A stretch of 64,000 nucleotides of DNA. Source: Arthrinium phaeospermum (lineage: Eukaryota; Ascomycota; Sordariomycetes; Amphisphaeriales; Apiosporaceae). Made by a program: the position numbers and the translations under genes. Of the stretch, positions 1-64,000 are shown in pieces. Below the pieces are notes generated by a model. The model worked only from the letters and a program-made list of their open reading frames with translations, made no database searches and was not told the DNA's origin. Where the stretch lies: the NCBI GenBank assembly GCA_006503535.1, contig QYRS01000004.1:3534001-3598000 (forward strand), given 5' to 3'. Numbering within the stretch: position 1 is the stretch's first letter; each line of letters begins with the position of its first letter.

Positions 1-438
1 CTGACGTTCAGCATGCGGCCGAAGACGAAAACCGAATATGAAACCAGTGACGAAGATTGCGTTCAGCTTCACTTGAAGGACAAAATCAAACTCGAGGCAA
101 TCTCCAAAGTCGAAGCAAGCACTACCACAGCAGGTAAGGCAAATTTTATTCAGGGCCAGCTTCGAAACTAATCAACAGCCAGGGTTGCAAGTTCTTCAGG
201 TCCATTGGACTCATCTCACAGTTCCAGAATCTCGTATTATCCACATTGCGAGTATAGAAGCGTTGGAGTTATGGGAGACCAAGCTGGAGGAAGCGAAGGA
301 AAGAACGCGGGGTTCGCCCAATCCGAGTGCCATCAACACACATGCGGACCGAAAAGCAAGAAAAAGAACCCATTACACTTACTATTCATCTTCATCCAAC
401 GTTGGGACACGATCTATTGCAATGACCCCGGGGAATAG
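1..438 (+). CDS. 3' end of an unidentified gene (partial at left edge)
   Basis: Frame 1 is open from the first base to 133, where it meets a GTAAGG donor. A short intron (134-178) with an AACTAAT branch-like sequence ends in CAG. The second exon (179-438) stays in frame and ends in TAG. The deduced tail, about 130 residues, is hydrophilic, with a Lys-rich patch and several Cys and His residues. I recognise no domain. Codon use is weaker than in the neighbouring genes, so the reading is tentative and the gene could be a relic. The 5' part lies outside the window. Confidence 0.35.
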
Positions 439-712
439 AGGGCTTTAGACATTAACCAACCTCAAGTTTCTACCATATATGAACCAGACAATTTGGATGT
501 CGTTGGGCAGTGTGGGCCTGACGTAGGGGCTGGCAAAAGCGTGCGTCTCGACATCGGGATCGCTCTCATTGAGATCCGTCGCTATCTATACGACGGCCCC
601 GAGATCACCAATGCTGGTTATGAGTTTTATAAATATTTTAGCTCTGCTGGTCCTCTGTCCCTAGACTCCTGATTTACGCCATCACTCTGCCAATACCCGG
701 TGTTATTATGCC

Positions 713-2466
713 TTAGCGAGCACTGGCAGGGCTTTCTTCCCCCGCCGCATCACCACCCGCTTGTCTCAACAAAGTCATCGCCCACCGCGACTTGTCTCGA
801 GCGCGTACTTCAACCTGAATGTCGTGATCTGGCTGCTTAAAGGAGATGCCCGGGTTCGACCGGTGTGTGGTAGGCATCGACCACTGTCCCCCTCGGCGCC
901 GCGGCCGGACATCGAACCGCAAGACGATCAGGGCCGCCACCGCCATCATCTCCGTCGCAGCGAAATACCGACCGGGGCAGACCACCGATCCGCCGCCGAA
1001 GACGCGGAGCGCCGCGGGGTCAATCCGCTGCTTCTTCTTCTTCTCCTTACCCGGCTGCTGGTGGTGGCCGGTGGGCGGCGGCGGCGGGTCGCCACGCACG
1101 AAACGTCGGTGGTTGAAGTCGCTCACGTCCTCGCCCCATGCCGCGGCGGACTGGTGCTGCACCGTCGACGGGATCAAGAGCAGGCCGCCCTTTTTCAGCA
1201 GGTACCGGCCGTCGACCAGGGTGTCCTCGACGACGGCGCGCGCGGCCACGTTGGTGCTGTGGAAGCGCAGGGTCTCCTTGAGCGTCGAGTTGAAGACGGG
1301 GCACGCGTTCTTGACAGACTCCATGTCCACGACGCGCGTGCCGTTTCCGTCATCTGCGCGCGCGATCTGGAGGAGCTCGCGACGGCAGGCCTCGAGCACG
1401 ACCGGATCGGAGAGCAGGCGGTACACGAACCAGAACGTCGCGGGGATGGTGTTGATCAGTAGGGCCAACGTGGCGCCGACTTCGTGCCTTGCCATGTCGT
1501 TCCTCGACATACCCCGCTGGCTGAACAGGGCGTGCCGGTCCTTGATCAGCAGGGAGGTCTCGGGATGGGCATAGCTCTTCTTCTCGTAGTACTGCTCGAA
1601 AGCCCTGATCAGATGTTGGCGGGCTTGGACGGACTTGGAAGCCGTTATATGTGGCGCGATATTGAACAAGAGAGGAACGAATCCTTTTCCGAACTGTCTG
1701 TTCCTGGTTAATGTCGGACCGGAAGCTTCGGGTCGAGGGAAAGAGCGAGCGCTTACTGCCATATCTCGACCGTCTCGGAGTCCCGAAATGGGTTTTCGGG
1801 GCCATACACAGTCACCATGGCCGCCTCGATAACTGACCGGCTGACCCATTCATGGAGATTCAAGTTGGCCGAAGCATCCCCACTACTAATACCGACGGCG
1901 AGTCTGTCCATCGACTCCGAAACCAGTTGAATGAACCGCGCCTCCATCGCGGCAAGCCCGGGACCCGGACACAGCGACGCATTATTGACTTGGGCCGACT
2001 CGCTCAGCAGGCCGTGGCCCTCGAGTTGGCCCTCGCTGGCGATCTCCATCCCGCCCTTGCTGAAGCCCATGATCCCTGCGGCGGACTGGAGCAGGATAGG
2101 CGCAAACGAGATGGTGGGCGACTTGCGCTGCACGAGGGCAACCAAGTCCATCGAGTTAACGACATAGAGCCGGAAGCCAGGAAGCCGTAGTGTATATATG
2201 GGTACGCGGCTGGCATTTTGCCAAGATTGAAGGTATTAGTGGGCTTCTTCGACTGGGGATAATAGAACAAAACGAAAACCGACTCACCTATGTAGGTTGA
2301 AGAATCCAGAGCTGTGTTTGATCAGACCGATGCACGGGCTAACGAAAGGGATGGTGTTATTGATGGCCTGAGGCTCTCTCCCGTCGTGAGTAAGCCTGTA
2401 TAGCAGCCAGAGGATGACATACACCAACAATAGCCCGACAACAGTCAGTTCAATGATATAGAGCAT
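713..2466 (-). CDS. Cytochrome P450 monooxygenase (P450 no. 1)
   Basis: Haem-thiolate monooxygenase, probably anchored in the ER membrane. Substrate cannot be told. Exons on the minus strand: 2466-2288, 2209-1757, 1703-713, with GTGAGT and GTAAGC donors, giving about 540 residues. An N-terminal membrane anchor is followed by an RLPG segment, an ExxR motif in KETLR, and the haem loop FGGGSVVCPGRYFA containing the cysteine ligand. The length is normal for a fungal P450. It is a paralogue of the gene at 7953-9579: both have a 179-base first exon ending at the same codon phase after an NLHR-like sequence, and many shared blocks such as VYGPxNPFRD. An unusual Pro-rich then Lys-rich insertion lies just before the haem loop. 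The family resembles fungal CYP7/8-like sterol-hydroxylase-type P450s, which is a family impression rather than a computed match. Confidence 0.92.
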
Positions 2467-3328
2467 GGTGATTTGATGGCAGAACAGCAGTGTGTAGGAA
2501 GGATTGTGCTAATCCAACATCTGGCTGGCGCGATTTCGCAGAAAAATATACCGCCCCTGAGCTATCCCAAGTCGGCGTGGGTTGAACCAACCAATGCTAA
2601 ATACAGCGGCAGTAAGGCAGAATCGGGGGCCAACGGGAGCAATAGCCCATTGCCGTAAAACTGTTGTCGATCCCGGATTTTCTTACGTTGCATCTCCTGT
2701 TGCTTACGAGGCGCATGAGAACCGCTTGGCGAGGCGGGCACCGAGCCGCGCCGCGTTGGTTCACAGAAAGAAAGGCTTGCCTCTGCATCGGACCAGCAGA
2801 GGTGGGTACCCACAGGGGCTAAATTTAGCAAGTGTTGAATTGTTCTTCCCAATTGGTCGACGAAGGCGCAGAGCGACCAACAACTGGTCTCGCTTCTTAC
2901 CTCCCCAAGTGGTAGGTTGCATGGCACTAATATCCCAAACACGCTCGCATGTCTTAATTAACGTATAGCCTCACCCCCTTCCTACCTCTCCCACCCCTCC
3001 TGCCGTTTGGTCCGTGTAACCCCGCACAGCCATTCTGACATGCAGCAAGACTCCCCTCCGTCATTGCTTCTTCCGGGTGGTGGGTGGTCCGATTGGCTGT
3101 CCCAATCGCCATCTCTTGACAAAAGTACCGACGGGAAGCGACAAGGCCATTCTATATGCATGTCAGCGCGGCACGCTGGCCGATGTGGTCATCTTATGCC
3201 AGTGTAACACACCATAATCCTCCAGACCTCGGTTACTTGTGCAACAACCTCTACGGATGTTTGGAGCCTGGCTCGTATGTTTGAGCCACGGATTTAATTT
3301 CCCCAGCGATCAGATAGAGAAGTTGTAC
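2467..3328. other. Intergenic, upstream of P450 no. 1
   Basis: No gene supported. Overlapping open frames on both strands lack codon bias, start context and recognisable domains. It should contain the promoter of P450 no. 1, but I see no convincing TATA element. Confidence 0.5.
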
Positions 3329-3561
3329 GCCGACCATGGCCTGCCAACAGCTGCAAGGCACGGACCGACCTCAAGCCAGACCTATTTTTAGGTTAAGTAT
3401 GCACCTGAAGATTCTAGGCAGCGCGCGCTTGCTAGTGCCGACAATCGGCTCTCATCACTAAAAACGGGACACATTGACCCATAATATCGGCCGGCCGGCG
3501 TTGATGGATCACATCTGCCGGCGCTAATGCATCGCATCAAACGGTGTTGATATAGTGCGAC
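3329..3561. repeat. MITE-like repeat, copy 1 (3'-truncated)
   Basis: The copy starts with the terminal sequence shared with copies at 12203 and 28790: CAGCTGCAAGGCACGGA, then ACCTATTTTTAGG, a TGCACCTGAAGA block and TGCCGACAATCG. It continues into the internal family sequence rich in ATCGGCCGG and GTGTTGAT words. The expected right inverted terminus is absent, so this is a truncated copy. It lies between P450 no. 1 and P450 no. 2, upstream of the former and downstream of the latter. Confidence 0.7.
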
Positions 3562-3726
3562 GGGGCAATTAGATAGGGGAGCCAAAAGGCCAGGCCAGTA
3601 CGAGAAGGCTAGTGCGGGAAGGATTCGCTGTCGTCAGGGTTAAGATTATGACAGCTGGGTAATATAGGGAGAGGGCGAGAATAAGCGCAGTGAGCATGTT
3701 ATTGCGATATAGTACTTTACAACAGG

Positions 3727-5634
3727 CTACATGATGTCCCCTCTTTTTCTGATTCGAAACCGGAGATCATTCGTAGGTCCCTGGACGCCCAATCCAAACC
3801 GCCAGTTATCAATCGCCAAAGACTCTGTGAGGAACTCGACATCGAACTCGTGGGCCAAGAGGGCACAGGTGTAGACTATACAAGCCTTGGCCATGTGCCT
3901 GCCCGGGCAGATGGAGAAGCCGCCGCCGTACGGGAACCACGACGCCTCGAGGCCGTCCATGGAGAAAAAGGGGCTTGATTCCGCTGCCCGCGTGCTCTTG
4001 GTCCCCTGGGCGGCCTCGCGGAGGGCCGGGTTGATGGGCCCGCTCGCGGGGTCCTGCGGGTCCGTCAGGAACCGGTCGGCCCAGAAGGCGTCGACGGGGT
4101 GCCGGCCGTCCCGGGTGTTCCAGAAGTCCGGGTCCCGGTGGGAGATGCCCGAGTTGAGGAGGCCGATGGCGTTCTGCGGCAGCGTCCACCGCCCCAGCGG
4201 CACGTCGGCGTGGGGCGAGCTCACCATGACGTAGATCTTGGTGTAGAGCCGCAAGGTCTCGGCGTAGACGGACTGCAGCAGGGGAATCTGGAGGATCGAC
4301 TGCAGGTCGACGTCGCGGATGCTCGTCGTCCCGAACCGGTCGGCCAGCTCCCCGCGCACGCGCTGCAGAAGCGAGGGGTCTTTGAATACATGCCATACCG
4401 CTAGCAAGGCTGCCGGGCTGGTGTTGGCGACGAGCCTGAAGAACTGTCAGCCACCTAATGTTTACGACATGTTCAAATGAGCTTTGCTCTTACCCGAAGC
4501 ATAAACCAAGATCCAGGGCGACGATGGCGTCGTCGTCGTGGCTACCGGCACTCTTGAACATATTCCGACGGTTCCTGGTGAACTGAGAGCCCCAGAACGG
4601 GTCGCCATCCCCGTCTTCGTAGATGCTTGACTCTTCAAAATGGCTACTTGCGTACTCGTGCCACCTTCGGAGCTGGGATGCCAGCCGGGCCCGCACCCGA
4701 TGAGGCCGGGGCATGATGAAGGACGGGATCCCTCTGGCCAGCAGCGGGACGTTGGCATCGTACTCGTAGATGTCGGTGGCAAAGTCGGGATTGAGCCGCA
4801 GGAGCGCGGGCCCGAAGATGGACTCGATGAGCGGAGCGCCGACCATGGGCCGGAACACGCGCTGGAAGTCGCCCAGCTCGGCCCACCCGTCGCCGGCGGC
4901 CGACGGCCCCAGCTGGCCGTCCACGTGCCTCTCCAGCGCGCGCCTCAGCCGCCGCACCGTGGGCGCGAAGCCCGAGCCCGAGAGGGCGCGGATGAACTCC
5001 CTGTGGCTCAGGTGGTCGAGCCGCTTCTCGGGCGGGATCGGCGGGCTGGCCGGATGGGGCGTGCGGTACGGCCCAGACGTGTCCGCCCGGTAAAGCTGGA
5101 TCGTCTGCTCGGGCACGCCGAGAAAGTACTTGAAGACGTAGGTGGAGATGTTGATGGGGCTCTGGAGGCTGGTGGATTTCCAGATCTTCTTGATCGAGTC
5201 CCTGTCCTGGAAGAGATAGACGCTCTGTCCGACGACCGACACTCTGGCCGCCGCCCAAGCACCTCGGTAAGACCTGGGGAGATATCATCAATCCGTATTT
5301 CTAGTCTAGGTAGGCAGGAAGGCCGTTTGGGAACTCACGTGGCATGTCGGAAAAACCCTTCGTTGTCCAAGAGGAAGTGGAAGAGGTTTCCGACGAATGG
5401 TACGAGGGATGGATAAGAGGGCGGGATTTGACCTTCGGCTTTGCTACAATGAGTCCAATGATATCTGATGACCGCAACAGCATAATTTAGGAGCAAGAAT
5501 CCGAGTAACACTTTTGCGTAGAGAGCAAGTGGTTGGCCATGGTATCCTTGGGCTATTACGGAAGGGGTCAACCATTGCAACGAGCCATTAATGCTCTCCT
5601 GAACCGGCTCGAAGGAATCCATGATGATGCTCAT
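3727..5634 (-). CDS. Cytochrome P450 monooxygenase (P450 no. 2)
   Basis: Membrane-anchored haem-thiolate monooxygenase of unknown substrate. Exons: 5634-5339, 5273-4494 and 4435-3727. Donors are GTGAGT and GTAAGA, acceptors CCAG and TTCAG, giving about 594 residues. An N-terminal extension carries a hydrophobic anchor at about residues 35-60. The I-helix region reads GLVANTSPAALLAVWH across the second splice, followed by ETLR (ExxR) and the haem loop WFPYGGGFSICPGRHMAKA. Intron positions differ from those of P450 no. 1 and no. 3, so it is a more distant relative of the same broad CYP7/8-like group. The start could be the ATG at 5634 or an in-frame ATG four codons later. Confidence 0.93.
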
Positions 5635-6654
5635 ATTGCAGGTTCATGGGCAATAATTACAGGAACTTGACTTGATGGTCCAGCCGGGGTCAAGCAAGCT
5701 ATCTTTATACCAATCCTTCGTCTTCATACTTTCAGTTCGCACGTAAGACGTATCGCCCGACCAAAGCTCGGAGAAGCCGCGGAGCCAACCGTCGCCTCTG
5801 AACATGACGGACAGCAGGCTTCGCCCTAAAGCTTGTTCTTGTTTCTTACGTTCTCTCTGACTTGCAGGCGAATTTTGTAGGGCGGCGTAGGACTTTGGGG
5901 GCCTCGAGGCAGCCTACCTGCCCAAGTTGGATGTGGTCCTTTGCTGACTCCGATCCCAATACGACACTGTAAGCTGGCCGTCATTGGACGTTCGGCGTAG
6001 AAAATACGATTGAAGATGAGATCGGCAGGCTATGAAAGTCGGGACGTTACACAAAGCTGATTATGTCTGGGACGCGGGGATAATTATAGATCAGTTGGAA
6101 CCACCAACGCACCAACGCACCAGGCAGCAACGGCAAAGGGGAAGAGAAGGGGGGTGGGGGGAAGACAAGGCAGACCGGCCCATTCTCGGCATTGTGCCAA
6201 GTTGTGGAGAATGGCCCCTAACGAATCAACCAAAAGGTGACCAGAATAATGATGCCAGTGTGGGTAGGGCTGACCACCCGCTCCAGTGTCGCAGATCAAC
6301 CAACCAGCCAGCATCTTACCATCGGACAACGTATCGGTAGTAAATCAATCAAGTTCGGTAACCAGCGAGCCCCACTCCACTCCACAGCCATGCAGACTGC
6401 AGCCTGCCAGTGCACAGCATGTGCGCCCGCCGTTGCTTATCACTGCGAGGCAAGCAGATTTCGGTGAAAGTAGAGTGGTACCATTCTTACATATGACGAG
6501 ATGGCTATTATTTTCAATACTGTGGTATCTCGCCCAACCCTTTCGTTATCTAGCAGCACCGTGCCGTACCAATCCTGTGTGCCAGAGTATGCAAAAGTAC
6601 ATTGTGACCCGGAAAGCCTAGCTATGGATACCCTTCGGCCGTTCCTTCTGCTAC
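5635..6654. other. Intergenic, no gene recognised
   Basis: Upstream of P450 no. 2. The open frames here (up to about 110 codons) show no codon bias or domain. A purine-rich [19 protein letters not shown] stretch lies near 6135-6165. Nothing else noted. Confidence 0.4.
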
Positions 6655-7293
6655 CTATGGGGACGGGCCGTGCGTTCGGACAGATCCTTGATCTCCAAAG
6701 GAGGTGACAGGGGACTGCTTGCCAGCATCACCCCGTTGGTAGTCCGCATTCAGAAAGTCCACACTCAACCTCCCAGATGGTGGACGATTATCCAGACAAA
6801 TGACATCCGAGCCAACCCTTGTCGTGTCCTCCCACTCGTTGAATGTAGTGAGTAGGTCCCGCGTGAGCAGTCGAGCTCTGCCGCGGAGTCCCACTGGCCC
6901 TTTGGATACGGTGTTATGCTGAGCCGCTTCTCTGCGCCTGCGCTCGCGCTCGTCCGTTTCCCGTGCGTTTCTCTCTCGCTGGGTGAATAGAGAACGGAAA
7001 GAGACCAAGCATCCCACCGTAAAAGCTAAATCGAGAAGGAGAACCCGTCAGCACAAGGACCTTGAACGGGGAAAAGAAACGTAGGCAATAAAAGGAAACT
7101 CACCAACGATAAATTCAATGCCGAACCAAAACCAGATTCAGGTGATATTTGATTGTTTCATCTGGTCTTCGGAGATGGAGCCGTAGACGCCGCCGAATAT
7201 GCTTCCTCGGATGATCGTGACAGCTATAGTGAAGGCTACGATCCCGAATATAGTCGAAAGACAAAGCTTCTTTCGTATAGTCACTTTGGTCCC
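6655..7293 (-). pseudogene. 3' remnant of a PTH11-type (fungal rhodopsin-like) receptor gene
   Basis: Minus-strand exons 7293-7104 and 7025-6655 are joined by a clean GTGAGT...TTTAG intron. They encode the last two membrane segments and cytoplasmic tail of a PTH11-like seven-helix protein: a RKKL loop, a hydrophobic helix, RGSIFGGVYGS, WFWFGIEFIVAFTVG, then SFRSLFTQRERNARE and a tail with LLTTFNEWE. These blocks are typical of the family. A TGA at 7140-7138 interrupts the frame where the family usually has Trp before IWFWF, so a one-base change (TGG to TGA) would explain it. The first five helices are not found upstream. A few codons ending at 7387 before a GTAAGT donor may be the preceding exon. 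I read it as a decayed, truncated gene copy. Confidence 0.75.
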
Positions 7294-7382
7294 CTAGAGA
7301 ATTCAGATGAGAAACGCCAAGACTATAGTTTCTATCTTAGTTGTCGTTCACGCTAACTTTGGAAAGGGAGAAGAGTCGCTAC

Positions 7383-7607
7383 TTACCCAATGCGTCCCCC
7401 ACTGTTGAATGGGCTGTAGTACGATCGTACTGGTTGGTTGGGTTCTAGTGTAGTATATTCATGATGCATACTCTCTCTACTGTGAGGTGGCCCATCAGGT
7501 CCTTCGTACGAAGGACCTGGTGGTCCGTGCGCCCTGCACACGTGACACCCCTTTTGGCAGTACTGGTAGCCCCTGAGCTGGTGATACCAACACCCACCGC
7601 GTCCAAA
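7383..7607 (-). other. Possible terminal exon of a small unrecognised gene or relic
   Basis: After a plausible branch/acceptor (GCTAAG...TTGTAG), frame 7607-7383 is open for 74 codons to a TAA. It begins with a Cys-containing segment (GYQYCQKGCHVC) and ends with a Gly/Pro/Tyr-rich tail (PGPSYEGPDGPP). The composition looks like protein rather than chance, but I could not find a convincing upstream exon. A hydrophobic open frame at 7795-7620 may belong to it. The TAA overlaps the donor proposed for the receptor remnant, so only one of the two readings can be right there. Confidence 0.3.
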
Positions 7608-7952
7608 CTACAAGATATCTTAGCGGCGGTGTAGCTTGTCTCGACCGACTTGACACCATTGCAGGTGGCGAATATGATATCGGCAGATGGTAGGGTACAC
7701 TTGAAATCAACGAGGCCGGTGACCGTGGCCCCTGCGGCAAAGTAAGGGATGAACTGGCGAGCGGTCACGCCCTGTAACGTCAGAAAAAGCCGCACCGACT
7801 GTTTGTCACTGGATTGTATTTTCTTCTACTCGGTTTTCCACCTGCGTCTTGCCAAAGCCAAACAAATCTTTCTCTGCAACCTTACCCCGACTCGACTCAA
7901 TCCCTCTTCTACAACGTTTCTCAACCATCGACCAGTACGAGGTGCGCCCGAG

Positions 7953-9579
7953 ATGCCGTCCTTGCTCCCAATCCTCATGGGGGCGATTTCTGTCGTTTAC
8001 ATTTCTCTACTGGCTCTCCAACGCCTCACTCAAGACCAAGATGAGCCACAACCAATCAGCGATGGAATTCCTTTCGTCACACCCATCCTGAACATGATCT
8101 CGAAGGGCGGCAATCTGCACCGGGTGCTGAGGTAAGGCCCTTTTCACATGATTGCTCTAGCACGTGTTTGACCTGGCATTCAGAGACCAGTACAAGCTCC
8201 CGATATACACTTTGCGCCTGCCGGGCATGCGCATGTACGTCGTCAACTCGCGCCCGCTCATCACCGCGATCCAGGGCCAGTTCCGGACGCTGTCCTTCAC
8301 TGCCATCGAGGCCGCCATTGCGGCCAACGTCATCGGGGTCGAAAAGGCCACCAACGACATCATTGGCAGCAACCTGGGCCGCGACAGCGGCTATCTCATG
8401 CGCTTCCCCAAGTATGTGCACCATGCCCTGAGCGCGGGGCCCGGCCTGGACGCCATGAACCGAAAGTCCATCCAGGTCCTGGCGGATAGCTTGGACAAGT
8501 GGGCAACGAGCTCCACGCCGGCCACGGTACCAATGTTTGAATGGGTGCGCCACGAGCTGCTCCTCGCCTCCACCGATGCCGTATATGGACCCAAGAACCC
8601 GTTTCGGGACCCCGCCATGGAGAAGGCATGGTACGAGTTCGAGCCGAAGCTGATGGTATTCGTCCTCAATCTCTGGCCGAGGGTGCTTGCCGCTAAGGCC
8701 TTTCGTGCGCGCGAGTACATGGTCAAGGTCTGGGAACGGTACTTCGATGAAGGCTGGCACGAGCAGGGCTCGGAGCTGATCAAGACCCGGGTCAAGATCA
8801 ACGACGACTTCCAGATTCCCCTGAAGGAGACTGCCCGGATCGAGATTGGGGGAAGCCAGGCCATCTTGACCAATACCCTCCCGGCGGCCTTTTGGGTAGC
8901 GTACCACGTCTTCTCCGATCCCGTCGTCCTCGCCGACATCCGATCGGAGCTGCTCAAGGGGGTGACAGAGGACCCGGCAGAAGGCACGTGCACCATCGAC
9001 CTCAATTTCGTCACGTCGTCTTGCCCCATCCTGCTCTCGACCATGAAGGAGACGATGCGGATCCACAATACCAACGCGGCCAGCCGCATCGTCATGGAGG
9101 ACTACCGGCTCGACCAGAAGATCCTCCTCAAGAAGGGCAGCACCATCCTGATGCCGGCGCACGTCCAGCACACCGACCGCGACGTCTGGGGCGACGACGT
9201 GGACGTCTTCCACCACCGGCGCTTCCTCCGCGACCCCGGCGGCGGCCAGCGCGTCAACCCGGTCGCCTTCCGCGGCTTCGGCGGCGGCACGACCCTGTGT
9301 CCCGGGCGCCATTTCGCGACTTCCGAGATGATGATGCTAGCGGCGCTCCTGGCGCTGCGGTTCGACATCTCGCCCGCCAGCGGCAAGTGGGTGGCTCCGA
9401 CCACACGCAACTCGCCTTCGTCCAATGCGATGCCGGTTCCGGATTGGGACTTTGATGTCGCCCTGTGCCCCCGCGACGGCGGCAAGAAGACCTGGAAAGT
9501 GTCGTTCTCTGGCCACAAGCGGGCCATGGAGATATCGGCCGAAGATATGGAAGGGGCCACGCCACATCTGGGAGGCTAG
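7953..9579 (+). CDS. Cytochrome P450 monooxygenase (P450 no. 3)
   Basis: Haem-thiolate monooxygenase with an N-terminal membrane anchor at residues 1-25. Exons: 7953-8131 and 8184-9579. The 52-base intron has a GTAAGG donor and ends ATTCAG. About 524 residues. Motifs: RLPGMRMYVV near the N-terminus, the ExxR in KETMR, an alcohol-type HxxxFLRD stretch, and the haem loop FGGGTTLCPGRHFA. It is the paralogue of P450 no. 1 (same 179-base first exon, same intron phase) but lacks the second intron and the Pro/Lys insertion. It points away from the other two P450 genes. Substrate unknown. No polyketide, peptide or terpene synthase lies in the window to suggest a pathway. Confidence 0.95.
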
Positions 9580-10190
9580 ATCGCAGCAACTCCAGCTCCT
9601 CATACTTACTTGAACCGGCCGATCGCGGGCTTCATAATGCCTGGCAGCATGTCTGCAATCTACACAAACGTGCTGCTGCCTCTGGTACGTGGCGGACCTT
9701 TTAAATATTTGGCAATTGTAACTAAAAGATAGAAGGACGGAAGAGTCCAAGTAAACCACCACACCAAGAAAACATCACGACCTGCGTCGACGCACTGCAT
9801 CAACACCAACCGATGTGGTGAGTCAGGGAGACTCTTGACGGTTTCTCATGTTGAGAGGCGCTTATTGGAGCCAGCAAGCTGGAATGTCTGGAAACCTCCA
9901 GCTACGCAGTTACAAATACGTGTGGCTTGAAATTCGTGCATTACAACTACTTACTGAAAGGTCCATAGATCTACTATACATTTTTTCCCACTCAAAAGAT
10001 CCAGTAATACTTCTCTTTTAGATGATCCACTTTTCATCTCTAAAACCATCTGAGCACATCCGTCACTCATCTCTCACATTGTTTCCTATCCAGCCTCTAA
10101 GCTTAGATTCCTCATTCGTTCAACTGAAATCTTGACTTACTCCCGCCCCACCTACCTCAACCAGCATTCTCATCGTGGTAGACGTCCGGC
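9580..10190. other. Intergenic between P450 no. 3 and the orphan gene
   Basis: No coding frame supported. The 200 bases before 10190 are pyrimidine-rich, as is usual for a fungal promoter or 5' leader. Confidence 0.4.
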
Positions 10191-10307
10191 GCCTGAACCT
10201 CAGCCACCTTCTTCATCTAGGACCTCCCGACCCCTGAGCCTCAGTCAACTTCTTCCTCTAGGACCTCGAGATCTCCGAGCCTCAGCCACCCTCTTCATCG
10301 AGTCAGG
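10191..10307 (+). repeat. Three imperfect tandem repeats of about 41 bases in the leader of the orphan gene
   Basis: Three diverged copies of a CCTGAGCCTCAGCCACC...TTCTTCATCTAGGACCTC unit follow each other immediately upstream of the start codon at 10332. They probably lie in the 5' untranslated leader. Confidence 0.7.
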
Positions 10308-10331
10308 TATCGCTACCCCCCAACACCCAGC

Positions 10332-11690
10332 ATGGCCCCCTTCGCCACCGAGCAGATGGTCCATGGTGCCGAGTCCCGGGTCACCGAGGTTCGCCAGAAG
10401 CTCCGAGACCTCAACGAGAAGCGTCAGGGTTTCAAGACCATCGAGTATCAGAACGTCACTCAGAACGTGTCCCTCTCCGGCGAGGTCCAGGATGATATCG
10501 ACCGCACCCTGAACGACATCAAGGTCAACAGCGAGCTGGAGAAGAAGCTACAGGGCACCCTGGGCGACGTCAGACTCAGCTACTCCGTCGGCGTCACCTT
10601 GCGCGAGGACTTCCAGAACGACGGCATCAAGGTCGAGGATGACGAGGGTGTTTCCGGCACCAAGCGTGGCGTGCCCGAGGGCTTCTCCCAGCCCCTGTAC
10701 AAGCGGTACCGCACCGGTGGTGGCCGCCCCGACGAGGGCCTGGAGCAGATGCTCGACGCCATGACCGATACCGACATGCGGCGTCTGTTCGGGGACCTGC
10801 TTCGCTCGGGTGCTGTAGTCCACAAACGTGACTTTGACCTTGACGGCCAGGGTAAACCGTATCCCGTGGAGGCGGGTCGTGCCGAGTACCAAAAGCTCGA
10901 GGCCTGGGTCCGCCCTGCCGTCAAGGCAGGTCCCAAGAAGACCGCCCTGGACATGATCGTCCGCCGCTTGACCGACCAGGGTGTGGCGGTGTGGACCCAC
11001 GTGCCCAAGCCGTTGTTGGACCTCATGCAACAAGGTCCCAACCCTAACCAGACTCATGCCACGCTGGACCTTCTCATCATGGGTGTCCACCGTACACGCC
11101 TGGCCTCCAACACCATCGTCCAATGTCTTGTTGCCATCACCAAGGGCACCACCTCGCCCAGCATGGTCCGAGATCTCGCAGGCGCCCTCGAGGAGACTTA
11201 CGACCAGACCCAGCGCAAGGGCATACTGAAGCTTACGGGCGATGGATCAATCCCAACCATTCTGCGAGGCCTCGCCGACGAGGACCAGAACCTCCGACGT
11301 GCCATGGTCACCAGAATGATGCACGCTTCCCTCATGCTAGCCAAGGGCGTCTGCCTCGGCACCACCCTGACCGTCCTGATTGGTCGCAAGCTTGGTCGGG
11401 TTGGAAAGAACGGCCATCACGAGGGCGTCCAGGAGCACAGCATCCTCGACGCTCTGCACCACCACGACATCGTCTATCGTCTGTTTGCTACCCGCCAGGA
11501 AGAGGAGGCCGCTGGCCACCAGCTCGACCAGGCCCTCCTGTCCAACGCAACCTACAACACAAACTACGTCGATGGCATGCTCAAGCACGAGGCCATCTTT
11601 CACGCACTCAACGACCTCGGCAAGTTCGACGTCAAGGCCGCGAACCTCGAGCACGTCTTGACGTCTCCCAATCGCCCGTATGTGGCCTAA
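10332..11690 (+). CDS. Orphan intronless protein, 452 residues
   Basis: A single uninterrupted frame with strong C-ending codon preference, starting at an ATG in good context (ACCCAGCATGG). I do not recognise a domain. What can be seen: residues 10-75 are charged and helix-prone (possible coiled coil), residues 95-125 hold a Lys/Arg-rich segment, and residues 190-440 are mostly predicted helical with short hydrophobic stretches (LMLAKGVCLGTTLTVLIG) too weak to call membrane spans. No signal peptide, no cysteine pattern. The protein could be a lineage-specific cytoplasmic protein. A domesticated mobile-element or viral structural protein is conceivable but unsupported. The codon bias argues for a real, probably well-expressed gene. 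Confidence 0.8.
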   Translation: MAPFATEQMVHGAESRVTEVRQKLRDLNEKRQGFKTIEYQNVTQNVSLSGEVQDDIDRTLNDIKVNSELEKKLQGTLGDVRLSYSVGVTLREDFQNDGIKVEDDEGVSGTKRGVPEGFSQPLYKRYRTGGGRPDEGLEQMLDAMTDTDMRRLFGDLLRSGAVVHKRDFDLDGQGKPYPVEAGRAEYQKLEAWVRPAVKAGPKKTALDMIVRRLTDQGVAVWTHVPKPLLDLMQQGPNPNQTHATLDLLIMGVHRTRLASNTIVQCLVAITKGTTSPSMVRDLAGALEETYDQTQRKGILKLTGDGSIPTILRGLADEDQNLRRAMVTRMMHASLMLAKGVCLGTTLTVLIGRKLGRVGKNGHHEGVQEHSILDALHHHDIVYRLFATRQEEEAAGHQLDQALLSNATYNTNYVDGMLKHEAIFHALNDLGKFDVKAANLEHVLTSPNRPYVA

Positions 11691-12202
11691 AGCAGAGGTC
11701 GACATGACCACCTCGATGGTGGGGAGATGGAGGCATCCATGGGCACCTCGGGTGTGGAGATGAACATACCAAAATCGGCTGTTTGTAACAATATGCATTT
11801 ACACATGGAATGGGCATGGCAGTATGGGGGTGGGGGTGGCCATTCCATATGCGATTCAGTTTCTGGTTGGCGGAAAGGCCCTCCCGACAAGGTAGATGAA
11901 ATTACATTCATGGTTAGAGTTCGGTTGGCGTATCTGCCTTGCAGTACCCTCTCGACCATCTACATACCAATAGATGCGATGCGGTCTTTATATATAGAAT
12001 CTTCCTGTGTGACCCCACCTGTGGAGAGGTGTGTGAAATCGTTTTCAATACCTAGGCAACATTGCCGACGACCAACCAGGCGACGCCAAGTGCATGCCGT
12101 AGCCGAAGTACTCTTGCAGCAATTGAATTAAGAGATTGACACCAGAAACAAACGGCAACTCTAGAGAAGTGATACATAGACTATGTTATTTCTCTTGGTA
12201 CA
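11691..12202. other. 3' flank of the orphan gene
   Basis: No gene supported. It probably holds the 3' untranslated region. A G-run (GGGGGTGGGGGTGG) lies near 11826-11839. Confidence 0.4.
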
Positions 12203-12555
12203 CCGACCATAAGACGTCAACAGCTGCACAGCCGCAAGGCACGGATTTCACGTTACACTTATTTCTAAGTGTGTACCTGAAGAGTTTTTAGACACTTTAA
12301 GCTTACCGGTGCCGACAATCGACCCTTAATACCAAGAAGCTCCACGAGCTTCCTTACCGCACCACATCGGCCGGTATTGATGTAGTGCGTCGGCATAGTT
12401 CGTGATGTTTTTTGGTGTTGATGCACCACATCGACCGGAAAACGTACCGATATACTACTACGGCTCTCAAGTATCGCAGATCTTTAAGTACATACACCTA
12501 AAAAAAAAAAAAAAAAAAAAGATGTGACATGAGGTCCGTACCTTCCAGTTGCTTT
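12203..12555. repeat. MITE-like repeat, copy 2
   Basis: The left terminus (CAGCTGCACAGCCGCAAGGC, then GTACCTGAAGA) matches the other copies. Internal words CACATCGGCCGG and GTGTTGATG recur, and an internal segment of 23 bases at 12401-12423 is identical to one in copy 3 at 29086. The right terminus (TCTTTAAGTACATACACC ... GTCCGTACCTTCCAG) is the approximate inverse of the left one. It is split by a run of 21 A at 12500-12520, which replaces the AAAAA present in copy 3. Degenerate copy, non-coding. Confidence 0.75.
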
Positions 12556-13632
12556 TTACACAGTTGTTTTAGGTGCTAATACTAACATAATCGATGTATT
12601 CTTTTTCGTCTAAATTGTGCTAGGTCGTAGCTCTGCTGAATATATGATTGCAGGCAATCGGACTCTCTCAATGCCTCTCAAATGAAGCATCGGCATGCGA
12701 TGGAAAGCAGGAGCGGCGACTTCAATAACAGCAATCATATAAGAAGCAAGGAACACCACCCCATGGTGCTAGTCAAAATGAAGACGATGGAGAAGATTGA
12801 CTCACTCCCGACGTCAAGTAAGTCACATCCAGCTTCCGGGTTTTGCATGGAGAATCATCTGTCTTCTGGCGCCTGTACACACCACACCAGCGAGGGGCGC
12901 TTCAAAAGTGCCGGTTGTCACATATGCTACTGGCGTTCTCTAGACTTAACTGCATCGATGACCGATTAGGCAAGATGTTATGACTTTGGTGTATGCTGCA
13001 GCGCGTGATAACTGCCATGCACACCCCCTGCCGATAGCCATCACAATAACAGCCCGTGAAGGCTTGATAGAACATGATATCCCAAGTTACTAGAGATCTC
13101 GCGTGGAGGGGGGCGTCAACAATGCTTCACCTCTGTCGGTGGCGCGGTAGTCACATGCACGGAAATTAAGGGGTGCCACAAGGGCCGCGCTCATCGGGAC
13201 CCTGAGGTTCCTCTTGTGCCTCCGCCGGTAGCAAACAGCCGATAATTGCAGAGCGATCTTTGACGTTCCCGACATGGATACACGGGGAGGAAATCACGAG
13301 TAGCACATAACAGCAATCACGTATAACGCTGTACGCCTCGGCAATTACCTGGGAGTGACGCAGGCAATTTCTCGCGAGCATGACCCGTAGGATATGGTTT
13401 TCTTTTCTTCCTGGTTTCCGTCTGTGTTTACCTCTGATCCCGCTTCGTAGTTTCTTTCCTTTCATCTCCCACTGGGACCTTTCCCACTCGTCACTCGCTC
13501 ACAATTCCTGTCAAAATCTTCATTTGGCATGCCTACCTACTCAGCTTCCTAACCCATCACTGCCATACTACTTCTTGACAACACCCACACCTCACCACAT
13601 CTCGGGTCTCATACCCTCAGACCACCGCCAAA
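12556..13632. other. Intergenic, promoter side of the WSC gene
   Basis: An ATG-started frame at 12682-12969 (95 codons) has no recognisable feature and weak codon use, so it is not called. Pyrimidine-rich sequence from about 13390 is likely the leader of the WSC gene. Confidence 0.4.
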
Positions 13633-14528
13633 ATGTCGGAGAACTACACCCTCCTCGGCTGCTACCTCGACCAGTCCCCGAACCGGACCCTGAACACGAC
13701 GGCCTACCAGGGCAGCGACCTCAGCGACGCCCGCGAGTGCCATGCCATGTGCAACGTCCCGCAGTTTAAAGCGGCCTACTTCGGCCTCGAGTACGGCACC
13801 GAGTGCTACTGCGGCGCCAGCGACGCCGCCCTGCGCTTCCGCCCCGCCCCCGACAACGCCGAGTGCGACAAGCCCTGCCCCCGCAACGCCAGCGAGATGT
13901 GCGGCAGCGACTGGCGCCTCAGCATCTACCAGATCCTCGACACGAGCGTCAAGCCTTCGCCCTCGCCGGATGTCATGTCGACTGCGCCTGCGCCTCTCCC
14001 TCCGTCTTCGTCTACGGCTCCAGGTGGAAATAACGGTACTACGCCGTCACCGTCGACCACGCCGGCGGAGGACCAGCGTACGGACGACTCTGGAAGCTCG
14101 CATCTGAGCGGGGGCGAGATCGCCGGGATCGTCGTGGCGGTGGTCTTCATCTTGGCGCTGCTCGCCGGGTTGGTGATTCTCCTGATGCGGCGGCGACAGC
14201 AGCGGGGCCAGAAGAGAGGCCGCGTGGCCAGGCCGGGGCCGCTGGACAACGACCCGGCACCGGTACTACTGAGGCGGGCACGGATGGGGGTGCGAGTGGT
14301 GTGCAGATGGCCGGGGCCAGTGGACCCACAGCAGGAGCAGGAGCAGGAGCGGGGGCGGAGAGCGGCAGCAACAGCCGCGAGGGAGGCTTGGCGAGCGGCA
14401 AAGCTAAGGCAGCGGGAGGACCTGGAAACACGGCGTCGGTTGATGGGGACTCGTTGGTGGCGGGGGCCCCTTACCATCATCACCCTCATAACGACGAGCT
14501 GCCGGGGTACCAATCGTCGGCACGGTAG
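13633..14528 (+). CDS. WSC-domain single-pass membrane protein (apparent frame change)
   Basis: The start is in strong context (CGCCAAAATG). Residues 4-98 form a WSC carbohydrate-binding domain (GCYLD..., ECYCG, CxxPCPRNASEMCGSDWRLSIY) with the expected cysteines. A Ser/Thr/Pro-rich stalk follows, then one membrane span (GIVVAVVFILALLAGLVILL) and an RRRQQR stop-transfer sequence. Such proteins sit in the plasma membrane or wall as stress sensors. Two oddities: no signal peptide precedes the WSC domain, and after the span the frame appears to change. The frame to 14577 gives an unnatural Arg-rich end. The adjacent frame from about 14223 to the TAG at 14526-14528 gives a Gly/Ala tail ending APYHHHPHNDELPGYQSSAR, typical of this class. 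An unrecognised short intron or a one-base indel between about 14180 and 14300 would reconcile them. Confidence 0.8.
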
Positions 14529-14970
14529 AAGTTTTTTCTATTTCATTTTCTCATCGAGCTCACTTATCTTCAAGTAGAGCAAGTACGTTTCTCTTCTTCT
14601 CTTCTCCCCAAGAACAAAACTTTTGCATTTATCGGCCGAGGGGAAGGAACATAATTTGATATCTCATCACCTAATACAACTTGAATGGTCACGCGACCCG
14701 ACGTTCGGTATGGCTGGTTCAGAAATCAGGTCACATGCATATTTACATAATAGGACTTCATCATATTTGTTGTTGGCATTCTCCTTTGATTTAGCGGCAC
14801 TGTGACAGTGACCGAATCTTTAAATAACGCACATTATACCAAAAGACACCAAACGCCGCATTATCTTTATTTCGTCCCTGTTGCCATAGAGAAACGCCGT
14901 GTATGTGACTCTTGTCGCATCATAATTTCATCCCAATTCGTCACATCTCATATCCTCTTCTCTTGTCTCT

Positions 14971-15573
14971 TCAGTAGTATCCCCTCGAAGCCCGCCGCGA
15001 CTCCCTCCTCACGTGCCGCGCCTCCTGGGGCGGGTAATAAGCCATAGGCGGCGCCGCCGGGCTCCGACCCCGGCTCGCCCCGCGCCTCGTCTCGTAGTAG
15101 CCGGAGGCCGGCCGAACAGTCGAGACCTGGCGGACCTCGACGGAGCGGCGGGGGCTGTGGCCGTGGCTGCGGCTCCGGCTGTGGCTGTGGTGATGGTGGT
15201 GGTGATGATAGGGGCCGCCGGAGCGCGAGCGCATCGTCTCCTGGTGGTAGCGGTAGTTGTGCGAGCGCTTGCGGGGCGGGGGGTCGTCTTTGGCGCCGAA
15301 GGTGTAGCCCCACTTGCCCGGCTTGCCGAGGTTGATGCAGCAGTAGATGAGCCAGCAGAGCAGCAGGAAGCCGACGATGGAGCCGATGACGATGCCCGCG
15401 ATGGCGCCGCCGGAGAGGTGGTTGTCGTGGTTGTCGTCGACGGGGGCGTCCGAGACGACGACGCCGTCGATGATGGTGGTGGTGGCTTGGCGGGGGGCTA
15501 GGACGCGAGTCAGGAGCGACGGGAGCGTCCGCGTTGGCGTGAGGGCCGGCAGTGGGTTGGTTAAAGGCGCCAT
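14971..15573 (-). CDS. Small single-pass membrane protein with His- and Arg/Ser-rich tail
   Basis: 200 residues, no intron, ATG at 15573. A short Thr/Val-rich N-terminal part precedes SGGAIAGIVIGSIVGFLLLC, a membrane span close in wording to that of the convergent WSC neighbour (SGGEIAGIVVAVV). The cytoplasmic tail is basic, with a run of His, Arg-Ser repeats and Tyr-rich end. No enzymatic domain. A fungal membrane protein with an extracellular stub and a long cytoplasmic tail is the most that can be said. The gene end is about 440 bases from the end of the WSC gene, tail to tail. Confidence 0.8.
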   Translation of the reverse strand: MAPLTNPLPALTPTRTLPSLLTRVLAPRQATTTIIDGVVVSDAPVDDNHDNHLSGGAIAGIVIGSIVGFLLLCWLIYCCINLGKPGKWGYTFGAKDDPPPRKRSHNYRYHQETMRSRSGGPYHHHHHHHSHSRSRSHGHSPRRSVEVRQVSTVRPASGYYETRRGASRGRSPAAPPMAYYPPQEARHVRRESRRASRGYY

Positions 15574-18359
15574 TTCTTTCTGGTTTGACAACTCTTCCTT
15601 TCGCTGTGTCTCTTCGCTACTTTTGTTTTGTCCTGGTTTGTCGCAGAAACGTTGAACGGCGTTGCTGCTACACGTTGCACTGCCTTCCGTTTTGAGAAGT
15701 CCGGGTTGCTGCAATTGGCTGGCAATTGGCAAAAGGAAATCGGACGGCGATCGCAGGATGGCTGTTGCGTTTACGCTACCGGCGAATTGAGTTGTTGGGG
15801 TGGTATCGTGATTCGCTGGGCGACCCTTTACAGTTTCTGACTTTCGGAAACTCCAGACCAACAAGGGAAAGCCAAAACCGAATCTGATTCCAAGACGCGG
15901 GCTCTATCGAGTTTTATCTACTTCTCGGATGCACTGGGAAGACATCCATCCCCTAATGCAGGCGGTATGGATGGCGTGCATGACATGACGAGTCCTCCTC
16001 AGGCTATCCTGCTTTTCTCGTCGCTTCTCCTGCGGGAGAGGCTGGGAATAGCAGAACAGGCGCTGGACTTGCAGAGAGGCTTGCTCACACCTGCTGTTAC
16101 TGCGACTCTAAATCAAGGACGTTGCAGGCTCTGGTGCGGCCCCAATGCGAGTCTAGCCAAGCTCTTCCCTGTATTCGGCCAACTTAGCGGGGGTCACTTC
16201 GCCGGAATTGGACTAGCGACCCCGACGGGCCGGACCAACGCATCCACAGCCATGATGTAAGTGGCCCTGCAAACTCACATCATCACCACGACTTGTCTCA
16301 TGGAGGGGTAGTCTCGCAACGACGAGGCTGGGCAGAACTAACATGGATTTTTTCTTCTCAACGAAAGAAAGCCTTCCGTCTCTCCCAGAGTAGTGCGCAG
16401 GCCCCTTGCATTGAAAAGATGGACGGGGCTTTTCCAAGAAAACCCAAGCTCACATTAAAGTGGACCGCAATGGTAACGACGCTTCCCTGATCGGGTGAGC
16501 TGATTGGGGTTGGGAAAACCACGAGACCTCCAACGCTCCGGATCAACTTCAGTAGAGCCGCCGCGACGACCGTCAGTTGACTGTTACTCCTTCTTCTGAA
16601 AACTTTATAAATACTCACGACATGCTCTTTTCACTTCCCAAATACAGTCCCCACTTTGAGACAATTCCATGTGCCGTACCGGAAGCTTAGTGCTTAGTTG
16701 TAGATGGCGGGGGATATAAGGATATCCACTTGAACATAGTTAGCGCCATTGGATGGGACATCCACCTTGGCTAACTTATGCCGAAGTGAGGCTGGGACAC
16801 CAGAAAGCTGACCTGCAAGAAGTTTTTTTTTAGCCAGTTATGAGATGGGCTTCTGGACCGTCTTCTCTGGGTGGGCTGGTCACTCGATATCTCCGTTCTT
16901 CCTCTCAAAGTCGAGAGAGAGAGACCGAGAGGTCCATTAGCATCGGCACTATTCACGATGCGGGTAAGCGTTGGTACCTTATACTGGTCCACTTACGGCA
17001 TCTTTGCGTCTGCAACCAGGAACCGCCTTAGGACTTGCAGACTCTTCTTTCTCATATTTTGATTTGCTACCTACCAATATTCGACCATGCTGGCGCTATT
17101 TGTGATCAGACAACTACACGCGTGGAACCACTTCTCCATGCATCTCGACCCTCACAATTCGAAGAACTGTGGGCATGTTGTTTGATTGCATGCGAGGAAG
17201 ATTTGGGATGTCCTTACTTCATTCCACGGATATCACGTATTGACCGTCGCATGCACCGCTCTGCTGGATCTTTAAGCAACCAGGTTGCGGGGTAGAGAGC
17301 ATTCCGTTCGGGTTTGACTTCGAGATTAGTTGACGGAACGTTGATCTGTATCGCACGCCTATACTATCCATTCAGGGGCAGTGAAACAGCACGACGCTAT
17401 GGACTCAGACGCTTCGGGTTACAATACTCTCAGAAGCTGCTTTGCTGGTCTGGCGTCTATAGCCATTACGATCTATTCCATGTTACCGTGCATGGTTGTC
17501 AGCGAGGTATTCCGCTTGCCGAGAAGGGGCAACATGGACATTCTCTCCGATATACTCATCGTAGGTATTCTCGGGGATCGATTACCCCATTGCAACGTAG
17601 TCTTCCACAGCTTAACGGCGGTTTCTGCAATATGGCAGTTTCCAGGACCATAAGCATCCTACGGAGAAGCAGGTTCAATGACCAGAGTCATCAAGCAAGC
17701 AAACATGCAAGGTAGTCATTTGCGTCCAACGTTACACACTTATCGTCGGCACGGTAATTGGTCGCTGGTCACTCGGAGCTGAAAAGAGCTGAAGACGCCT
17801 GCATAAGCCCGCAGGATCCGAGCCCATGCCACTTCCTGCGTATATCTGCCCGTAAGAAATCAGGCCGTTGGCCGCATTCTACCTACAGAAAAACACGGTT
17901 TACTCTTACTCAGCTTACTTATCGACCGGTAGTTATAGCGTGCAGCCACCCACCGTTGATCCCCATCTGTCCAATCGCTGTCCCGGCCATTCGGCATCGG
18001 GCAGTTTCTCGTATCTGCGCCCGCTAGCCCGTCCACAGCCCACTTCTTTCCCAACGGGTTCTGCCACTAACGGCCCACGTCCTTTTGCTTGCCTAAAATC
18101 CAACCTACGGCCGCCCGTCGGTCGTAAGACGCGGCACAATCCGTGCGATATCTCGTATCGCCCTTGCATTAGCCGGCTTCTTTCGTCTTCTCCGTTCAAT
18201 CGCGTTGGAATGGGCTGACAAACTGGGGGACCGTTGTTTGCCCTGCAGGACGCTGTTGTTGTTGGCGGTAGGGCTGTGTCTAAAATTATGTCATTTCGGT
18301 TCCGCTCTCCCTCTTTCCCCCTCAGGCAGTATGCAAACATGGGTACGCCTATTTTCGTC
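15574..18359. other. 2.8-kb intergenic stretch without supported genes
   Basis: Open frames of up to about 135 codons occur on both strands, but none has codon bias, convincing splice continuity or a known domain. A frame near 17390-17650 has a hydrophobic stretch but starts at GTG and I do not call it. Confidence 0.4.
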
Positions 18360-18366
18360 TATAAAA
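18360..18366 (+). promoter_or_regulatory. TATA box of the small secreted protein gene
   Basis: TATAAAA lies 142 bases before the ATG at 18502, a usual distance in this window. Confidence 0.6.
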
Positions 18367-18501
18367 CCCAGGCGCGGCCCTCCTTAGGATTGCTGCATTC
18401 CCTTTTCCTCAAACAGCCTGCCTATCGTCTTCTGTCCAGTAAGAGCATTGCCTCCTCAGTATCATCATACCACCAGCTCAACCAAACCCCTAAAACCAAC
18501 C

Positions 18502-18826
18502 ATGAAGACCTCCTTCCTCCTCACCCTCCTCCCCGCCGCCGACGGTCCTGGCCGCGCCCAACCACTACGCCCGGCAAGACGCCCCGCCGTCCACCGTCAC
18601 CCTCTCCACGACGGCGGAGCCCCCGGCCAGCACCACGACCACGCCCGCGGAGGAGCTGCCGTGCCCGACCAACCCGCCCAACTGCGCCGCCAAGCTCGAC
18701 GGCCACCTCATCTGCATGGCCGGCGGCGTCTGGTGCCACTACACCGACGAGGCCCAGCACTGGACACCCGGCTTCTACCCGGTCAACTACGCGGGGCCCT
18801 GCCCGCCTTGCTTGCCTAGCTGGTAA
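18502..18826 (+). CDS. Small cysteine-rich secreted protein, frame broken after the signal peptide
   Basis: ATG at 18502 begins a secretion signal (MKTSFLLTLLPAA). From 18542 the adjacent frame continues it naturally (TVLAAPNHYARQ) to the TAA at 18824-18826. The mature part has a Thr/Pro-rich stretch and then six cysteines (C..NPPNC..HLIC..GVWC..PCPPC) and ends LPSW. Joined, it would be about 107 residues. The join needs one base removed near 18541, and no GT...AG pair can do it. So either the assembly has an extra base in the GCCGCCGAC run or the gene is a recent pseudogene. The product family is unknown (effector-like in size). Confidence 0.6.
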
Positions 18827-19457
18827 AGGGGAAAGGGGCGGGGAGACATGTCGGATTGGTGTTTTTACGATAGACATGAAGGACTATTACATGTAAAGCA
18901 GGACGGCATGACGGCAGAGGTTTGAGTGCACGCGCACGAGGGAAAACCATCTTAGAACCGAAGGGATGGAGTTTGGCGTATTGGCCCTTTGTTAAGGGAC
19001 CAGGTGTTGGGTATATTAATGTTTGCTTGGGGAAAATGAGCCACGCTTTCCATGTCAATGCTGGGCCAAGGGATGATGAGTCACTTTTACGCGTACGATA
19101 ATGAGACACATTGGAAATGATTGCGTCGCTCCAACTGAAGCTGTGACTACAACCATGATATGCTAGCTATCATTTTGTTTGCGCTATTGCTTTCATCCTA
19201 CCGAGTCAGGGTTCACGGGCCCTCACCGCCGCTAAGTTCCGGTTGCGGATCGGAGATATACCGTGGAGGGTCCACAAATCTGCTGATAATACTGATTAGG
19301 GAATCGGGTCTGATCCGCTTATCAGCACCGCGCTGTAGTGGGCATTGACAGGACGATTTTGGTATAAGTGGCCGAGGTACAAATAGCTATAGGCTATGTT
19401 TTGATGATGTATATTCTCCCGGGCTCCTTGTACCTCTACGTATCCCAGACAATCAGC
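18827..19457. other. Intergenic before the amidase
   Basis: No gene supported. Likely 3' region of the small secreted protein and promoter of the amidase. Confidence 0.4.
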
Positions 19458-21532
19458 ATGCGACGCTTCGCCCGCGTAGCAGGCCTTGCCGCCTTGGCTG
19501 GTGCCGCACTAGCTATCGGCGATGATCCATTCCCTCGTAAGTGGCGCATACGGCAGTAAACTTGTGAAGACTCGGGGTACCGCCAACTAACTTGGATATT
19601 CAGTGCCCAAGTGCAATGGAGTCGAGATCGCGGACCTCCCGGTTGCGAGCTTGCAGAAACTCCTGACCGAGGATAGGTTGAGTAGCCGTGATCTTGTAGA
19701 GTGCTACCTCGCTCGAATCGAACAGACCAACAAGTATGCGATCCAGGGGGTGACCGTACACTATATGGTCGTTAGAACTGTGTTAATACTTGTCCAGCCA
19801 CACCCACTCCATAAGCGAAGTCAACCCAGACGCCCTCAGCATCGCCGACGCCATGGACTCCGAGCGCCGCCTCGGCAAGCTCCGCGGCCCCATGCACGGC
19901 ATCCCCTTCGTGGTCAAGGACAACTTCTTCACCGACGACCAGCACAACACGAGCGAGGGCACCCTCGTCTTCCTCGGCGGCCGGTACACCGGCGGCGAGG
20001 CCACCGTCGTCACCAAGATCCGGGCCGGGGGCGGCGTCCTGCTCGGCCACGCCACCATGTCCGAGGCGGCGGACCACCGCGCCTTGAGCAACTACGCGAG
20101 CGGCTACTCGAGTAGGACGGGCCAGACCCGCAACCCCTACAATCTGACGCAGTCCACGGCGGGGAGTAGCAGCGGCTCCGTCGTGGCGGTGCGGATCAAC
20201 CAGGCGGCCGTCGCCGTCGGCACCGAGACGTACGGATCGCTCGTGCATCCCGCCGCGCAGCTGGGACTGTACACGGTCAAGTCGACCCCGGGGCTGATGT
20301 CTCGCCATGGTGTCGTCACGGGGAGCTACTACCATGACACGCCGGGGCCGCTGGCGCGGTCGATGGGGGACGTGGCTGTGATGCTTGATATTATGCGTGG
20401 GCCCGACCCGAGGGACAACTTGACGTTCCAGGCGGTAGGGAAGTATCCCCAGGAAAGTGGTGGGTATACAGCTCACGTGGTCGACAAGTCGTCACTTCGA
20501 GGGATGAAGTTCGGCCTACCTTGGGATCCTTATTGGTCTACGAACGCAGTAAGTGCCAGGGACTGTCATTTCCCGTTGTGATCAGCCAGAGAGCGTATGC
20601 TAAATAGTGGGTGCATCCATGCAGCACATGAATAGTCCCGGCATACGACAAGTCTATGAGCAGCGGATCCGGGAGCTCGAAGAAGCCGGTGCGCAAATCT
20701 ACAATATCTCAGTAAGCATACTCTTCATACCTTCAACATCTAGTAGCCGTGGAGAGTAGGCATGCTGACGGTTTCTACCGTAACACAGAACACCCCCTTC
20801 GCCAACCTAGCCAACCAATACGGCGCCGGCCAACACACCTCCGTCCCCCCTGAGCACCAACACAGCATCGCCTTCGCCACTCTCCTCGCCGCCGGCTACG
20901 CCGAATGGCTCCGTCTCTGGCACTTCCCCGAAGGCGACGAGCGGCACGGCACTCTCAAGACAATAGCCGACGTCACGGCCTGGAACCGCGCCCACAACGC
21001 CACCACCGGCGCCCTCGGCCACGGCGTCTGGTGGTGGGACGCCACGACAGGCCAGAGCTTCTACGACGCCGCCGCCGCCACCAACGGGACGTTGGGCAGC
21101 GCGTTCTGGACCGCCTTCGGCTGGGGGCGGACGACGGCGCGGCAGGCCATCGACCAGGCCCACGTTTACGTTTCGTCGGACAAGGACGACGGGACCGTCA
21201 TCGAGCTGGACGGGTTGTTGGTCCCCAATGGCCGGGCGGGCGGGTATAGTAGCGCGTGCGCGCCCTTGCCTTCGTACGCGGGGTATCCCATTGCGTCGGT
21301 GCCGATTGGGCTCGACGGGTTCTCGACGCCGTTCGCGCTGGGCATCTATGGGAGGCAGTTTGGCGAGGCGAAGCTGGTAAGGGTCGCGTCGGCGATGGAG
21401 GATCTCTTACGGTGGCGCGAGACGCCACGGTGGCATAACGTGGAGACGCGCCAGGATCGGCCCTGGGATGCGTCGTGGCCGGGGTATACTTGCTCGAAGG
21501 AGAGTCTGGCGCGGTTCGAGTGCACCAAGTAG
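19458..21532 (+). CDS. Secreted amidase (amidase-signature family)
   Basis: Five exons: 19458-19536, 19604-19733, 19798-20548, 20625-20711, 20789-21532. About 596 residues. Signal peptide at residues 1-22 (RFARVAGLAALAGAALAIG). The Ser-cisSer-Lys triad of the family is visible: Lys110 in VVKDNF, the GSSSGS loop near 192-197, and the nucleophile Ser217 in GTETYGS. The family hydrolyses C-N amide bonds. The substrate is unknown and, given secretion, probably an extracellular amide or peptide-like compound. All splice junctions keep frame. A 3' GT donor at 20549 (GTAAGT) shows that the longer open frame running past it is intron. Confidence 0.93.
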
Positions 21533-21782
21533 TTGGGTCTAGATACTGATGCGTCGAGAGACCCTCGCCTAAGATTAATCGGTCAAATAAAGATACGCTG
21601 GGAAACATTTGGAAATCACGGTTTCACGTCCACAAAAGTGATTGGGTCAAAGATAAAGGCTTCAATTGCAAAAATCTATGGTAATATATGGTATATGATC
21701 AAGTGCCGTCTAGTATTCCAGTGCACTGGATTGATGGATCTCTCGCGGGAAAGGGATATTCCACCGCTTTTCCTTCGAGGTC

Positions 21783-22745
21783 TTAAACGCACTGGCTGTA
21801 CCAATCGTTAGACTTGGTGCAGGTGCCCTGAGCACAAGCAGTCGGGCCGTTGTAGTTCATGCCACCGCACTGGCCGTACATGGCAACCGTGGCACCGCCG
21901 TTACCGCCAGCCGCGGGAGCGGGGGCAGCAGGAGCCGGGGCAGCGGGAGCAGCGGGAGCAGCGCTGCACGCCTCAGCGGGCGCCTCCTCCTCAGCGACGG
22001 GAGCGGAGAGGTCGGTCTTGGTGCTGGTGGCGCCGTCGGTCCAGACGGCCGGGCCGGGCATGATGTAGGGGGCAGGGTTGGGGGACCACTTGTTGTAGGC
22101 GATGCCCGGGTCGGCGGCCTTGTACATGCCGGGGATCTTGACGAGGGGGCCGGGGACGCCGCCGCCGGGGCCCTCGACCTTGAGCTGGGCGCACTCCATG
22201 TAGAACTGGGCCTTGCCGACGTGGCCCTCGTGGATGGCGATGTGCTCGACGCGCACGAGGTACTCGCCGGCCGGGATGGTCTGCGGCACCGTGAACTCGA
22301 GCCGGTCCTTCTGCCACGAGCACCAGCTGGCGTCCTCGTTGGGCTTGCCGCCGTTGCAGAGGCCGCTCTCCATGACCTTGAACCAGTCGCCGTCGCCGTC
22401 GTAGCTGCTGACGGAGCCGGGCGCCTTGGACATGTAGACGAAGCCCGGGCCCGGGTGCTCGATGTTCTCGTTGAACCAGAGCTTGAAGCCGACCTTGTCG
22501 CCCGCCTTGACCGTGTAGGTCTGCGCCGAGCCGGCCTTGGCGCCCTTGTTGCAGCGCAGGTCGGGCGAGTCGATGACCTCGCTGGGGAACGAGGGCATGT
22601 ACGAGTTGCTGTTCTCGCGGATGTAGGTGAAGTCCTTGCCCTGGGGCGTGCCGTTGACGATCAGCTGGCTGAAGATGTAGTGGGCCTCGGTGACGAGGGG
22701 AGCGGCTGCGAAGAGCAGGCTGCTGAGAGCGGTGGTGGTCTTCAT
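21783..22745 (-). CDS. AA9 lytic polysaccharide monooxygenase with CBM1
   Basis: Copper enzyme that oxidatively cleaves cellulose, secreted. 320 residues, no intron. Signal peptide 1-21, after which His22 becomes the N-terminal copper-binding histidine (TEA|HYIF). The second copper His is in the [10 protein letters not shown] motif and the axial Tyr in QFYMECAQL. Disulphide cysteines are present. An Ala/Pro-rich linker leads to a C-terminal CBM1 ([20 protein letters not shown] ... SQCV) for binding crystalline cellulose. The linker Gly/Ala/Pro tract is the only low-complexity part. It fits with the GH10-CBM1 xylanase at 48.7 kb as part of a biomass-degrading secretome. Confidence 0.97.
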
Positions 22746-22939
22746 GGTGGCGGTTGGTAGGTATTGGTGTTGGAAATGCTAGGTCTAGCCTTTTGGAAGT
22801 TGGCAGTTATGCAAGTGTTTATGCTGAAATGAATGAATGTAGTGAGTCTGCCAGAGAACGAATGTAGAAGGGTAGGATGCAGCAGATGCCGTGTAGAGAA
22901 GGACATATTGAAAGTGTTCCCGGCGAGGGTTCACGGTAG

Positions 22940-22946
22940 TTATATA
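22940..22946 (-). promoter_or_regulatory. TATA box of the AA9 gene
   Basis: TATATAA on the minus strand about 195 bases before the start codon. A GGCTAG hexamer (XlnR-type GGCTAR) lies at 22790-22785, inside the presumed leader. Confidence 0.5.
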
Positions 22947-24671
22947 TCTCACTGCCGAAGACATCTCCTCCTAGTTCAACGGTCAAGTTCCTCGGTATGT
23001 TAGCTCTAGAGTCCTGTAATTCCGATACCTATACTGTGGTTCGGCGCGGGTCTGGCCCAGTAGTCGGATCCAGATATATGAAGCCAAGCGCCGCCAAGCC
23101 GCTGTCGGGTCAATCTTCCATCAATCGCAACCCACGATTCTGGGGACGTGCGAGGCTCGGGTGAAACTGCCCTTGGTAAAATTGATTAGTCCGCGAGAGG
23201 CATCTGACAATAAGCGGGTCCTGCGGTTTCAGGCAGAGGCGCTGCTAGGAGAGAAGTTCTTGGTTTTCGTGTGGGTAAGCGCCCGTGGTTTTGTGGTTTG
23301 CTATCCCGAACATTCAAATTGCTGGTGGAGCAGGGCGCTGACTGGAGTGCCTGTTTGCCAAAAATGTGCTAAAGTACGAGCTTGTCTCAGTACTTAGGGA
23401 CATCAACAAGACACCGGACTAACCAAACAGCCAGGCTTCTCCCGACAGCTGGCAATTGATACAATTATACATATAGTATACGAGTAATCGGGTAATTATT
23501 ACACTCGTTAATTGTTTATTACTACGGAGTACTGATTATTCCATTCGAGTGCTTTAAGCATGGGCGATTAGCCTGGTTATTCCGGTATCTATTTGATGTC
23601 ACTTCTGCTTGTGTGCCTGCCTGCCTGCGCCCGAAGCCATGTTTGAACGCATTGACATTTTTGACAGCGGCATATCGAGCCGGCCTCGGTACCATAGTCG
23701 CCCCAAGGAAGTTGCTTTTGACATGCTGTCCAGTGGGACGAACACCGTTGGCTGGCACTCTAGAATGGATCCCGAAGTTCTGGTCGCTCCCAGCATAGGT
23801 GGCAGGGTGGGCCAAGGAGCGAGAGCCGCATCGTATTAGCGCCCCCTTTACCTGCGCCGCATCCCTCAAATCTCGGAGCTATCCAGCGAGGCTTGCCCCA
23901 AATGGAAAGAGTTGCGCGACTACCTAGTAGCACATCTCAGATCCGCCTAGGAAAAGCTCCAGATGGCAGGACTGACAGCTGAACAGGTCAATCAAGATTT
24001 ACAGATCCAGAAGAACTGTTCCGACGTGTTTTCCTCTTTACCAAGCGCCTTCGGAAGAAGTTGATAATTCGAAGCGAAGGTCACTTTGCTTGGCTGCCCC
24101 ACCTCGCTTTTGGCGAAAAATACGGCCAGTGCAGGGCGGTCGCTAACCGCTAAACTTGAGCCACCTCCAATGCCGCCTTATTGTTCTCACTTGGTTCGCA
24201 TTGCTCCTCCTTGACCCTCTGTCAGTGAAAGGAGTGCGTATTTAACCAGCGTCTATGAACCAAGTTATACGGAGTATGCGTCTACTAGTCAGAAAAAATC
24301 GCAGTCAAGAATTCATTATGTCGGAAGCTCATAGCGACCGCTTTTTAAACCGATGACTCCCTGTGATGATCTGTCGATCCTGAACGGGTCTTCGGCTGCA
24401 ACTCTGCTCCAAGTTTGTCAGCACACACCTAATTAGGCGGGTGCGATGAAACGTACGAACACTCAAGTTCCAATGGCGCAAGCAATTACAGAGGCTCAAC
24501 CTAGCTGGCAGGTCTTTTTCGTTCTGCTGGCTTCAATAGCAAATGTTGCTGAGTAAAGATGTCCTCAACTTTGCTCTGCCGATCGATCGATACACTGTGT
24601 GTTGTAGACTGTACATACAGCCCACGTACTTTCTTTCCCCAATCAAGCTGAGTAGGGCAGCTCTGAGGATA
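22947..24671. other. Intergenic between AA9 gene and the NACHT gene
   Basis: No gene supported. AT-rich patch at 23460-23540. Two copies of the nonamer TACGGAGTA at 23523-23531 and 24268-24276. Short open frames lack any feature. Confidence 0.4.
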
Positions 24672-27600
24672 TTAATCCGGCACCCCCCCCCTGATGGGCA
24701 AGCCTCCGTGTGATGACCAAAGGTCAACCGTCAAAGCCTGGACCCAGGATTGAAGGCCAACGTCTCTGCAAAAGTCCAGCAGGTCGGGCACGTCGCCTTC
24801 CTCCCGCAGTAGCCAGTATCTCTCCCACATCCCCTTCAACATATACCACACCATCAAGCCTGGTTTGGATCCCTGCTCTTCGGCTGATTTAGCGTGTACG
24901 AACAGCTGCGTCGTGGCGTAGTGCATCAGTGCCGGGAAGGTCTTGAGCACTCTCGTGTGTCCAAAGCTCAAGTCTTCGGTGGAGTTCGGTTGGATCAGAG
25001 CGCGGGCGTTACTTGGGTCGCTGTCGTCTTGTGTCAAGAATCGTCGCATAATCTCCTTTTCGCGCTCTTCTTTGAACCCTGCCATTGCTTCCTTGGATAT
25101 CTTGTATTCTTGGTACCAAGGTTTCCTACTCGTTCGTTTTGACGGAGAGTCCAAGGTTGTACGAGATGAATCGGAACCTCCGTTATAGCTAATGAAAGAC
25201 TCCCTCCTCTTTTTGACCTCCTGGGACCGACTAGAAAGCTCACCACCATCGGACCCGGCTGAACTGAAGCTAGCAACGCTACCTTCACGCTTGATGCTCT
25301 TACGTCTGAAGTGAATAATCGTTGTTGGAGAATCCGCTCTGGGATCCCCACTGACGGCTTTGGCGCGACTCAGTGTTTCCACCTCCATTGCCGATCTTCG
25401 AGCGTTTACCAACTCATCGAGTTCGATAACGTTCAAGTACGCAAGGCAAGTGACCATGATGTTGAAATGGCCTTCTGATAAGGTTGTGGACAGTGGTTGC
25501 CCGGGCATCCAAACAACTGTCGCGGAGTCCACATTTCCTCGCTCGATGAGGTAATTTCGATATGCCGAGAGCAAGATCTCGAAGCCGTTTCCTTGTAGGA
25601 AGAACTGCGCAACAGAATCATGAATTGTCTCGACCGAGCGTGTCTCCCCGTCATTCATTTCCAGCGAACCAGCGCCCCCTTTCTCAGAATCCATATCAGT
25701 TGAGACTTCGTCTCCATCCAGCAACCGCAGCTCAGCTGTGCGCTTCACTTCGACCAGCCCTCTAGAGACTTTACGAATCTTTCTCTCAAGTTGTTCGTCG
25801 TTTTCGCTAAATAATGACGAATCCGCAGCACTTTCTAGTGACACGGGGTGTATTTCTTGAAGAAAGGGAAATATATGATGCCATTCTCTTAGGCGTAAAC
25901 GATGCGTACTCAGAATGGCCCAGAGGAAGAATTTGTATGTGACAATGGAATCCTCCGTTGCAGGTATGTCTGTCAAAAGCTCTCGATAAAGATCGCTGAG
26001 CTTTTGTGGTACCTCTGACAACCGTTTCATGATTGAGTTCCAGTTCTCCCCTTTTTCGTGGTCGTCCAGGACCAAATTGGTCATAAGGACCGCCCACAGA
26101 AAAACACCCTGTGACTTGCTTGCAATAGTATCTGCAAGCAATGTAGATCGGGCATCAGTGGATATTTCGCTCTCGGAGAAGACCTTTGTAACATAACTCG
26201 AGATGTCGCCCTTGTTGTGGTCGTCTATGGTAACCACTAGGGAGTTTTTGAGGGCGTTGTGGTAAGAAGACCTGCTTGAGATGCAAACTTTCAGCACGCC
26301 TCGATCGACGAGATCATGAAGATCCCGCACAATGCGCCTATCCTGGCCGTGATTGCACTCGTCCAACGCGTCAATAAAGAATAGCACCCGTCTTTGGGAA
26401 CGTTGAAGATCCTTCAAAAGCCTTTGCAGTGCTATTTTCAACACTGCTTCTGTCCATTGTTCTGGTCTGGAAGTGGTGCCGCTACCCTTGGAGTAGATCC
26501 AGCCCGGGCAACACCGATGGAGGAAACTCCAGCATAGATTGTCGTCTTGGATAACCAGTTGGTAGATTAAAGATCTGTACATGCCAAGCTCGTTGTGGTC
26601 AAGTTCATTGGCAGATCTGGCGTTGAAAAAGTGGCTAGCAACCGTACAGTCTTTGAAGCTTGGATCCTGCGTTGTGGCTCTCATTAAAGTAGATTTTCCG
26701 GATCCAGGCTTTCCTCTTATCCAAAGTAATCCCGGTACTTCTTCAGGGTGATTGCTTCGCTGCCATGACCGGAAATGCGGGTTGTCTCTCAACCAAATAC
26801 ACGTGCCTCGTTGCGGAAGGTTGATAGAATTCTCACGGTGTCTCATCTGATCGAATGCGAGTGTTTGTATAAGATCTAAGTAGGTTAGTAGACGCGAATA
26901 AACATATGTATGTGGAGAATAGGAGTGAGTGAATAGAATTACCTTTCTCGCGGGAAGAGAGCTCGACGTTTTCTCCCTTACTGGAGTCCCCTGTACTGAG
27001 GAGCTGGCTGGATGTCGGCTTTCTGGATTCCGTAGCCTGGTAGACACACACAATGCCGAGACACTGACACAACGAACAACTAGGAACACTTCCGTTGCAT
27101 CTTTTCTGGCGCATGTGGCAGTGTTCGCAGGGGTGATATGCATTGCGTCTTAGTGAAGTAACAGATGCCGACTCAGTATCACCATCGGATTGTGGAGTTG
27201 TGTGTTGGCGCTTCCGTTTCCTGCTGATATCTTCGTACCACGAATGCAACTCGCCAATCGTGGCCATGTAGTTCGGGTCAGAACTCGATGCAACCCGAAC
27301 GATGTCCCTGTGGTTCCCTTGGAGAGTTTCTGCTTCTTCGCGTGGATCATCAAGCTTCGAAGAGGAGTCAGGGACAACCTATGCAACAGCGTCTCAGTCA
27401 GTAATGATTATGATGGAAGATCATCTGATTTCAACGCAACGAAATATATTGTGGTGAAGATGATATACAACATACCTTTTCGTTCAAGACTCCGAGACTA
27501 ACAGCAGTTAGTCCTGCACCCTCCTGGAAAGTCTTGACTTGGAACTCATATCTTCGCCAAAGCCTGGTGAAGGCTTCCTGTGATCGCTCAAGATCGGTTG

Positions 27601-28381
27601 TTCTCAAGCCCAGAGAATCAAGCAGAGCTGAATTGGTGTCCAATAGTATGCTTGCAGCTTTCCTTGCCACCTCACCGTAGCCGGCTAGATCTTTACTGCC
27701 TCTGTGAGGGGTCCCAAAGAACATGATAGCAGCGGTAGATGCAACGATGTTCTGATGCTTGTCGTTCTCTGAGATATCGCATTGTGCGAGCATCTAGAAT
27801 AGTTACTAGCCGTCCCCGTATAGGCCGGATTTTACGTCAAGAGGGCAATTGTACAGCACCAGGGAACGGATGCATACTTCCTTGACAACAATTCCACCCA
27901 GAGAGTGCGCAATGAAAATGATAGGCCGGGAACGGACGGCCACCCGCCCCAAGGCGAATAGGAAATTCTTTGCATGAGTGAAAAGGCTCGACTTATCGGC
28001 AGACTTGAAGCCTTTGGTGACCATTGAGTCATATCCCCAGGTTAGGATCCGAGCTCTCGGCAGATCGACAGGCAACAGATCCTTTGGCCAATAACAAGTA
28101 GTGGCCCAAAGTCTTCCATCTCCTTGTGGATTTATGTTGTTTTCCTCATGGACTGTCCTGGATCTAAGTCTGCCTCCCACCCATTTTCGTAGGCTGTCCC
28201 CCTTCTTCGGTTTGGCTGAATCATGTTTTGGTTGGTGATTGGGAGTGAGCGACCTGGTCGCCGTCCATGTTCGGACCGGATGGCCCTGAATCCCATGCAC
28301 AAATACGATGTCCACAATGGGTTCGCTGTTGGGCTCAAAAATAACGGAAAGACCAATGCTTGAAATATCCCCAGTCGTCAT
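24672..28381 (-). CDS. NOD-like receptor: alpha/beta hydrolase - Zn2Cys6 zinc cluster - NACHT
   Basis: Four exons: 28381-27878, 27793-27476, 27378-26943, 26875-24672, all junctions in frame, about 1153 residues. Residues 1-300 are a lipase/SesB-like alpha/beta hydrolase: FVHGIQGHP near 27, nucleophile Ser160 in AHSLGG, FFGTPHRGS after the first splice, likely His297 in QGNHRD. Residues 327-331 are RKRKR, a possible nuclear signal. Residues 358-385 are a textbook fungal zinc cluster, Cys358-x2-Cys361-x6-Cys368-x6-Cys375-x2-Cys378-x6-Cys385 with the usual basic RQKR between the second and third Cys. NACHT follows: Walker A GKPGSGKS at 474-481, Walker B RVLFFIDALDE near 582-592. The C-terminal 500 residues contain no ankyrin, WD40 or TPR repeats that I can see. 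Fungal hydrolase-NACHT proteins are known as putative non-self recognition switches. The embedded zinc cluster is what is unusual. No gene boundary (stop, polyadenylation or start) separates the parts. Confidence 0.88.
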
Positions 28382-28789
28382 CTTGGCGATTGGTTCGCCC
28401 AAAGAAGAACCGTGGGGTTGGCATGAGTTGATCTTGGGAAGATCCCCGTCAAATCCCCGTCAGCACTTGAGCGGTTTCCTGCAGGCTGTGGAGTGGCTGT
28501 GGGAATTGTCACGTGGGAGCTACGCCCGGCTGGTATGCTGAATTCCCCCATCATCATGCAGGCCACTTCCGCATAGTCAGGGTCTTCATTGGTCGGTGCA
28601 GATGTCTCCAAGAAGTGTACGCTTATCTGCGTATGCGGTTCACGCTCGAGTCCTATCGGATATAAGCTCCCACATACAGTAAGTACTGCAAGCCACTAAT
28701 CAGTCAGTGGCTGCTATGTATTAACGGTATTTTAGAGTCATTGAGAAGAGATGTTATATACCTAGCGTGTCATTTTTGGCTTATACCTA
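28382..28789. other. Upstream region of the NACHT gene
   Basis: A 77-codon frame (28611-28378, minus strand) runs into the start codon of the receptor in another frame and could be an upstream ORF. Otherwise nothing is recognised. Confidence 0.35.
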
Positions 28790-29264
28790 CCGTGGGCCGT
28801 TAGTACTTGCAAGTAGTTGCAAGGCACGGGCCTTATGCTATACCTATTTTAGGTGCGTATTGAAGATTTGGGGTACTTTAGGCTTGCCGGCGTTGACAAC
28901 CGCCTTAAATCTTATGAGGCTCGTTATATCCGTATCGACTGGTATGATGCATTATATCGGCTGGTGTTGATGCCGGTGTTGATGTATCCCATCGGCTAGT
29001 GTTGATATATCGTATCGGCCGGGCCGTAGACGTCGGGTGTTGATGTATTATATCGGCCGGTGTTGTTGTAGTTACCGGTAAAGGTCGTGATGTTTTTTGG
29101 TGTTGATGTGTGCACTATATCGGCCGGTGTTGAATTGACCGGTGGTGCGTCGGCGTGGCCGTGGCCGGTGATTGGCAAGCTCGATGTATCGATAGTCTTC
29201 AAGTACGCACCCAAAAACAGGTGTAGCGTAAGTCCGTGCATTGCCAGCTGCTGACGGGCCACGG
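28790..29264. mobile_element. MITE-like element, copy 3 (best preserved, 475 bases)
   Basis: Terminal inverted repeats of about 75 bases: the left end begins CCGTGGGCCGTTAGTACTTG and the inverse of the right end begins CCGTGGCCCGTCAGCAGCTG. Both continue through GCACGG, GCTA(C/T)ACCT, TTTT, GGTGCGTA and TTGAAGA blocks. A TA dinucleotide flanks each end (28788-28789 and 29265-29266), consistent with a Tc1/mariner-type target duplication. The interior has no coding frame and holds about seven GTGTTG(A/T)T words in a loose array with TATCGGCCGG. Non-autonomous. No transposase is in the window. Confidence 0.8.
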
Positions 29265-29451
29265 TAGGTGTACAGCATCTCATTGGGAAAGAGTTCCAAT
29301 TGTTGACGAGGGAAGCAATGGACATCGGATACGTACATGTCTTCTATCTTTCTCTACTCGTGCCAAACCCACGGAAGAGTTTGCCTGAATAAATCAATGT
29401 GTAAAGTAGTCAACCCAACAACCATTCAATTGAGACCAGCGGGATATTCTG

Positions 29452-29459
29452 TATATAAA
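29452..29459 (+). promoter_or_regulatory. TATA box of the small secreted protein gene at 29604
   Basis: TATATAAA lies about 150 bases before the start codon and 190 bases downstream of the MITE end. Confidence 0.55.
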
Positions 29460-29603
29460 GCACTTGCTGGTCTGCTGGTCTCGACTTTCAACTACGAATA
29501 CTACAACTGCAGCCTCAACAAACCAAACTTTCACCAAGTACAGAGGTAAATACCACTCTAGAAAAGCCGTATCGACCGCCTTTCTACTGAGATCGCCATC
29601 AGC

Positions 29604-30257
29604 ATGCAACTACACGCCATCATAGCCCCTTTTCTCCTGTGCCTCGGCGCCCATGCAGCCACCAGTATCAGCGAGGTCTTGAGAAGCCTCCCCAATGGCG
29701 GCTACATCACCAAAATGCCAGATCCCAGCAAGGGCAACCTTGTGAACATCACCGACCTGGATGGAAAGCCAGTCCCAGGATCCCCCTTTACGATCGACCA
29801 CGACACTGGCGCCCGTAGACCACACACCCATGAAGAGGATACCTGGGGTGTAAGTACCCCCCCCCCCCCCCCCCCCCCCCCTCCCCAAGTAGAACTGATG
29901 ACCCCAGCTTTGATTAACCCGTTGCTTCTGGTACAGTGCGTCGACGGCGAAAAACTCGACCAGGTGAACTGGTGGGTCGGCCGCGGCGCCCTGGACGCCT
30001 GGTGCGGCGACCTGGGCCAGGGCCGTATGCTACTGGAAGACCACATCTACAGCTGGCAGTACAACGGCACCACGGCCTTCATCTGCAGCTACGACGGGGG
30101 GCAGAGCTGCCTGGGCCAGGACTACGTCGCCCACATGAGGAGCATCGCGGACAACTGCGGCGAGCTCGGTGCGGGATGGTACTATCAGGTCGCCGGCAAC
30201 CAGCTGTACGGGCGAGGGGTGGTAGGGGGGAAGAGCGATCCGTTTGCGATCTGCTAG
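29604..30257 (+). CDS. Small secreted cysteine-containing protein
   Basis: Exons 29604-29849 and 29937-30257, 188 residues. The signal peptide is residues 1-19 (LHAIIAPFLLCLGAHA). The mature part has DLDGKPVPGSPFTID, HTHEEDTWG, then CVDGEKLDQVNWWVGRGAL, CGDLG, CSYDGGQSC, CGELGAGWYY, and ends in DPFAIC: six cysteines in the second exon, which suggests three disulphides. I do not recognise the family. Size, secretion and Cys content are effector- or antimicrobial-like, but that is inference. The intron holds a long run of C just after the GTAAGT donor. If the intron is ignored, reading continues through the run as poly-Pro, but the spliced junction (DTWG|CVDGEK) is cleaner. Confidence 0.8.
   Translation: MQLHAIIAPFLLCLGAHAATSISEVLRSLPNGGYITKMPDPSKGNLVNITDLDGKPVPGSPFTIDHDTGARRPHTHEEDTWGVSTPPPPPPPPPQVELMTPALINPLLLVQCVDGEKLDQVNWWVGRGALDAWCGDLGQGRMLLEDHIYSWQYNGTTAFICSYDGGQSCLGQDYVAHMRSIADNCGELGAGWYYQVAGNQLYGRGVVGGKSDPFAIC
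29857..29881 (+). repeat. Homopolymer of 25 C inside an intron
   Basis: An uninterrupted run of C begins six bases after the start of the GTAAGT donor and is followed by TCCCC. Length is likely variable in nature or uncertain in assembly. Confidence 0.85.
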
Positions 30258-30442
30258 GACGCACCAGTCTTATGAAAATGCCGAACTCTAATTCGGGGAC
30301 GGAGTAAACTGGGACGGAGTAAACGAGGCACGAATAAGGCAAAGTCGCAGGAGAGTTGAAATGCCCAATATCCCCATTGTAGTCTAGGACCATCTATCCA
30401 AATAGTATGTTCTTTTCCCTTTTCCTTCTTCTTCTGTCAGGA

Positions 30443-31690
30443 TCAACCCCAATGCAGCATCCGCCCCACCGGCCTCCCCGCATGCTCATAAACCGCCATC
30501 ATCTCCCCGTGGCCCATCTGCAGCAGTCCCGGCCACGAGCTCGGGCCCTGATGCACCTCGACCGGCCGCGACCACTCGACCCGCCCGTCCCGCAGGCCCT
30601 GGCTGAAGCAGACCTTGATGCCCGCGTGCCGCGGCCAGGCCACCTCGCCCGCGTCCTCGTCCGTCATGAAGACGCACGCGAACCCGCCGTGCCCAAACGT
30701 CGCGATCTGCGGCGCGCCCGCGTTGCGGCCCCAGGGCGGGCAGAAGACGACGCCCCTCGGCCCGGCGCCCCAGCTCTGCCCGTCGTCGTACGAGACGGCG
30801 TACTCCACACTAAAAGTGCCGTGGCGCGTCGTCTCGAAGACGATGACCAACGCCTCGGCGCCCGTGGCGGCGTCGCGCGCCGCCACGATCCCCTGCATGC
30901 CGTCGCGCAGGCGCTCCTCGGCTGGGTGGCAGCGCAGGCAGCGGGGCGCGGACCAGGTGCGGCCGCCGTCGTGGGAGTCGACGCGGAAGGTCTCCTGGTT
31001 GTCGTGGGCGAGCTCGGCCGAGTAGGTGAGCTGGACGTGGCCGTCGCGGGGGGAGACCCGAATGAAGGGCTCCCAGAGGCCCATGCCGCCGCTCTGGGCG
31101 GCCCCCTGCTCGGCGGCCTGCGACAGGAAGTGCCAGGAGCGCCCGCCGTCCTCGGAGCGGCAGACGGTGATGCGGAAGTGCGTGGGCCCGTTGGGGCCGA
31201 GGTCGTGGTTGCGGAAGGCGCCGAGGACGGTGATGCCCTCGCCGCCGTTCTCCATGGTGGAGGGCACCTCGCTGATGAAGAGGTTGTCGCAGTCGCCCTC
31301 GCCGCGCGAGACCTCGCCCCACGGCACAAAGGAGGCGCCGTTGTCGGTGCTGCGGGTGATCTGCAGGACGCGCACGGGGCCCTCGAAGCGCGTAAAGGCG
31401 CACAGGATGGCGCCGTCCGACAGGCGGGCCAGGCGCGGGTAGGTGCCGCCGCCCTGCGGGTGCAGCTGGAACTCGTGGCCGCCGACCTGCCAGGGCTCGC
31501 TCGCCGGGAACTGGGGCCGGGTGCTGTTGGGCGGCGGCGGCGGCGGCGTCTTGTTGCCGATGTTGAGCTTGTCCATGACCTTTTGCTTGAAGGCGCTCAT
31601 GGTGAGAGAGGAGTGTATCACGAACGTGACCGAGAGGAGGAGGCAGAGGAAGAAGAGTGTCGTCGAATTTGGCTTCTTCAACCTTGGCAT
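30443..31690 (-). CDS. Sialidase-fold (BNR/Asp-box) protein, GH93-like
   Basis: 415 residues from the ATG at 31690, no intron. The N-terminal hydrophobic segment ([19 protein letters not shown]) is a signal anchor or uncleaved signal. A short Pro-rich spacer follows. Repeated Asp-box motifs mark a beta-propeller: [24 protein letters not shown] and [18 protein letters not shown] near the start and VYEHAG near the end are typical of fungal sialidase-like and exo-arabinanase (GH93) propellers. Likely acts on extracellular glycans. The exact substrate is unknown. Very GC-rich with strong C-ending codon bias. A second in-frame ATG at about 31600 would drop the hydrophobic segment. Confidence 0.85.
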
Positions 31691-32240
31691 GGGATGAACG
31701 AACGCTTTTTGTTTTGGGGCCAAAAAGGTTGCTGGCGGGCGGTTTTAGGTTTGGAGCTGTCAAGCTGAATCATGCGGTTGTGCGGTGGTGATGACGACGC
31801 CCACCCCGGCCCCGGGTTTCTTCTCCACCACAGGGATCCGCTCGCGTTACAACAAGGGAGGCTGAACGACGTGTATTGGGCATTCTAACTGTGTAGTATG
31901 TACATTAGGTCGTGCATATTGGGGCTCGTTCGTGGCAGCTGTACACCCCAGCTAGCTCGGCACAGGTCCATTGGATCATCTCAAATGTCTACATGATTCT
32001 ATCATAGCCTGAACAAACCAAGAAGAAACGTGTTGTCGTCGGCGTCGTATCGTACGTTGAACAAGAAATCGTCGTCTGTCGCCCCGGTCGGAATCCGATG
32101 GCAGAGAACTTGAAACAAGGATCCAGCGAAACCTTGTGGTCAAAGCCAAGTGGGGGTTTGTTTTTGGGGTAACAGTGGGGGACAAACGAGCCGGTGGGAA
32201 CGAAAATGCGCGCAGCGATCGCGACCCCGTTATGGCATCA
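31691..32240. other. Intergenic
   Basis: No gene supported. It holds the promoter of the sialidase-fold gene and the 3' end of the NmrA-like gene. Confidence 0.4.
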
Positions 32241-33204
32241 TCAGACCTTGAGATGCACGTGCAGCCATTCACGGAACGACTTGTGCGAGGCCAGACCCGG
32301 TCTACTCTTGGTCTTGCTGTGCGAGGAGTCGCTATCGGCCGTAGAGTCGTTGACCGTAAGGTGTTTGCCTTGCAAGGGAGAAGAGTGGGTTTTGTGGAAA
32401 AAGCTTGTGCTGTGCCCGCTGTTGCTGTGGTGGTGGTGCTCGTCGTGCGCCGTAGTGTTACCACCGCCGTGGTGTTTCCAGTTGATCTTGACGCCCCGGA
32501 CGACTTCCTCGTACGTATCGGCGTCGGGCTCGTGGAAGGCGATGACGTGGTAAAGACCACCGCTGGCCGCGTCCGGATCGGAGATGGCCGCGATCGAATA
32601 GGCCGCCAAGTCGGCGGCTGTTGTGTCGCGTTCATCGCCGTCGCCGAAGTAATTGAGAGCGAGGTTCTCGTGCTCCGAGACCCCGGCCGACGGGTGCGTC
32701 AGTGTGTATTGTGGAGTGAGCCCCGTGAAGCCGTAGATGGGGCGGATGGTCGAGCTAATCCGAGCGTGGTTGCAGAACATAATGTAGCTGTCGTAGGCCT
32801 CGTGGTCTCCCAGCTGGTCATAGTTCCACGAACAGGCATGAAATATCTGGATTGAAGCAGAAGTTGTTGGTTCGGGTAGCACCTTTCAACACTTAGTATT
32901 AGGCACTTACCTTGACGCCAGCCCGTTCCGCCGCCCGGAGCAGAAGAAGCTGGCCCTCGACGATCAGTTGGGGCTCCCACCTGTATGCACACATGACGGC
33001 ATCCACATTTTTGCACGCCTCCGCAAGGGCTTGTATGTCATATGCGTGGGCCAACTTGACAAAGCTCTCGAGCCTTTTCTCAATGTCCTGCTCTAGGTCG
33101 TCAGAGTCGTGCGTCAGGCCTCGAACACGGTGGTCGGCAGCCATGGCGGCCCTGGCCAGGTGTTGGCCGCAAGTTCCCGTGATGCCGGCGATAAGAACCA
33201 ACAT
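32241..33204 (-). CDS. NmrA-like NAD(P)-binding protein
   Basis: Exons 33204-32911 and 32846-32241, 299 residues. The N-terminus MLVLIAGITGTCGQHLA is the GxxGxxG dinucleotide-binding loop of an atypical short-chain dehydrogenase. NVDAVMCAYRWEPQLIVEGQ and IFHACSWNYDQ follow as in NmrA/isoflavone-reductase-like proteins, which usually sense NAD(P) redox state rather than act as strong enzymes. The C-terminal 70 residues are His/Ser/Lys-rich and family-atypical. Cytosolic, no signal peptide. Confidence 0.87.
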
Positions 33205-34169
33205 TGAGTATATAAATGAATAATACAGTCTTAAAACGAATTGTAACAATTTGAAACATCTACCATCTAGGAGAAGCAAAGAATGCATTACCTACGACAG
33301 GCCGATCATCATCTCTTAAACGATTCACCAGCATAGCCAGGGTTTTCGAGAACCCGGCCTGCTCAGGCCTACGGTGTCCAAGTTGCACCAATGGTCAGCC
33401 AAAGGCATGGCACAGCCCTTGGACCGCAACTGAAAGGATCGTCATACTCATGTGCTTATGGGATATGTAGAGCGTTTGTATCGCAAGCTGCATTTCACAG
33501 CCGTTGAGTACAGGAGCGCATCTTGTGGAGGTTAGCGCGAGCGATTCCTGGGGCCCCAAAGTCGAATGTTCTGTCATGCGTATCGCGGAGCCGCCCATGT
33601 GGCATGACATCAAAAGGGTTGGCAGACCAGCTTCCGAGGTAGGCCTGGTGCTGTACGAGCCTGGATTACGAGGTAAGATGGCATGTTACCTGCGCGGGCA
33701 ATGGCCGTAGGAGGCAAGCTTCAATACTTGGAGTCGTCGAAACCCAGATTCAATGGCCTGCACAGACAGCCTCGACAAACGACAGGTGCCAATTGAAGAT
33801 CTACAAGGAATTGCACATGTAGTTGAGATGAGGCTCGTTAGATTTCCCGTTGGTCTTACTGTACGGTCTGTCTTAGACTTCGGGCCAAGTTAGCTAACGG
33901 TCGGTCGGGGTGGGATTGCAGCGAGGGGCAGTGGGAATATGCAATAAAGGGGGTTGTAGCCTAAATGACCGTCACCTGACCAGGTGTCAACAACGCGTCA
34001 CGGCAATTCCCATTCACATCCCCGCCATCGCGCATCATCTCATAGAGGCGTTCGTCTTCGACACCGGCTTCGCATTGCATTTGCGCCCCTTTTACACTAG
34101 ATCGCCTGCTTGAACCATGCATCCCTCCGGGGTGCCTAAAGCGACCACAACGCCCCTTGCTCCTTGACA
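33205..34169. other. Intergenic between divergent NmrA-like and polymerase genes
   Basis: Shared promoter region of about 960 bases. No gene or clear motif seen. Confidence 0.4.
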
Positions 34170-36137
34170 ATGGCGGAACCCACGAACCCACCAACAATCT
34201 CCCCCATCGCCGACGACGTCAACGCCGACGCCGACAATGACCAACCGAAAGCGATCGTGTCCGAGCACGGCACCCTGAAATACTCCCTCCTCGGCCCCTC
34301 TCTCACCAAGGCCGGCCAGGACTCGGTCGACCAGAGCAAGGTGTCCGAGGTCATCTACAACGCCTCCAAGGGCTCCAAGTTCTTCCACCGCGAGGAAGCG
34401 CGGGACAAGATCCTGACCCAAAAGATCGCCCAGATCCTCGACAAGAAGCGCCGCCTCGAGCGCCTCGACCTGACCCGCGAGACCCGCCAGGCCGACCAGC
34501 TGCTCGCCCAGCTCGACGCCGGCCGCGACCTGTCGCAGTACATTGTCCACGTCGACTGCGACGCCTTCTACGCCGCCGTCGAGCTGCTCGACCGGCCCGA
34601 GCTCGAGCACCTGCCCTTCGCCGTCGGCGGCGGCGTCCTGACCACCTGCAACTACGTCGCGCGCAAGTACGGCTGCCGCAGCGGCATGGCCGGCTTCGTG
34701 GCGAAAAAGCTCTGCCCCGAGATTTTGTTGTTGCCCCTCAACTTCGACAAGTACACCGCCAAAGCCCGCGAGGTCCGCGCCGTCCTCGCGAACTACGACC
34801 CCCGCTTCGAGAGCGCCAGCATCGACGAGGCCTACCTCAACATCACCGAGTACTGCGCCGCGCACGGCCAGACGCCCGACGAGGCCGTGCAGCAGATGCG
34901 CGACGAGGTGCACGCCGCGGCCCGGATCACCGTCTCGGCGGGGATCGCGCCCAACGCCAAGCTGGCCAAGATCTGCTCCAACCTCAACAAGCCCAACGGG
35001 CAGTACCGCCTCCCCAACGAGCGCGCCGCCGTCGTGGCCTTTATGCGCGACCTGCCCACCCGGAAAGTCAACGGCGTCGGCCGCGTCCTCGAGCGCGAGC
35101 TGGCCGAGATCGGCGTCGCCACCTGCGGCGACCTCTACGAGCAGCGCCGGTTCCTGCGGCCGCTCTTCGGCGACAAGACGTCCGAGTTTCTGTTGATGTG
35201 CCACCTCGGGCTCGGCCGCACCCATATCCAGCCCGCCGAGGACTACGAGCGCAAGAGCGTCGGGACCGAGAGCACGTTCCGCGACATGTCCGACCCCACC
35301 CAGCTGCGGGACAAGCTGCGCTGGATCGCCGACGAGCTCGAGAAGGACATGCGGCGCGCCGAGTGCAAGGGCCGCACTCTCGTGCTCAAGGCCAAGCTGC
35401 ACACGTACGAGGTGCTGACGCGGCAGGTCGTCACCCCCAAGGCCCTCCACCTGGCCGACGACCTGTACAACTACGCGCTGCCGATCCTCACGAAGCTGAT
35501 GCAGGAGGTGCCCGGTATGAAGTTGCGGCTCATGGGTCTTCGCTGTACGAATCTGGTCAGCACCAAGAAGCCCGACACGGCCGCCTTCTTCGGCCTCAGC
35601 CGGCCGCTGCCACGCTCGGAATCCGGTGACTCGCCCGAGCCGGGCACGGCGGCGAAACGGAAAGCTAGTAGCATCATGGACGGTGAATGGGAGGAATGGC
35701 CCGAAGAAGCTTTGTATGGAAACGATGCGGAACTGGAGGGGCAAGTGGACGCCCAGCTACCCGATGACGGTGGCGGTGCAATAATAGATGATGGACACGT
35801 AGAGGAGAGCTACAGACACCACGGCAAGGAGATCACGCCGATCACCAAAAAGGCCACGTCCCCTCCGCCAGAGGAGACGTGGTGGGACTGCCCGATCTGC
35901 ATGCGCCCGCAAGCCGCGGACGAGCGGCAGTTCAACGAGCACATCGACCTGTGCCTGTCGCGGCAGACTATCCGCGATGCAGTGCAAAGTGATAGCGCCT
36001 CCAATAGCCCTGTAAAAAAGGCGAGACATTCCGAGCCGCCGCCGGATCATAAGAGACAAAAAACAGGAGGTGGCACGGAGAAGAAACGCGGCAAGACGGC
36101 TGCGGATCCGAGGCAGAAAAAGCTGTTCTTTGGATGA
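34170..36137 (+). CDS. DNA polymerase kappa (Y-family, DinB type)
   Basis: Translesion DNA polymerase acting in the nucleus. 655 residues, no intron, ATG at 34170. An N-terminal extension of about 120 residues with a helical KSKFFHREEARDKI-like stretch is characteristic of kappa. The palm begins with YIVHVDCDAFYAAVE (catalytic Asp129), then GGGVLTTCNYVARKYG and SASIDEAYL carrying the second acidic pair. A helix-hairpin-helix region, PTRKVNGVGRVLERELAEIG, and the little-finger domain follow. The C-terminal part has a UBZ4 (Rad18-type) finger, CPICMRPQAADERQFNEHIDLC, which binds ubiquitinated PCNA, then a basic tail ending RQKKLFFG, resembling a minimal PCNA-interaction motif. Complete and normal. 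Confidence 0.96.
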   Translation: MAEPTNPPTISPIADDVNADADNDQPKAIVSEHGTLKYSLLGPSLTKAGQDSVDQSKVSEVIYNASKGSKFFHREEARDKILTQKIAQILDKKRRLERLDLTRETRQADQLLAQLDAGRDLSQYIVHVDCDAFYAAVELLDRPELEHLPFAVGGGVLTTCNYVARKYGCRSGMAGFVAKKLCPEILLLPLNFDKYTAKAREVRAVLANYDPRFESASIDEAYLNITEYCAAHGQTPDEAVQQMRDEVHAAARITVSAGIAPNAKLAKICSNLNKPNGQYRLPNERAAVVAFMRDLPTRKVNGVGRVLERELAEIGVATCGDLYEQRRFLRPLFGDKTSEFLLMCHLGLGRTHIQPAEDYERKSVGTESTFRDMSDPTQLRDKLRWIADELEKDMRRAECKGRTLVLKAKLHTYEVLTRQVVTPKALHLADDLYNYALPILTKLMQEVPGMKLRLMGLRCTNLVSTKKPDTAAFFGLSRPLPRSESGDSPEPGTAAKRKASSIMDGEWEEWPEEALYGNDAELEGQVDAQLPDDGGGAIIDDGHVEESYRHHGKEITPITKKATSPPPEETWWDCPICMRPQAADERQFNEHIDLCLSRQTIRDAVQSDSASNSPVKKARHSEPPPDHKRQKTGGGTEKKRGKTAADPRQKKLFFG

Positions 36138-36639
36138 CGAGGAAAGAAAAGATACGATAATGAGAGATGATACTTGCATAGCATAGGGGGCAACACAGAC
36201 AATAACACGATTCCCAAGATCCAGTACCGCTGTTCAAGATGCACATTTCAACTGATTCGTAATATTGTTTCAATGATGTCGGGGACGCGCCCTGAACACT
36301 CTAGTAGTCAATTTGTTTAAAGCCTTATGAGACTTCTTTCCGTCTATATGTCGTATAATCATATCGTAAAGTCATGCGGTCAGTACCCATAGCACCTCGC
36401 TCGCCCAAGTCTATCAATGGTATCTATCTCTCTCTTTCTCCAATTCCAAGCAGCAGCAAGACCAGAATCGTCACATTTTCTTTTCCCCTATCGCTCTCCA
36501 GCCAGAACCGTGAACCTCGACCTGCACTTTCAGAGGTCTTTTCACCACCATCAATCATCTTGCTTCTTCATCAGCCAATCGAAGGCGACCGCCGAAGAGG
36601 AATCGGAAACCAAGTCTCGCCTCTCAACATCTGCTGCCA
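36138..36639. other. Intergenic, convergent gene ends
   Basis: No gene supported. 3' regions of polymerase kappa and TRK genes. Confidence 0.4.
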
Positions 36640-39165
36640 CTAAACCGCGCCCCGCATGCTCAGATCGCCCCCCACGCTGCTAGGCCGCCGGTGCGAGATG
36701 CTGCGGCGGATCTGGTGGTCCTCCTCCTCCTCGCGCTCCAGGTCGTCGCCAGGGAGGCGCACGGCGCGGTCGAGCGCGACGGGCAGGCCGCGGTGGCGGC
36801 CGCGCAGCATGACCAGGACCAGGATCAGCTTGCTGCCCGTGTACATGCCGCCGCTGAAGCTGAAGGCGGCGTTGGGCACGCCCGTGGAGATGCCGACGCA
36901 GCCGTAGGCCGACGTCACCTCGAAGATGACGTTGAAGACGGAGTAGGTCACGGGGTCCTCGAGGAAGTGGCGCGTCTCGATAATCATGATGAAGAGCACG
37001 GCGACGACCAGCAGCCATAGGTCGTGACTCAGCTGGCCACGCACTTGATGGCTGATGAAGTTGGTCCGGCTCTCGGCTTCGTCCCCAGTGGGCTTCTGGC
37101 GTGCGGCGCCGACGCCTTGCCATTCACCCAGGGCACGTCGAAAGGCGCGGCTCAATACGCCAGCAGAGGTTGACCCTCGTCGCTTTCGAGAAGTGTTCGT
37201 GTTTTGCGGCGTGATGGAAGACATGGTCGATGCCATAGAAGCAGCCTCGACGTCCTCGGCGTAGAGACCCAGAGAGCGCTCTTCATAGACATTGGAGTGG
37301 CGCATCGTAATGACGACAGGGTAGACCGAGATGTACATCATGATGACGTATAAAACTTGGAGGCCAATGTCTGAGTGTGGTCAGCAGGTGTTATTGGGAA
37401 TACAGTTGACCTGATAAAGGGGTTTCAACTTACAAAGACCGGGGATGTTGACGACATAGAAACCTCCAGAACGCACAGCTACGTGTTGTCAGTCAAAGTT
37501 CTCGGGAGGCGATCGATGGTTTAACCTACCAAGTGCCTGGAACAAGCCGTCGATGATGCGAGAGCCAATCGGGATGTGACTCAGCGATGCATTGCCCAGG
37601 TTCAGGACTTCAAAAGCAACCCAGTCGGTTCCGTTGAGGACGAAAAGCATGAAAAGCAACCACCATGTAGCTCTGGCGGGAAACAGGTTCGTGTAGACCC
37701 TACGGGGGTACTTCAGGATGTACTCAAGCGTCGACTTCAGGTCCGCATACGAGTGCTCGTAGGTAAGCAGTTCGAGCAATTTGAGCATCGACCATATCCA
37801 AAACCGAAGGAAGACGGGATACGCAGTGTTTCCGGCAAGGATCATGGCACCCATGACGACGAGTACAAAGTATGAGCTCCCGTACGGGACCATATTGGCG
37901 TCCAATACACTCATGCCCGAGTTGTTGAAGGCGGAGATGCCGTTGAAAATGCCATTCCACCATGGTGCGATAGCGTTGGCACTGGCAGGGCCCGGCTGGT
38001 TGTTGTTGATCCAGGCACCAAGGGCAATGCAACCGAAGAGCTGCCAGAGGAAGAAGTAAGCCGGCACAACGATAGAGAGGACCTTGAGCGCTCGGTACTC
38101 GGTGCCGCCAAGATGGTCTCGCTCTTCGGCAGTCAGGTCGTGGAATTGGGCGTTTCGACCAATCTTTTGCGAGGTCAGATACTGCTGGTGATTCATTTCG
38201 GCGCCAGCATCGTCACGGATATGTCCGTCTTCGCGAGAGCCGGGCGCATGCCTCCGAACGACGCCGCGGCCATGTTCATAAGCAGAAGATGTTGTCTTGG
38301 GACGCGATGCCTCCACATCATCCACGAAGGCTATATGGTCATTCGTAGGGGACGGGTTGATGGATGCATCAAAGCCGTCTTGGCCTTCGGGATACGCTTT
38401 CTCCGCATCCATCATGGGAACCGGTTCCGAGAGCTTCTCGACCGCGACTGGACTGGAGATCGGCAATACGCTAATCGAGCCGGTAGCAGGATTGCGCGAA
38501 CTCAGACCTTGCGACGGGCCCGACGACCCAGCCGACTGGGTGCTGTTGTCCGGCAGCGTCTTGCTTTTCCGAAACGTTCGGGAGAGCTTCTGCATGATGG
38601 GCATGTTCAATGCCAAGTCGTTGCTCTTCTCCGCCGACTTGGCCCTGGCACGCTCTCTTCGTACAATGTCCTCGAACCGGGTTTCGAAGGCATGTTTTCG
38701 AGCAAGCACTGTCCATATCGAGACCCAGATCGAACTACCGAGCATGATCAAAAGACAAAGCAGCACTTGCTGGAAGGTTGTCATCTCACTAAGGTTGACC
38801 TAATTGACCAATTGGTGAGTGAGAATTTCGCATTCGCTGCATAAACGGTTGGCCATGAGCCTTTGGGGTAAATTGGCGCTACATATATGCCCGGTGTAAG
38901 GCAATGTTATTTCGTGGGAGGCACTTACGGTGTTTAAGCCAGCTTCGGTCATGGCCGAGACGACGAGGAAAAGACTGTCCGTGTACGAAATGCTGTACTT
39001 GGGATTGGATGCCCCCCAATGGATGAGGGAGAACACCAGACAGACCACGATGAAGTACGCATAGTGAAGGGTGATGTAGTTCAAGGGCGGCAGGTATGAG
39101 CGAACGCCATCGAGGAACGATGTAAGTCGAGGCCGCCGAGCTAGATAGCCATCATGCGATTTCAT
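36640..39165 (-). CDS. TRK-type potassium transporter
   Basis: Plasma-membrane K+ uptake protein. Exons 39165-38929, 38799-37530, 37478-37434 (45-base microexon), 37370-36640, about 760 residues. The first pore loop is DSLFLVVSAMTEAGLNTVNLSEMTTFQQ, spanning the first splice. A long charged cytoplasmic loop follows. Later pore loops include GIFNGISAFNNSGMSVLDANMVP, and the final domain has FEVTSAYGCVGISTGVPNAAFSFSG with GSKLILVLVMLRGRHRGLP, all typical of fungal TRK1/TRK2. The microexon encodes AVRSGGFYVVNIPGL, a family-conserved segment, which supports the splice choice. The loop is shorter than in yeast TRK1. Confidence 0.95.
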
Positions 39166-40198
39166 GTCGTCGGTTGTCCCACGTTACACCCGGCGGGAGA
39201 CCTAAAGCAAAAGCAACGGCAACAGCAACAGCAAAAAAAGCTCACACTCAGCGATGCATCACCGGAATAAAGCGCAAGGAAAACCAAAAAAGCGCGCTCT
39301 GAGGATGCCTCGGCCTCGATATATGGTGAGCCCCCCGCGTGGCGATCGACAAATGGTGTCTTACGTATCCAAGAGGTTTAGGGTCTAGGGGAAGCGGAAG
39401 CGGTATGTATGATAAAAGTGACAGCGGAAAATATTTTGGGGCCAAGAGATTTCTGGATAAAGTTGACTGGGTCCAGTTCTAGACCAAGAGGCGCCACGAT
39501 TGCTTTTCTGGGACCCTTGGTCCCCCCAGACAGACCGCCGGATTAGAATGGATTAGAAGGCGCGATCTCTGAGTAAGGTCCAGTTTGGCCCTGGCTGCCT
39601 GGCGCTGATTGGCATTAGCCGTCGCTTAGCTCCAGATCCATGGTGGTTAAATGCAAGTCGCAACGGTCCTTTCGGAATATGCCATGTGCCATTCCTCGAA
39701 ATGCCGGCAATCCTACTCAAAGAAGAAGAAGACAAAATCTGCGCTTTCTTTATCACTCCACTCAATCCGTCGACAAAGAGAAAGCGAGGGGAGAGCAGGG
39801 CTACTGGAGAATTAGGCAAGCACATCTCAACTGGCGTACGGTCGGTCCTTGCCGTACGCATCTGGTCCAACTGGCAATCCACCTCAGCAATTACCTAAAC
39901 CCTTGTCGTAACATGGACCGCAACATCGCAGACTTGCCACTACTGTCGGCCGCGGGTCCTTGGCAATTAAATGAGGAGGGGTTTTCGGCACACAGGCCCG
40001 TTCTTTGGCATATACGAACTGGGTGCCCATGGATGGCCATTGCTCATGATGCAGATCATTTTGGTATATTTTCTAACCGCATCTAGGTATATGCAATATC
40101 GTATCATGTCTGCTGAAATGCCCATATCATGACGTTGCCGGAAGTCAACTGCCACGGACGGAGAGCCAAGCTGTACACAGATATTGGGGTTTCTGCTT
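39166..40198. other. Intergenic between TRK and FKBP genes
   Basis: No gene supported. The leader side of TRK has a CAAAAGCAACGGCAACAGC-like stretch near 39210. Confidence 0.4.
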
Positions 40199-41045
40199 TT
40201 ACAACTCGTTGTGCTCCTGGACGTCGTCCGTGTCGACCAGCATGGTGCCGGCGGCATCGGCAGCGGCACTGACAACACTTGCGGCCGCCTCCTTGACGCC
40301 TCCCGAGGCCTTGTCGGTAGCCTTCTCGGCGGCTTCGCTGGCGGTAGAGCTGACCTCGCTGGCGGTGCTGCTGGCCGACTTGTACTTGATCGACTCGGGC
40401 TTGGGGACACCCTTGATACCGAGGAGTTCCGTCTCGAAGACTGGAGCGACTGCTGTCAGCTTGGGGGGCTTTTGGTTTCGGAATCCGTCTACTTACTCAA
40501 AGTCGAACCGGCGGGGATGGGGCCGATGTTGCGCTGACCGTAGCCCTTCTCAGGGGGGATGGTCAGAGTACTGCATGCATGTTAGATCCAGTGGTTTAGT
40601 TATGCCGTGGGGAATCAATCGACTTGCCGCTTCTCGCCAATGCACTACGGATCCCGAGTTAGTTGCTTTTCCAAAGATGGTGGAGTTGACCCGAACGAAA
40701 CCTACCATATCAACAAGACCCTCGTCCCAACCCGCGATCACTTGGCCGGTGCCAGGTTGAACTTGAAAGGTTGGTTGCGGTCGTAGCCTACAGATCAAGG
40801 CCCGTGTCAGTCTTCTCCGTCTTTCTCGAGCCAACAACACCTCCTCTTCAGCCATTGAACATACTGGCATCGAACTTGTTGCCATTGGCAGCCAGAGTTC
40901 CCTTGTAGTGCATCTCGACGGCGTCTCCCTTTTTGGTCTTGCGATCGCAGTCGACGGCCTGGGTGACCTCGATCTTCAACTCGGCGGCCATGGCGCCGAC
41001 GGCGGCCGAAGCCACGAGGGACAGGGGAAGTATCAGGTTCTTCAT
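40199..41045 (-). CDS. FKBP2: ER FKBP-type peptidyl-prolyl isomerase (FKBP2/FKBP22 type) with GC-AG intron and one apparent missing base
   Basis: Proline isomerase of the ER lumen. Exons 41045-40865, 40787-40706, 40644-40628 (17 bases), 40570-40497, 40440-40199, about 198 residues. Signal peptide 1-20, then the FKBP fold: [75 protein letters not shown] Ser/Ala/Lys-rich extension ends in HNEL, an ER retention signal as in Neurospora FKBP22. The third intron starts with GCAAGT rather than GT. Using it restores EKR|TLTIPP exactly. In exon 2, FKFNL and GTGQV lie in adjacent frames because one G seems missing at about 40752-40753. Everything else is intact, so an assembly error is likely. Confidence 0.9.
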
Positions 41046-43573
41046 CGTTACGTCGTGTCGCGTTGCGTCGTGTTGTGGAAAGGGGATAATTCGGTTCGGG
41101 GGGCTGCAGGGTATCACCTAGAATGTGTGATTGTTGTTGTATGGGAACTTTTAAGGTGGCAACCGAAGCTCTGGAGAAACAGGGCGGGGCAAGTCAATTG
41201 ACATCTGGCCACAGCACCGCATCATTGATTGAATGCATGTGGCGGGCAGTTGCTAGGCTAGGAACGAGCTTCACAGGGGGTGTTGAGATGCCGCTACGCC
41301 ATCAAGCTACCTTATCGATACAGCCTGCCCAAGCGGTGTGGCTCCCTTTCCTCCAAACACCACCGAGGACCGAGGACTTGAGCCCACTAAGATCAGGCAG
41401 GCGTATGCGGGGTACGTCCAGCAACCACGATTGACACACGGAAGCAAGTCCTAGGTATCCTCCATACAACCACCATGTTTTTGTTTCTTTCTATATCGTG
41501 ATCCAGTCACCTCGGGTCCTACACTCCCTCCAGTTCCTCGAATTCAGGTTCATCGTCATACCTGCCCCCAATCTTCAGCGCTGAAAACACTGCCCTGCCA
41601 GATGACGCCGCGCCACAGGTAGCGTAGCCTCGTGTAGTTAATGTTTTCTCCTTGTCGGTCAACCCCGAAAGAGACAGCCAAGCCAATGGCTGTGTTATTC
41701 GGTATCTCTTTTCGTTAAATTGGCGATGCGTCATCTGGCCTTCACGTGCGTCGGGTATCCTTTGTTTCAATTGCAACTAAACCAGGCAGTTGTGACTGCG
41801 GACAGGCGGCCAATCGCCTTGGGGGAGATGGTGCGCGCACCGAGTGGTGTTAGATCGGAATACTTGGGCGAGATGAGGGTGTGATACTGTCAAGTTTCGG
41901 ACCCTGACCGCGACCAGGCAGTTGGTATTTGTGTGTGCGACCCTTAATTCTGTAAGAGAGAGGGTGTCGTTGGCCAGCCCTTGTTCCTGCAGTGGTGCAC
42001 TTCAATCCGTGCCTTTATCTGGGTGTTTGTTCACGATCTTCAGGGCAACCAGGCTGCATGTCGAGCATGCGCCCGGATTGGAGCATGGCACCCATCCGTC
42101 CCAGGTCTCACAACGCCGCCAGTATGCGCCCCTCCAGACTGCTTCAACCGCCCCCGAAGTTGACGACAGCTGAAGAAATGTTTTAACACTACCAATGGGG
42201 CCAAAACCAGATTGTTCAAGGCTTGCGGATAGCGGAAATGAGTCACTCGGGATACTCGTTTTTTAGCCCAGCCTGCGAGGCAGTTTTTATACTTCGGTGA
42301 CGAACTCAGCCAGCAAGAGGTTGCCCAGTCCAGTCGGGTCTGACCGAAAACACAGCTGACTTGCCTGGGAAACAGACTGACTCTTGGGGCCTGGACAGTG
42401 GATGGTACGCTTAAATCGGCATGGCATTCAACTAACTGATCCACCTCTTCAGTCACAATCCCGCTGGGATGCTCGCTGTAGGCTGCTAAACATGAACTTT
42501 AGCACCCTGTGCAGGCAGACACATTCCCCCCAATTGGCAATTCGCAGCACGCATTGGCCCAGGCTACATGCCCCCGCCGGCCAATCAATCTTCCAAAACC
42601 CATTTCCCAATGCATTTTCGGGGTTTGCGACAGGCATCTCGCATCACCATGCAACTTCAGATAGCATGCATACGCATTTTGGGTGTGCGACAAGACCTAC
42701 AGGACTTTTGTTATGTCACCTCCAACCTGCATCCAAGGACTTTTGTATACACATCCCCCGAAGCATACTACCTTGCCTACATGCAAATCGTGCACCAATG
42801 CTACGGTGAAAAACGCGGAATTGTGTCCAACGTCTCAGCTGGCTTGACCCTTGTTCAGCCCCCACGAGACACTTACTCACACCCGCGCTCTCAGCCCTGC
42901 CAGCTTCAGCAACCCTTGGGCTATGACATACATTGAAGGCTTCTCTTGAGTTTGAAATGTGATGGCCGTGTTTTTTTGCCACCAAAATGCCCAATTTCTC
43001 TATGTCTGCGCCCCTGCGCCGACCTGGTTACAACAGGGCATTTCTCGCACTTGCTGTCTTACACATCCAACTTATTTCTCCCCTTTCCTACACTTGGGCC
43101 TGTCCTGCCTAAAATACAAGCCCCGGGGCTCCACACTTCCTGTCACCTGACCCCCTTCACTTGTTCCAGTCTGCGTCTGCCTTATACTCAAGTCACAACT
43201 CTCTGGGCCGTTAGTACTTTTGTCTTGATGTTCCAGTTGGTGACTCATGCCGCCTGTGTTCTCCGGGGGATGTCACTGCTCTCGGCCAGCGTCGATGGAT
43301 ACCTTAGCTGAGTTCTGCCTTGGAGGCAGTGACTTCACCGGAAGTGCTTCGCCCTTGTCCTACGCTGCTGTTTGTCTGTGTTGGTATCGATTCCATACTC
43401 GCTGGGCTAAGTAGTCAACTCTCTCTCCGTCTGCCTCCTCGAGTATATATGGAAGTAGTCTTCCCCGTTGGTGGCGTTCTTTCTAATCCTATCCTCACAT
43501 CACTCATCCTTCCGAGATCCTTCTACATACATACCCAATCAGCTATCCAAACATCAAGACATTTCCGATATCT
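41046..43573. other. 2.5-kb intergenic stretch
   Basis: A minus-strand frame at 41776-41519 has a TTG start, no domain, and ends in an acidic EPEFEELEGV tail. It is not called. From about 42940 the sequence is pyrimidine-rich, probably the long leader and promoter of the gene at 43574. Confidence 0.4.
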
Positions 43574-43960
43574 ATGACATCTAGCAAGAAGTCTTCTACA
43601 TCTGTTCGCGTCTTCAACGATCAATCCTCCCGAAGAGAACCATCCATGACCTCGTCATCTTCCTACACCTCAAGCAGTTATTCCAACAGATCCTTCGCCA
43701 TGCCTTCTTCTTCCACCGGCAGAACTTCAAGCTCTGGCGCTTCTACCACTTTCCGGTCAGGCACATCAAGTAAGCATTTGATTCATAGATCACCAAATAA
43801 GCTCCCAAGACTAACATGTATTACAGGCACTTTCACGAAAGAGGCTACTCGTAGCTCAAAGAACGTTGTCGTCCACGAACACGCCAGAGGCTACGACCGG
43901 AACGAGCCTTCCCCATCCTACTCGTCAAGGACAGGGAGTGGCAGTAGCCATCGGCATTGA
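43574..43960 (+). CDS. Small Ser/Thr-rich protein of unknown function
   Basis: Exons 43574-43769 and 43827-43960, 109 residues. The intron has GTAAGC, a GACTAACA branch site and TTACAG. Nearly a third of residues are Ser, with Arg/Tyr, and the end is NVVVHEHARGYDRNEPSPSYSSRTGSG-like. No signal peptide or domain. Probably disordered and possibly phosphorylated. The long pyrimidine-rich leader and clean intron argue for a real gene. Confidence 0.7.
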   Translation: MTSSKKSSTSVRVFNDQSSRREPSMTSSSSYTSSSYSNRSFAMPSSSTGRTSSSGASTTFRSGTSSKHLIHRSPNKLPRLTCITGTFTKEATRSSKNVVVHEHARGYDRNEPSPSYSSRTGSGSSHRH

Positions 43961-45552
43961 ACAACGTGTCAATCACTTGACTAATTCACTTATTGTGAGG
44001 CGTTTAAAGGGCTGCTTTTCGGAAATAGATCGACTCGAAAACCTGGAGGATACATGACTCCGGGAGAGATGTCAAGAGACTTGTCGCAAGACGACTAAAT
44101 GCATTGGGAGATTGTCTGTTTCATCTCACTACAATTTGCATTGGGATATAGACTGTACATTAGGACGATCATCGTCATGTTCTTAGTACGGACTGGAGTT
44201 GTTCACAGGTAGATTTCTAATTAATATTCAAGAAACCTGGTCGTTGCTGTCGTCGTTTCCTCATGCGATCTATTAGTCATTGTCCAATAGCATCGTTGTC
44301 GCACATCATTGAATCCTTCAATCTTCCGATTGGATCTCTCCCCTGCGTCCGACACAGCCAAAAGATATCCGAGATCCCTGATCGGCACTTATATGAGCCA
44401 GTCAGTATTGCCGGAGGATCTTTGTGTTACAGTGACCGTCGTCGCAACACGTGGGCGCCGCGTACAGGGCAACGAGTCCCAGGCAGCCAGGAAGATAATC
44501 CTTCCCGCGAATGAGGATGACTACCCGGTAGGTCGCTCGCTACCCGTGTGATGTGCATGAACACATGGGGCACGGCGGGAAGGAGCGGATCGTCATCGTG
44601 GAGTGGAAGCCCTGCGTTCGCGCGTTGCTGCCTTAGGTGGGACGGGTGCCTGATCAAATACCCACCCCCGGCTTATTCACAGGCAGACAGATATCTGGAG
44701 ATACATTCGAGTAGATAGTCAATCAGAACGTCATTCCTATTAATATATGTCATCTATTTGCGCATTATGGAATGGGCTTCAATTGTTTAACAGTGATCTC
44801 CAAAGCAATTGGGTCACGGCCAGCCTTCATACAGTCTTCTGTCATTGGTGTTGCTAGAACGTATTGTCCAGTAAGGACTCAGAAGGTTGTCAATACGAGT
44901 TGGATCAAGGCCACGATATCTCTCCTGAGAGAGCATGCTGTTGGATGCCCAATCACCGCCCGATCGTTCGACATCAAAGCCATTGGCGACAAATCAGCCA
45001 GCCTAGAGTGATGTCGGAACAGAGGCACATCGTGGCTTGCATTACATGGCATGTAGTCGGCAGTGCGGATAGCCACCGCCGCCAGGCTTGCTTGCTACAT
45101 ACAGATGGTGTGCATATATGTATGTATGATTGAAGGGAAAGGCGTGCAGAATGAACGAGCCTTTCCGATTGGATACGCCGTACTCGAAGGGCGTCGTGTG
45201 GGGTGCGTTTCCGCGAAACCCTGTATTCGTCTTACCCCACGATGCAGAATGCAGCCAGCAGCAGCATACCCCGCCCCGGCCCTACCACACCATACTTGTC
45301 GACTATAGGTGTGACATCCGGAACTGAGACACCCTCTTCGAAAGGTTGCTGAGCTCATGCCCTCTGTCTCGGATGCGGGGTTGATGACATGCACGTATGC
45401 TCAGTCACAATGAGGGCGATGGCTGTATATAACAGTCGGGTTGCAACGCCTTGTTCTCAAAGTCTCCCGATAGTCCAACTGCTCCCGTTAGCCGTTCGGA
45501 TCACCACTGAAGCGTCTATATATTTTCATGTGCCTCGGTTATAGATTGACTG
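43961..45552. other. 1.6-kb intergenic stretch
   Basis: No gene supported. The region before 45553 is the promoter of the oxidase. Confidence 0.4.
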
Positions 45553-47496
45553 ATGGAAACTATGAGGGTGGCATCTATTCAAAGATGCACACGGTTGAGT
45601 GTGCGACACTCAGGGGTAGCCGCAAAACTGCTCCTGGCAACACTATGCTTTGCCCTTGCCACTTCAGCAGCATCAGAAGGAACAAGCGATAAAGACATAT
45701 GGACCCCCCTCAACTCCACCCTAAACGGCCGTCTCCGCCGCCTCGAACCCCTCGCGAAACCCTGCTTCCCCAACTTCGCCGGCCAACCCGCGCCCCTGGA
45801 CGAAGCCGCCTGCAGCGCGGTCCGCAGCAACTACCCCACCAACGCCTTCCGCGCCGAGCAGCCCGCCGGCTTCATGAACCCGCAGAGCGAGATGTGCCTC
45901 TCCAACCCCGCGGACCAGTGCGCCCTGGACTCGAGCACCAAGCCGGCCGGCATGCCGGGCCCCGACGCCACGTGCGGCCGCGGCGGCGTGCCCTCGTACT
46001 ATATCGAGGTGCAATCTGCCTCCGACGTCGTCTCGGTCCTGTCCTTCGCCCGCGCCCACCGCGACGACAGCGACGAGGGCCGCGGCGTCTACCTCGCCGT
46101 CAAGAACAGCGGGCACGACTTCATGACGCGCAATAGCGGCGGGGGTGGCGGAATCGCCCTGATGCTTTGGATGCACCGCTTGAAAGGCATGGCGTTCCAC
46201 GAGACCTTCGTGCCGGACGGGTGCGACAGCTCCAAGACCACGGGGATGCGCGCCATGACGGTCGCGGCCGGCGAGTCTACGGGCGACGCCTTCGCCTTCG
46301 CCGCCGCGCACGATAGCCTAGTCCTGGGCGGTTACTCACCGACCATCGCCCTGAGCGGGGGGTGGGCTCTCGGGGGCGGCCACGGGCCCCTGGCGCCCGT
46401 GTACGGGTTGGGTGCGGATCGGGTGGTGCAGATGCGCGTTGTGACACCGGACGGCGTGGAGCGCGTAGTGAGCGCATGCAACGAGCACGCCGATCTGTTC
46501 CGGGCTTTGCGGGGCGGCGGTTTGGGTGGCGCGTTCGGGGTCGTCCTCGAGGCGACGCACAAGTTGGAGTCAGGTCCCTTGCCGATCGCGGTCGCGTCTC
46601 TGAAGTTGCCGGACGATGCACCCGAGGAGACGGTGTGGGAATGGATCGAGCTCCAGACCCGGAACTCCCTACGCTGGGGCCGCGAGGGCTGGGGTGGGCA
46701 TGTGGCGGGCTTGTACCTGACGCACTTCAACCCCCTGCCCCAGATCGCCAACCTCAGCGACGAGAGCGCTGGCGCCGCTTCGGAATCGATGCGCGAGGCG
46801 TCCGAATTCGTGCTCGCGCACGGCGGGACCAGCGTCGTCGAGGTTCTGCCCGATTTCCTGGCGGCGTGGAACAAGTACGTGGCGCCCGGCGCGGCCAAGA
46901 CTGCAGGCAACATCCGCTTCATCTCCAACCGGCTGATCCCGCGAGACCTGTTCGCGGACGAGGCGGGGGTCCAGAAAATCATGGATTACTTCAGAAGTCT
47001 GCCGAAGGACCGGTATGACCCGCGGAATCTGTACATACCCGCGGCCACGCCGTTCGTCGCCACCAACAACACCACCACCGCAAGTGCTTCAGAGGCTTCA
47101 GCGGTGCATCCGGCTTGGTACACGGCCCTCTGGGCTCTCTCGACCGGTTTCACGCTGCCCTGGAACGCGACGTACGAGCAGCGGCTCGACATCTTCACTT
47201 GGTTCACCGATGTGACGCGGCAGCAAGAGGTCCTGACGGGCGACCAGGGCGGATCCTACGTCAACGAGGCCAACCTGTTCACGCAGGACTGGCAGGAAGC
47301 ATGGTGGGGGCGCGAGAACTATGAGCGGCTGCTCGAGACGAAGAAGAAATATGACCCGGATGGGCTCATGAACTGTTGGAAGTGCGTTGGGTTCGACGAG
47401 GCGGACTTTGGCAGTGATAGATTTCGGTGTCAGGGGAAGCTGCAATTGGCTATCGATGAGAGGCTTGCGCGAAGCGATGCAGGGCTAAACTCTTGA
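45553..47496 (+). CDS. Secreted BBE-like FAD-dependent oxidase (AA7-type)
   Basis: 647 residues, no intron. A hydrophobic signal segment at about 23-41 follows a 20-residue basic lead. An in-frame ATG at codon 4 is also possible. FAD-binding domain: PSYYIEVQSASDVVSVLSFA and LAVKNSGHDF, whose His188 is the expected covalent flavin site. ALSGGWALGGGHGPLAPVYG lacks the Cys used for a second flavin link, so single linkage is inferred. The C-terminal BBE segment is YVNEANLFTQDWQEAWWG ... KKKYDPDGLMNCWKCVG. Such enzymes oxidise sugars or oligosaccharides (AA7) or secondary metabolites and yield H2O2, which could feed the AA9 enzyme. Substrate not determinable. Confidence 0.94.
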   Translation: METMRVASIQRCTRLSVRHSGVAAKLLLATLCFALATSAASEGTSDKDIWTPLNSTLNGRLRRLEPLAKPCFPNFAGQPAPLDEAACSAVRSNYPTNAFRAEQPAGFMNPQSEMCLSNPADQCALDSSTKPAGMPGPDATCGRGGVPSYYIEVQSASDVVSVLSFARAHRDDSDEGRGVYLAVKNSGHDFMTRNSGGGGGIALMLWMHRLKGMAFHETFVPDGCDSSKTTGMRAMTVAAGESTGDAFAFAAAHDSLVLGGYSPTIALSGGWALGGGHGPLAPVYGLGADRVVQMRVVTPDGVERVVSACNEHADLFRALRGGGLGGAFGVVLEATHKLESGPLPIAVASLKLPDDAPEETVWEWIELQTRNSLRWGREGWGGHVAGLYLTHFNPLPQIANLSDESAGAASESMREASEFVLAHGGTSVVEVLPDFLAAWNKYVAPGAAKTAGNIRFISNRLIPRDLFADEAGVQKIMDYFRSLPKDRYDPRNLYIPAATPFVATNNTTTASASEASAVHPAWYTALWALSTGFTLPWNATYEQRLDIFTWFTDVTRQQEVLTGDQGGSYVNEANLFTQDWQEAWWGRENYERLLETKKKYDPDGLMNCWKCVGFDEADFGSDRFRCQGKLQLAIDERLARSDAGLNS

Positions 47497-48622
47497 TATC
47501 TGGTACTCAGTAGCATACCCAAGACGCTAATTGCCGTGTATCAAGGACACTTGTAGCAATTGAAACTCATAGTTCTTTCGGATTCCATTACCTCACAAGA
47601 GTTGGTGTTGGCTAGGAGACAGTGTACGTGTGTGAAAGTGCACTGGTTAGCTTCCTGCTCGCCCAGATTTCTGCAGACAAGACAATCGTCCACCCCCCCT
47701 CGTCAATGCCAGAACTAGGATGACGGTCAAGGCTTGTCTCTCCGTGTGCCAATCTCGGAGTTTTTTCACAGCTAAGACTTACGTAACCTGTTTCTTCTTG
47801 TGTAGTTCTGCCTACCCGCGTGCCGTGCATGCATGTCAAGTCAGATCGATCATGTACATCAATCGCAGATCAGAGGTATAATCAGACGAGGGCCACTTTA
47901 TGTTTGATAAAAGCAAAAGGGCTGACACACTGCGAAGAGACATCGGACATGATGCGCGCCAGCCTATCATGGTGAGTATGCTGCACCAAAATAGTCACGG
48001 CTCAGCTTCCTGGCACGCGCATCCTGGGGACACACGGCTCGCTGAACGACGTTGAACATTGCGGAGGATGGACTCCGCATCATGCCCAGATCACAGCATG
48101 CATGCGATATTCAGTTACGACAATCTTCCCACACTAGCCTTCCATTGATCGCAAACGGACCGTCCAAGCCGACCCGATGCGTGGTATTCGAACGCTTGGC
48201 GGCGAAAATTCCACCACAGACGCCGCATCGCCAAGAGTCTGGGGTTTCCCGTCCAGGGGATTGATTGGTGGTTTAGGGGCAGCTCGCTAGGAGCTACCCA
48301 CAGTACATGTGTCTGGACTACATAAACAGCACTAGACAGCAGGGAGGGGCGTTCGGCACAGGTAGATGAGCACTATCGGGATCCAAGATGTAATGCTATA
48401 TATAAATTGCAACTCAGATCTAGGCGCGCGAATCGTTGGTGCATGGACTACTATAAGCCTCCTCTGTTAAGACGCGGCTCGCATATGAAAGAGGGTACCT
48501 CAATGACAGCCGGCATCAGCCTGAATACCCCATTTGTCCACCAACCAATCATCGCACGGAGCCCTCTCCGCCTCGCCTCTCAAGGGACGAGCGACGGCGG
48601 CCGCCCTGAAGACATGCCTACA
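47497..48622. other. Intergenic, xylanase promoter side
   Basis: No gene supported. A GGCTAG hexamer on the minus strand at 48139-48134 and a second TATA-like sequence near 48394-48402 are present. Confidence 0.4.
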
Positions 48623-48630
48623 TATATAAG
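48623..48630 (+). promoter_or_regulatory. TATA box of the xylanase gene
   Basis: TATATAAG lies about 120 bases before the start codon at 48744. A GGCTAG (XlnR-type GGCTAR) follows at 48637-48642, downstream of the box, so its regulatory value is doubtful. Confidence 0.55.
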
Positions 48631-48743
48631 CAGTGTGGCTAGACTCTTTGCCTTGGAACAAAATGGCGTTGCCAGGATCTCGTGCTTGATACGACCAAGT
48701 CCATTGCCATCATCAAAGAAAGAAGCCTCCCTCGCCTTTGAAG

Positions 48744-50416
48744 ATGCATCTGCTCAACACCCCAGCCGTGACCGGGGTAGTCCTCCTGGCCCTCAGCGGC
48801 GGCGTCTCGGCCCAGCTCAACCAGCTCGCCAAAGCGGCCGGCAAGCTGTACTTCGGGACCGCCATCCACGGCGAGGACCTGAACGACTCGAGTCAGCAGA
48901 AGTACCTGGGCGACAGCAACGACTTTGGCCAGGCCACGCCCGGTAACGAGAGTATGTCCACCGCACTTCAGCTATAAACCAATCGTGGCTAAATGTGCCT
49001 TCCCTATGAACAGTGAAATGGGACGCCACCGAGCCCAACCGCGGCCAGTTCACCTTCGGCAACGGCGACAAGATCGCCAACTTTGCCAGCTCGCACGGCC
49101 AGTTGCTGCGGTGCCACACCCTCGTGTGGTACGCCCAGCTTCCCGGATGGGGTAAGTCAAGATTCGTAACCACGGCTCTTCCTTCCCTCCCATGATGTGT
49201 CATTGTATGTGCATCGCGCGTATTACTGACAAGCCGGCCAAACAGTCCAGAGCGGAAACTGGAACAAGGACTCCCTGACGTCGGTCATCAACACCCACAT
49301 CTCCAATGTCGTCGGCCACTACAAGGGGAAATGCTACGCCTGGGACGTGGTCAACGGTACGTATTCATCACATGCGGGCGATGGATGGATGGACAGATGA
49401 CCAAGTAACCCACCCGACTGACCCTGGCAATCGCTCGCCCCAAATGCAGAAGCGCTCAATGAAGACGGCTCCTACCGCTCCAACCCCTTCCTCCGGGTCC
49501 TCGGCGACTCATACTTCGCCATCGCCTTTGACGCGGCCGCCAAGGCCGACCCCAACACCAAACTGTACTACAATGGTAAGTAGTATCATCCGTCCTCTCC
49601 AGGCCCTTCCTCTTGCAAGCATAGTAGGATATCAAGACAGCTGACCAACCAACTGCCGCCAGACTACAACCTCGAGACCCTCTCCCCCAAACAACAAGGC
49701 GCCGTCAAGATCGTCAAACTAGTCAAAGCGGCGGGAAAGCGCATCGACGGCGTCGGCATGCAAGCCCACCTCATCGTCGGCCAGTCCCCCAGCGCCGCCA
49801 CCCTGCAGTCCGTCATGCAGTCCTACCTCGACGCCGGCGCCACCGAAGTCGCCTTCACCGAGCTCGACATCCGCTTCAGCAGCCTGCCCGCCACGTCCGC
49901 GGGCCTGCAGCAGCAAGCCGAAGGGTACGGCGCCGTGACGACGGCCTGCCTCGCCGTCGAGGGCTGCGTCGGCATCACCACCTGGGGTTTTAGTGATGCG
50001 CACTCCTGGGTCCCCGGCACCTTCCCCGGCAACGGCGACGCCCTCCTCTACGACCGCAACTACCAGAAGAAGCCGGCCTACTCCACCATCAGCAGCCTCC
50101 TGGCCGCGGCCAAGACGTCGGCGGGGACGGCAGCTCCGACTACCGCCACCACCCTCGTGACCAGCACTACTACCACTGCCGCCCAGCCGCCGCCTGCGAC
50201 CACTACATCTGGCAATGGTGGGGGTGGCTGTGTTTCTCCACAGTGGGCGCAATGCGGTAAGTCTTAACTTCTCAAGACTCTTGTCAAATCTTGCATCGCA
50301 TGGAATATGCTAAACCTAGATATCGCACAGGTGGCCAGGGTTGGAGCGGCTGCAAGACCTGCGCGTCGGGCTTGACGTGCAAGATCAGCAATGATTATTA
50401 CTCGCAGTGCGTGTAG
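48744..50416 (+). CDS. GH10 endo-beta-1,4-xylanase with CBM1
   Basis: Secreted enzyme cleaving xylan. Six exons: 48744-48951, 49014-49151, 49246-49356, 49450-49575, 49663-50256, 50331-50416, 420 residues, all in frame. Signal peptide about 1-20 ([13 protein letters not shown]). The catalytic domain has [34 protein letters not shown], the acid/base Glu in WDVVNEAL, and the nucleophile Glu in [19 protein letters not shown] closes the barrel. A Thr/Pro-rich linker leads to a CBM1 ([17 protein letters not shown] ... SQCV). The last intron splits the CBM1 after its first Cys. The ATG at 48744 gives the better signal peptide. Confidence 0.96.
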
Positions 50417-50867
50417 ACTCGAGCGGGGCGGCGGGTGATGGGTCAACGAGCTTGCCAATTGAAATGGGCTGGATTTGGAGGGTCAAAAGATCATCTAACC
50501 TTAGGTAGGCTCTGAAGTCGTTAACATCAATTGAAATTGACCAAGGGCCACTCACCGATCTATATTCCCCCCGATCAGACTTGACATGTCAGGATGCAGA
50601 AGGATGCGGGGTGTTCCACAGTGATTGGTCCGAGAGACAGGACGGGCGTGAACTGTGACGTAGTAGTATTAACTGAAGTTTCTGACCGCTAACGAAGGTC
50701 TTCAGCCGCGCATCTAAATACAAACACTGGTCCATCCGTGTGATGATGATCTTTGACTTTTAATGCCCTTGAAATATGCCATATACAACCTAAGAGCGAC
50801 AGGATCCGCTATGCCTTGAAATCAAAATCAGAAATCGAAAACGCCGGGAAAGCAGCGCTGTATGCAT
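50417..50867. other. Intergenic, convergent gene ends
   Basis: No gene supported. Confidence 0.4.
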
Positions 50868-52601
50868 CTAAAGGAAACTGTTGACAATCGTAACAATCGT
50901 GGTGTAGACCATGCAGACCAGGCCGAGCGCCATGAGAGCAAGGTCGAAAATCTTCTCGGACCGGGTTGTGGCAATACCGCGGTAATGCAGGTACGGGGGG
51001 TAAATGTAGACCAGCGGCACACATGCGAAAGAGCCAATGAGAGCCACGAAACGGTCGAGGTTGCTGGCGCCAACAATAGAGACACCTCCACAGAAGGCCA
51101 CCATGAGAGCCCGGAACATGTTCTTCTTCCACTTAGTCTTGAGACTCTTCTTGCCCGAGTGGTGGCCAAAGATCTTGCCCTCCAAGATTCGGATGGCGGG
51201 GAAAAGCTGGACAGGGTTCCCCACCAAGACCGCCAGCGAGTAGAGAAACTGCACTGCGTTGACGAACTTGTTGGTTTGTGGGTAATTGTTGATGATCTCA
51301 ATGTACGTGTGCTCGCCGAACGTCGCATAGCAAAGAGCACCCACCGACGTGAAGATGATGGTGATGATGAGCATGATGGTTCCAAGAAGGTACTCGAACT
51401 TTTCGGGCTTGGCCATGGACGACTGGATGGGCAGAATGAGCCCAATGCCTTCGAAGGTGAAAATAGCGGATCCAATCATCAAGGTGTACTTGTCCGGGTT
51501 GAACAGGACGACCGACTCGGCCATGCCTTCGGTGGCAAGCTTCGCGACGTCGTAATAGTAGATGTAGCCCAAGCCAATGCCGATGCAGATGTCGGCGAAG
51601 AGCGCAGCAGGTCCCAGCTTGGAGATGTTTCGAATGAAAGCGAACGGGATGAGAGTGAGGACCTGGATGATAATGATGGAGGTCGTCGTCAGAGGCTCTC
51701 CACTCTTGCTCACGGCGGCGAGGAACGACAGTATGTTTTCGGCCACGAAAACGATACCGGCACAAACGAAGCCAAGCTGGGACAGCGTGATAGAGCCGAG
51801 GATCAGGCCACGCATTCGCGTTCCGGCGATGGCATGACCGAGCTCACCGTAACCGCCAGAGTACTTGGCCTTACAAGCCAGCAGCAGATGGAAGGACACC
51901 ATAGAGATGGCAGCCACCAGGATCATGGTGATGCTCGAGAACAGGATACCTCCGTTGCTGAAGGCCTTGGGGAGGAACATGATACCGGTCCCGATGAAGG
52001 CCTTCAGCAATGTGAAGAAGGTCTTAGTAGTACCAGACGTCGCAGACTTAGGGGCCCGGGTACTCTTACGACGTCCGAGCAGGGGCCTAGTCTCGGTAGC
52101 CCGGGCAGCACCAGGGCCGGCTTCCTCGTCATCCTCGAAGCTTACCGCTTCGTCATCCGAGTCTTCAAGATCTTCACCAGCAAAGCTGCCGTAGAGGTCC
52201 AAGAACTCGACAAAGTTGCGGGTGACGGGGATCCTGGCGGCCAGATGCTGCTGTTTCTGCTGTATGTAAGCTCTCCGAAAGCCGCCCGGACCCATTTGCT
52301 GGCCCACGGACATGAGGTCGTCGTCGTCAAAGGTAGGCGCCTGCCCCGGATGATGAAAAGTGGCTGCTCGCTTGTGCATTTTGACACGGGCGGCCGTCTT
52401 GAAGACATCGCGATGTATGTCACCACCGGGCAGCTTCAGCGATGATATCTCGCCGGGAGGGTTTGAGTCTGGGGTGGAGGACCTGCCGATATTCCCGGCA
52501 TCGGTAGAACTGTCAAAGACGTATCCATGGCTCTCTGGAAGATGCTCGGCGACGATCTCGGCATCGTGCCTCAGCTCGTCGGGCGAAGTCGCGTCAGCCA
52601 T
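50868..52601 (-). CDS. Vacuolar amino-acid transporter (AAAP family, AVT3/AVT4-like)
   Basis: 577 residues, no intron, ATG at 52601. A cytosolic N-terminal region of about 190 residues is acidic and Ser-rich (SDDEAVSFEDDEEAG) and ends in ETRPLLGRRKS. Eleven or so membrane spans follow, starting FFTLLKAFIGTGIMFLPKAF, the signature of AAAP transporters, and ending in TIVTIVNSFL. Long N-terminal tails of this kind are usual in fungal AVT3/AVT4, which export amino acids from the vacuole. Codon use is less extreme than in the secreted enzymes, with no sign of damage. Confidence 0.94.
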   Translation of the reverse strand: MADATSPDELRHDAEIVAEHLPESHGYVFDSSTDAGNIGRSSTPDSNPPGEISSLKLPGGDIHRDVFKTAARVKMHKRAATFHHPGQAPTFDDDDLMSVGQQMGPGGFRRAYIQQKQQHLAARIPVTRNFVEFLDLYGSFAGEDLEDSDDEAVSFEDDEEAGPGAARATETRPLLGRRKSTRAPKSATSGTTKTFFTLLKAFIGTGIMFLPKAFSNGGILFSSITMILVAAISMVSFHLLLACKAKYSGGYGELGHAIAGTRMRGLILGSITLSQLGFVCAGIVFVAENILSFLAAVSKSGEPLTTTSIIIIQVLTLIPFAFIRNISKLGPAALFADICIGIGLGYIYYYDVAKLATEGMAESVVLFNPDKYTLMIGSAIFTFEGIGLILPIQSSMAKPEKFEYLLGTIMLIITIIFTSVGALCYATFGEHTYIEIINNYPQTNKFVNAVQFLYSLAVLVGNPVQLFPAIRILEGKIFGHHSGKKSLKTKWKKNMFRALMVAFCGGVSIVGASNLDRFVALIGSFACVPLVYIYPPYLHYRGIATTRSEKIFDLALMALGLVCMVYTTIVTIVNSFL

Positions 52602-55202
52602 GTTGTGAGGAGAGCAATCTAGAATGAGTGCTGGTATGCCAGAAGGTGGTCTAGTCTATTGGGAAAGACGCTTGGTTTGGTTTAACCTTCAGCTTGAACA
52701 GACAGGTAAAGAAGGCTCCATGAACGACTGCGACAAACGTCGTCTATATGCAGTATATAGATAGCACTGACGTTTAAATCGGGTTAGAAGTTTCGAGCAT
52801 GGGAGGAAGATGGAAGAAGTTGGAATTTCAATTGAATGAAGTTGAAGGAAAGCCGGAGAAATCCCTGATGCGATGGATGGCATCGTGGCACGGGGCACAA
52901 GTCAGGCTCAGTCCGCTGGGGTGGGGCACATTAACGCGGGCTAGGCTCGGCTGGGCTGAAATCCAATGACTGGCCCGCAAACTGGAGACTGCAGAACAGA
53001 AGACGGGCAGGAAACAGCAGGAAACACTCACTGGCCTGGAGATGGACTGTGATGGGCACGCACGCTTGGCACCTTGGCACGCTCAGTTAGCCACCAGCCC
53101 GCGGGGTTTGCGCGCCAAGTGGGGCTGCTTCCAGCACCTAGGCCGACCTGGGCCTACCCTCGCTGTCGCCCCTGAAAAGTGGTTGAGCCGCCTGCTGACC
53201 GACAAAACTTGACTCTGGCGCCTTCAATTCAATCGCCAGGGGTTGGTTTGCTGGAATGGTTCAGTGTTAGGTCTTGTGAGCAGTAAGCCAAAGGTTGACA
53301 TCCCATTGGGGAAGTGGCTGGCAGAACTCTGGCGACTGTTTGCGTTCAATTGGCAAGATCGCATGCAGGGCAGCTGCTTAAGATGGCCATGTCAAAACAT
53401 TAATTCGGTCATCGTGTCTCACAAGCCAGATTAGCTAAACTCTACTTCCGGGTGCTGCCTTCCACGTTGTGGGTGGCAGTGTGGTGGTGCTGTGTCGGGA
53501 TCAGCCGATAGGTGCCCTGTTGCGGATCCTTGTTTTAGGGGATCACGAATTCTTGAACCACTACCAAACAAGACACCAAACATTTCTGATCCAATCCTTC
53601 GTACAACGTGGGAATAGTTGCACATCCGCGCTTACGCATCTTCAATAGTGAGAGGAGAGTCAGGCGCCGACGCAGGGTATTGAGAGGATATTTGACCCCA
53701 CACACGGTGCCGATCCGCCCATGATGCTTGGGATGGCTGGTGGAACCCTGCGGGTCATATGTAGGGACCGACCTCCGTGACCAAACAACTTTGAGCGCGA
53801 AACTTTCGTCATGCAGGACGCCGCCGGTATCCCTTTTGACGACGCAACGGCCCTGTGGAGGCCGGCCTCAATTGACGAATGTCGTTTCAACTTGAGCACG
53901 CCATTTGCGCCCATAGATTCGTATTATGGCGATGCATTTGGAACAGCCCATGGAGATGTGCGACCCCGTTTCCGTCTCCGTTTCTGCCAGGACATGCTCC
54001 CTAAGCGCATCGGGGCGCTACGCTCTAAAGGGGTGTCCGGCAGAGAGAGTTCCTGTGCGGGTGTGTAACAAGAAAGTTACTCTCCACGCAGTGACATTCA
54101 TGTGTTGCCCTGTACAACGGCGCAGTGTGTACTGAGTCATGATGGCCAGTAGTCACCCACCATACCACGTTGAAGACGGGCATCCGTGCGAGTTGACTAT
54201 GAGTGACGCCAATGAACCGCATATAGGGAATCACATTTGGTATGGCGTACAGTGGCCTGTCATTCGACTGTTTACGTTCCTTTCCCTATGTCTTCCTTTT
54301 GGTTCATCCCGCTGTCAAGGCTCCGAACTACAAGAGTTGCTGCCCTCACTCGAACGAGGGAGAATGCCTGCCGATGTATGGTCTAAGCACTGCGAGTCTG
54401 CCAGATGGCAATGTATGTTAGTAAACAATCTGGTGACAGAGGAAGATTAGCATAGTACAGCCTAGCACGCCCTGATGCCCTATTATGGGAGGCTGGGAGC
54501 TGTCCGCCTTCGCGGTACTTCCCCTGACGTTGAACAATATAACAGCAACAACAACATCCCGCTGTGAAGTCGGTTGGGTTTCTGTTCAGGCTGCCCAACG
54601 GCCAGCGCATCGATCTGACACGACGAACTGGAATTATCTTTGTATGTGATACTGATAAGCCTCCTCGCAGGTCGACAGTCCCTAATGGAGGTCATAGTTG
54701 TTGGTTCATCGGCTGGAGGTGGGATTCGGTGCGGCCAGGGCGAGGCAACGCAGGATTGTGTATGTAATGCTGGCACCTGGTCAACTGAGAATCAGCATAG
54801 ACCAAATATGGCTTATTGGGTTTAGTTAAATGAGCAACCAATCCTGTAAATTGCTGATTTTGCTTTGCTCTTGCAATGATCCCGCGACCTTCATAAGGTC
54901 AACGGCCTGGGCAGTTGAGGAGTGGCAGTGGAAGGGGTAGTTGAGGAGAAACGCGAGTGATGATCAATTGGATATTGAATACTGGTTGATATTTCATATC
55001 TGTACTTACATATACTGGTTACTTGCTGCAGGTTTGTCCCCTTCGGTAGTGGTGGTAATGACAGTGTGATTAGATAGGGGGAGATGGATTTCGTGGGTGA
55101 GCGTGCTTGGAATTGTTCAAACAAATATCGCATTGAAGAAGTGACCGGTATGGCTCGCAAATATTACTACCCAGTTGTTGATGTTGAAAGTGATGGTAAT
55201 GC
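52602..55202. other. Gene-poor stretch
   Basis: No gene supported. An ATG-started frame at 53811-54068 (85 codons) has no recognisable feature. It is probably a mix of promoter sequence and decayed intergenic DNA. Confidence 0.4.
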
Positions 55203-55258
55203 TTGATGGTATTCTGGAATAATTATTGATGGTATTCTGGAATAATTATTGATGGTAT
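55203..55258. repeat. 23-base tandem repeat, about 2.4 copies
   Basis: Unit TTGATGGTATTCTGGAATAA followed by TTA, repeated twice perfectly, then a third partial copy. Confidence 0.85.
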
Positions 55259-55262
55259 GATG

Positions 55263-55590
55263 GTGTGATAGGAGAGTGATGCCAGTAGGGTAGCGGGAAA
55301 ACAAGTTCCAGATGGACAGAGGGCAATGAGCTGTGGAAGAAACGAGGCGATGAGGTCGACGATGGCATAAGTAGCAGGTATTGAGCTGTAGTTAGGGAAG
55401 AAGCAGAGGATTGATGGCGCGTGATTGTGTGATAGGGGAGGGATGCCAGTAGGGTGGTGGGAAAACTACAAGTTTTATATGGGACAGAGGCAATGAGCCG
55501 TGGAAGAATTGCGACGGCTAGGTCAACGATGGCATCAATAAAAAGCATCGAGCTTCACCTAGGGAAGAAGCAGATGGTTGACTGCAAGCC
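55263..55590. repeat. Two tandem degenerate units of 164 bases
   Basis: Unit 1 (55263-55426) and unit 2 (55427-55590) share GTGTGATAGG, GATGCCAGTAGGGT, GGGAAAAC, GGACAGAG, CAATGAGC, GTGGAAGAA, GATGGCAT and AGGGAAGAAGCAGA in the same order, with many substitutions. Non-coding. Origin unknown, possibly a decayed mobile element or minisatellite. Confidence 0.75.
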
Positions 55591-56159
55591 CTGTAGGTCA
55601 TGCTTGGTGATGGTACTGAGGCAGGGGACGAAAGTGCAGGTACCCAAGTAGCTCCCCAGGCAATGGGCGACCCGGGATGGGTAAACTCTGGGAAAACCCG
55701 AAGGAGACCTTATAATTGACAATTGATGGATGTTTTTCTAACCAACGTTCCCCCACACTGGGAGCTAACAGTGTGAGTCTTGGGCGAGTCGTAGTGTGAG
55801 AAGCTGCGCAAAACCGGTTACATGAGTAGCTACTTGCTAACCGGCAGTCCAAGCGGGAGAGAAAACCCACCGTAGTCCTCGCTACACCGGGTTTTCGGGG
55901 GTAGGCTCAGGTTGCCTAGGTCGCTCGTTGGTCGGCTAAGGATGGCAGAGAGTCACAGTCATGGGGCGAACTGGTGGGCAACTGGGGGACATGTGGGCAG
56001 CGCGCAGAGGGACTTCACCCATGGAGATCTTTTTTTGCTGTTTTTTTCTATTGTGACATGTACCGATCTTGGATGGCGTATCGTTTGTTGTCGCTCTCGC
56101 AATCACCGTGTCTTCAACGCCTCAGCCGCTGCCCGGGCTGCTAGGTACCTGTTGTTTGA
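55591..56159. other. Intergenic, no gene recognised
   Basis: Nothing supported. A short inverted pair (CACACTGGGAGC / GTGTGAG) near 55752-55775 was seen. Confidence 0.3.
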
Positions 56160-56270
56160 CGTGTTTGGTCAAGTGGTAAGGCAGACGCGTTGCCTTCTAT
56201 TGTTGCCCAACTTTTGAACCTCACCTACACCTTTCCACAGAGACCACGGTTCAATTCCCTCTGTTGCAGT
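56160..56270 (+). other. tRNA-like sequence with A and B boxes (pseudo-tRNA or SINE head)
   Basis: A-box-like TGGTCAAGTGG at 56166-56176 and a perfect B-box GGTTCAATTCC at 56248-56258, about 80 bases apart. No good acceptor stem or full T-stem pairing can be drawn, so a functional tRNA is unlikely. The arrangement could drive Pol III transcription. Confidence 0.35.
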
Positions 56271-56617
56271 TTTACAAGATACTTCTTTTTATTTTTGACC
56301 TTTACCACCCTGCATTCCGCTCTTGATTCTTCCCACCATAATCTCAACATCAAAATCCTCTCCCCTATTCAGTGCATGCACCACACTACCTCCAGCTTTC
56401 CATATTTATCATCGCCGCGATGTACTTGATTAACTTCAACTCTGCCGCAATGTTCACGAATAATTATATTGCTTGTGCCAGATTTCATTTTGCCTCCCAA
56501 CCATATCATCGTCATCATCACCAAAACATCCCAACGGTGTAATTGGCCTCACTACCAACACTCTGCAACCCTTCTTCAAGATAAGTCGACAACCTCATTC
56601 CAATACATCACCGCCAC

Positions 56618-58568
56618 TCAACTGACTCTCGTGAACCACACAAAAGGCACCTCGTCGTCCTCATCTATCCTCAAGTCGATCCCAACCTCCGACACCTCCC
56701 CACGCTCATTCAGCCGAAACTGAGCACGCACCGACGCCAAAGGCTCCCCAGGATCGGTCAGTCCCTTCACGTGCGCCCACCCTACCCAGTAGTCGCCTGA
56801 TACGTGCTCTAGCATAAAGACAAAGTCGAACATGGAAGTATCCTCCGCGTGCGCTTCTAGGTGACACCCATCCCCCTTTCTAGCCGCTTCGGCCGGTTCC
56901 GACTCCGTGATGTGGGGCTCCGACGAGCTGCTGTCCCCATCACACACCAGATCGATGATGAAGTCGCCATAGCCCGGGTCTCTGTACCGCCCCGCGTGCT
57001 GATCGAGCGCGGCGGAGGGCAGGAGCGGTGGGCTCGGGACGTGGGGGTACAAGCGCTTGCGGCTGCCGTCCACGAGGTGTCGGCCTTGCTTTTCTTCCCG
57101 GCGAAACCTGTTTTTGTGCACGAGTTAGTTTCGATCAAGCCCACGATACACCAAGAAATTGAAAGATGAAACCGGGTTCTTACTTTTTCTCAAAGTCAAA
57201 TCTCCTACTCTTTTCCACGCCTAACAAGTCGTACATGACACGATACCAAACCAGATTCTTCGCCCTAGACGCGGCATTACACATCACCACAATACCCACA
57301 TCCCGCGAGGGTAACATCATCATCGACGTAACGAACTCGTTGACGGTGCCCGTATGGTGCCAGGTCTCGACGCCCTCAAAAACACCATGCATCCAGCCCA
57401 AAGTATACGTCACCGGCCCCGTAAAGGGCAGCCCCTGCTCATCGAAGAAGGATCGCGAGGTCTTGAGCTCGCGGTGGCCCGCGGCTGAGACGGGTCCCTC
57501 CTCGCGCATCATGACGCGCAGGTACTTGGCGTAGTCCAGCACATTGGAAATGACCGCCCCGGCCCCCGAGTCCCAGTCAGCCGGCACATGCGGCCGCTTC
57601 ACGTACCCAGCAGCCCCCCGGCTGTTATTACGCCAATAATAACCGTCCGCGAGCACCAGCTCAGACCCCGCCTCCAGAAACCGCGTGTCACCGCGATTCA
57701 AGAACGTCTTGTCCATTCCCATGGGCGCCCACAGGTGCTCGCGGAAGAAGCTGCCGAGCCACGTGCCCCCCGCAAGCACTTCGACGAGGTGGCCCAGGGC
57801 CGTGAACATGTGGTTGTTGTACTGGAAGCGCTGGCGCGGCTCGGCGGCCAGGGGCAGGTGGCGCAGGCGGCGGACCTGGTCCCGGCTCGACTTGGCGAAG
57901 GCCAGGTCGTGGGGCGGGTAGCCGGTCTGGTGGCTCGCGGCGTCCTCGAGCGTGATGTGCGCCGTGGCCCAGTCGTCGCTGAGGACGAAGTCGTCGCGCA
58001 GCAGCTGCGAGATGGGCGTTGTCCAGCTTAGCTTGGGGGTGCCAGTATCGGTTTCTGCGGACGACGAGTTGTCGATGAGCAGAGAAAGGGCAGCTGTGGT
58101 GAAGGACTTGGTGGTGCTGCCCGTGTAGAACAGCGTGTGGGGCGTCACCGGCGTGGATGGGAGAGAGGCATAACCGAACCCCTGAGATACTGTTAGCTCT
58201 TCATCACGACAATTACTTATAGCCGACACCTGCGCTATTGCTTTTCATATATAGAAATGAAAAAGAAGAACGTAGCTGGCATGAGGATATGTAGGATCAG
58301 GTCGAAACACAGATCTTACCTTTGCCCAAGTCTCATTCCCATTGACGATGGCCACTGCCATGCCTGGGGCTTTCCAACGACCCATCACATCATGGATATA
58401 CGACTCCAGATCCGCTACCGAAAATGGCAGACCTGCGGCGGAGGCATCGCTGTCGCTTTCTTCCCCTCCAATGGGGAATTGAGCATGGTCATCCTCCAAG
58501 CGAATGCCTAGGGAGGGACTGAGCAGAGCGCAGATTGCAACACCGACTGGAACACTGTGACCCTTCAT
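56618..58568 (-). CDS. Secreted serine beta-lactamase-fold hydrolase
   Basis: Exons 58568-58320, 58181-57184, 57107-56618, about 578 residues. Signal peptide about 1-21 (VPVGVAICALLSPSLG). The class C beta-lactamase/esterase fold shows all three motifs: Ser105-Thr-Thr-Lys108 in TGSTTKSF, Tyr204-x-Asn in QYNNH, and HTG in WHHTGTVNEF. A C-terminal domain of about 160 residues (HAGRYRDPGYGDFIIDLVCD...) is the beta-barrel often attached to these fungal enzymes. Reported activities in the family range from esterase to lactonase or peptidase. The substrate here is unknown. Joins are clean: WAK|GFGY and FEK|KFRR. Confidence 0.9.
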
Positions 58569-60104
58569 GGCAAAGATATACGGATATCGACAAGATTCTT
58601 TTCAGCAATTCTTGGTAATATTACTTGGCGCATTTGACGCACATCAGATATTTAAAGTCACCGGAAGCGTGCCGATGGTCCAAATGGACTGGGGTAGATC
58701 GGTCGTATTCCGTACTAACGAGGGGCTGCACGACATGCACGCCGATCGGAGTAATTCCCCTTTTGGTCACTGATTGCGCCAGCCACGCAACATCAGCATT
58801 GGACCAATTGAGGGAATTTGCTAACAGCAACTTGCAATGCACGGTATATTCAATCAGTATCTACAATACGGATGTCAATCTGGCGGTGTCATGAGAGAAT
58901 GTGGTGGTGATAGTTCAAAGAAAGATTGAAGTAGACCATTGGCTCGCTATTTTTGAGCTGCCAGTAACTTGGCACATGTCGATCAAGGAGCCAAGAAGTG
59001 CTCTTGACCTGGTAATGCATCGTAGGTCTCCATTAGTGACCCGTTTCTACATCAGTCACGTTATTAGACAGCTTTGCACATGTTGCTGGGACAGGCATTG
59101 CGGCACGGGGGCTAAAACCCACCCAACGATGCAACCGAGATTGAACAGCTGAGGTCTGGCCACGAAGGCAGCCCGCCAGCCTGCATACAACACTTTGGTA
59201 TGGGCGACAAAACGTTACCAACACACACAGATACTGTTAGAATGAATGTCAAAAAGTAAGGATGGGTATTTTCGGTATTTTTGAGTGTGTACGGAGTATT
59301 CGGTTTGGAAATCAACTGCCGCATCCGTAGGAACAAAAGGTGCCAGAAATCGCCATTGCTCAGTCTGTCCGGGGTTGGGCCGGTCGCGAAATCCGACTTG
59401 CTGACCTCTAATTCCTCCAATTGGTTCGGTTCTCTTCGCTAGGAGAATCCCTCCCTGGGACGACTAGGAAGGCAAATACCTAAGTATCGAACCGTTGAGT
59501 CGGGAACGGGAACGGGAACGAGGTTGTATGCGCCAACTCCAATTGCTCCCTCGACTCGTGCCCAATTGGAAGAACCCGTCTGACTGATTTATGCACACGA
59601 AATAAGACACAACTCGGGTGAATGCACCTCCCCAGCTCCCGAATACAGACTGCCTCTCCAACGGCCCTGGATATATGCCAGCAGGGCCCGAAGAGCAAAT
59701 GTCGTTTGTTATTATCCCTTACTTATCGAATGTTCCATCTCTGGCTTCTTTTCTTGGTGGCCAAAACCAATCTGTTGAACCTTTTGTTCCTGAAGATCAG
59801 CAACGCAGTGCACACAGCTGACATTTGGCATCCTGCTGTACCCCATGCCACAGGCGTGACAGCTACACCCAATAGCCTGGAGAATTGAGCTGCACAAACT
59901 TTCTGTGGCGACACACTAGGTGCAAGAAGCAAACAACTTAGCCAAGCCGAGGTCAGTTTCAACACCCTGCCATCGCGAAAACCTGCGTTTGAAACATCCT
60001 AAATCATATTTGATGCCGTCTTGGTCTACAGTCCAACATGTGGAGAATGGAGCTAACGGAACGGAACTCTTAGGGCGTGGCGCCCAGCGCACTTTAGGCC
60101 AGGA
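58569..60104. other. Intergenic between divergent beta-lactamase-fold and MFS genes
   Basis: 1.5 kb without a supported gene. A TACGGAGTA nonamer lies at 59290-59298. A G-A-A-C-G-G simple repeat (GGGAACGGGAACGGGAACG) lies near 59501-59520. Confidence 0.4.
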
Positions 60105-61972
60105 ATGGCTCCTACAGCGACCATCGGAGATCAAGACAATGAGAGAATCCGACTAGAACGCCGAATCAGTCGCCAAGCCGCCGACGAAGGCCACGATGCC
60201 GACATCCCATCCGCCGAAGGCTACGTGCTTGATGCGACCGAGGAGAAAAAACGCCGCGCCTCGTTAGCGGAGAGGAGGAGGAAGTCCGACGTGGAGCAAC
60301 ACCCGCACCCGCACACTGCCGCCGGAGACCCATCTCCTCCAGCTCCTGCGGGACCCGCTAAAGCCGACGACATCCACCATTACCCACCAGAACGCGACGT
60401 TGACATCGAGAAAGGGACTGGTGGAACACTGAAGCAAGACCCGGGATCTGGCTCCGGCTCCGGAACGAGCCCTAGCACGGGCGATGACGATGATCTCAAT
60501 ATTGTGTGGTGGGAGGAGAATGACCCCGAACACCCGTACAATTGGCCCAAGTGGCGCACCGTCGTCAATTGCCTGTTGGTCAGCCTCATGGTCTTCATCA
60601 CCCCCCTGGCGTCCTGTAAGACTCCCTCGACTGTACCAGAAAAGTATTGATTCCACTGACATGCCGCACAGCGATCTTCGCCCCCGGCGTGCCCCAGCTC
60701 ATGCGGGAGTTCCAGAGCACCAGCCTCGAGATAGCCTCCTTCGTAGTCTCCGTCTACATCCTCGGCTTCGCCTTCGGCCCCCTCTTCATGGCGCCCCTGT
60801 CGGAGATCTACGGGCGCCTGTACGTCTACCACGCCAGCATGCTCGGGTTTATTGTTTTTGTCGTCGCCTGCGCCGTCGCGCCCAACATGGGCGCCCTCAT
60901 CGCCTTCCGCTTCCTCAGCGGCGTCTTCGGCTCCTGCCCCGTCACCAACGCCAGCGGCTCCATCGCCGACATGGTGCCCCAGGCGGGCCGCGCCGCCGCC
61001 ATGGCCGCCATCTCCATCGGGCCCCTCATGGGGCCCATCATCGGCCCCATCGCGGGGGGGTTCCTCGCCGACGCCGAAGGGTGGCGCTGGGTCTTTTGGC
61101 TCCTCGCCATCGTCGGCGGGGTCATCGCCCTCGTTAATGTTTTTGTCTTGCGCGAGACGTACCACCCCGTCCTGCTGGAACGGCGGGCGAAGCGGCTCCG
61201 GGCGGCGACGGGCAATATGCAGCTGCGCTCCAAGCTGGATATCGGGCTCTCGCCGCGCGATTACTTCGTCCGCAGCATCGTGCGGCCCGTGAAGCTGATC
61301 ATTTTTTCCCCTATTGTCATCGCCACGTCTCTCTTCCTGGCTCTCACCTATGGTTATCTCTACCTCATGTTCACGTCCATGACCGAGGTCTTCCAGCAGT
61401 ACTACCACTTCAGCACCAGCCTTGTTGGCCTTGCCTACATCGGGTTGGGTGTCGGCTCGCTCAGCGGTGTCGTCCTGTACAGCAGCACCTCGGACCCATA
61501 CATGAAGCGGAAAGCAGCCGAGGCCGACGCCCTGGCTGCCGAGACGGGCGCCGAGCCCCAGGGTCTCAAGCCCGAGTATCGTCTCCCACTTCTGCCGGTC
61601 GGCAGCCTGGTGATGCCGCTCGGCTTCTTCCTCTACGGCTGGACGGCCGAGAAGCAGGTCCATTGGATCGCGCCCATCATCGGCACGGCCCTCATCGGTA
61701 TTGGCAACTTAATAGTCTTCATGTGCGTCCAGCTCTACCTCGTCGACTCTTTCGGGCTCTATGCTGCCTCCGCCATGGCCGCCAACACCCTCGTCCGTTC
61801 CGTTGCGGGCGCCGTCCTGCCGCTCGCGGGGCTGCCCATGTACGAGCGGCTTGGCGTCGGCTGGGGCAACAGTTTGTTGGGGTTTATTGCGCTGATCCTC
61901 TTGCCTATCTCCCTCATGATCCTTCGGTATGGCGAGTATTGGAGGAAGCGGTTCGTGGTTAAGAACCTGTGA
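60105..61972 (+). CDS. MFS multidrug transporter (DHA1 type)
   Basis: Plasma-membrane drug:proton antiporter. Exons 60105-60615 and 60672-61972, 603 residues. A long cytosolic N-terminal region (about 150 residues, Gly/Ser/His/Pro-rich) ends in VWWEENDPEHPYNWPKWR, a conserved lead of this subfamily. Twelve spans follow with motif A (APLSEIYGRLYVY) and the antiporter motif region GPLMGPIIGPIAGGF. The single intron interrupts the first span and rejoins as PLAS|SIFAPGV. The gene ends YWRKRFVVKNL. Substrate unknown. Members often export toxins or fungicides. Confidence 0.95.
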
Positions 61973-64000
61973 GCTGGATGTTGGAGACCTTTGTATATGG
62001 TTGGAGGGTACAGAAGAAGGACTAGCCAAAAACGGATAAAAGCTGGAAGTGATCAACGGATTGGGATAGATTTGGAATGGTAATATGAACGATATCCTAG
62101 CGGGATCACCTTTGGCGCTTAGAGATGGCATGGTCGAGTGTCGAAAGGGGTTTCTTATTGCCACATGCTATCCCGAAAATGTCTACATACATTCTCGGCA
62201 TGCGATATACAGTAATAGATAAGTACATTATGCCTGATCTAGACGACTGTTTAGTTTTTCGTAACATTTTATTCTAACAAATGGGTTTGACGAAGCCACT
62301 GACAGCTACGAACGATAGTTAACAGATTTGGCATTTCAAGAACTGCCGACCTAGCTTCACGAACGGTTATATTTCTCTGTTTCGTATATTCCGGTCAACT
62401 ACAGACCAACATCCTTCTTACTTCATCGTTTTGGAAACATAGACAGTATAGCGATCCCACTCTCATCATCATAAAACAAAGGAACGACGGTCACCGATGG
62501 CTAAAAATAGAAGATGAGGAGAGATGGTTTGGTGTTGGAGTGATGCTTTCCGAAAATCGTCTGCTGCGGCGTACGGGCCACCAACACGGCCAGATCACCA
62601 ACACAATCGGCCGAGATCGACTGCTCAAATTGAACACCCCTCTCCTCTTTCGTGGCCAATATCCTGACTTCTTTCGTCTCCTGATGGCAGCGTAAGTTCT
62701 GAAGGGCAAGGTTCCCGGCACGAGAGGTCATCAACAAGACCCTTCCGGCTTCGAGTGGTAAGCACTATCACTAAGTACGCTGGTATGTTGGAACGTCAGG
62801 TTTTGGAGCCTCTGCTCGATCTCCATGCCACCATGTGGCTCCCGAACTATGTCAACAAGACCGTGAACACCTTCGCCTCTCACATTGGTCCGCACCAACC
62901 CCATGCCATGACCGGGCTGTGTTACACCGACACCGGACAGCAGACCGTCAGATCCAACCAGCGCTCGGGACGGATGACTGAGGCCGAAAGGCAAGCCAAT
63001 GGTGAACTGGTACTCACGTGTTTCAAGTACAGGACCATAATCTTCGCGGCATCAGAATGAGAACCGAAGATGGGCGTATGACTCTGCGTACCGAGAGTGT
63101 AACCATGATCCAGGCCAGAATGTTGAGTTCTTTGGCTTCGTGGTCGCGCCCGGTATATTTTACCTTCCGGCCCGCAATTGTCTGTTTCTGGTCCTTATCC
63201 TTTTGGTATCTCTTGGCCGCCCGAGGTTGTCGCTACCCACAACACTGCCCGGCTGTCGAGGTTTCATAGGCTGCTTCATCACCTTCGCCTACGAGTTCCG
63301 ACCAGCCTCCTGCCCCGTTAAGGTCGGTTGCTGCTGACAGCGTTAATGGGCGTAATAATTCTTTTATCTTGTCTAATAATTTCATTCTCTTCTTCCACTT
63401 TTTTCCGTTTATACGCAGCGACTACGACAGGATGATATTCTCTCCGATCTAAGTTTACGTTCACGTGAATAACTATATATGCCCTTTTTATAATTAGTAT
63501 TTCTCGGTAAGAGGTAATCGCTAATGAATCAAGCTTAATTGAAAGTGCAATCTGCCGGCTTGTAAATTACTGGGTGTTTACTATGCGCTTCTTGTATCGC
63601 CAGCTTGGGCGTCGGCACGCCTGATGTAATATCCCGCCTCAGACTACAGTACATACGAACGCCGCATAATCGTACAAGGTGAAACAAACTAAATAATCTG
63701 TCGGATAATCTAGCCAATAAGAAACACCCATCCTGCTACACCGAAGCCACAAGTGCTTACACTCATGCCGTCTACCAATCCCCAGCAGGATGTTGCCATA
63801 TCTGCAATGTTCGTATCATCCTGGAAGGCATGCCCGTCAGCTACGCGGGTCTGAACTGACGTCTACATAAACCAGTGAAAGGAAGACATGTCTGAAAACT
63901 TTCCAACTCCCATTGTCGCCTACAACGTTTCCTTTCGAGGGCTCATATAAACCCCATTATCCGGTAAGTTGAGGAGTTCCACCACTGAAGCACCAACACC
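61973..64000. other. Right-end stretch without supported genes
   Basis: Overlapping frames at 62731-63060 on both strands (up to 101 codons) have non-ATG starts and no domain. The sequence becomes AT-rich after 63350. The right edge may contain the promoter of a gene beyond the window. Confidence 0.4.

Follow-up and report, generated by a model that had tools for sequence, protein, structure and literature searches.

A Zn2Cys6 cluster in the effector-NACHT linker of a predicted fungal NOD-like receptor: a possible transcription-factor bait

Fungal NOD-like receptors (NLRs) of the sesB-like type combine an alpha/beta-hydrolase head with a NACHT/NPHP3_N domain, as described in the accessible parts of PMC4986451 and PMC9815663, the text of which contains no mention of zinc, Zn_clus, decoy, DNA-binding or transcription factor. 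Additional domains are on record for NLRs of the Sordariales, and the accessible part of that survey (PMC12258605) counts, among receptors with non-canonical domains, 57 that have zinc fingers and nine that have a C-terminal CHK2-like kinase, and reports captured domains mainly at the C-terminus. In the accessible parts of a further six works, NLRs and Zn2Cys6 proteins are treated apart, as separate families or matters (PMC4859500, PMC6560777, PMC12134995, PMC6034849, PMC3778014, PMC3942035).

Here, we describe a receptor gene of Arthrinium phaeospermum, located in the window (the whole stretch of 64 kb that was analysed), in which a hydrolase-like head, a Zn2Cys6 cluster and a NACHT domain are predicted from the sequence to follow each other in one protein. 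Four exons on the minus strand join in frame to 3462 nt, the sole stop codon of which is the terminal one, and encode a single protein of 1153 residues (Table 1). We consider the locus very likely to be one gene with three modules because a metagenome protein (P0003), which begins at the hydrolase end, runs in one open frame from there through the cluster to NACHT, and because a protein of Apiospora rasikravindrae (P0001; 69% identical along the full length of the query) has the identical module order. The P0003 model apparently continues in frame through the equivalent of intron 3, and L032, a relative in the same genome, shows an intron-like insertion at the junction of intron 2 (LNEK/VVPD). 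As the module order recurs in P0001, P0003 and a protein of Fusarium proliferatum (P0047), the match in the window is no chance match. The first-pass annotation had placed all three modules in one reading frame, which is borne out by these homologues and by the single exon that holds both the hydrolase end and the cluster. The P0001 model begins farther upstream than the predicted start codon of the window gene.

Table 1. Predicted features of the receptor gene, in positions of the window
Feature	Position	Strand	Description
Exon 1	27878..28381	-	Residues 1-168; hydrolase-like head; nucleophile-elbow motif AHSLGG (Ser160)
Intron 1	27794..27877	-	84 nt, GT..AG
Exon 2	27476..27793	-	Residues 169-274; rest of hydrolase-like domain
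Intron 2	27379..27475	-	97 nt, GT..AG
Exon 3	26943..27378	-	Residues 275-420 (first base of codon 420); hydrolase C-terminus, linker and Zn2Cys6
Basic stretch RKRKR	27208..27222	-	Residues 327-331; absent in P0001
Zn2Cys6 cluster	27031..27135	-	Residues 356-390, six Cys at 358-385; PF00172 23.3 bits
Intron 3	26876..26942	-	67 nt, GT..AG; contains CTACTAAC, branch-site-like
Exon 4	24672..26875	-	Residues 420-1153; NACHT lead-in, NACHT, C-terminal part, stop
NPHP3_N/NACHT NTPase	26271..26807	-	Residues 443-621; Pfam
SVASFSSAGS motif	25251..25280	-	From residue 952, C-terminal; in 80 of 183 proteins, query included

Sequence comparisons support the assignment of the gene product to the hydrolase-NACHT STAND receptors (NOD-like), as had been proposed, with a putative head of SERAC1/PGAP1/sesB-like type. 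In Pfam searches of the joined protein, NPHP3_N (97.1 bits) and NACHT (29.6 bits, cut-off 26.7) score above their cut-offs, and Walker A (GKPGSGKST, 474-482) and Walker B (LFFIDALDEC, 584-593) are intact. The head shows the nucleophile-elbow motif and reaches 16.4 bits for DUF676, under the cut-off of 20.3; SERAC1 is also the name given by the source to two Fusarium homologues of P0047. Zn_clus (PF00172) exceeds its cut-off of 21 bits in the joined protein, and exon 3 scores 29.3 bits in a six-frame search of the genome. The six Cys fit the spacing C-x2-C-x6-C-x6-C-x2-C-x6-C, and exon 3 matches the solved cluster of LAC9 (E 0.0018) and, weakly, those of Cep3, PPR1 and Gal4 (E 0.045 to 0.49), so that the earlier identification of a Zn2Cys6 cluster stands. 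Pfam found neither a Fungal_trans domain nor, at E 0.1, repeat families (ANK, WD40, TPR) in the window protein; among the best 120 of 779 homologues, many relatives have ankyrin repeats and many others have none. NCBIfam returned no families on P0001, P0003 and P0047. The SVASFSSAGS motif is a short motif that recurs in the receptor family.

P0047 and P0003 were modelled with AlphaFold (mean pLDDT 73.9 each), which resolved NACHT and, in P0047, most of the hydrolase well. The cluster falls within a linker of low confidence, with block means of about 28-47 for P0047 (residues 363-438) and about 45-63 for P0003 (residues 81-120). Because just three of 55 and three of 40 rows of the underlying alignments carry the linker cluster, the models speak neither for nor against a cluster fold. 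Foldseek comparison of P0047 with the PDB ranked a maltose-system regulator entry (8bob), ORC/Cdc6 and CED-4 chains at the top and a thioesterase merely at rank 49, a list that has no bearing on the cluster.

Scoring of all 149 NPHP3_N candidates of the genome gave 121 matches, some of which are fragments of one gene, and scoring of 150 of the 225 Zn_clus candidates gave 143 matches, a lower bound for the genome. Judged by eye, the two kinds of match come within 5 kb of each other solely at the window gene, a count that covers NACHT genes detectable by the NPHP3_N model. Four related loci of the same genome (L032, L033, L034 and L035) lack the six-Cys pattern in all six frames. Among the 182 homologues listed (two general lists, one of them the best 120 of 779, and one targeted list), the pattern occurs in four, namely in the linker of P0001, P0003 and P0047 and at the C-terminus of P0029; the latter match (20.1 bits for Zn_clus, cut-off 21) was excluded from the linker gains. 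The best 120 of the 779 homologues belong mostly to named Sordariomycete genera or are unnamed metagenome proteins, and the nearest named full-length relative among the matches listed is from Apiospora. The UniRef names of P0001 and P0047 already include "Zn(2)-C6 fungal-type domain". Linker length was taken from the GE motif to Walker A, and 142 of 183 proteins, counting the query, have both anchors. Ranked by length, the only three linkers with a cluster come first (P0003, 173 residues; P0047, 157; window, 155), and the other 139 of 142 measure 60-135 residues; P0001 has a cluster and no Walker A anchor and thus falls outside this count. Linkers contain a median of two Cys (n = 142), the window linker eight, P0003 eight and P0047 six, a number also reached by the cluster-free linker of P0035. 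A further protein, P0002 (87% identical over 63% of the query), was left uncounted, as it starts inside the cluster-equivalent DNA in another frame; it is apparently an intron-blind model and compatible with a cluster. The absence of the Walker A stretch from the P0001 model, and of both cluster and Walker A from that of P0130, points either to faulty annotation or to genes in decay.

Eight open frames of the window were scanned, of which two gave no match and six belong to ordinary families (AA9 + CBM1, BNR-repeat protein, Y-family polymerase, amidase, amino-acid transporter and FAD/BBE oxidase). In some plant NLR-ID systems, a paired helper NLR adjoins the receptor. A second NPHP3_N match, as would mark a receptor partner, was not found within the window, and the nearest others lie outside it at C4:3531554 and C4:3603620. 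Rfam gave no matches on the window.

The phylogenetic distribution of the cluster suggests two separate gains in hydrolase-NACHT linkers, one of Apiospora type and one in Fusarium. Seven close Fusarium relatives of P0047 (P0132, P0131, P0090, P0103, P0121, P0124 and P0127), aligned on both flanks, have linkers of 96-102 residues without a cluster, and the linker of P0138 is likewise cluster-free. The P0047 cluster has five residues between the third and fourth Cys, versus six in the Apiospora-type clusters, and differs from these in its best-matching genome clusters. Placement of all cluster-bearing rows in one clade was rejected for the NACHT tree of 46 rows (p-AU 2.4e-56), for a hydrolase tree of 43 rows including the three that show the cluster (p-AU 3.5e-4) and for a hydrolase tree of 52 rows in which P0130 was labelled as cluster-bearing (p-AU 6e-50); this label derives from flanking residues and was dropped in the 43- and 46-row tests, and the groups were defined after the cluster had been seen. 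The trees formally leave room for one old gain with many losses, or for domain transfer between receptors. P0130, from another Fusarium, shares the flank of P0047 up to the first Cys, from where its model jumps the cluster and Walker A. An apparent decayed second half of a cluster is present in P0005 (A. hydei), a member of the Apiospora-type clade, whose score was reached by none of 500 shuffles against P0003, by 16 against P0001 and by 70 against the window cluster. The linkers of P0004, P0006 and P0007 hold no convincing remnant (best, P0004 versus P0001, reached by 7 of 500 shuffles).

The clusters of the window protein, P0001 and P0003 share the same best match among the 106 complete clusters of the genome, which is the second cluster of a tandem-cluster open frame at locus L058 (C1:1521651-1524357); longer queries give the same result. 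A Fungal_trans domain (35.7 bits) lies behind this frame in another frame and, if both belong to one gene, an intron must separate them. The P0003 score of 119 is attained by the nearest neighbours of just two of the 106 clusters. The score of the window cluster (95) is ordinary, as the nearest neighbours of 65% of genome clusters score equally well or better, and that of P0001 (85) is low (92%). The suggestion that the L058 factor was the source of the cluster therefore draws on P0003 and the agreement of the three, not on the window cluster alone. NLR-IDs are recognised by an extra domain akin to another cellular protein, and the second cluster of L058 is such a relative.

Lys or Arg at the position of Gal4 Lys18 is usual, not universal, in Zn2Cys6 factors. 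In Gal4, this Lys hydrogen-bonds the guanines of CGG (PMC5559640 and PMC3384613, accessible parts). The window protein, P0001 and P0047 have Gln here and P0003 has Lys, i.e., Gln occurs in three of four linker clusters versus one of 106 genome clusters. The latter have Lys or Arg in 96 cases (Lys 80, Arg 16), His in six, and Gly, Asn, Gln and Cys in one each, in a tally with fixed reading frame that comprises 98 places plus eight of L001-L008 and omits 36 of 142 places without the full six-Cys pattern, many of them apparently intron-split. Gln alone leaves DNA binding possible, because Pho7 has Asn at this position and nevertheless a DNA binding site (PMC5559640, accessible part). Core net charge is +2 in the window cluster, -1 in P0001, +6 in P0003 and +5 in P0047, and has a median of +4 in genome clusters (first 60 sampled). 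The idea in the first-pass annotation that the receptor could bind DNA or report to chromatin fares poorly, given Gln at the Lys18 position and, in P0001, a negative charge without the RKRKR stretch; some members, e.g., P0003 with its Lys and high charge, may bind DNA. All six Cys are retained in each of the four linker clusters. Identity between the window protein and P0001 is 86% in the hydrolase, 38% in the linker before the cluster, 60% in the cluster and 77% in NACHT (177 of 241 positions aligned); the corresponding values against P0003 are 38% in the pre-cluster linker, 40% in the cluster, 58% in NACHT and 65% in the part that follows. Invariant in all three are the six Cys, an Arg, Pro, Gln, Gly-Ile and Tyr. 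The cluster thus appears to diverge faster than its neighbouring domains, which relaxed constraint would also fit.

It is tempting to propose that the cluster is a transcription-factor bait integrated in a fungal NLR, a reading that we find plausible at slightly less than even confidence. A Zn2Cys6 domain of a transcription factor would have been inserted into the effector-NACHT linker of a hydrolase-NACHT receptor, in which NACHT would act as switch, the hydrolase as effector head, and the C-terminal part would vary rapidly. The cluster would still fold around zinc and resemble a factor of the same cell, and a component of an intruder that targets such factors (mycovirus, bacterium, mycoparasite or incompatible nucleus) would bind it. 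Binding would release NACHT, whereupon the receptor would oligomerise and the hydrolase would be turned on, with cell death or arrest as the end result; zinc binding, bait function, ligand, activation and output are all inferred. A decoy for a transcription factor, already considered in the first-pass annotation, is the best fit to the conserved order and frame, the second gain, the L058 match as candidate donor, the fast divergence, the retention of Cys with loss of Lys/Arg, the apparent half-cluster in P0005 and the precedent of Pik-1. Against a bait count the lack of a confident cluster in the AlphaFold models, the Lys kept by P0003, the ordinary donor match of the window cluster, the possible decay of P0001 and P0130, and the lack of a neighbouring partner in the window. 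A broader version, in which the hydrolase-NACHT linker is a repeated integration site that captures transcription-factor domains as baits, with L058 as the factor guarded, and converges with plant NLR-IDs at the same position, is more speculative and somewhat unlikely.

Three other explanations have to be weighed against a bait. The insertion could merely be tolerated or structural, either neutral or a zinc- or redox-responsive hinge or dimer contact, as the linker is variable and modelled with low confidence, cluster and linker diverge fast, P0005 seems to keep a decayed remnant and the P0001 and P0130 models may represent decaying genes; yet six Cys and their spacing persist while surrounding residues change, Cys-rich linkers are rare, and a like domain occupies a like place in two separate clades, which makes this rather unlikely in our view. 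We regard it as still less probable, and quite doubtful, that the cluster is a working nucleic-acid-binding module that anchors the receptor on chromatin or detects DNA that is foreign or out of place, with NACHT signalling to the hydrolase. Membership in the family of Gal4-type domains, the upstream basic patch (RKRKR in the window, SKRKH in P0003), and the Arg-Lys and strong positive charge of P0003 agree with such a module, as do the C2H2, HLH-like or Zn2Cys6-like domains in the C-terminal parts of receptor relatives (P0094, zf-C2H2_fungi, 69.4 bits, cut-off 27; P0092, HLH, 18.3 bits, cut-off 20.7), but the guanine-contacting residue is replaced by Gln in three of the four clusters, P0001 has neither positive net charge nor basic patch, and, as read from the sequence, the single cluster is followed by no evident dimerisation helix. 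Finally, the gene model itself could be wrong, in that two genes adjoin or the cluster is spliced out of the mature message. The four-exon gene is a prediction from the sequence and the P0130 model skips the cluster region; this artefact is nevertheless highly improbable, since the cluster shares one open exon with the hydrolase end, P0003 is open throughout, and the cluster is part of the gene models of both P0001 and P0047.

The stimuli to which fungal NLRs respond are, to our knowledge, poorly understood. If the receptor does carry a bait whose candidate original sits in the same genome, this question would become experimental, as one could search for a common binder, and the Fusarium gain suggests that effector-NACHT linkers merit a systematic search for captured domains. 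If the bait reading is true, the incorporation of borrowed target domains into receptors may be a strategy that fungi share with plants.

The first-pass annotation knew of no described system with this architecture. This holds for the type and position of the domain, as a Zn2Cys6 cluster between effector and NACHT of a fungal NLR was not found in the openly accessible literature searched, but not for extra domains as such, since zinc fingers and candidate kinase decoys have been published (PMC12258605, accessible part). Extra zinc fingers in fungal NLRs are thus already known; the Zn2Cys6 type and the effector-NACHT position are new to the literature searched. Compared with hydrolase-NACHT NLRs, whose linker is usually cluster-free and about 100 residues long, the window gene differs by its cluster. 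The Sordariales NLRs resemble it in having an extra domain, an integrated-decoy interpretation and fusion from an identifiable cellular gene; their zinc fingers, however, are of C2H2 or treble-clef type (ZZ, C1, FYVE, TRASH) and form the C-terminal or sole N-terminal domain, whereas the window gene has a Zn2Cys6 cluster in an internal linker, and the main-text treatment of extra domains, in its accessible part, names neither this type nor an internal place (PMC12258605). With the Zn2Cys6 factors Gal4, LAC9 and PPR1, the window gene shares a six-Cys cluster of the same family, but it lacks Fungal_trans, its cluster is not N-terminal, and Gln replaces Lys18. Rice Pik-1 belongs to another kingdom and is built of other modules, and the window gene, known from sequence alone, has no second NPHP3_N match beside it within the window; in both, however, a foreign domain, in Pik-1 an HMA domain between CC and NB-ARC, is placed at the junction of effector and nucleotide-binding domain (PMC8294853, accessible part).

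Domains of the type found in transcription factors appear, from profile matches, to recur in the hydrolase-NACHT receptor family, being found repeatedly in the C-terminal parts of homologues of the query receptor (P0092, P0094, P0052 and P0029); three of these four matches score just under the Pfam cut-off and that of P0094 lies above it.

Features of the window and of homologous receptors (Pfam scores in bits)
Feature	Location	Strand	Score	Cut-off
HLH-like domain	P0092, C-terminal part		18.3	20.7
Fungal C2H2 domain	P0094, C-terminal part		69.4	27
C2H2 domain	P0052, C-terminal part		23.7	25.2
Zn2Cys6 domain	P0029, C-terminal part		20.1	21
Short C-terminal motif, query copy	25280-25251 (from residue 952)	-
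Open frame	29562-30257	+
C run (~30)	29857-29886

Another recurrent element in the C-terminal part of hydrolase-NACHT receptors is the short sequence motif S-[VI]-A-[ST]-[FY]-x-S-[AT]-[GSA] (for example SVASFGSASS), which among the homologues listed is present in 79 of 182 proteins, or 80 of 183 with the query included. It is often preceded by basic residues, the surrounding sequence is otherwise variable, and the motif might serve for phosphorylation or docking.

Elsewhere in the window, a C run translates as a proline stretch within a plus-strand open frame for a possibly secreted protein; a Pfam scan of this frame returned no matches.

As annotated, several Fusarium receptor models (P0125, P0128, P0129, P0136, P0138 and others) run on into domains of the sugar transporter (PF00083) or PTH11-like (PF20684) type, which perhaps reflects merged adjacent genes or a conserved neighbourhood. 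Among the Fusarium receptors P0047, which has a Zn2Cys6 cluster in its linker, P0130, and two close relatives of P0047 without the cluster (P0131, P0132), modules seem to be swapped by recombination: the NACHT tree places P0047 next to P0130 as its sister, and the hydrolase tree does not.
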